Assembly (NCBI GenBank): GCA_001768965.1
Contig: MEMY01000095.1
Span: 1 to 33,361, forward strand
Direction of reading: 5' to 3'
From: an archaeon RBG_16_50_20
GTDB taxonomy: Archaea > Thermoproteota > Bathyarchaeia > 40CM-2-53-6
Length of the DNA stretch: 33,361 bases
This document shows, one piece after another, positions 1-33,361 of the stretch (the stretch's first letter is position 1; every line of letters starts with the position of its first letter). A program made the position numbers and the translations under genes. The notes below the pieces were generated by a model that made no database searches, was not told the DNA's origin, and saw nothing but the letters and a program-made list of their open reading frames with translations.

Positions 1-56
1 TACGGCGGCTCGTGTAACGTCGGCGGCATCGCGGCACTTGGCCCGTAGGTCGTTAT

Positions 57-284
57 TTAAGGATTCATTAGCTCGCGCTGCCAAGCTCCACAGAAAGCGC
101 ACTTCCGAACACCTTCAGGAATCATCGAACCACAAGCCCTGCAATGCACCAGCTTCTCAAGTTCGATGATTGGTTCCGCGGACAAAGCTCGGCGTCTTCG
201 CAGAAACCAACGAATGACCAAGAACAAAGCGAGTATTGCAATTAGGATGGCAGTTGCATCTAGGATTTCGAGCATGGGTGTCAA
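57..284 (-). CDS. Small membrane protein with N-terminal TM helix and C-terminal zinc ribbon
   Basis: 75-aa ORF; hydrophobic segment ILIAILALFLVIRWF followed by CRACG..CAFCG double CxxC. Confidence 0.7.
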   Translation of the reverse strand: MTPMLEILDATAILIAILALFLVIRWFLRRRRALSAEPIIELEKLVHCRACGSMIPEGVRKCAFCGAWQRELMNP

Positions 285-349
285 ATGATAAGGCCAACAG
301 GTGTATTACAGTTAGGCCCGTGTCATAACTGCATCGAGTTGCTGAAGAA

Positions 350-1900
350 ATGGATCACCTTCACAGTGAAGGGTTTCAAAAGGTAACCAGAGTTGACGAC
401 GCCCTTCGAATTTTCCTCGCAGCGATGCGTAGGCCTCCGCCAAAAACAGAGTCAGTTATTCTCTCTGAGGCTCTCGGAAGAGTGTTGGGCGATGACATTG
501 TATCTCGACAATTCATCCCAGCTGTCGATCGATCGGTCATGGACGGCTATGCTGTTCGTTCTGCGGATATCGCAAATGCCTCCGAGGAGCACCCTATTGC
601 TCTGGAAGTGGCGGGAGAGAGTAGAATTGGTGAGGTATGCCGAATCGTCGTGAAAGCTAGACAGGCAGTAACGGTCGCGACCGGGAGCATGATTCCTCCT
701 GAAGCAGATGCAGTGGTAATGGTCGAGATAACTCGGATTCTTCCGGACCGTAAGGTCGTTGTCCATGCTCCGACCACTCCGGGCCAAAACATTTCCAAAA
801 GGGGTGAAGATGTCTCGCCGGGGACACTTGTTCTGAGGAAAGGCCAACGCCTTCGCGCCCAGGACTTGGCTATACTGAGAGCAATGGGCTCTGCGAAAGT
901 CAGGGTCGTCAGGCGAATTCGAATAGGTATCATATCGACCGGTAACGAACTTGTGAACTTACCGGGAAAGAGAGATGTCGGCAAGGTTGTTGACCTCAAT
1001 AGGCAAATCCTATCAGCGATGTCAGAGGAATTGGGAGCCCAACCCATGGACCTGGGAATCGCCCGGGACGATGAATCAGGGATTATTCGAATTCTACGGA
1101 AAGCCTTGCGATCCTGCGACGTTATCCTGATTACTGCTGGATCCTCGGTGGGGAGGAAAGATCTCGTCCCAGAATGCATCAACAGGCTTGGCAAGCCGGG
1201 GATGCTGGTCCATGGTGTTGCAATGCGACCATCTCTACCAACAGGGTTGGCAGTTGTGAGTGGGAAACCGATACTATCACTCCCGGGCTTTCCTGTATCA
1301 GCGATGATTGCGGAATTGGGAGCCCAACCCATGGACCTGGGAATCGCCCGGGACGATGAATCAGGGATTATTCGAATTCTACGGAAAGCCTTGCGATCCT
1401 GCGACGTTATCCTGATTACTGCTGGATCCTCGGTGGGGAGGAAAGATCTCGTCCCAGAATGCATCAACAGGCTTGGCAAGCCGGGGATGCTGGTCCATGG
1501 TGTTGCAATGCGACCATCTCTACCAACAGGGTTGGCAGTTGTGAGTGGGAAACCGATAGTATCACTCCCGGGCTTTCCTGTATCGGCGATGATTGCCTTT
1601 CGCGTCTTCGGCCGGCCTCTAATCGGTCGACTCATGGGCACCGGGGAGCCCTCAGAGCCGGTTGTCAAGGCGGTTCTGAAAGAGCGGATCAGCGGACCGA
1701 AAGGTTATCGGACATTCGTCAGGGTGATGTTGAGAAAGACCCTCGATGGGTTGGTTGCGGAGCCCCTGAAGCTTCAGCGAGCTTCGGTCCTAATGAGCAT
1801 GGTTGCCGCAAATGGAATAATCATTATCCCAGAACATGTTGAAGCCTTTGATGCGGGGCAAGAAGTTGACGTGGCGGTTATCGGCGAAATCGCATCCTAG
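350..1900 (+). CDS. moeA: Molybdopterin molybdenumtransferase MoeA-like, with internal 95-aa tandem duplication
   Basis: MoeA-type N-terminus (DRSVMDGYAVRSADI), ITAGSSVGRKD and LPGFPVSAMIA motifs; the last two each occur twice. Confidence 0.88.
   Translation: MDHLHSEGFQKVTRVDDALRIFLAAMRRPPPKTESVILSEALGRVLGDDIVSRQFIPAVDRSVMDGYAVRSADIANASEEHPIALEVAGESRIGEVCRIVVKARQAVTVATGSMIPPEADAVVMVEITRILPDRKVVVHAPTTPGQNISKRGEDVSPGTLVLRKGQRLRAQDLAILRAMGSAKVRVVRRIRIGIISTGNELVNLPGKRDVGKVVDLNRQILSAMSEELGAQPMDLGIARDDESGIIRILRKALRSCDVILITAGSSVGRKDLVPECINRLGKPGMLVHGVAMRPSLPTGLAVVSGKPILSLPGFPVSAMIAELGAQPMDLGIARDDESGIIRILRKALRSCDVILITAGSSVGRKDLVPECINRLGKPGMLVHGVAMRPSLPTGLAVVSGKPIVSLPGFPVSAMIAFRVFGRPLIGRLMGTGEPSEPVVKAVLKERISGPKGYRTFVRVMLRKTLDGLVAEPLKLQRASVLMSMVAANGIIIIPEHVEAFDAGQEVDVAVIGEIAS
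1027..1595 (+). repeat. Direct tandem repeat, 285-bp period, inside moeA
   Basis: 1027-1310 repeats at 1312-1595; by eye only two differences (1274 C/1559 G and 1300 A/1585 G); period is 95 codons so frame is kept. Confidence 0.97.
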
Positions 1901-1911
1901 AGCCGCATCGG

Positions 1912-2235
1912 CTACTTGCGGGTTTTCTCTTGACTTGATTTCGCCGCTCTGATCTTCTTGATCTCACTTGCCAATGAACGCAACATGGTAGTCCTTGCGT
2001 CATTCTTGGGCAAGATAACGTATCCACCCTTCTCCCACCAAGAGCGGGGACGGGACTTACCAGCAGCAACCTCAGCTTCCAGCGATAGTCGTGTTGCAGC
2101 TTCGTTAATCTCCTCCAGCCTCGGAGCTTGAACCGCTAAACCCTTGGCCAGTTTCCGACCTTCTTCTCGAGATTTCGTGGAATCTAAGTTAGCGGGCCAG
2201 ATTACCCGCTTTCCCGGCTGTTTCAACCGGTCCAA
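1912..2235 (-). CDS. srp19: Signal recognition particle 19 kDa protein (SRP19)
   Basis: 107 aa; VIWPANLDSTKSREEGRKLAKGLAVQAPRLEEI..; basic C-terminus; next to S8e. Confidence 0.85.
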   Translation of the reverse strand: MDRLKQPGKRVIWPANLDSTKSREEGRKLAKGLAVQAPRLEEINEAATRLSLEAEVAAGKSRPRSWWEKGGYVILPKNDARTTMLRSLASEIKKIRAAKSSQEKTRK

Positions 2236-2260
2236 CCACTAAGAAAGAAAGCGGTTATTG

Positions 2261-2656
2261 CTACTTCTCGGATCCCTGAACGAGGACTGCGTTCACGGCC
2301 CCATGTTGACCAGGCCTGGATGTGACAATTGCCTGTCCCAGTGGGGTGTCCAGGATCGCGCCCTTTGTTATGACGCCTCGGCGTTGGTAGTCTACGTTGG
2401 CGGGGTTCTTCAGGACTCCGCGAATTTCAGTCTTCTGACTTTTTCCAGTTGCAGGGTCGGTTACGTTGACTGTATTCACTGCCAAAGATCTGAGCTTGTC
2501 CTTCCCACCGCGTCCGCGCTTCTTTGTAATGCGCGTCTCACCAACGATGGTCTCCGCGGGGTCGCTTCCCATTTCGAAAGCGCGTTTGCCGCGGAAGATG
2601 TGCCTCTTCCCACCTGTCTTCTTGCGTTTGCGTTGATTTCCGTGCCATTGGGGCAT
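2261..2656 (-). CDS. rps8e: 30S ribosomal protein S8e
   Basis: 131 aa; GGKRHIFRGKRAFEMGSDPAETIVGETR..NPANVDYQRRGVITKGAILDTPLGQAIVTSRPGQHGAVNAVL. Confidence 0.95.
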   Translation of the reverse strand: MPQWHGNQRKRKKTGGKRHIFRGKRAFEMGSDPAETIVGETRITKKRGRGGKDKLRSLAVNTVNVTDPATGKSQKTEIRGVLKNPANVDYQRRGVITKGAILDTPLGQAIVTSRPGQHGAVNAVLVQGSEK

Positions 2657-2730
2657 TTTGCAATGCTACTCCAGTTGGGATTTTACTGAGAGGCAAGTCG
2701 CCGTTCATTTAAGGGTTGTTGTATGCACAA

Positions 2731-2889
2731 CTAGGATGGAAGTTGATCATTCTCGCTCAAGACTTTGTGCAATAGTTGATAGAGCTGCTTTGCTTTCTCG
2801 ACAGTCATCGTCAGCGTGATTGATGCTCCTTCAGTGGTTCTTGGGATGAAGATGTCTACTGTTTCTTTCAGCTTGTTAAACTCGACCAT
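2731..2889 (-). CDS. Small hypothetical protein, 52 aa (56 aa from TTG at 2901)
   Basis: Manual translation: MVEFNKLKETVDIFIPRTTEGASITLTMTVEKAKQLYQLLHKVLSENDQLPS*; GAGG precedes the TTG start at 2901 by 5 nt; fills the S8e-scpB gap; below the ORF-track length cutoff. Confidence 0.55.
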   Translation of the reverse strand: MVEFNKLKETVDIFIPRTTEGASITLTMTVEKAKQLYQLLHKVLSENDQLPS

Positions 2890-2959
2890 GACCAAATGCA
2901 ATTCAACCTCAATGCAAACGACTAGGAATCGACCCTCCGATTACATTCGATTGCTGACC

Positions 2960-3625
2960 CTAGGGACTTAAGCTCTTGCCTTCCAAACGAGCAGTTAACG
3001 CATTCTTCACTTGATCAGCATTCATGGGCGTCTTCTTGGACATCTTGCTCGCCTTGATGGATTGAAACATCTTCTCCAACTGCTTTTTCATCGTCGGCAG
3101 ATCATGGCTGAGATTGAAATAATCCGCAAAATTGGGCGTAGTCCGCAAAATCTTCGTGCGTCCCAACCTCTCTTCCGCGATTAACCCCATCTCTCGAAGC
3201 TGTTTGACATGTGAGTACGCCAGGTTGCCCCTCACTTTGGCGAGGTAGGACTGTGGTATAGGTTGTCGATATGCGATGAAGGAGAGCGTCTTCATCGGGC
3301 CGGCTGTCAACAACTGCCTCGATGCGAGCTTCTTAACATGCTTCACATATTGTGGTTTCAGTTGCATTACGAACCTACCATCGCTCAACTCCAGAATCTC
3401 GAGACAGGTTCCATCACTTCCGTACTTCTCCTTGACCAGCCTAGCGAGTTCTCGTGTTTTATCCTCAGATCGAAAACCCACTACAGAACCTAACGTTTTG
3501 AGATCGATTGGTCGTCCCGTCACGTACAACGCAGCCTCTATCAGTGCCATCTTGCCCTTTGATCTCAGTGGCGAAAATGCGGGTTGCTTCTGTGGGAGCG
3601 TGGGTTGCTTTACTGTTTCAAGCAA
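2960..3625 (-). CDS. scpB: Segregation and condensation protein ScpB
   Basis: wHTH: LIEAALYVTGRPIDLKTLGSVVG..TLSFIAYRQPIPQSYLAKVRGNLAYSHVKQLREMGLI; follows scpA. Confidence 0.88.
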   Translation of the reverse strand: MLETVKQPTLPQKQPAFSPLRSKGKMALIEAALYVTGRPIDLKTLGSVVGFRSEDKTRELARLVKEKYGSDGTCLEILELSDGRFVMQLKPQYVKHVKKLASRQLLTAGPMKTLSFIAYRQPIPQSYLAKVRGNLAYSHVKQLREMGLIAEERLGRTKILRTTPNFADYFNLSHDLPTMKKQLEKMFQSIKASKMSKKTPMNADQVKNALTARLEGKSLSP

Positions 3626-4289
3626 TTGGCGGTGACACCTCGCCTAGACGTATGAGAATGTCTGTACCCTGCTCCTCTTGTGCTATAATGACCTTCTTTT
3701 GATGGGCCAAGAACAGCAGCATAATGAATACTCGAACGATCTGTATGAACGGTTCTCCCTTCACCATTTTCCTGAAAGAGATCGGCACGCCACGGATGCT
3801 CAACTTGATCAGCTCGGCGTAGAAGTCCTGTATGTTCTCTTCTATGTTCGCTAGGAATTCATCTAACTGCTCAAAGACGGAGGGCGGACTCAAAACGAAA
3901 GGTTTCTTCGCAAGAAGCGCCTTCTCGTTTGTCAAAACCTCCTGAAGCGTACGAAGAATCTCCACAACCGATGTTGAAGTATATTCGAATCTCAACGGGA
4001 AAGGCAGCGGAGGAGGTATATCCTCTATTGGTTTCGGAACTGGTGGTTTGGGCGGTTCCTCCATCTTCAATACAAGCTCTGACTTCATGCGATGGACTAT
4101 TGAAGACGAGAGCAGAGCGGTCCCAGAAGCGGAGAAGTCGATGTAACCATTGTCCTTCATCTCGGCAAGGAAAGAATTCAACAGGGAAGCTATGTCAACG
4201 TCCCATGGCTTGATTCTGTGAAGCCTCAGCAAGTCGAAGAGGATGAGGTATGGAGGTCTCAGCCAGAAGGGCTTACTTAGCTCTTCCAA
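3618..4289 (-). CDS. scpA: Segregation and condensation protein ScpA (kleisin)
   Basis: PYLILFDLLRLHRIKPWDVDIASLLNSFLAEM; overlaps smc and scpB ends by a few bases. Confidence 0.9.
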   Translation of the reverse strand: MEELSKPFWLRPPYLILFDLLRLHRIKPWDVDIASLLNSFLAEMKDNGYIDFSASGTALLSSSIVHRMKSELVLKMEEPPKPPVPKPIEDIPPPLPFPLRFEYTSTSVVEILRTLQEVLTNEKALLAKKPFVLSPPSVFEQLDEFLANIEENIQDFYAELIKLSIRGVPISFRKMVKGEPFIQIVRVFIMLLFLAHQKKVIIAQEEQGTDILIRLGEVSPPIA

Positions 4290-7200
4290 CGGCCTTCACC
4301 TCCTGCATCGGTAAGCCGACCACTTGAGACGTCCCCTCTTGAATGAAAACTCCATAGACACTGTCGGCTCTTGCGATCGTCACGTCCTTCAATGATACTA
4401 CGATGAACTGAGAACCCTTGGATTTCGACTTGAGAAGCTCTGCGAGTCGTTGAGAGTTGACAACATCCAAGTGGGCATCCATCTCGTCCATCATGTAGAA
4501 GGGCATTGGATGGATCGCCTGCAAAGCTAGGATGAAGCACACTGTCCCGACGGATTTCTCGCCCCCGCTCGCGCTACCAATCGTCATCTCAGTCTTGCCG
4601 GGGAACTGTAGGCGTATGTCTGCTCCAGCTTCAAATGGGTTTTCGGGTTTCTCTAAGAACAGACGTCCCGCGCCTCCAGTGACCGTGGAGAAGATCTCGT
4701 TGAACGATTGGCTTACTTGGTTGAAGGCTTTCATGAAAGCTTCAAGCTTCTGTCGATCGACCTCGTTCATGAACTGGACAATCGACAGCTTCTCCTTTTC
4801 GAGATCATAGATCCTTGAAGCAAGGTGCTTGTAATTCTCCTTCACCTCTTCGTACTGCGACGCTGCAAGCTCGTTTACCCCGCCGATCGCCGCGATTTCC
4901 TTCTTCAGAATTGGTAGAGTCTTCTCTACGCCTTCTATCTCCTCATCAGCAACTTCTACTAGGTCTGAGTAGCCGAGTTCTCTTAGCTCGTTCATGTGGA
5001 ACTCGATTTGCATCCGTTGGTGCTTGGATGAGGCGGTAAGATCTGCCAGTTCCGTGTTTATGGGATCAAGCTCGTCTAGGAGTTTGGTTATCTCGGTCTC
5101 GATCTTCTTAGATTGGCCATCATATTCGTTCCGTTTTGCTTTAACCCCAGAGAGTTCCTCCGACAGTTGTTCTCGGCTTGCCTGTAACGTCTTTAGCTGG
5201 TCTTCGAATTTCGACATTTCAGCCTGCGTTAATGTCAGGTCAGAAGCCAGTTTCTGCAGTTGTTTATCGATGCTTGAGGTTTGGGTCTTGGTTTGTTCGA
5301 CAGAGGGTTCGATGACCGCGACAGTTGAGGATACGGATTCGATTCGACTGTCAGTCTCAATCTTCTGTCTTACTAGATCATTCAATTCAGTTGTAAGCTT
5401 AGCGTGGTCATTCTCCTTTTCTAGAAGTGTAGCGGAGCGAGAGCGTAGCTTCAGCGCGCCCCTATTCCGCTCGTACTCTGACAATCGTTGCTGTATCGGC
5501 TCTTTGTGCGCCACACTTGCCTCCAGGATGGCCTGTTCCGTTCCAATCTCGTGGACAATCTGTTCGATTCGAGTCTCTGTGTCTACGATGCTTCTGCGGG
5601 CCCGGTCCAAGCTCTCGATGAAGGATGCGATTTCTCTTTCAGTTGATCGTATGAGGTTCTGACTTTGTGCCTTTCTCTTACTCTGATCGAGGATCTCTTG
5701 GTCCACTCTATCAATATCCTCACGGGATTTCGCTGCCAGCCGCTCCAAAGAGGATAGCGTGTTTTTCAACTGCTCAACGGTTTGACCATTCAAGAGGAGC
5801 TTGGAGAGGTCGAAGGGCTGTCTGAAATATCCAGTCTCCATGGCGCCGCCCGGTTCATAGAGGTCCCCGGTTGCGGCAACCGCTCTGGTGCCCCTCAGAG
5901 AGGCAAGAAACGCGGATTTCTGGTTAGACGTCAGAATCGTGTCGCCGAACACAAAGTCGACCGCAGCTTTGAAAGGTTCGTCGAAAACGAGCTGGTCTGT
6001 CAAAGGACCGATTATGTTCCGAAGGCCTCTGGGATAATTCACCTTCTTCTGGAACGTAAGGTCTCCGAGTGGGATCAGCTTTACCCGGCCGACCTTCGCC
6101 TTCTTTAGGGCTTCAATGCATGAAACCGCGGTTCCTATGTTCTTCACAACGAGAGCTTTCATCCATCCTGCTGAGGCGGCCTCGACCGCCTTAGAATACC
6201 CATCCTTGACCTTGACGAGTGATAGTAGTCGTCCGTAGACGCCTTGAACTGCACCCGCCTTTGCCATCTCCTCAATTAGGTTTAGCGCTTTGTCCTCAGA
6301 AGCCATGTTCTCCGCTAGGTTCTTCTGAGTCTCAATTTCTACCAGCGCAGAGTTTGCTCGTTTGGCAACCTCGTTAGCGTGCTCTATCTCCTTAGTCCGT
6401 TGCTTCTTAAGCTCCGAATACTCTGCGACCTTCTTGTCAAAGTCCCCTAGCGTCGATTCCTCATCTCGCTTAACGGTCGCTAAGTCCTCAAGACGCTTGG
6501 TGACGGTCTGCAGTAACATTTCGTACTCTTCTTTCCTGGACCTGAGCGTTCGAAGGTGATTCTGAAGAAGGTCGATCTTGGTCGCGCTGGCTTTGATTTG
6601 AGCGTTGAACTTGATGATTCTGTGAGTTTGTGCACTTATCGAACGCTCAAGGTCTTCGGCATCCTTGCTGTTCTCGCCCAGCTTATTCCTAAGTTCGGTC
6701 AGCGTTTTGCTGGACTCGTCAACTTTCACTTGAGTCGCTTCGATTGCTCTGAGAACTTTCGTTTTTTGAATTCTGAGTTGTCGGAGCTCGTTTTTGGAAT
6801 TGCTTATCTTCTGGAGGATCTCTCCAGAGTTCTGTTCGAGATCGGTCTTTTGTTTTTCGAGGGATTTGATGTTTGCTTGTATTGCATTTGCCTGTGCCTT
6901 TAGACTCGCGATGGTTGCGCTGGCGTCACCCATCGCGCCTTGTACTTCGAGCAGTTTGCTGCTGCCCTTTTCGGCTACTGAGTCCTCGTATTCTCGTTTT
7001 TCGGATTCGACCTTTGATTTCTGCCGTATGAGCTCGTCTCTCTTTGCCTTAAGTTCTTGGAGTCTTTGCTGATGTTGGGTGATCTCGCCTTCTAGTTGGC
7101 TTGCTTGCTCCTGAGCTTTCTTGATTTTGTGTGAGAGAGTTTTTGCTTGAAGTTGGGAGATCTCCTTCCTGACTTGGAGGTATTTCAGGTAGTCATTGCG

Positions 7201-7824
7201 CTCTCGTTCCAGTGACTCGACGCGGAGTCGGACTTCCTCGATCTTGGCTGAGGCGACCTTGAGGTTGAGGTCGGCTTGCTGGAGCTCAGCTTGTGATGAG
7301 GCCTTCTTAACATCGTAGACGGCTATTCCTATCATGTCCTCAATTATTCGGCGGCGCTCTTCCGCGGTAACCTCCGCTAGTCTCGTTATGGCATGTTGTG
7401 GGACGATGTTGTAGCCTGAGACTTGGATATCAGCTGAGGAGAGGATGTCTGTGAGTTGCTTCCTGGAGATTCGCTTCCCGTTGAGTCGGTAAATGCCCTC
7501 TCCGCCGCGCCTGAATTCCCTAGAAATTGTCACAGCTTCAGAATCAATCGGGATCCTTCTGTCGTGATTATCGAACTGCACTGCAACATACGCGGAGTGT
7601 AGAGAAGTCGTTTGGGAGCTCTTGTGGATCAAGTCTCCGATTGTTTCGCCCCTAAGCTCTTTGGGGCTCAATTCGCCAAGAGCGAATTTAACTGCGTCAA
7701 GAATGTTCGATTTGCCGGACCCGTTCGGGCCGGTTATGATGGTGAGACCGCGGTCGAGATGGACTGTTGCTTTTTTCCCGAAGGTCTTGAAACCTCTCAG
7801 GTCAACTCTTTTGATATACACCAT
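4273..7824 (-). CDS. smc: Chromosome segregation ATPase SMC
   Basis: 1183 aa; Walker A GPNGSGKSN, long coiled coils, hinge, ABC signature SGGEKSVGT, Walker B MDEMDAHLD. Confidence 0.97.
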   Translation of the reverse strand: MVYIKRVDLRGFKTFGKKATVHLDRGLTIITGPNGSGKSNILDAVKFALGELSPKELRGETIGDLIHKSSQTTSLHSAYVAVQFDNHDRRIPIDSEAVTISREFRRGGEGIYRLNGKRISRKQLTDILSSADIQVSGYNIVPQHAITRLAEVTAEERRRIIEDMIGIAVYDVKKASSQAELQQADLNLKVASAKIEEVRLRVESLERERNDYLKYLQVRKEISQLQAKTLSHKIKKAQEQASQLEGEITQHQQRLQELKAKRDELIRQKSKVESEKREYEDSVAEKGSSKLLEVQGAMGDASATIASLKAQANAIQANIKSLEKQKTDLEQNSGEILQKISNSKNELRQLRIQKTKVLRAIEATQVKVDESSKTLTELRNKLGENSKDAEDLERSISAQTHRIIKFNAQIKASATKIDLLQNHLRTLRSRKEEYEMLLQTVTKRLEDLATVKRDEESTLGDFDKKVAEYSELKKQRTKEIEHANEVAKRANSALVEIETQKNLAENMASEDKALNLIEEMAKAGAVQGVYGRLLSLVKVKDGYSKAVEAASAGWMKALVVKNIGTAVSCIEALKKAKVGRVKLIPLGDLTFQKKVNYPRGLRNIIGPLTDQLVFDEPFKAAVDFVFGDTILTSNQKSAFLASLRGTRAVAATGDLYEPGGAMETGYFRQPFDLSKLLLNGQTVEQLKNTLSSLERLAAKSREDIDRVDQEILDQSKRKAQSQNLIRSTEREIASFIESLDRARRSIVDTETRIEQIVHEIGTEQAILEASVAHKEPIQQRLSEYERNRGALKLRSRSATLLEKENDHAKLTTELNDLVRQKIETDSRIESVSSTVAVIEPSVEQTKTQTSSIDKQLQKLASDLTLTQAEMSKFEDQLKTLQASREQLSEELSGVKAKRNEYDGQSKKIETEITKLLDELDPINTELADLTASSKHQRMQIEFHMNELRELGYSDLVEVADEEIEGVEKTLPILKKEIAAIGGVNELAASQYEEVKENYKHLASRIYDLEKEKLSIVQFMNEVDRQKLEAFMKAFNQVSQSFNEIFSTVTGGAGRLFLEKPENPFEAGADIRLQFPGKTEMTIGSASGGEKSVGTVCFILALQAIHPMPFYMMDEMDAHLDVVNSQRLAELLKSKSKGSQFIVVSLKDVTIARADSVYGVFIQEGTSQVVGLPMQEVKAVGRAK

Positions 7825-8102
7825 TTGGAATCCATGCTCGCTGCGGTAGTTTCGCGGGATTTTGTAACTTTAGCAACTCACGTGGTAGACCGGATGCTGC
7901 GAAAGTGCGAAGATAAGGCTTGGTTACATTTTCATGATGATTTGTATGGATAAGCTCATGTCAAATTTGGCATAGTGCTGCCTTTTCATCCTCGGACAAC
8001 TAAGACAAGTTCAGCTAAACCCGGGGGCGGCAACGTGTCATCGTATAGGGGGAGGAACCATGCGAAAGGCTATATGCAATTGACCGAAGGCGTGAGGCTT
8101 GC

Positions 8103-8885
8103 TTATCTCCCGAAACGACGTTTACGACGTTGATAGGTCCTTACAGCTCGTAATAGATCTATCCTTCGAAACTCCGGCCAGTAGACATCAAGAAAAACGA
8201 ACTCGCTATACGCCGCCTGCCAGATCAGAAACCCGCTAAGCCTCTCTTCTCCAGAAGTGCGTATGATTAATTCAGGATAGGGATTGGGCAAGTGCGATGT
8301 GTACAAGTATTTTGTGAAGACGTCTTCGTCAACTGAATCTGCGTTCAAGGTGCCGCTTTGAACTTCGTCGATCATGCGTTTTGCAGCGTCAACGATTTCT
8401 GCGCGGCCACCGTAGGCGACGGCGATGTTCAGGTAGTGTTGGTCATAGGCTTCGGTGACCTTCTCAACCTCAGCAAGGACCAATCTTAGCGATTCAGGGA
8501 GAAGTTCGAGACGGCCAATCGCCTTTACGTGAACCTTATTTTCGTGTATGCGGCGGTCTGTTGTGAGTTTCCTAGCTTCGTTCTCAATGATCCTTAGAAT
8601 AGTTGCGACTTCATCCTTTGGCCTCAGGAAGTTCTCCGTCGAGAACACGTAAAGCGTGACAGTCTTGATACCTAACTCAAGGCACCATTCTAGGAAATTC
8701 TCTCCTGTTTGTGCACCGTAAAGGTGGCCGTTCAATTGGTCTCCGTGCTTCTCGAACCCCCACCTCCGGTTTCCATCAAGTATGATGCCCACATGTTCTG
8801 GCATCTCGTCTCCCGTGAGACTTCCTTCAAGCCATTTCTCATAGAGCTTGTAGGCGCCAATTGTTCGGAGTACTGTGGGTAACAT
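8103..8885 (-). CDS. uppS: (Z)-prenyl diphosphate synthase (UppS family)
   Basis: PEHVGIILDGNRRWG; TLYVFSTENFLRP; PELIIRTSGEERLSGFLIWQAAYSEFVF. Confidence 0.95.
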   Translation of the reverse strand: MLPTVLRTIGAYKLYEKWLEGSLTGDEMPEHVGIILDGNRRWGFEKHGDQLNGHLYGAQTGENFLEWCLELGIKTVTLYVFSTENFLRPKDEVATILRIIENEARKLTTDRRIHENKVHVKAIGRLELLPESLRLVLAEVEKVTEAYDQHYLNIAVAYGGRAEIVDAAKRMIDEVQSGTLNADSVDEDVFTKYLYTSHLPNPYPELIIRTSGEERLSGFLIWQAAYSEFVFLDVYWPEFRRIDLLRAVRTYQRRKRRFGR

Positions 8886-8889
8886 CGTT

Positions 8890-9663
8890 TCACACTTGGG
8901 CCTCGTGGGTTGCTCGGCCGCAGTTACAGGTTCTTTTTACTGGAATGCTTTCAGCGGTCTTGCGTATAATAGCAACTATCTCGGGCATGAGTCTCTTCCC
9001 GATGTCCATGACTTCCACCGCAGACAGTTTAGCTTGCTTGCCAGCTGCGCGGTTTGAAATGAAGCAGAGCGTCGCGTAGCACATTTCAAGTTCCCTTGCG
9101 AGGAAGGTTTCAGGTGCTCCAGTCATCCCGACCAGGTCGCCTCCGAGCTTCTCAAGCATCCGGATTTCGGCTGGGGTCTCATATCGTGGCCCCTCTGTCG
9201 CGGCGAGGACCGAGGTGTTCCACATCTTCACTTTACTCCCCTTCGAAGAATCAAGCAAAGCTTTCCTCAATTCCGGGCAGTAGGGTTGTGAAAAGTCGAT
9301 GTGTGTGACCGGAGAGCTGTCGAAGAATGTGGTGGTTCTGGATTTCGTCATGTCGATTATGTCGTCGGGGATGGAGAGGTCTCCGGGATTGTACTCTGAG
9401 TTGATGCCGCCCACTGCGTTCGTAGCTATGATTCTCTCGACACCAATCTGTTTGAGCGCATGGATATTGGCTCTATAGTTGACCTTGTGTGGTGGAAGGT
9501 CATGTTTTGGGCCATGTCTGGGTAGAAAGGCAACCTCCTCTTTGCCAACGGATCCAACAGAGATCCAAGGAGCAGGGCCATATGGTGTTCCAACTCGAAC
9601 TATTCTCGTCCCTTTAAGGAGGGCTTCGAGCCCGCTGCCGCCGATTATGCCAATCCTGGTCAT
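8890..9663 (-). CDS. mtnP: S-methyl-5'-thioadenosine phosphorylase / purine nucleoside phosphorylase family
   Basis: IGIIGGSGLEALL; FLPRHGPKHDLPPHKVNYRANIHALK; EGPRYETPAEIRMLEKLGGDLVGMTGAPE. Confidence 0.93.
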   Translation of the reverse strand: MTRIGIIGGSGLEALLKGTRIVRVGTPYGPAPWISVGSVGKEEVAFLPRHGPKHDLPPHKVNYRANIHALKQIGVERIIATNAVGGINSEYNPGDLSIPDDIIDMTKSRTTTFFDSSPVTHIDFSQPYCPELRKALLDSSKGSKVKMWNTSVLAATEGPRYETPAEIRMLEKLGGDLVGMTGAPETFLARELEMCYATLCFISNRAAGKQAKLSAVEVMDIGKRLMPEIVAIIRKTAESIPVKRTCNCGRATHEAQV

Positions 9664-9681
9664 GATTCAGAATTCCTGCCC

Positions 9682-10581
9682 CTACTCTTCCTCACTGTCC
9701 GAGAGGGAATCGCCCATGAGTGCTTGGAATTCCTCAAAGGACAATTTGCCGCCCGAGCGCACCTTCTCGTTTGCAGCCTCCTTGTACTTCGATTTGAGCT
9801 TCTCGGCTTTCTCAACTTTCGATGAAACCTTAACCTCGCCTATCTGAGTTCGAATCTCGTCAATCCTTTGAAGATTGCTCCTCAGGGTCGCAATGGCTTC
9901 ATGGCGCTCTTTACTCTGTTCAACGTACTTCGCATGTCTCTGATCCGCTTCTTTCTTCTTCTCCGCGAGAACCTTCACAAGTTCATACATGGCTGTATGG
10001 ACGTGTTCGCTTTCGTCAGCGATCTTCGTCAGCTCCTCGTGGGTAGATTGTGCTTGGATTCGAAGAGCCCCCACCTCGACCTTCAGGCGTAGGAGTTTTT
10101 CCCTGACGTTCCTGAGCCCCTTGTGCTTAGCGAGGTTGGTTTCTAACGCACCAATCTTGGCGACTAAGCTCCGTTCGGCCTGTGTGGACAGAGGGTTAGT
10201 CTGAATATACCACTCAAAGCGCTTGATCTGTGTCAGGACCTCAGACATACTGCCATGCAACTGCTCGGAGATCTGACGCGCCTGTTCAAGGAGCTTGGAT
10301 AACGTCTCACGCTTCTTCGACGCCTCGTTCCGAAGCTCATCGCGCTTCGTCTTCAGATCCTTGACTTTGCCGTTCAGTGAATCTCTTTTTTCTTTCAGTT
10401 TCTTGGCTTCAGTCGAGATTCGTTTGACCTCTGCGTTGAGTTCATCGCGCTGCTTCAGGGTTTCATCGATCTGCGTTCTTAGAAGTCTAATTTCGGTCTT
10501 CTTGTTAGCGCTGCTTGCTTTGAGCTGTTCGAGTTCACGATAAAGGTGCTCGACGGGTGTCTGGATTGTTTTTGAATCCAT
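9682..10581 (-). CDS. Archaeal coiled-coil protein (COG1340-like)
   Basis: 299 aa, almost entirely charged coiled coil. Confidence 0.7.
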   Translation of the reverse strand: MDSKTIQTPVEHLYRELEQLKASSANKKTEIRLLRTQIDETLKQRDELNAEVKRISTEAKKLKEKRDSLNGKVKDLKTKRDELRNEASKKRETLSKLLEQARQISEQLHGSMSEVLTQIKRFEWYIQTNPLSTQAERSLVAKIGALETNLAKHKGLRNVREKLLRLKVEVGALRIQAQSTHEELTKIADESEHVHTAMYELVKVLAEKKKEADQRHAKYVEQSKERHEAIATLRSNLQRIDEIRTQIGEVKVSSKVEKAEKLKSKYKEAANEKVRSGGKLSFEEFQALMGDSLSDSEEE

Positions 10582-10604
10582 GAGAGCACCTCTCTCGCTG
10601 TGGT

Positions 10605-12509
10605 CTACCTTCTTTGGGCAGTTTTCTCGTCATACTTTCTTAGAGCCATGAAGATGAGGACTGAGCCGACTACGATTCCCAGAATGAGTGCAGCCAACAC
10701 CATAACCACCCAGCTCGGTGTTGCCAGGGCGAGAGTCAAGGCGTTTGAGGCTGTTTGAGCTGCTCTCACAGCGATCTCAACTGCCAATGTGTACTGCATT
10801 GAACCATATTTCCCGAGTGCCTTGTCAACTAGTGTTTTTGCGGAGGCCATCTGGTCTCCCACCGATCCCAAGGCCATTCGGCTGTTGAGAACATCTTGAG
10901 CTTCCGCAAGTGTGGTTGTCGCTGAGTTGATCAATTGATCTGCATGTGCTCTGTTGATTGCGTCTTTGTCGAACTGACTGAACTTATACTCCCAAGCCCA
11001 GTAGCTCATGGCCGATGATACGAAATCCTCAAGGTAACCGAACTGGTGGGGGTGCATTAAGCCGAGTGAATGGCCTGCCTCATGGATAATGGCCTGCGTG
11101 AAACCTATTCCTTTGCCTGGTTGAGGTGGGCTCACGTTATCCCCTCTTTTGAAATCGATCTGGCTCATTCCGATTAGCGCCAGATCTCCCAGGGAAATTC
11201 CAAGGAAATTGTTCTCATCAAGTTTGAGGGTCGCAACGTACCACTTGTAAGTGTATCCGAAGTAAATTCCGGCTGAGAAGGCGAATGCAAAGACTGGAAG
11301 CGTCACCTCATTCGAATCTCTTTTGACGGTGCCCGCGAATTCGGATAAGTGCTCCTGAAGGTACCTATAGATCGGACGTGTATCCACATACCTGCCGAGC
11401 GCGAGATCTGACGGGGGTGTAACTGTGTTCTCTATGATCACGCTTTGGAGATCTGGCTTCGCGCTTGCTTCTATGAAGTGGGTTTCCACTTGGATTTCTG
11501 AGTATGGCAGTATGTCTGTGTACGCCTCTTTGATGAGTTCTGGGTGGATTGTGCTTTCTATTGCAACAGCTGTTCTCTCCTTTTCTGTGCGGTTATCAAT
11601 GATGTTAACAACAATTCTGTAGGTCCGACTGTAGACAGGTTGGTACACGAAGACGGGAACCGCCAAGTTCAGAACAGCGTCATAGATATAGTCTGAAAGG
11701 AATTGCGTCAGCCATTGCTTCCCGTAGAGCGAGTGAAGGTTGAACCGATAGAGGTCTATGGCAATCTGCATCGGGATGTGTGGAACAGCCTCGGGGCTTG
11801 TCCAAGTCCAGAATTCGGGACCTGCTGCCATGTCCAGGTACCACAGCCTGTTTCGGCCACCCCATCCCACCGAGAAATCGCGATACCGGATCTGGTAGTC
11901 CAAGTCCTTGTCTACGTATTTTGTTGCGTAGTAATGGGGTGTGGCGCTAGACGGATTCTCGCTTTCCAATTGCTGTTCGGTAACGGAGGGTAAGCTCGTC
12001 AGATTTGCGAAGACGAATGTGTAACCGCTGGTCGGAAAGCCTCCGTAGCTTGCGTTGTTAGCTGCGAACCAGCTTTCAACTTTCTCTGCATCGTAGAAGT
12101 AGTTGCTTGTTATCGATTTGAACCAGGGATTATACATGAGCTTCTTCTGCTCGATTGACTTCAGGTAATTGACTAGACTGTCTTGGAACTCGGCCTTTGT
12201 GTAGACAAAATCGTAGGTTAGATCGTAAGAGACGCCCGTTATGTTGCCTGTCGAGAGCACGTTGTTGACCGAGTTCTGCACGGCATTTCCTCGCCACGTC
12301 AAGTAGTCTTGGTCGATTGTCTGTGCGTCGAACCCGATCAGCACGATCTTTATTGTCAATGGGACGGTTCGAACTGTGATCGTTTGAGTAGTAGCTGCCT
12401 CGTTTGATGAGAATCCTGCTGGCAACGAGGCGATGACTATGAGAAATACCAAAAGCATGGCGTTTGTAGTTTTCAAAGCGAACCCGCGATTGCACAGATG
12501 GCCCAACAC
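10605..12509 (-). CDS. Secreted/membrane-anchored metzincin-type metalloprotease
   Basis: N-terminal signal peptide, large ectodomain, HEAGHSLGLMHPH zinc motif, SSAMSYW Met-turn-like segment, C-terminal TM VVMVLAALILGIVVGSVLIFMAL. Confidence 0.75.
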   Translation of the reverse strand: MLGHLCNRGFALKTTNAMLLVFLIVIASLPAGFSSNEAATTQTITVRTVPLTIKIVLIGFDAQTIDQDYLTWRGNAVQNSVNNVLSTGNITGVSYDLTYDFVYTKAEFQDSLVNYLKSIEQKKLMYNPWFKSITSNYFYDAEKVESWFAANNASYGGFPTSGYTFVFANLTSLPSVTEQQLESENPSSATPHYYATKYVDKDLDYQIRYRDFSVGWGGRNRLWYLDMAAGPEFWTWTSPEAVPHIPMQIAIDLYRFNLHSLYGKQWLTQFLSDYIYDAVLNLAVPVFVYQPVYSRTYRIVVNIIDNRTEKERTAVAIESTIHPELIKEAYTDILPYSEIQVETHFIEASAKPDLQSVIIENTVTPPSDLALGRYVDTRPIYRYLQEHLSEFAGTVKRDSNEVTLPVFAFAFSAGIYFGYTYKWYVATLKLDENNFLGISLGDLALIGMSQIDFKRGDNVSPPQPGKGIGFTQAIIHEAGHSLGLMHPHQFGYLEDFVSSAMSYWAWEYKFSQFDKDAINRAHADQLINSATTTLAEAQDVLNSRMALGSVGDQMASAKTLVDKALGKYGSMQYTLAVEIAVRAAQTASNALTLALATPSWVVMVLAALILGIVVGSVLIFMALRKYDEKTAQRR

Positions 12510-12560
12510 ATTCAGCCGTCCCTAATTAATCCCTTACCCACATTTCCTCAAGATTGAGTC

Positions 12561-13298
12561 TTACTCGTCACCTAGAATCATTCTTGCGTCAACTATGCTT
12601 GCACCGGTCCCATACACCATGATAGGGTTTAGGTCCAATTGTTCAATTGACGAGTTCTCCAACATGATTTGAGAAGTGCCCTCAAGTATGCTGATTATGG
12701 CGTTTTCATCGCTTGGGCCCTGCCCCCTAATCCCTCTCAGCACAGGGTATGCGTGAATCTCTCTAATCATTTCCTGAGAATCCAAATCAGTCAATGGCGC
12801 GACTCTGAACGTCACGTCCTTGAGTACCTCGACAAAGATTCCTCCAAGACCAAACAACACCGTCGGTCCAAACTGGCTGTCCCGAAGACCACCCACTATG
12901 ACTTCCACGCCCTTCGGTGCCAAGTGTTGAACAAGCACACCTTCGAGACGAGCGCTCGTGTTGTACGATTTGGCGTTGTCAACGATTCGCTGATATCCAC
13001 GCTCAACTTCCTCCTTCGACTTCAAGTCGAGTAAGACAGCGTCCGCCTCAGTCTTGTGGAGGATATCTTGGGAGATGATCTTCAACACAATTGGGTAGCC
13101 TACTTTCTCAGCCAGCGCGATGGCCTCTGGCGCACTTTTGGCGACGCCGAATTCCGGGGTCGGCATTCTGTAAGCTCGACAGATCTCTTTTGCCTCAGGC
13201 TCTAGGAGAGCCTTCCTATTCTCGCTGAGAGCTCGGTGAATGATTTGCTCGACGATGAGCGGTGGCATTGAGGGCGCTTTCCTTGGGTCGACGTTCAA
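12561..13298 (-). CDS. ATP-grasp beta subunit of ADP-forming acetyl-CoA synthetase (stand-alone)
   Basis: KEICRAYRMPTPEFGVAKSAPEAIALAEKVGYPIVLKIISQDILHKTEADAV; GGLRDSQFGPTVLFGLGGIFVEVLKDVTFRVAPL. Confidence 0.9.
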   Translation of the reverse strand: MNVDPRKAPSMPPLIVEQIIHRALSENRKALLEPEAKEICRAYRMPTPEFGVAKSAPEAIALAEKVGYPIVLKIISQDILHKTEADAVLLDLKSKEEVERGYQRIVDNAKSYNTSARLEGVLVQHLAPKGVEVIVGGLRDSQFGPTVLFGLGGIFVEVLKDVTFRVAPLTDLDSQEMIREIHAYPVLRGIRGQGPSDENAIISILEGTSQIMLENSSIEQLDLNPIMVYGTGASIVDARMILGDE

Positions 13299-13386
13299 CG
13301 CAGCTCGGACCGCGTATTATACGATTACCTCGGGCAATGAGTTATGGGATGAATCTTGATCGTGCAAGACACGCTCACCTGGCTGC

Positions 13387-14151
13387 CTATGCTGAAGCTT
13401 CTTCTCCTCGGTTGAGTACTCGAGTTACCGCAGCGTTCAACTCCATGAGGCCTGTGGTCTCCTTAGCGGAGACTGGAATTGGTTCAGATAACAGTCCGGT
13501 CCTGAAAACAGCGTTCGCGAGATCTTTCACAAGAAGCGACAAATTCAGCTCCTTTGCCCTGCCAAGCGCGATGTCGAAGGATTCAGGTTCAGTTGCCCAA
13601 GTAACGATCTCATCTATCTCTTGCTCCGTAACGAGATCGATCTTGGAGAGGGCATAAATCTGGGGTTGCGTTATCCTGCTCTCAATGGCTGCAGCGAGAA
13701 ATACGTTGGAAATGAAGTTCAGCGGAGAGCGCGAAAAAGGCGCGTCCATCAGGTAGATCAATGCTTGACTATCCTCTGTTAGATGTCTCGCAATGAATCG
13801 GCCTCCTTCTCTGAAGGCGAAAAGTTCTATCTGACCAGGCGTGTCCACTAGGACAACGTCCGGGTTGGCCGCATCAATTTCCTCGCGCATTTCCTCCATG
13901 TGATCGGCGAGCAGGTCAGACGCCATGATGAGCGCGCCGTTCGGCCCGAGTTGATAATCCAGCATTAACTTCTGTACGTCCACGTATTGGCGGGCGTCGA
14001 TGTCGGGATTGTAGGGGAGCGCAGTGGCGCCGGGATCCATGTTGGCAACGATCACATCCTGTTCTCCTGCCTTGAGCCATTCTAGGTAAGCGGCAGTGAG
14101 TGTTGATTTTCCAGATCCTGCCATCCCCACAATGAACACGGAATATGCCAT
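13387..14151 (-). CDS. GPN-loop GTPase
   Basis: VGMAGSGKST; NMDPGATALPYNPDIDARQYV; LGPNGAL; VDTPGQIELF. Confidence 0.95.
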   Translation of the reverse strand: MAYSVFIVGMAGSGKSTLTAAYLEWLKAGEQDVIVANMDPGATALPYNPDIDARQYVDVQKLMLDYQLGPNGALIMASDLLADHMEEMREEIDAANPDVVLVDTPGQIELFAFREGGRFIARHLTEDSQALIYLMDAPFSRSPLNFISNVFLAAAIESRITQPQIYALSKIDLVTEQEIDEIVTWATEPESFDIALGRAKELNLSLLVKDLANAVFRTGLLSEPIPVSAKETTGLMELNAAVTRVLNRGEEASA

Positions 14152-14429
14152 GTGAGATTCCCCCGCGATAGTGCGCTAGCTCCTATCAAGTCTGCTGGAT
14201 TTCACTGGGAGGGAATTCTTTTCCGCACAACAAGTCATACTGTTCAGCGCTGCGATGATGAGCAAGCTAGAACAGGACTAGGTGACTGTGAACCCGGGCG
14301 CCAGAGCAGCAATTCGACTTCTCAGCAACTAGTCAGCCAGGTATTCGGTAAAGGTTTCTTTACTGAATTCATTTCCACTTAGCTGTTTAAGTGATGGGCG
14401 CGTTTCCTTCTGTTCGGCTGGGTGGGGTG

Positions 14430-14876
14430 ATGGAGGAACCGTCAGATTTGGGACTGGAAGACCAAGTCTTCAAGTCGCTCTCGCATCAGATCAGGCGTGA
14501 CATCATTCGTTATGTGGGTGAGAGATCGAAGGCGTCCTTCACGGAGATTCGAAACTCGTTGCGGATCGAAGACAGTTCTATGTTTTCCTATCACTTGAAC
14601 GGGTTGCGACCGCTATTGCAGCAGCATGACTCTAACTACCTTCTCAGTGATTTAGGAAGGCATGCATACAGGTTGATACTGGGAACGACCGCACTTGGGA
14701 CTGAAAGCAGACTAAAGATGAGAATCCGGTATGCGATTGTCGCAAACGCGTTGCTGTGGGCCAGAGTCATTTTCAGCATCTCAAATTGGCAGGGACACCT
14801 GCAGTCACAGACGATGATGTCACTGGCGGCCTTGTGGTTCATCAGCAATCTGATTCTATATCGCCTGAGCCTCTAG
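14430..14876 (+). CDS. ArsR-like winged-helix regulator with C-terminal TM segments
   Basis: VFKSLSHQIRRDIIRYVGERSKASFTEIRNSL..SMFSYHLNGLRPLL; ORF opens at 14391 but ATG 14430 follows GGTGGGGTG. Confidence 0.8.
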   Translation: MEEPSDLGLEDQVFKSLSHQIRRDIIRYVGERSKASFTEIRNSLRIEDSSMFSYHLNGLRPLLQQHDSNYLLSDLGRHAYRLILGTTALGTESRLKMRIRYAIVANALLWARVIFSISNWQGHLQSQTMMSLAALWFISNLILYRLSL

Positions 14877-14905
14877 GGGAACCGGCAACGCAGGAGTTCC
14901 GAGCG

Positions 14906-15071
14906 ACTGTCTGACAGTTGATCCTTGCTCTGGCAGCGTCAAAATGACCGTACTTCGCGAGGTTTTCTCGAAATGTGATTGAGGGCCATATGGCCCACGG
15001 TTTCCATGGCGCACTAGTTTTCTGGTGCGTTTGCCGCAGAGTAACATGTTGTATGCAAGAAGTTGCATACA
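14906..15071. repeat. Cluster of inverted repeats in convergent intergenic region
   Basis: ACTGTC-T-GACAGT (14906-14918); GGGCCATATGGCCC (14983-14996); CGCACTAG-tttt-CTGGTGCG (15010-15029, one G.U); TGTATGCAA-GAAG-TTGCATACA (15050-15071). Confidence 0.8.
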
Positions 15072-15113
15072 CCCCCCTCCTCCCGGTCCAAGAAACTGGA
15101 GGCGCAAAGGCGA

Positions 15114-15932
15114 CTATGCCTTAAGGGAGATTCTTGCTCCGACGTTTCGGATTTGGCGCGCCAAATCGCGTGATGCTCCAAGAACAGCCCGTTCCGCCCC
15201 TTCCGAATTTTGGGCTCTAGTTGAGAAGTGGAGGTCGATGTGAGGGCGTCCTCCAGCCTCAACGCCCCTCGGGTGGGACTTGATGTAAACCTTAGGCCAT
15301 TTCGCCATGATCTGGTCGATGATTGGCGCTAGCGACGATTCCATAATCCCCTGAACTCTCAGCCATTTCTCGGCGAATATCATCCCGCCCGTTTTAGCAA
15401 GAATGGCCTTCGAGGCTGATTCTCGGAAGATTGCTTTTGCTTCCTTTGGAACACCCGGCAAACAGAACACCTGAGTCTCCTTTACGGTTACTCGCACGGC
15501 GGGTGCGGTGCCAACAGGATTTCGAACAGGCTTGGCGCGAGCAGGAATTCGGGCCATTTTGAGGCGTGGCTGGGTCAATGAGATTCTTCGATTAGGGAAT
15601 CTTCGGGCATAATGCTCCCGAACCATCGCTAGAGCGATCCTGTCAACTCTGAGAGGCACCTTGAGCGCTCTGGCAACGGCCTTGAGCGTCATATCATCAA
15701 AGGTCGGTCCGATTCCCCCAGTCGTTATGAGGAAGTCGGGCTTTCTTCTTAGTGATTCTCTGATTGCGTGCGAAATCTCTTTGAGATTGTCCGGGACAGT
15801 AGTGATTCTGGAAACCGCGGCTCCCAACGAAGTTACGCGTGCCGCGATCCAAGAGGCATTCGTGTTAACCGTATTCCCGAGCAGAAGCTCATTTCCCACC
15901 GATAAAATCTCAACTATGCAGGGCATCCTCAA
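15114..15932 (-). CDS. CinA N-terminal / MoCF-fold protein
   Basis: VEILSVGNELLLGNTVNTNASWIAARVTSLGA; DFLITTGGIGPTFDDMTLKAVA; CLPGVPKE. Confidence 0.93.
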   Translation of the reverse strand: MRMPCIVEILSVGNELLLGNTVNTNASWIAARVTSLGAAVSRITTVPDNLKEISHAIRESLRRKPDFLITTGGIGPTFDDMTLKAVARALKVPLRVDRIALAMVREHYARRFPNRRISLTQPRLKMARIPARAKPVRNPVGTAPAVRVTVKETQVFCLPGVPKEAKAIFRESASKAILAKTGGMIFAEKWLRVQGIMESSLAPIIDQIMAKWPKVYIKSHPRGVEAGGRPHIDLHFSTRAQNSEGAERAVLGASRDLARQIRNVGARISLKA

Positions 15933-15980
15933 ACCCTCAATGAGAATGAGCGCAACGAGAACTAAACAGTATTTGTTCTA

Positions 15981-16019
15981 AGAGAAGCCGCGTTCGCGGT
16001 CTCTCACCGAGATGAGAGA
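15981..16019. promoter_or_regulatory. Two mutually exclusive stem-loops
   Basis: AGAGA-(AG)-CCGCG-TT-CGCGG-TCTCT (15981-16004) overlaps TCTCTCA-CCGAGA-TGAGAGA (16000-16019); they share TCTCT. Confidence 0.5.
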
Positions 16020-16022
16020 TCA

Positions 16023-16232
16023 CTAAGGCTTTTTCGAAAGCCACCATTTCAGGTAGTCATTCTGGCGGCGTCTGCGCTGCTCCTCGGGACTTTCAATATC
16101 ACGCAATTTGTTTCTGCCCTCCATGAGCTGCTGGGCACTTACAGTGAGCCCACAACTCTTGCATGTGTAAAATTTCTGTGCGCTGTCGTAGCTCAGTATG
16201 CCGCCACATTCAAGGCAGTAGTTCGTTGTCAC
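16023..16232 (-). CDS. Small zinc-ribbon protein
   Basis: 69 aa; CLECGG..CKSCG double CxxC, basic C-terminus. Confidence 0.75.
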   Translation of the reverse strand: MTTNYCLECGGILSYDSAQKFYTCKSCGLTVSAQQLMEGRNKLRDIESPEEQRRRRQNDYLKWWLSKKP

Positions 16233-16291
16233 TTGAAATTTGGTCTCCGCGTGTGTAAGGCAAAGTCGCGCTAGTTAAACCTGTAGCACGC

Positions 16292-18070
16292 TCAACCTGC
16301 CGCGGAAACGTAGTAAAATTCGCCAGAGCTTTTTTGCTCCTTGTCCAATTTGCTGTCCTGTTTGTTTATCCGCGGTCGCTTGGTATCTGGGTCCCTTCTG
16401 AATGTAACGCCCATGTCGGAGAGGAAGAGGTTCATTCCCTCGCGCAAAGGCAGCGGGTTGGATGCCTTTCCATCTCTGCTTCGGACGCCCTTGAAGACCA
16501 TGAGGCGGTCTGCGAGAAAATCCTGAGCGAGGATGTCATGCTCTACAACAAACGCAAACGCCTGTCGTGAGTCGACGAGATGCCGTAAAGCCTTCGCAAC
16601 GTTCAATCTTTCCTCAACATCCAAGAACGCACTTGGCTCGTCGAGCAAATACAGTTGCGCTTTTCGTCCAAGGGATGCAGCTATGGCGACACGCTGCAGT
16701 TCTCCGCCACTGAGCCCATCTATCTTTCGCTCGAGGAGCCTGTTAATGGAAAGAGGTCGTATGACCTCGTCGGTAAACAAAGATGAAGAGTAGTCGTCTG
16801 CAGCACTTGTAAGCAACTGTTCAACCGTGCCATCAAAGTCTGAGGAAATGTACTGCGGCTTGTAACTGACTTGAAGTTCGTTCTGGCTTGACTTCGTATA
16901 GAAATCGAGTAGCTCCTTTAAGAACGTCGTTTTTCCAATGCCGTTGGGGCCGATTATGCCAACGATCTCACCGGCATTCAGATGTCCAGCTTCAACTTCC
17001 AAGTGGAAGTTACCAACGATCTTGGTGATCTTCGGCCACTCGAGTTTAGCTTCCACCTCAAAGTCGATCTGCCTCGGCGGTCTGACATGAAAGCGGATGG
17101 GCTCATCTCTGAATCGCATGTTCTCATCGGGCAGAAACCCGATCAAATAGTCATTGATCCCACCCCTCGTCGGGTGCACATGTGACACGATTCCATAGGA
17201 CCCAGGCTGACCATAGACAAGGTAAACTTCATCGGAGAGGTAATCCAATACCGCCAAATCGTGCTCTGCCACAAGGACAGACTTGCCCTCGTCAACTAGC
17301 TTCCTGATGCTCCGTGCGGCTTGAACTCTCTGATACACATCCAAGTGACTCGATGGTTCATCGAACATGTACACGTCGGCATTCCTTGAAATCGCGGCCG
17401 CAATAGCAACTCTCTGAAGCTCTCCGCCGCTAAGCACCTTTGGCTCTCTGTCGAGGAGAGGTTCCAGCTCAAGCTCATGCACTAGTTCAGCTAGCTTTCC
17501 GCGCTCATCTGCCTTCTTCAGCAACTGACCCGTCTTTCCTTCGAGCAACGACCCAATCTTGTCAATATGCTGGGGCTTATGCACTACTTTCATCTTCTTG
17601 CCTGCGATCTGCTGGAAGTACTCGAAGAGGAGTGTTCCACGGTAACGTGAGAGCACTGTATCCCACTTGCTCTCAGTTTCGAGGGCTCCAAAATTGGGTG
17701 TAAGTTCCCCGGCCAAAATCCGTAAAGCCGTGCTCTTTCCTGTCCCATTTCTGCCGATGAGGCCTATGACCGTTCCAGGTTGTGGAACGGGCAATCGGAA
17801 GAGTTTGAATTCATTGACGCCGTAACTGTGAATGCACTCCCCATCCAGTTCCTGCGGCAGCTTCACGATGCTTATGGCATCAAAGGGGCATTTCTTGATG
17901 CAAATCCCACAACCTGTGCACAGGTCTTCATCGATTATCGGTTTCTTCTGTCCGGCAATGAATTTGATCGCGTACCTCCGGTTCAGAACTTCGGGGCAGA
18001 ACCGGTAACATGGAATGCCGCAATCATCAGGTTTGCAATGCTCCTTGTCCAGCGTAGCCACACGTAACAA
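16292..18070 (-). CDS. rli1: Ribosome-recycling ATPase ABCE1/Rli1 (TTG start)
   Basis: 4Fe-4S motifs (CKPDDCGIPCYRFCPEV, CTGCGICIKKCPF), two ABC domains (GRNGTGKST, GPNGIGKTT; two LSGGELQRVAIA). Confidence 0.97.
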   Translation of the reverse strand: MLRVATLDKEHCKPDDCGIPCYRFCPEVLNRRYAIKFIAGQKKPIIDEDLCTGCGICIKKCPFDAISIVKLPQELDGECIHSYGVNEFKLFRLPVPQPGTVIGLIGRNGTGKSTALRILAGELTPNFGALETESKWDTVLSRYRGTLLFEYFQQIAGKKMKVVHKPQHIDKIGSLLEGKTGQLLKKADERGKLAELVHELELEPLLDREPKVLSGGELQRVAIAAAISRNADVYMFDEPSSHLDVYQRVQAARSIRKLVDEGKSVLVAEHDLAVLDYLSDEVYLVYGQPGSYGIVSHVHPTRGGINDYLIGFLPDENMRFRDEPIRFHVRPPRQIDFEVEAKLEWPKITKIVGNFHLEVEAGHLNAGEIVGIIGPNGIGKTTFLKELLDFYTKSSQNELQVSYKPQYISSDFDGTVEQLLTSAADDYSSSLFTDEVIRPLSINRLLERKIDGLSGGELQRVAIAASLGRKAQLYLLDEPSAFLDVEERLNVAKALRHLVDSRQAFAFVVEHDILAQDFLADRLMVFKGVRSRDGKASNPLPLREGMNLFLSDMGVTFRRDPDTKRPRINKQDSKLDKEQKSSGEFYYVSAAG

Positions 18071-18153
18071 TCAGACACACCTCAATGAGAGAAAGAGATT
18101 GAAAGTTAGTTAGTGAATTGAGCAAAGAGATGAAAAACGGAGGCTGAACTTAG

Positions 18154-18270
18154 TCACCACTCCTCTTCTTCTCCCCAACCTTCGTCTTCGCCCCATTCAT
18201 CATCAGTCCAGTCGTCTTCTTCTCCGTCATTGTCCCAGTTTTCCTCTTCACTCAAGAGAAGAATCTCCAA
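18154..18270 (-). CDS. Very acidic, Trp-rich 38-aa mini-protein (TTG start, tentative)
   Basis: Manual translation: MEILLLSEEENWDNDGEEDDWTDDEWGEDEGWGEEEEW*; 20 Asp/Glu, 5 Trp, no Lys/Arg/His; TTTAAA at 18304-18309 lies about 35 nt upstream on the minus strand. Confidence 0.6.
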   Translation of the reverse strand: MEILLLSEEENWDNDGEEDDWTDDEWGEDEGWGEEEEW

Positions 18271-18303
18271 AACAGGAATCGCGTTACCCCCTAGATGTGA
18301 GAG

Positions 18304-18309
18304 TTTAAA
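18304..18309 (-). promoter_or_regulatory. Candidate TATA element for the acidic mini-ORF and possibly ABCE1
   Basis: AAAAGGTTTAAACTC on minus strand, suitably placed before 18270. Confidence 0.4.
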
Positions 18310-18382
18310 CCTTTTGGCTGAATTTGGAGCATTTCAGAATGTTCGTAAAGAGTCTGGACGATTCTAACCTGCCATACGGATG

Positions 18383-19369
18383 TTAAGCCGTTTTTCTGAC
18401 GAGGGCGACTATCTCGCCATTCGGCCTAGCTTTCGGCTTGGGTGCCCGGGTGTTTGATGTCGCCCAAGGCATACAGGGCGTATTGTGCACTGAGGAAATG
18501 CGACCGGTTTTGTCGATCGCTATGACACCCGCTTCACCTTTCAAGCGATTAGAAGCCAATCTGACTGCTCGTATGGCTGCCATTCTTGCCGTTAGGCCCA
18601 TTTCCATTTGGGAGCAGACTGCCTTCGATAGAGCCAGCTTGATGGCGACCTCTCCTAGGCCAGTCACTGTTGCTGCGCCAACCTGGTTGTCAGCGTAGAG
18701 GCCAGACCCTATTTGTGGACTGTCACCTATCCTGCCAGGTAGCTTCATAGTCGGTCCCCCTGTGGACGCAGCTGCCGCGAAATTTCCCTCCTTGTCCAAT
18801 GCCACAGCTCCAACAGTGTCAAACCTGAGGGTCTCTGGATGCCCCTCGATCAATTCCCGGTTCTTCCTGACCCAGCTGACTCGCTCGTCCGTTCCCCCTT
18901 TCTTGACTTTCATGAGCAATCTTCGCCGGTGCTGTGTTATGGGGTTGGCTTCGGGGAGTGAGAAGATCTTGGCGAGTTCTTCCGCTCTATCCCCAGCCAG
19001 CAGGACGTGATCGGTCTTCTCCATGACTATTCGCGCTAATCGAATCGGATTCCTGACTCTTCGGATCAACGCTACGGCGCCTGCTGACAGATCTCGACCA
19101 TCCATTATGCCAGCGTCCATTTCGATCGTCCCAGCCACGGTCAACGAGGAGCCTTTCCCTGCATTGAAAACCGGATTATCCTCCATTACCATGATGGAGG
19201 CCTCGACTGCATCTAACGCTGAGCCGCCGCGTCGGAGTATATCCACACCTTCGGACGCGGCTGCGGTAACACCCGCTAACCCTCGTGAGATCTCCTTCTT
19301 CCAAAATCCCGCGCCACCATGAACCACAATCTTGCCAAGCAAATCCTTCAGTCTCCTCAGATTCCCCAA
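18383..19369 (-). CDS. Isoaspartyl peptidase / L-asparaginase (type 2, Ntn hydrolase)
   Basis: VVHGGAGFWKK; ALDAVEASIMVMEDNPVFNAGKGSSLT; FDTVGAVALDKEGNFAAAASTGG. Confidence 0.95.
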   Translation of the reverse strand: MGNLRRLKDLLGKIVVHGGAGFWKKEISRGLAGVTAAASEGVDILRRGGSALDAVEASIMVMEDNPVFNAGKGSSLTVAGTIEMDAGIMDGRDLSAGAVALIRRVRNPIRLARIVMEKTDHVLLAGDRAEELAKIFSLPEANPITQHRRRLLMKVKKGGTDERVSWVRKNRELIEGHPETLRFDTVGAVALDKEGNFAAAASTGGPTMKLPGRIGDSPQIGSGLYADNQVGAATVTGLGEVAIKLALSKAVCSQMEMGLTARMAAIRAVRLASNRLKGEAGVIAIDKTGRISSVHNTPCMPWATSNTRAPKPKARPNGEIVALVRKTA

Positions 19370-19460
19370 AGTCTTGACGCGTTGAATTGGCTGCGAATGA
19401 GGGATGCGTGTCTAGCAAACCAGTCTTTAAGCAGTTTGCGCTTGAGGTAGTGAACCTTGT

Positions 19461-20090
19461 TTGGCGATTTCCTTGGTGCGCGTTGTCAAAGCCGATCTCG
19501 ACGGACTGAGTATCGCTGCGAACACCGTAGCGAAGGGCGGCATCATCTGCTATCCCACAGACACCGTCTACGGATTGGGATGTGATCCATTCAACCTATC
19601 TGCGGTCGAGAAGGCAATGATGGCGAAAGGCAGAGGTACAAAAGCGATGCCAGTCCTAGTTCATTGTATCGAGGACGCAGAACGACTCGTTTTCTTCTCG
19701 GAAGCAGCGAAAAGAATCGCTAAGAGGTTTTGGCCTGGCCCGCTCTCAATTGTACTTCCAGCCAGAGAAAGTGTCCCATCCATCCTCGCCCCCGAACGAA
19801 CAGTAGCGGTGCGTTCTCCGAATCATGCAATCTGTCATCAGCTCCTGGTTTTGTGTTCTGGAATGCTTGTTGGCACAAGCGCAAACAGGGCTGGAAGCCA
19901 ACCTGCCACATCCGCAGACGACGTCGTGGAGCAACTTGATGATTGTGTTGATGTTGTCTTGGATGGTGGAAAATCCCCGATGAGAGTCGCCTCGACCGTC
20001 ATCGATCTGACCAAGCAGCAGCTAGTAGTTCTGCGAGAAGGTCCAATTGGCAAAACAGAAATTCTCAGAACTCTCCGGAATTCTAGATAG
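19461..20090 (+). CDS. Threonylcarbamoyl-AMP synthase (Sua5/YrdC/YciO family)
   Basis: GGIICYPTDTVYGLGCDPFN; KGRGTKAMPVLVHC; FWPGPLSIVLPA; VGTSANRAGSQPATSADDV. Confidence 0.95.
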   Translation: MAISLVRVVKADLDGLSIAANTVAKGGIICYPTDTVYGLGCDPFNLSAVEKAMMAKGRGTKAMPVLVHCIEDAERLVFFSEAAKRIAKRFWPGPLSIVLPARESVPSILAPERTVAVRSPNHAICHQLLVLCSGMLVGTSANRAGSQPATSADDVVEQLDDCVDVVLDGGKSPMRVASTVIDLTKQQLVVLREGPIGKTEILRTLRNSR

Positions 20091-20137
20091 CTATTATAGT
20101 ATCGAACCTACATCTCGCCATTCTCTGGTGTGTTCCT

Positions 20138-20665
20138 TTGCTGAATGACTTCAATCTCGTTGTCTCCACGAGTAGAGGCAACGAAAGGAACACGTGCAGC
20201 GAAATGTGGTACCTTCTCGGAGAAGTCGGCGACCGTGGTTCCACCATTGAAACCACTTCCGTTATCGGATTAGTCGTTGCCAAGACTAAGCTCGACCCCA
20301 TCAAAGCTATCCGGGATCTTAGGGCTCTACTCAAAGAAAGGCCTTGGGAATTCAAATACACTCTCAAGCTGGTCCCTGTCCAGAAAGTAGTCGAAGCCCG
20401 ATTGCCCGAAATCGAGCAGGCAGCCGTAGGACTTGCAGCTGGCATCGGAGACAAAGAGAAATTCAGAATCACAGTGGAGAAGCGTCATACAGATCTATCC
20501 AGTAAGACAATCATTGACACAGTTGCAAAGAGGATCGAAAGAACCGTTGACCTCGACACTCCAGACAGAATAGTTCTCGTGGAGGTCATTGGGGAACTTG
20601 CGGGAGTGGCTCTGATCAAACCGGAGGATGTTCTTTCCGTTGAGCGAGAGAAGCGTGTCAGTTAG
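20138..20665 (+). CDS. THUMP-domain protein (Tan1-like tRNA acetylation cofactor)
   Basis: NLVVSTSRGNERNTCSEMWYLLGEVGD; KYTLKLVPVQKVVEA; FRITVEKRHTDLSSKTIIDTVAKRI. Confidence 0.85.
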   Translation: MLNDFNLVVSTSRGNERNTCSEMWYLLGEVGDRGSTIETTSVIGLVVAKTKLDPIKAIRDLRALLKERPWEFKYTLKLVPVQKVVEARLPEIEQAAVGLAAGIGDKEKFRITVEKRHTDLSSKTIIDTVAKRIERTVDLDTPDRIVLVEVIGELAGVALIKPEDVLSVEREKRVS

Positions 20666-20669
20666 AGTG

Positions 20670-21236
20670 CTATTTTCTTACTGTCAGCAATGCTGATCTC
20701 TCTGTAGCCAGACGCTCGATAGCCTTCGTCTTAGCCTCACCTGCTCTGAGCGTGGCTTTGAGTTCCATGTCACGAATTTCGAAAATCGATTGCACGTTTC
20801 GTATCCTATCTGGTGACCAGTTGTCGATGAGATCGTCATCGCTTTTCTGATTGAGAATCCGAGCAAGTGACTTTGTCGCGTGCAACAGTTCGTCTCTCGT
20901 GGTTCCTACTAGTATTCCCACGATTTTCTCAGTGCTGGAACTAATTCCGACGCGCTGTATCGCTTCGCCAATCTGCCTGCTAGCCGCAATGTAAAGCAGA
21001 ATTTCCATGCCGAGGCTTCGGGCGATTGGCTGTTTCGAATGAAAGGATTTCAAGGCGTTCAATACAGCCAGTAACATGTACCTTGAACCAGGCACTCGAC
21101 CCAAGTCAACGAGTTGAGCAGTGACGTCTGGGGACTTTTCTTGAATCGAGCGAAGGGTGGCGTCTACGTTGTCAGGTCTATTCTTGAATCCAGAAATCCA
21201 CACCTGGACGGGGAACTCGGTCAACTGAAAGAACAA
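20670..21236 (-). CDS. cgi121: KEOPS complex subunit Cgi121
   Basis: NALKSFHSKQPIARSLGMEILLYIAASRQIGEAIQRVGISSSTEKIVGILVG. Confidence 0.85.
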   Translation of the reverse strand: MFFQLTEFPVQVWISGFKNRPDNVDATLRSIQEKSPDVTAQLVDLGRVPGSRYMLLAVLNALKSFHSKQPIARSLGMEILLYIAASRQIGEAIQRVGISSSTEKIVGILVGTTRDELLHATKSLARILNQKSDDDLIDNWSPDRIRNVQSIFEIRDMELKATLRAGEAKTKAIERLATERSALLTVRK

Positions 21237-21239
21237 GAA

Positions 21240-21836
21240 CTACGTTCCACCGTTCGCGAGCTGAAAGAGGAATTCAACAATCCCATCTGGAATGCTGCAT
21301 TTTTTCAATATCTCGCGAACGGAATTGAGGTCGCGTCCCGCTGATCGTGCCTCTTCGAGCAACAGCTTGGTAGCTTCCAGTCTCTCCCAAGGGAAGATGA
21401 TCCAGTCGCTCGTCGAGTCGGCGAAGAAATCTGGTTTGAAGGTACTGTGAGGCTTGTAATACACCGTAACTGTCTTGACGCCTGTCGTTCCGTTTTCCAG
21501 CATATGCTCTAGGGCGACCTTCAGGCTCTCCCCTGTGTCGGAAACGTCATCAACCACCAGAACTCTTTTGCCTCTGATGTCTTGAGAAAGAGGTTGAGTG
21601 ACCACCGGTTTCCGTGTTGTTTTTGCAAGCCCCACATAGAACTCTATTTTGATGTTTACTGTGTGCGTGTTTTCTAGTAGATCTGAGAGTATTCTTCCCG
21701 GCGCCCATCCTCCCCTTGACACTCCCACAATGAGGTCTGGTTTGAATCCTGAACGGCGGATTCTGATGGCAAGGTCAACCAGCATTTCATAGATCCTGTC
21801 CCAGCTTGGGGCGACGTACCTTCGCGAGTCGGACAT
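21240..21836 (-). CDS. Phosphoribosyltransferase (COG2236-like); ORF extends to 21953
   Basis: PDLIVGVSRGGWAPGRILSDLL; KRVLVVDDVSDTGESLKVA PRPP loop; conserved-looking part starts at MSDSRRYVAPSWD. Confidence 0.88.
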   Translation of the reverse strand: MSDSRRYVAPSWDRIYEMLVDLAIRIRRSGFKPDLIVGVSRGGWAPGRILSDLLENTHTVNIKIEFYVGLAKTTRKPVVTQPLSQDIRGKRVLVVDDVSDTGESLKVALEHMLENGTTGVKTVTVYYKPHSTFKPDFFADSTSDWIIFPWERLEATKLLLEEARSAGRDLNSVREILKKCSIPDGIVEFLFQLANGGT

Positions 21837-22014
21837 TCGAGCACCGTTTGTTACGGCAAGGGTTCCGCTTTCACTATAAGCGTTATTGCGGTCAGCGGAG
21901 ATGCATCTCCTCATCTGGCGTGAGGCGCCTCGGTGCAGGTCAATCCACGTCATACCGCTACAGAGACTTCTCTTCAGCAGCTTAACTACTCTTCGTCAAC
22001 TGAGCCGCGAAGGA

Positions 22015-23292
22015 CTAACTTGCAGAAATTGCGCCCGGAGATTTGCTTCTGAGAATGTTGATCAAATAGCCGGCGTTTAGAGCTGTGAAAACTGAGCCCG
22101 AAAGGAAATTCAACGCGAGTCTTGCGGGACCTATGACCTGAGACAATCCATTTTCGATCTGCCCATAGTCGAGATACACTGGCGACAGGAACCGAATAAG
22201 GAAGAAATTGTTCATTACGAGATATAACAGAGCAACACCCGCAGTCGCCAAGAACATTGGCTTACGCTTGCGATTCCACAAGGCGAAATCAACAGTAGAA
22301 AGGGCGAGCAAGTAAATCGCGTATTGCTCGGTTACTCGACTCTTGAAAACTAGAAATGAAAGGGTCACGACAAGTAGCGATTGTATGAGTCCGTAGTCTG
22401 AATCGAATCCGAATTTCCTATACGCAATCAAGGTGAAGATAATTACTGCGGGGATCCATAACACGCCAAGCAAGTCAGACACAAATGGGTCAAGCGTCGG
22501 AATGATTCCCTGGTAATTGAAGTAGAAGAACAGGTCCCACACGGACATTGATTCGCCAGATCTCGTAACCGTATAGCTTAGTGCGCTCGTGACAGTGGTA
22601 AGGGACCATCCCATTACGGCGAAAGTCGCGGCGGAAAATCCGATTGGTAACGCAATAGCTACCAGAAATGACTGCCAGTTCCGTCTACTTTTGAGGGATA
22701 GAGGGATGGCGTAAATGACGGGTATCGATTTAGCGAATGTGCCCAAACCGGCCCAGAATGCTCTTTTCAAGTGGCGAGTTGTCATAATGGAAATCATAAC
22801 GAACGCCATGGCAAGGGAGTCGAACATTCCCCAGATTCCCGACAGGATTATGGTGAATGGGCAGAGCATCCAGAAACGCAAGACCCAGACAGAAGTATTC
22901 AGGTTCCGCAAGCGCACATAGGAGTAGAGCAGGTAGCCAAGAGCCACATCGCCCAAAATAGTTGGCTGCTTGAGTAACAAGTAGTACAGGAACCTATCAT
23001 TCAAACCAATCGTCAAGTAGAGCATGTACAGCACACCGGTGATAAGGGGCCAGAATGGTAGGTACGCTATTGTCGCACTGTCTCGTAATGTGTAGAGGTT
23101 TGCAAAACTAAGGCCGGGTGCAGGTCCCAGAAATCCGTATGGGTTTCCACCATGTATCATCGCATAGCCCAGTCGCACCCAGAGCTCGAAATCGTACGGA
23201 TGCCCGGTCCAAAACGAGAAGACTTCTCTGATTGTCAAGCCTAAGAGCAATAGCAAGGTGGTTTGCTGCAGGCTCTTCTTAGTGAATTGCAA
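22015..23292 (-). CDS. Polytopic membrane glycosyltransferase, GT-C-like
   Basis: About 10 TM segments; N-terminal HPYDFELWVRLGYAMIHGGNPYG; GIWGMFDSLAMAF; FAKSIPVIYAIPL. Confidence 0.7.
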   Translation of the reverse strand: MQFTKKSLQQTTLLLLLGLTIREVFSFWTGHPYDFELWVRLGYAMIHGGNPYGFLGPAPGLSFANLYTLRDSATIAYLPFWPLITGVLYMLYLTIGLNDRFLYYLLLKQPTILGDVALGYLLYSYVRLRNLNTSVWVLRFWMLCPFTIILSGIWGMFDSLAMAFVMISIMTTRHLKRAFWAGLGTFAKSIPVIYAIPLSLKSRRNWQSFLVAIALPIGFSAATFAVMGWSLTTVTSALSYTVTRSGESMSVWDLFFYFNYQGIIPTLDPFVSDLLGVLWIPAVIIFTLIAYRKFGFDSDYGLIQSLLVVTLSFLVFKSRVTEQYAIYLLALSTVDFALWNRKRKPMFLATAGVALLYLVMNNFFLIRFLSPVYLDYGQIENGLSQVIGPARLALNFLSGSVFTALNAGYLINILRSKSPGAISAS

Positions 23293-23326
23293 TTGAGGTC
23301 TACCTGTCAGTTGAATATGTCCATAC

Positions 23327-23355
23327 TTACTACGATTGTAGTAACTTTTTTATAT
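23327..23355 (+). promoter_or_regulatory. Palindromic operator candidate next to TATA box
   Basis: TTACTAC-GATT-GTAGTAA (23327-23344) immediately followed by cTTTTTTATAT (23346-23355), upstream of ATG 23414. Confidence 0.55.
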
Positions 23356-23413
23356 GTTCTCCTCAAACCCAACATTATAACCTGCGTCATACACACATGG
23401 GAAGGCTCTCCAG

Positions 23414-24376
23414 ATGCAAACAACAATTTTAACAAAAGATGCAGATTTAGCGGACATTCGAAGCAATCTGGAGAAAGTTTACGAAGTCTCTGCTTACTTG
23501 GACTTTCCTTTCAGCTTAGATGAAGTAGCCAACTACTTTCTCCCTAATCGAAATATCACCTCCGAAAAGTTACGATTCATGATTTCCAATGGGGATTTCG
23601 CTAATATCCCATTTCAGATCAAAGATGGCTACATTCTGACTCGTGCATCACAGTCGGAGACTCTGCGTTTTGAGAGAGAGCAGATCTCGGGTGAAAAACT
23701 GCAATCAGCGGCGCGGTTCGCTAGAATCCTTACCAAAATAGTTCCCTTCATTCGGACTGTAGCTGTGACCGGTAGTGTTGCGTATGGAAGTGCAGGGAGG
23801 TGGGATGATATCGATCTCTTTGTGGTCACCGAGGGAAAGAGGCTGTGGCTGTCGGTCCTGATGGCTTTGGTAATGGTAAGAGTCGAGAAACTGTTGGGAT
23901 TGGCTCCTTCTCATCTTCTTCCTTTCTGTTTGAGCTACGTTCATGATGAGCAAGGATTCGCAGAAGATGCTTCACGGAACCGAGTCAATCCACTCTTTGC
24001 TCGAGAACTCCTCAAGGCGAAGCCTGTTGCTGGTCCAGAGCAGTACCGACTCATTTTGCAGGAAAATGACTGGGTTGGAGAACTATATTCGGCCCCCTAT
24101 GCAGCTGCATTGAAGGCACTAGATCAGGGACCATTGAACGGAGTTCAACCAAGAGTTGACCAGCCGGGACTGTTTGCGTTATTCTTTGATTGGGCCGAAG
24201 GTATTGTGTATGTCTTTCTGAGTCGCTACCTCAAATTGCGGGCATACTTAACCAACTTGAAGCTCAAGTCACAGAGACAGAAGCTGCGGGTCTTTGAATC
24301 AAGAATTACTCCGAACTCATGCGTATACACATCCAACTTCTACAGATGGCTACATTCACTGTGGGGTGAAAGATAG
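23414..24376 (+). CDS. HTH-nucleotidyltransferase fusion (Pol-beta fold)
   Basis: N-terminal wHTH-like region; AVTGSVAYGSAGRWDDIDLFVVTEGKRLWL (GS..G..DDxDLF). Confidence 0.78.
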   Translation: MQTTILTKDADLADIRSNLEKVYEVSAYLDFPFSLDEVANYFLPNRNITSEKLRFMISNGDFANIPFQIKDGYILTRASQSETLRFEREQISGEKLQSAARFARILTKIVPFIRTVAVTGSVAYGSAGRWDDIDLFVVTEGKRLWLSVLMALVMVRVEKLLGLAPSHLLPFCLSYVHDEQGFAEDASRNRVNPLFARELLKAKPVAGPEQYRLILQENDWVGELYSAPYAAALKALDQGPLNGVQPRVDQPGLFALFFDWAEGIVYVFLSRYLKLRAYLTNLKLKSQRQKLRVFESRITPNSCVYTSNFYRWLHSLWGER

Positions 24377-25827
24377 TGCCACTGGACTGTTTACTGGTAT
24401 TCCCGTACATGCTAAGTGACGATCCCACACAGAAACGGAAGAGAAGTCCCTTCCCACCTCTTGGCCTGATGTATGTTGCCGCCTCGCTCAGACAAGCAGG
24501 TTACAAAGTGGAAATTCTCGATTGCACATTCATGCAGAGCATCGAGCAAGCCGAACAGATCGTACGGAAGACAGAGGCGCGTTACATCGGCATTCATTCA
24601 ATGATTACCCTAACGCGAAACGCCGTAGCCTTAGCGGAGGCCGCGAAATCAGCGGGAAAGACGGTTATCTACGGCGGACCTGACCCATCTACAGCTCCTG
24701 ACAAGTATCTCAAGAAAGGTTTCGGAGACTACGTCGTCATGGGTGAAGGCGAAAGAACAGCGGTCGAACTCATTAGAGCTCTAGATCGGGGCGAGATTCC
24801 TTTGGACGTGAAGGGCCTTGTCTTTCTGACCGGTGAGGGCTCGATAGTTACCACACCCGCACGGGAGCTCGAACGGGACTTGGATTCCATCTTGTCTCCT
24901 GCCCGTGATCTGATCGACAATGAACACTACAAGGAAGTATGGCGTGCGGATCATGGCTACGCCTTGACCTCAGTGATGACGACTCGCGGCTGTCCCTATG
25001 GTTGTTTCTTCTGCAGCGAGAAGCTGGTCTTCGGGCGCCGTTACACTGTTCGAAGCGCGAACAACGTAGTCGCTGAGCTAGAAGACATCATCCGGAAATA
25101 CGGATACGACAGAGTCTGGTTCGCAGACGACATATTCCCACTGCGCAAAGAACGAACACTCCAGATCTGCAAAGAGATAATCAATCGAGCCCTAGATTTC
25201 ACCTGGTCTTGCTTGGCAAGGGCCGATCTCGTTGACGAAGAAGCACTTGCTTCAATGAAGCAGGCTGGCTGCGACATCGTATTCTTCGGAGTAGAATCAG
25301 GTTCCCAAAGAATGCTCGATGCAATGAACCGGATGATGACAATCGAGCAGATAGCGTCAGGAGTTTCTGCAGCCAAGCGAGTTGGCTTGAAGGTGCATGC
25401 GTTCATGATGGTTGGCTTCCCAGGCGAGAACTACGAATCACTGAAGCAAACGATCGAATTCCTCAAGGAACTGAGCCCTGACGAATTCAGCTTCACAGTG
25501 GCTTATCCACTGCCTGGGACAGAATTATTCCACATGATCGAGCCGATCGATGAGCAGCTTGAATGGCGCGACCCAAGCGAGAACAGGCTCCTGTTCGAAA
25601 GCAACATTCCAGAATGGGGGTTAAAATTCGCTGTCTGGAAGGCCAAGTACGAGTTCTACCTCTACCGTCGCATAAAGCGTGGTCAGACCATTTTCCGCGT
25701 GGCGTTCATACTCTTCAAGAAACCAACCGACATCGTCCTCCGCCTTTCGGTGCCCAAGGAGGCTATGGCTCCGAAACTCAGCAAATGCGCGATCATGTCC
25801 GAAGTGCTCGCGAGGCTCCCGCGGTAG
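24376..25827 (+). CDS. B12-binding-domain radical SAM protein
   Basis: GTG start overlapping upstream TAG; PPLGLMYVAASLRQAGYKVEILDC; TTRGCPYGCFFCSEK; ADDIFPLRKERTL; VFFGVESGSQRMLDAMNR. Confidence 0.93.
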   Translation: MPLDCLLVFPYMLSDDPTQKRKRSPFPPLGLMYVAASLRQAGYKVEILDCTFMQSIEQAEQIVRKTEARYIGIHSMITLTRNAVALAEAAKSAGKTVIYGGPDPSTAPDKYLKKGFGDYVVMGEGERTAVELIRALDRGEIPLDVKGLVFLTGEGSIVTTPARELERDLDSILSPARDLIDNEHYKEVWRADHGYALTSVMTTRGCPYGCFFCSEKLVFGRRYTVRSANNVVAELEDIIRKYGYDRVWFADDIFPLRKERTLQICKEIINRALDFTWSCLARADLVDEEALASMKQAGCDIVFFGVESGSQRMLDAMNRMMTIEQIASGVSAAKRVGLKVHAFMMVGFPGENYESLKQTIEFLKELSPDEFSFTVAYPLPGTELFHMIEPIDEQLEWRDPSENRLLFESNIPEWGLKFAVWKAKYEFYLYRRIKRGQTIFRVAFILFKKPTDIVLRLSVPKEAMAPKLSKCAIMSEVLARLPR

Positions 25828-26753
25828 GAATACCATTGATCCCTCTCACAATCGGCATCTGTGCGTACAATGAAGAGTGGAACATAGGTGAGCTTCTAAC
25901 AAACATACTTAGCATCCAAGGGATTCCCAAGGATGCGGAAGTAATCGCCGTTTGCTCCGGATGCCAAGACGGGACGGCAGAGGTTGTCCGGGAATTTGCT
26001 CGCAGAGACCGTCGTGTGAAACTGATAGAAGAGCCAAGAAGACTGGGAAAGGCTGCGGCCGTGAACAAGATTCTATCTAAGGCTAAAGGCGAACAGATAG
26101 TGTTTGTTTCTGCCGACGTCATTCCGAGGCAAGACTGCATAATGAGTCTCGTAAGGACAATGGCAGATGAGAATGTCGGGATAGCCTGCGGAAGACCCGA
26201 ACCAATTCCCCGTGGAAGGAAGCTTGTGAAAGGGCTCGTAGAGACGCTGTGGGGATTTCATAACTGGCAGTTGGAGAAGCTGAACCACGCAGGAGTCCTA
26301 ATGCACGCCAGCGAAGTTTTCTGTGTCAGGAATGGGATTGTAAAGCAGATTCCCCGGGGGTTGGTGAACGATGACGCTTTCCTTGCTGTTGCTGCGAAGG
26401 GTAGAGGATATCGAATCAAATACGTTCCGCAATCTGAGGTTAAGGTCTTCGGACCCCAGACTATCTCCGATTACCTGACACAGCGGCGTCGCATTATTGC
26501 CGGGCACTATCAAGTTCGCTCGGCAACTGGCCATTTCTCTCAGTACCTCTTCTACTCCCTTCTTGCGAGGCCGAAGCTAACTTTGGAGACTTTGGCTGGA
26601 TATTTCGCCAAGAAACGAAAAATCGCGGGTGGGTTGGTTGCTGGGTTGGTTGAAGTGATGGCAAACTTGCTCGCGTTATCTGACATTGTCAGAGGGAGAT
26701 CTCATGCGGTATGGAGTATCTCCTCTACTGCGAAGACAGCGACTGAACTTTGA
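25785..26753 (+). CDS. Family 2 glycosyltransferase; start ATG 25785 or TTG 25836
   Basis: IPLTIGICAYNEEWNIGELLTNIL; VIAVCSGCQDGTAEVVREFARRD; VNDDAFLAVAAKGRGYRIKYVPQSEVKVFGP; TQRRRIIAGHYQ. ORF-track start 25563 is mostly out-of-frame with the radical SAM gene. Confidence 0.9.
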   Translation: MRDHVRSAREAPAVGIPLIPLTIGICAYNEEWNIGELLTNILSIQGIPKDAEVIAVCSGCQDGTAEVVREFARRDRRVKLIEEPRRLGKAAAVNKILSKAKGEQIVFVSADVIPRQDCIMSLVRTMADENVGIACGRPEPIPRGRKLVKGLVETLWGFHNWQLEKLNHAGVLMHASEVFCVRNGIVKQIPRGLVNDDAFLAVAAKGRGYRIKYVPQSEVKVFGPQTISDYLTQRRRIIAGHYQVRSATGHFSQYLFYSLLARPKLTLETLAGYFAKKRKIAGGLVAGLVEVMANLLALSDIVRGRSHAVWSISSTAKTATEL

Positions 26754-27199
26754 ATCACCCAAGCTCTACTCGTTTATTCAACCGGATTCATCGGCTCGTA
26801 TTCCTATACCTCTTCAGGGACTTCGACAAGGGCACTTTGGACACTGGTATCGAGTTCACGACTCTGCTCCCCCTGAGGAAGGACAGAGTGATATGCCGGG
26901 CGATGACGTTCAACATCAAAGGACTCAAACGAGACTCATTCGTCGTCGACGGATCAAATCGTAGAATAGTCAATCTGCCGGGACGCTACGTTTGCTATTG
27001 GATCAACGGGAAGCAAGATTCCGCAACGATATACAACCGACCATATCGAAGAAGCTCGGACGGCTCTTATGTTCACAGCTCAAGAAATGCAAAAAGCGAA
27101 GTTGCCTTTGATGGTGAAGGGTTAGAGAAGAGAGCTGAGAATCTAGTTTCCGGGCCTAGACGGTATCACGAGATATTCGTGCGACTCTTTCGATTCTGA
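26750..27199 (+). CDS. Uncharacterized protein, 149 aa (TTG start overlapping upstream TGA)
   Basis: Same-strand ORF, TTGA stop/start overlap with GT2; no recognisable domain. Confidence 0.55.
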   Translation: MNHPSSTRLFNRIHRLVFLYLFRDFDKGTLDTGIEFTTLLPLRKDRVICRAMTFNIKGLKRDSFVVDGSNRRIVNLPGRYVCYWINGKQDSATIYNRPYRRSSDGSYVHSSRNAKSEVAFDGEGLEKRAENLVSGPRRYHEIFVRLFRF

Positions 27200-27206
27200 C
27201 TCGCGT

Positions 27207-27845
27207 TCAGCGGACGCTGTGGAAGGCCAGTGTGGCGCACGTGACTAGCAGAGAAAGGCTGGAAAAGATTGCGTATGCAGAGTAGATTTGAGTCAGTAGA
27301 TCGGGCTCGTAGTAGAGGAAGCCCTGAGTAGCTGTTAACAGAAGGGGAGGAACCCAAAGCAACAGCCACAGTCTTGTCCACTTGGTTCGGGGCAGTTGCA
27401 TCTTCCAATCGCCAGAACTGATGAAGAGCATCAGGAAAAGCAGGAATCCAATTATCTCCAGCGCAATCTCAACTGTAGGATTATTTTCGGACAGGTTGAG
27501 GCCGGTTTCTGATAGCGTCAGTGGAAACAGAAGAGGAATGTGGTTTGCCACTAGGTCGCCGAACATTGGGTGCTGCAACACTCCGACGAAGTAAGGAAGA
27601 GTCCGCGCGCCGAAAACGTAGAAAAATGGCAACGAAATCAGGACGATCACGACCCACGAGTGCGAAATTCCGTGATGCCCAAACAATGTCCCATACGGTT
27701 GGCTGGTGAAAAGGTCGAAATCTGGAAGAGCTCCGACTAGAATCAGCAACGCTAGATTGGGCTTAGTTGTTTGAAAACGTGCCGTCGCTTTCCCGAACAC
27801 GTAACCCCAAACCATGTGACTTGATATAATCATCCTAGAAACCAA
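27207..27845 (-). CDS. Membrane-bound metal-dependent hydrolase (YdjM/DUF457-like)
   Basis: SSHMVWGYVFGKA; GALPDFDLF; HHGISHSWVVIVLISLPFFY; QHPMFGDLVANHIPLLFPL. Confidence 0.8.
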   Translation of the reverse strand: MVSRMIISSHMVWGYVFGKATARFQTTKPNLALLILVGALPDFDLFTSQPYGTLFGHHGISHSWVVIVLISLPFFYVFGARTLPYFVGVLQHPMFGDLVANHIPLLFPLTLSETGLNLSENNPTVEIALEIIGFLLFLMLFISSGDWKMQLPRTKWTRLWLLLWVPPLLLTATQGFLYYEPDLLTQIYSAYAIFSSLSLLVTCATLAFHSVR

Positions 27846-27871
27846 AACCTAGATTCGATAAGTCACAGGCC

Positions 27872-28723
27872 TTATGCAGGTTTGATGAACAATAGTACCT
27901 GGGATGTCGCGTACATGAAAACTAAGCCGAGGATTATGGCAAAAGGTAGCCCTGGAAACATGTCGCGGCCTTCGAGCATTTTGAAGCCCAGATAGGCTCC
28001 GACTACGAGTCCGATGGACGCGGCAACAAAGGGTAGTGGACCGAAATTCATCATTGAGTTACTTGCGAGCATAGAGTAGAACACCATGTCACCCATGCCG
28101 ACCGTCAAATCCCCGTACGTGAAGACGGCTCCCGTGAATTCCTCAAGATCAGTCGACTGCGCCATCTTCCCAATCGGCCCTTTGTATACGGCGAAAATGT
28201 CGTAGGCCGCCAGAGCAAGCAAAAGTGCAGCTGCGGTTAGTGTCGGGATTGAGACGCCCAGAAAGGTTCCGGTCATTCCTCCGATTAGGATTATGGCAGC
28301 AAAGTGGACCCCGCCTTTCGATTTGTGAAGTGCCAACCCGAGTGTGACTGAAACAAGCAGGCTAATGATCAGCCAAATCCAGCTGTCCGAAGCCAAGAAG
28401 GATGGAAAGTAGTCGGCGTAGAGTGTGCCGTACCATGTGAAGAGGAAGAAGACGAGGGCGAGAACTGCGAGGTTGATCAGGTACCTTACGATGCGTTTCA
28501 GCCCGAATTTTATGAAGAGGTACATCATGGTCCCAGTAGCAGCCATCAAGATTACGAAGATGCTCGCATTCAGTGTAATGCCCCCAGTTGTTTCGGGAAA
28601 GATTGTGATTGTTTCTATTGGGGCGTTGGAGGCTCGAAGACTGTAGGTTAACGCGCCTGCTAACGCTATGGCGAGTATCTCGGGGAGCAGAAGTGTTGGT
28701 TTTGCTTTGAATTCGTTACTCAA
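27872..28723 (-). CDS. Presenilin/signal peptide peptidase-family intramembrane aspartyl protease
   Basis: Polytopic; YD motif in ALAAYDIFAVYKGPIGKMA and GxGD in YGDLTVGMGDMVFYSML. Confidence 0.88.
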   Translation of the reverse strand: MSNEFKAKPTLLLPEILAIALAGALTYSLRASNAPIETITIFPETTGGITLNASIFVILMAATGTMMYLFIKFGLKRIVRYLINLAVLALVFFLFTWYGTLYADYFPSFLASDSWIWLIISLLVSVTLGLALHKSKGGVHFAAIILIGGMTGTFLGVSIPTLTAAALLLALAAYDIFAVYKGPIGKMAQSTDLEEFTGAVFTYGDLTVGMGDMVFYSMLASNSMMNFGPLPFVAASIGLVVGAYLGFKMLEGRDMFPGLPFAIILGLVFMYATSQVLLFIKPA

Positions 28724-29249
28724 TCTGTATCCTCACCTGTGAACGGCATTTGCCGCAAAAATCTGGACCTTTATAGTCAGTGTCAGCGAGCGTGTTAGAA
28801 AAGTACATCACACATGACGTGTCAGAGCAGTGCTCTAAACCCACCATATGACCAATTTCGTGGATAGCTTCTTTGACGACCCGTTCCACGAACAGACCAG
28901 CTTTGCTGCGAGAAGAGGCTTTCAATCTGTAGGTTGAGATGATTCCCACGCGGCCTGGCAGCCTAGCTTCCCCGAATACGAAATTCAATCCCGGAACAAA
29001 CAGATCAAAATGTGTAACGCCCAAAAGTCTGTTGACTTGCAGATTTTGGATTTCCTGCTCAAGAAGTATAAGGATCCGGGTTGAGTGATATTGGTTTCTA
29101 AGTGAATCGTAGGCCTCTGCTGGTTCAGCGAGTGTACTGGTGATGCTTGCATCAATCCAGGGAAATCTTGTGGTGATTGGATCTCGCAAAGTGTCAAGTG
29201 GATAGTCTAGGGTGGTACCGACCTGGATGAGCCCTAAGGTCTCAGACGT
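28716..29249 (-). CDS. Archaemetzincin; start uncertain, ORF extends to 29342
   Basis: HEIGHMVGLEHCSDTSCVMYFSNTLADTDYKGPDFCGKC. Confidence 0.9.
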   Translation of the reverse strand, partial: TSETLGLIQVGTTLDYPLDTLRDPITTRFPWIDASITSTLAEPAEAYDSLRNQYHSTRILILLEQEIQNLQVNRLLGVTHFDLFVPGLNFVFGEARLPGRVGIISTYRLKASSRSKAGLFVERVVKEAIHEIGHMVGLEHCSDTSCVMYFSNTLADTDYKGPDFCGKCRSQVRIQIE

Positions 29250-30501
29250 CGCAGATCTCTCCGGGTCGCGGTGTCGTCGCCTGCAGTCCCAATTCCTGTG
29301 ATGCCCAGTCCGCCAAGTGCCTGCAGTTTGCTTCTTCTCCATGAATCACGAAAACTTTCGTTCGCTTGTCAAGATCCCTGAGCGTCTCTTGAAGTTGTGT
29401 TTTTCCGCCGTGTGATGAGAAGTCGAATTTCTCAACGCGCGCTCCGACCTTGCGTGCCTTTCCATGAAGTATGAAGCGTCCTTCGTCAAGTAATATTCTT
29501 CCGGGGGAACCTTGCACCTGATAGCTCACTAGGAAGATTCCGTTGTCTTTGTTGTTTGCGATGTTCTCCATGTAGAAAACGGATGCTCCTCCTTTCAGCA
29601 TTCCTGCGGGGGAAACTATGACTCCTGCAGTTCGGGCCGCGCGACGTCGACCGTTCCAATTCGATATCTGGTCAGCCTGCCTCATTGCCTGCTTGAACTG
29701 TTCCTGGTTTCTCAGGGAGTCTGGATGCTCCTCAAGCATTCTGATCGCATCCAAAGCCATACCATCTACGAAGACCGGGTAGGAGAAGTTGTGGTCGGCG
29801 AGCATGCAGATAATTTCCTGGGAGCGACCCACTCCGAAGGCCGGGACTAGCACGGTGCCTCCTGCTTCCACAACCTCTTTGCATGCGAGGACGAAGTTTC
29901 GCTCGGACTCAACTCGATCTGGGTGATCCTCTGCAGCGTATGTGCTCTCTATGACGATCGCATCCAGATCGTTGTAAGCTCGGTCTGCACCGGGTACGAG
30001 ATGCGTTGGAATCAGATTGAAATCTCCAGTGTAGAGAACCCGTTTTCCCTCAGCCGCCACGATTACCTGTGCGCTTCCAGGTATGTGCCCTGCGTTGACC
30101 AGGGTGATTTCAGCATCGCCCACTGTAAATTTGGAGCGATAATTTACTGGGAGGACATGGTTCAGCATATTTTCGAGGTCTATGTATTCGAAGGGAAGAT
30201 AGTAGCCGCTGAGTTTGATCATGTCGCGCACGAGGACTTTCGTCAGCTTGAATGTCGGCTCAATGCCGTAAACGGGCAACCTGGACGCATGAGCATAGAA
30301 TAGAGGTATCAGCCCACTGTGATCGAGGTGAGCATGAGTCAGGACGACTGCATCAAGATCCCTCGGAGAGATGTGAACTGGAAAGCCCAGGTCATGGTTT
30401 ATCATAACTCCATAATCCATGAGTATCTGGCTACGGGCGGTTTTGACAGCCACACCGGATCTTCCAACTTCCTGACAAGCGCCTAGGAATCGCAGTTGCA
30501 T
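29242..30501 (-). CDS. Beta-CASP metallo-beta-lactamase ribonuclease (aCPSF2-like)
   Basis: MQLRFLGACQEVGRSGVAVKT; VVLTHAHLDHSGLIPLFY; GHIPGSAQVIV; YTGDFNL; VFVIHGEEANCRHLADW. Confidence 0.92.
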   Translation of the reverse strand: MQLRFLGACQEVGRSGVAVKTARSQILMDYGVMINHDLGFPVHISPRDLDAVVLTHAHLDHSGLIPLFYAHASRLPVYGIEPTFKLTKVLVRDMIKLSGYYLPFEYIDLENMLNHVLPVNYRSKFTVGDAEITLVNAGHIPGSAQVIVAAEGKRVLYTGDFNLIPTHLVPGADRAYNDLDAIVIESTYAAEDHPDRVESERNFVLACKEVVEAGGTVLVPAFGVGRSQEIICMLADHNFSYPVFVDGMALDAIRMLEEHPDSLRNQEQFKQAMRQADQISNWNGRRRAARTAGVIVSPAGMLKGGASVFYMENIANNKDNGIFLVSYQVQGSPGRILLDEGRFILHGKARKVGARVEKFDFSSHGGKTQLQETLRDLDKRTKVFVIHGEEANCRHLADWASQELGLQATTPRPGEICDV

Positions 30502-30574
30502 TCGTAATCAGCTAGTTTCCTTGTATCTCGAATTGCCGGAGCTAACTTGTATTCGTCCTTGTAAGAATGTCGGA

Positions 30575-31276
30575 TTACCCGTACATTCCCCGCAGCGACC
30601 GAGCGGTTTGCTGCAGCCGCTTGTCTATCTCTTCCTCAATGCCCTTTGCGTCGTATTCTAGATCCTTCACATCCACTTTCAGGCCATAGGCCTTCGAGAT
30701 TGATTTGATAGCCGTGGCCGCTGCTTTCGGATCGGCATGATCAGCGGACGCGTATGGAAGAATCGCAACGGCTGGAAAGCTTCGCTTCTCGAATTCACCT
30801 AACATGACCGCCAGAGGTCCGTAGACGAAGAGGCCTGCCTCTAGCGAGGGGTGCTTCATCTTTCTAGATTTGAGTGGGTAGGTCCGCGTGGGGACTATTC
30901 GCACTCCATCGGGGCCCGATTGGAGGGTCCCATCTAATCCTCCGATGAGAACGGCGTCCCGGAACTTGCTATTCATAGCCCAGTTGGCGAGAGTCTTGGC
31001 GAATTCAGCCTCCTCACTTCGGTGTGGGGAAAACTCGAGTTTGACCAGTATGATCTTCCCAGCTTTGTAGACTTCGAAGGGTGTTACTAGTCCGTCGTCC
31101 GATGTTGCGATGAATGGAGGTGGATGTGCTACATCCACGAACCCTATCCGTTCCGCCTTCAAGGTGTGAACGAGGTATGAGACAGATATGTAGCCCGTCT
31201 CGCCTACTCCATGGAATCCTGTTATGAGCGTACAGTTGCGAAGGTTTGATGTTCGCACCAACAGGTTGACGGGCAA
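30575..31276 (-). CDS. PAC2-family protein (proteasome assembly chaperone-like)
   Basis: LITGFHGVGETGYISVSYLVHTLKAERIGFV; DAVLIGGLDG; FVYGPLAVMLGEFEKRSFPAVAILPYA. Confidence 0.87.
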   Translation of the reverse strand: MPVNLLVRTSNLRNCTLITGFHGVGETGYISVSYLVHTLKAERIGFVDVAHPPPFIATSDDGLVTPFEVYKAGKIILVKLEFSPHRSEEAEFAKTLANWAMNSKFRDAVLIGGLDGTLQSGPDGVRIVPTRTYPLKSRKMKHPSLEAGLFVYGPLAVMLGEFEKRSFPAVAILPYASADHADPKAAATAIKSISKAYGLKVDVKDLEYDAKGIEEEIDKRLQQTARSLRGMYG

Positions 31277-31493
31277 ATGGGTCTCCTCAAAATCCTACTG
31301 AAGAGGTTCGAAAACCTACTTCTCGCACGAATGGCTGGACCGATATAATAAGTTCGCTGGATTCTTGCACCGTTTTTTGGCTGCAACTTCTCAACGCACT
31401 CGATCGTACGCGATTCCAAAATCGGAATAGTGAAGATGCAGACTCTCTTGAGAATCAGCGGTATATCATCTCTTATCGGTGGGCTGAGAAAAT

Positions 31494-31535
31494 CCTTATA
31501 ACCGCCAGTTTTCATGCAGAGAAGTCACCTGAGGT
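31494..31535 (+). promoter_or_regulatory. Thermosome promoter and ribosome-binding site
   Basis: ccTTATAacc at about 31495-31503 and GAGGT at 31531-31535, upstream of GTG 31544. Confidence 0.55.
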
Positions 31536-31543
31536 AACAAAAA

Positions 31544-33169
31544 GTGTCGTATTTAGCTGGTCAACCTGTTCTCATATTGAAAGAAGGTTCGAGTCGCAAT
31601 CGCGGACGAGACGCTCAACGAAGCAACATCACTGCAGCAATCATCGTATCCGAGGTTGTCAAGAGCACCCTTGGACCGCGCGGCATGGACAAGATGCTTG
31701 TCGACAGCTTGGGCGACGTGACTGTAACTAACGACGGCGCCACGATCCTTGACGAAATAGATGTCCAGAACCCCGCCGCCAAAATGATGGTTGAAGTTGC
31801 CAAGACACAAGACGATGAGGTCGGCGACGGGACAACCACGGCCGTTGTCCTTGCAGGCGAATTATTGAAACGAGCACAAAACTTGCTGGACGACAACGTT
31901 CACCCCACGACCATCGTAGCGGGTTACAAGAAGGCCGCTGATCGTGCGGTCCAGATCCTCGATTCATTGGGCGAACCGATCAAACTGGAAGACAAAGCTG
32001 CGCTGAAGAAAGTTGCTATGACTTCGATGCACAGTAAAGGTCTTGGTGGTGTCCGTGAACATTTCGCGGACATTGCGGTCACTGCTATTTTGCAGGTGAT
32101 GGAGAAGCGAGGCGATTCCTGGAACGCTGACATTGACAACATACAGCTCGTCAAGAAGGAAGGCAAGAGCATGCTGGACACGGAGCTGGTGAAGGGCGTA
32201 ATCGTGGACAAGGAAGTGGTTCACCCGGGGATGCCCAAACAAGTCAAGAATGCAAAGGTCGCGCTGCTTGACGCGGCATTGGAGATTGAGAAAACTGAGA
32301 CTTCGGCGGAGATACGTATCAACGATCCAACTCAGATGAAGGCCTTCTTAGACGAGGAAACTCACATGATGAAGGAAATGGTGGACAAGATCAAGGCGTC
32401 CGGGGCTAACGTTGTGCTCTGCCAGAAAGGGATCGACGACACAACACAACATTTCCTGGCGAAAGAAGGAGTCCTCGCAGTGAGGAGAATCAAGAAGTCC
32501 GACATGGAGAAGCTGGCTAGAGCGACCGGAGGCAAAATCGTAACCAACCTAGACGACCTGAAGGCTCCAGACCTTGGCAAGGCAGGCCTCGTTGAGGAGA
32601 AAAAGGTCGGCGACGATAAGATGGTCTTCATTCAAGAGTGCAAAGATCCCAGATCGGTCAGCATCCTAATCAGAGCCGGCCTTGAGCGGTTAGTCGACGA
32701 AGCTGAAAGAGCGCTCAAGGACGCGCTTTCCGTCGTGGCCGATGTCGTACACAAACCCAAAGTTGTGACTGGTGCAGGTGCGATCGAGGCTGAACTGTCA
32801 AAGAAGTTGATAGATTACGCGATCAAGGTCGGCGGGCGCGAGCAACTTGCAATAGAGGCCTTCGCCGAAACGCTTGATACGATTCCGAAGACTCTGGCCG
32901 ACAATGCAGGTTTGGATCCGATCGATATCATGGTGTCACTGCGTTCGGCACACCAGAAGAAAGATGGTCTGACATACGGAGTGGACGTCTTCGAGGGCAA
33001 GATCAGGGACATGAGGAAGCAGGGTGTCCTGGAGCCTGTTCGCGTTAAAGAGCAGGCAATTAAGTCCGCAGCCGAAGCTGCATCAATGATCTTGCGGGTC
33101 GATGACGTGATCGCCGCAGCCAAACCGCCCCCAAGTCCACCTCCAAGAGGCGGAGAACCCGACTACTAG
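31544..33169 (+). CDS. thsA: Thermosome subunit (group II chaperonin), GTG start
   Basis: [65 protein letters not shown]. Confidence 0.98.
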
Positions 33170-33186
33170 ACTGAACAACGCCCCCG

Positions 33187-33207
33187 TTTCTCTTTCTCTT
33201 CCTTTTC
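33187..33207 (+). terminator. Pyrimidine/T-rich tract after thermosome gene
   Basis: tttctctttctcttccttttcc just after the stop, before the tRNA. Confidence 0.4.
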
Positions 33208-33272
33208 CGCAGCTTGCGCACTGTTAAAATACCGTTTGACCGCGTTAATCGGTTTGTTCCGGGCAACTTGGG

Positions 33273-33361
33273 GCTCCGGTAGTATAGCCCGGTCAAGGCG
33301 CGTGACGCCGAGAGTATGCTGGCCTCTCGACATTGTGGAGAGAGTCAGCGACGCGGGTTCG
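33273..33361 (+). tRNA. tRNA-Glu(CUC), truncated by window edge, with two putative mini-introns
   Basis: Acceptor GCTCCGG; D-arm GTAT-AGCCCGGTCAA-[17 nt]-GTAT; anticodon stem CTGGC/GTCAG; loop CTCTCG-[13 nt]-A; T-stem GCGGG + TTCG. Removing both inserts restores a normal cloverleaf. Confidence 0.75.

What the first reader, a model, noticed from the sequence alone, without database searches (positions are those of the whole stretch)
22015..27199. Candidate uncharacterized glycan/lipid-modification cluster: HTH-nucleotidyltransferase + B12 radical SAM + GT2 + unknown, divergent from a GT-C-like protein
The plus-strand genes look translationally coupled: NTase TAG and radical SAM GTG share a base at 24376, GT2 starts within or just after the radical SAM end, and GT2 TGA overlaps a TTG start at 26750. 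A polytopic GT-C-like transferase is transcribed divergently. A Pol-beta NTase fused to an HTH, a B12-radical SAM enzyme and a GT2 suggest nucleotidyl/sugar activation plus radical methylation or C-C bond chemistry on a lipid or glycan. I do not recognise this as a named pathway. It is the best candidate here for an undescribed system.
Basis: partly seen in the sequence, partly recalled or inferred. Interest (0 to 1): 0.68.

Follow-up and report, generated by a model that had tools for sequence, protein, structure and literature searches.

The report
Archaeal surface-glycan gene module, new variant
The genes are one version of a previously unnamed archaeal gene set, found in two archaeal phyla, that probably builds and decorates a sugar chain on a membrane lipid; in this genome a vitamin-B12 radical enzyme takes the place of the usual methyltransferase.

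Summary
In detail: GT-C (22015-23292, -), then NTase, B12-radical SAM, GT2 and a 149-aa ORF overlapping or nearly abutting on +. GT2 really starts near 25836. A GT-C profile scan of named genomes gave 17 archaeal loci; 14 carry the NTase and GT2, and 14 carry an F420-oxidoreductase-like/class I methyltransferase (MT). NTase-anchored Thermoplasmata loci repeat this (GT2 in 30/37, MT in 29/37; NTase in 98/300 genomes). The core is therefore NTase+GT2+GT-C plus a tailoring enzyme. Usually that is the MT. Here and in one distant genome (G268) a specific B12-radical SAM clade sits in the MT's slot; a third (G349) has both. GT-C resembles GPI mannosyltransferase I (PIG-M) by profile (E 1.5e-15) and fold. 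The divergent GT-C/NTase promoter holds a perfect palindrome, TTACTAC-N4-GTAGTAA, which recurs upstream of module genes in both phyla, mostly beside BlaI/BlaR1-like regulator genes. Best reading: assembly and decoration of a membrane-anchored glycan. Substrates, product and the radical chemistry are not shown. No paper describing the module was found in the held library.

The parts
22015..23292 (-). GT-C membrane glycosyltransferase, 425 aa, PIG-M/GPI mannosyltransferase I-like; invariant R-E, (W/F)-T-G-(H/Q)-P and D34-x-E36 motif
   Evidence: Profile of 10 archaeal homologues vs PDB sequences: GPI mannosyltransferase 1 E 1.5e-15; AF2 pLDDT 85; Foldseek best 9wno GPI mannosyltransferase I E 2.5e-7, TM 0.65/0.68; alignment A5
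23327..23344 (.). perfect palindrome TTACTACgattGTAGTAA in the divergent promoter; candidate operator of a BlaI-type repressor
   Evidence: same motif upstream of module genes in both phyla
23345..23356 (+). TATA-like stretch cttttttatatg directly after the palindrome, 58 bp before the NTase ATG
   Evidence: sequence read; the same arrangement in L060; inference
23414..24376 (+). Pol-beta-fold nucleotidyltransferase, 320 aa, N-terminal winged-helix-like domain, GS...DDxD motif (D132, D134), candidate third carboxylate D178
   Evidence: Pfam NTP_transf_2 1.1e-5; AF2 pLDDT 85.7; Foldseek nearest MNT/AadA/ANT, weak; alignments A2, A4, A6
24376..25827 (+). B12-binding radical SAM enzyme, 483 aa, CPYGCFFC cluster motif, subfamily marker DPTQxxKR; sits where the methyltransferase sits in the related genome G006
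   Evidence: Pfam PF02310 4e-21, PF04055 3e-28; 46-51% identical relatives in G349 and G268; clade support 98/95
25836..26753 (+). GT2 glycosyltransferase, 305 aa, with SAD, NDDA and QRRRI motifs and one C-terminal hydrophobic segment
   Evidence: Pfam PF00535 3.6e-24; alignment; hydrophobic segment conserved in homologues; adjacent to NTase in 29 of 37 Thermoplasmata loci
26750..27199 (+). 149-aa ORF, translationally overlapping GT2; unknown, weak relative next to the methyltransferase and radical SAM of G349
   Evidence: no family hit

Best explanation
The locus is a variant of a conserved archaeal envelope module that builds a membrane-anchored glycan. Proposed mechanism: (1) the GT2, a membrane-edge enzyme with SAD, D and QxRRI motifs, transfers a sugar from a nucleotide sugar to a lipid acceptor on the cytoplasmic face; (2) the NTase attaches a nucleotide to, or activates, that sugar or its phosphate; (3) a tailoring enzyme modifies the head group, normally an F420-oxidoreductase-like/class I methyltransferase, here the B12-radical SAM enzyme, most likely by methylating or otherwise remodelling a sugar carbon; (4) after flipping, the PIG-M-like GT-C adds a hexose (mannose by analogy) from a polyprenyl-phosphate donor on the outer face. 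Expression is controlled at the 23327-23344 palindrome, probably by a BlaI-type repressor. Shown: the gene families, their linkage, the swap of tailoring enzyme, the predicted fold of GT-C, the recurring palindrome. Inferred: substrates, order of steps, radical chemistry, repressor binding.
For: Linkage: 14 of 17 GT-C-anchored named loci carry NTase and GT2; with NTase as independent anchor, GT2 in 30/37 (29 within 400 bp), MT in 29/37 and GT-C in 9/37 loci at E<=1e-20, while 16 control loci and the rest of the window gave no NTase or MT. Swap: G006, same family as the window genome, reads NTase-MT-GT2-GT-C; the window reads NTase-radical SAM-GT2 with GT-C divergent. G268 (95% complete) has NTase-radical SAM-GT2, a GT-C elsewhere and no MT at E<=1e-6. 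GT-C: PIG-M by profile and fold, then PIG-U, PimE, ALG6. Radical SAM: among solved structures nearest to AprD4, an enzyme acting on an aminoglycoside (substrate from general knowledge), and among NCBIfam models near PhpK and HpnJ, all below cut-off. Regulation.
Against: No enzyme has a tested substrate. The module contains no recognisable lipid-acceptor enzyme, flippase or sugar-nucleotide supply gene that would name the product. GT-C is in the same locus in only part of the Thermoplasmata loci. The third carboxylate of the NTase is N or S in G268/G349. Two of three radical SAM genomes lack MT but G349 has both, so the two may do different jobs. No BlaI gene was found in the 687 kb of the window genome examined.
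Confidence: 0.55

Rival explanations
1. The module makes or modifies the glycan of N-glycosylated surface (S-layer) proteins on a dolichyl carrier, rather than a glycolipid head group.
For: GT-C and GT2 enzymes build lipid-linked oligosaccharides for protein N-glycosylation in archaea; GT-C fold hits include ALG3, ALG6 and ALG9.
Against: The best matches are PIG-M, PIG-U and PimE, which mannosylate phosphoinositide lipids or sit in the GPI transamidase. No oligosaccharyltransferase was recognised in the gene maps of the module loci, though no dedicated profile was run. A glycoproteomic paper on Nitrososphaerota N-glycosylation has no occurrence of nucleotidyltransferase, gene cluster, mannosyltransferase or radical SAM in its text.
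Confidence: 0.2
2. The B12-radical SAM works like hopanoid HpnJ, BchE or AprD4: it rearranges or deoxygenates the head-group sugar instead of methylating it, so it does not replace the methyltransferase functionally. (This is a rival about one step, not about the module.)
For: HpnJ (161 bits), BchE and AprD4 models score close to the best one; best solved relative is AprD4 (6fd2, E 1.3e-31); in hopanoid synthesis a GT2 and a B12-radical SAM act on the same lipid head group (general knowledge); G349 has both MT and radical SAM.
Against: The radical SAM occupies the exact MT position between NTase and GT2, and the 95% complete G268 lacks MT.
Confidence: 0.35
3. The NTase is a regulatory or defence-type minimal nucleotidyltransferase (MNT antitoxin-like AMPylator) that happens to sit in a glycosyltransferase operon.
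For: Foldseek nearest chains include MNT antitoxins of HEPN-MNT pairs; winged-helix-like N-terminus.
Against: No HEPN gene was recognised nearby; fold matches weak (E>=0.03) and equally to AadA/ANT enzymes acting on sugars; PADLOC hits only at 0.003-0.005 over about 40-50 residues; adjacency to GT2 conserved in 29/37 loci.
Confidence: 0.12
4. Radical SAM modifies tetraether lipid tails (like Grs, Tes or calditol synthase) and the glycosyltransferases are incidental.
For: Archaea use several radical SAM proteins (Tes, Grs, Cds) in tetraether lipid synthesis (PMC8941075).
Against: No NCBIfam model of such an enzyme is among the 25 matches shown (coverage of those families not checked); gene order ties it to NTase and GT2 in two distant genomes; only 3 of 398 phylum genomes carry the subfamily.
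Confidence: 0.08

Closest known systems
GPI mannosyltransferase I (PIG-M/GPI14, CAZy GT50) and mycobacterial PimE
   Same: GT-C fold, profile similarity E 1.5e-15 over about 255 columns, Foldseek TM 0.65/0.68 to GPI-MT-I and 0.60/0.68 to PimE
   Different: Archaeal, no Pfam match, D-x-E rather than a tested D-x-D, acceptor unknown, embedded with NTase/GT2
Hopanoid head-group genes hpnI/hpnJ (GT2 + B12-radical SAM)
   Same: GT2 and B12-radical SAM presumed to act on one lipid head group; HpnJ model hit 161 bits
   Different: Far below cut-off 577.6; GT2 only 15.4 bits to HpnI; no hopanoid genes seen; extra NTase and GT-C
AprD4 radical SAM diol-dehydratase
   Same: Best solved-structure relative of the radical SAM (E 1.3e-31); sugar substrate by general knowledge
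   Different: NCBIfam score 141.8 vs cut-off 500; its partner reductase AprD3 was not looked for
MNT antitoxins / AadA-ANT aminoglycoside nucleotidyltransferases
   Same: Pol-beta fold with GS and DxD motifs
   Different: Larger, wing-like N-terminal and long C-terminal region; conserved glycosyltransferase context; Foldseek E>=0.03
BlaI/MecI-BlaR1 regulatory systems
   Same: Module loci L060, L064, L068 carry Penicillinase_R plus M56/M48 peptidase genes; dyad with TAC...GTA ends recalls the TACA/TGTA half-sites of BlaI/MecI/CopY (PMC7253601)
   Different: Dyad is TACTAY-N4-RTAGTA; no binding shown; BlaI not found in the examined half of the window genome

Membership tests
GT50 GPI mannosyltransferase I (PIG-M) | sequence profile similarity | tested here: met
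   E 1.5e-15 to GPI mannosyltransferase 1 with the family profile; the single window sequence finds nothing
GT50 GPI mannosyltransferase I (PIG-M) | GT-C fold | tested here: met
   AF2 pLDDT 85.2, Foldseek 9wno E 2.5e-7
GT50 GPI mannosyltransferase I (PIG-M) | Pfam family membership | tested here: not met
   No Pfam hit at E<=1
GT50 GPI mannosyltransferase I (PIG-M) | acidic motif in the first loop | tested here: inconclusive
   D34 and E36 invariant in A5, but the profile alignment to PIG-M starts at column 101
GT50 GPI mannosyltransferase I (PIG-M) | Dol-P-Man donor and glycosylated inositol phospholipid acceptor | not testable with these tools
   needs enzymology
B12-dependent (class B) radical SAM methyltransferase | B12-binding domain plus CxxxCxxC radical SAM core | tested here: met
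   PF02310 4e-21, PF04055 3e-28; C206, C210, C213
B12-dependent (class B) radical SAM methyltransferase | score above a curated equivalog/subfamily cut-off (PhpK, HpnJ, AprD4, BchE and others) | tested here: not met
   best 165 bits vs cut-off 600
B12-dependent (class B) radical SAM methyltransferase | methyl transfer | not testable with these tools
   needs enzymology
Pol-beta/MNT nucleotidyltransferase | GS motif and DxD | tested here: met
   G120, D132, D134 invariant in 12 family members; NTP_transf_2 above gathering score
Pol-beta/MNT nucleotidyltransferase | third carboxylate | tested here: inconclusive
   D178 in the window, D/E in most, N or S in G349/G268
HEPN-MNT toxin-antitoxin | adjacent HEPN toxin gene | tested here: inconclusive
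   neighbours are GT2, MT, radical SAM and GT-C; no dedicated HEPN profile was run
NTase-GT2-GT-C module (defined here) | NTase, GT2 and GT-C together in one locus | tested here: met
NTase-GT2-GT-C module (defined here) | F420-oxidoreductase-like/class I methyltransferase | tested here: not met
   absent from window and from G000 at E<=1e-6 (genome 67.5% complete); radical SAM in its place
BlaI/BlaR1-type regulon | shared palindrome in the promoter | tested here: met
BlaI/BlaR1-type regulon | BlaI repressor encoded in the genome | tested here: inconclusive
   none in the 687 kb of the 1,337 kb assembly examined

The most novel reading that the evidence does not exclude
Archaea of two phyla make a GPI/PIM-like membrane glycolipid with a nucleotidyl- and (radical-)methyl-modified head group, by a mobile gene module whose tailoring enzyme is interchangeable and which is switched by a BlaI/BlaR1-type envelope-sensing circuit acting on a palindrome conserved across phyla.
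Probability: 0.2. Interest if true: 0.85.

Novelty: new variant of a known kind. Interest (0 to 1): 0.6.

Why it matters
Head-group biosynthesis of archaeal membrane glycolipids is incompletely assigned. This gives a compact, recognisable gene set, with an interchangeable tailoring enzyme and a candidate operator, that can be expressed and assayed. The NTase was found in 98 of 300 sampled Thermoplasmata-class genomes, so the module could explain surface chemistry of many uncultured archaea; several named carriers look, by isolate name only, to come from acidic or mine settings. A PIG-M-like enzyme in such a module also bears on where GPI-type mannosylation came from. The cross-phylum palindrome makes a regulatory hypothesis testable with one protein and one DNA fragment.

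Tried and rejected
NTase single-sequence scan of genome contigs found nothing; tblastn of a family NTase (L060) against plasmids found nothing. PDB sequence search with the NTase and the single GT-C found nothing. The 149- and 156-aa genes downstream of GT2 in G268 and G349 looked like homologues of the window's 149-aa ORF by size, but their sequence reads as OsmC-like and gave no match. The idea that MT and radical SAM are strictly exclusive was rejected: G349 has both, and four Thermoplasmata have a more distant radical SAM beside what reads as SUF-type iron-sulphur genes. 'NTase/radical SAM is the conserved pair' was rejected: MT is the common partner. A simple one-donor transfer was not supported: the window GT-C is nearest to Thaumarchaeota (43-44%) rather than to its own family member G006 (32%), and NTase placement is unsure because long branches meet. 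Defence-system reading: only weak PADLOC hits. Paper searches found no description of the module; the library holds open-licence PMC papers only, and several of those searches returned zero papers, so this is weak evidence of absence.
Full report
WHAT IS THERE. The window is positions 1-33361 of contig C95 of an archaeal draft genome (G000, 1.34 Mb, 67.5% complete). The reported genes are real ORFs with the reported overlaps. Two corrections. The GT2 gene starts near TTG 25836, since the 25563 start is mechanical and lies inside the radical SAM gene. The 149-aa ORF has coding-like codon statistics but only one weak relative. Pfam assigns NTP_transf_2 to the NTase, B12-binding plus Radical_SAM to the third gene and Glycos_transf_2 to the fourth, and nothing to the GT-C protein.

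IS IT MORE THAN CHANCE NEIGHBOURS. In 61 relatives a single-sequence NTase search found only the window genome and G006. In 398 genomes of the phylum, a single sequence gave 7 hits and a profile 4: G000, G268, G349, G386. The radical SAM subfamily at E<1e-150 occurs in G000, G268 and G349 only, all three NTase carriers; with the looser 7-carrier count the chance of that is 3e-6, or 2e-4 with the window genome left out (sampling only, ignoring kinship). Gene maps: G268 NTase-radical SAM-GT2; G006 NTase-MT-GT2-GT-C; G386 GT2-NTase with GT-C convergent; G349 NTase-GT2 with GT-C some 4 kb away on one contig, and radical SAM with MT and a relative of the 149-aa ORF on another.

THE CONSERVED MODULE. 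A GT-C profile scan of the named genome collection returned 17 loci from Thaumarchaeota, Nitrososphaerales, Thermoplasmata and a Thermoprotei archaeon. The patterns used were two GT-C peptides, so the sample is biased to close GT-C relatives. NTase lies in 14, GT2 in the same 14, MT in 14 (L063 and L067 have MT but no NTase; L063 lies at a contig end and L067 on a 4.8-kb contig), and the radical SAM in none. MT is an N-terminal F420H2_quin_red-like domain fused to a UbiE-like class I methyltransferase. Anchoring on the NTase instead, 98 of 300 genomes of the class of Ca. Lutacidiplasma silvani carry it. Of 39 such loci fetched, 37 hold an NTase at E<=1e-20; of these 30 have GT2 (29 within 400 bp), 29 MT, 9 GT-C. 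In 16 control loci and the rest of the window no NTase or MT appears; GT-C-like and weaker GT2-like hits do appear, because some controls are themselves glycosyltransferase loci. Caveat: the profiles were built from these same families, and kinship among loci was not corrected for.

THE WINDOW VARIANT. In G006 (same family) MT lies between NTase and GT2; in the window and in G268 the radical SAM lies exactly there. MT was not found at E<=1e-6 in G000 or in the 95% complete G268. GT-C is present in all five genomes, in G268 on another contig. The three radical SAMs form one clade (98/95). Thirteen MT-type genomes lack that clade; four of them have a more distant relative (E about 1e-85 to 1e-92) in another context. 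G349 has both, so exclusivity is a tendency, not a rule, and for the incomplete window genome absence of MT is weak evidence.

WHAT THE PROTEINS LOOK LIKE. GT-C: AlphaFold2 pLDDT 85; profile hit to GPI mannosyltransferase 1 at 1.5e-15; Foldseek GPI mannosyltransferase I, then PIG-U, PimE and ALG6. NTase: pLDDT 85.7, weakly nearest MNT antitoxins and AadA/ANT; GS and DxD retained. GT2: SAD, NDDA and QRRRI motifs and one conserved C-terminal hydrophobic segment. By general knowledge such motifs fit enzymes that glycosylate an acceptor at the membrane edge; a weak Glyco_transf_21 match (E 0.0033) points to a lipid. Radical SAM: nearest solved AprD4; NCBIfam PhpK, HpnJ, BchE and AprD4 all far below cut-off.

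REGULATION. The 121-bp divergent region holds the perfect palindrome TTACTACgattGTAGTAA at 23327-23344, followed at once by a TATA-like stretch. Exact matches to TACTAY-N4-RTAGTA number 9 in 1.08 Mb of module loci; 7 lie upstream of module genes, in windows that make up 9.5% of the bases (binomial 2e-6), and none occurs in 368 kb of control loci. Seven module loci (L060, L064, L068, L122, L124, L140, L159) also encode a protein matching a BlaI profile, each with a BlaR1-like M56/M48 peptidase gene; Pfam confirmed the BlaI proteins of L060, L064 and L068 as Penicillinase_R and the peptidases of L060 and L064. Six of the seven have an exact palindrome, the seventh one with a mismatch just before BlaI; co-occurrence p about 3e-6 over 61 loci. 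In L140 and L124 copies precede both BlaI and the NTase. BlaI, MecI and CopY are reported to bind TACA/TGTA sites (PMC7253601). The motif was noticed first in the window and then tested, so these p values are not fully pre-specified. No BlaI was found in the 687 kb of the window genome that could be read; whether the window uses such a repressor is open.

VERDICT. An ordinary-looking operon turned out to be one arrangement of a linked, apparently unnamed module in two archaeal phyla. I read it as biosynthesis of a decorated membrane-anchored glycan (0.55), with a protein N-glycan precursor as main rival (0.2). Whether the radical SAM methylates or remodels the head group is undecided.

Noticed in passing
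window 23327-23344; L063 1379-1396; L060 6631; L068 6665; L124 1752; L140 10486; L159 10462: A palindrome YTACTAY-N4-RTAGTAR recurs upstream of module genes across two archaeal phyla, mostly in loci that also encode BlaI and a BlaR1-like M56 peptidase.
   Followed up: yes
L047-L049, L051, L053, L054, L056, L057 (eight genomes of other families of the same phylum): A second, different neighbourhood: a radical SAM about 42% identical to the window's, beside an about 260-aa protein of unknown family, a DoxX-like membrane protein, a distant GT-C and an about 640-aa GT2 with membrane segments; not every part is visible in every locus.
   Followed up: partly
L094, L095, L096, L097 (Thermoplasmata): Another B12-radical SAM relative of the window enzyme (E about 1e-85 to 1e-92) lies beside genes that read as SUF-type iron-sulphur assembly genes.
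   Followed up: no
L134-L139, L157, L158: Short (about 215 aa) members of the NTase family lack the N-terminal winged-helix-like domain, mostly in lower-GC genomes, so that domain is dispensable.
   Followed up: no
L043 2548-2997 and L045 9637-10107: A protein that reads as OsmC-like follows GT2 in both G268 and G349, in the place of the window's 149-aa ORF; perhaps a lineage-specific addition.
   Followed up: no
L058 7034-8476: A phosphoesterase-family protein (PF04185, 3.2e-69) lies between MT and GT-C in one module locus.
   Followed up: no
window 27872-28723 and 28716-29342: Presenilin-type and archaemetzincin (M54) protease genes lie close together downstream on the minus strand; no link to the module was seen.
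   Followed up: no
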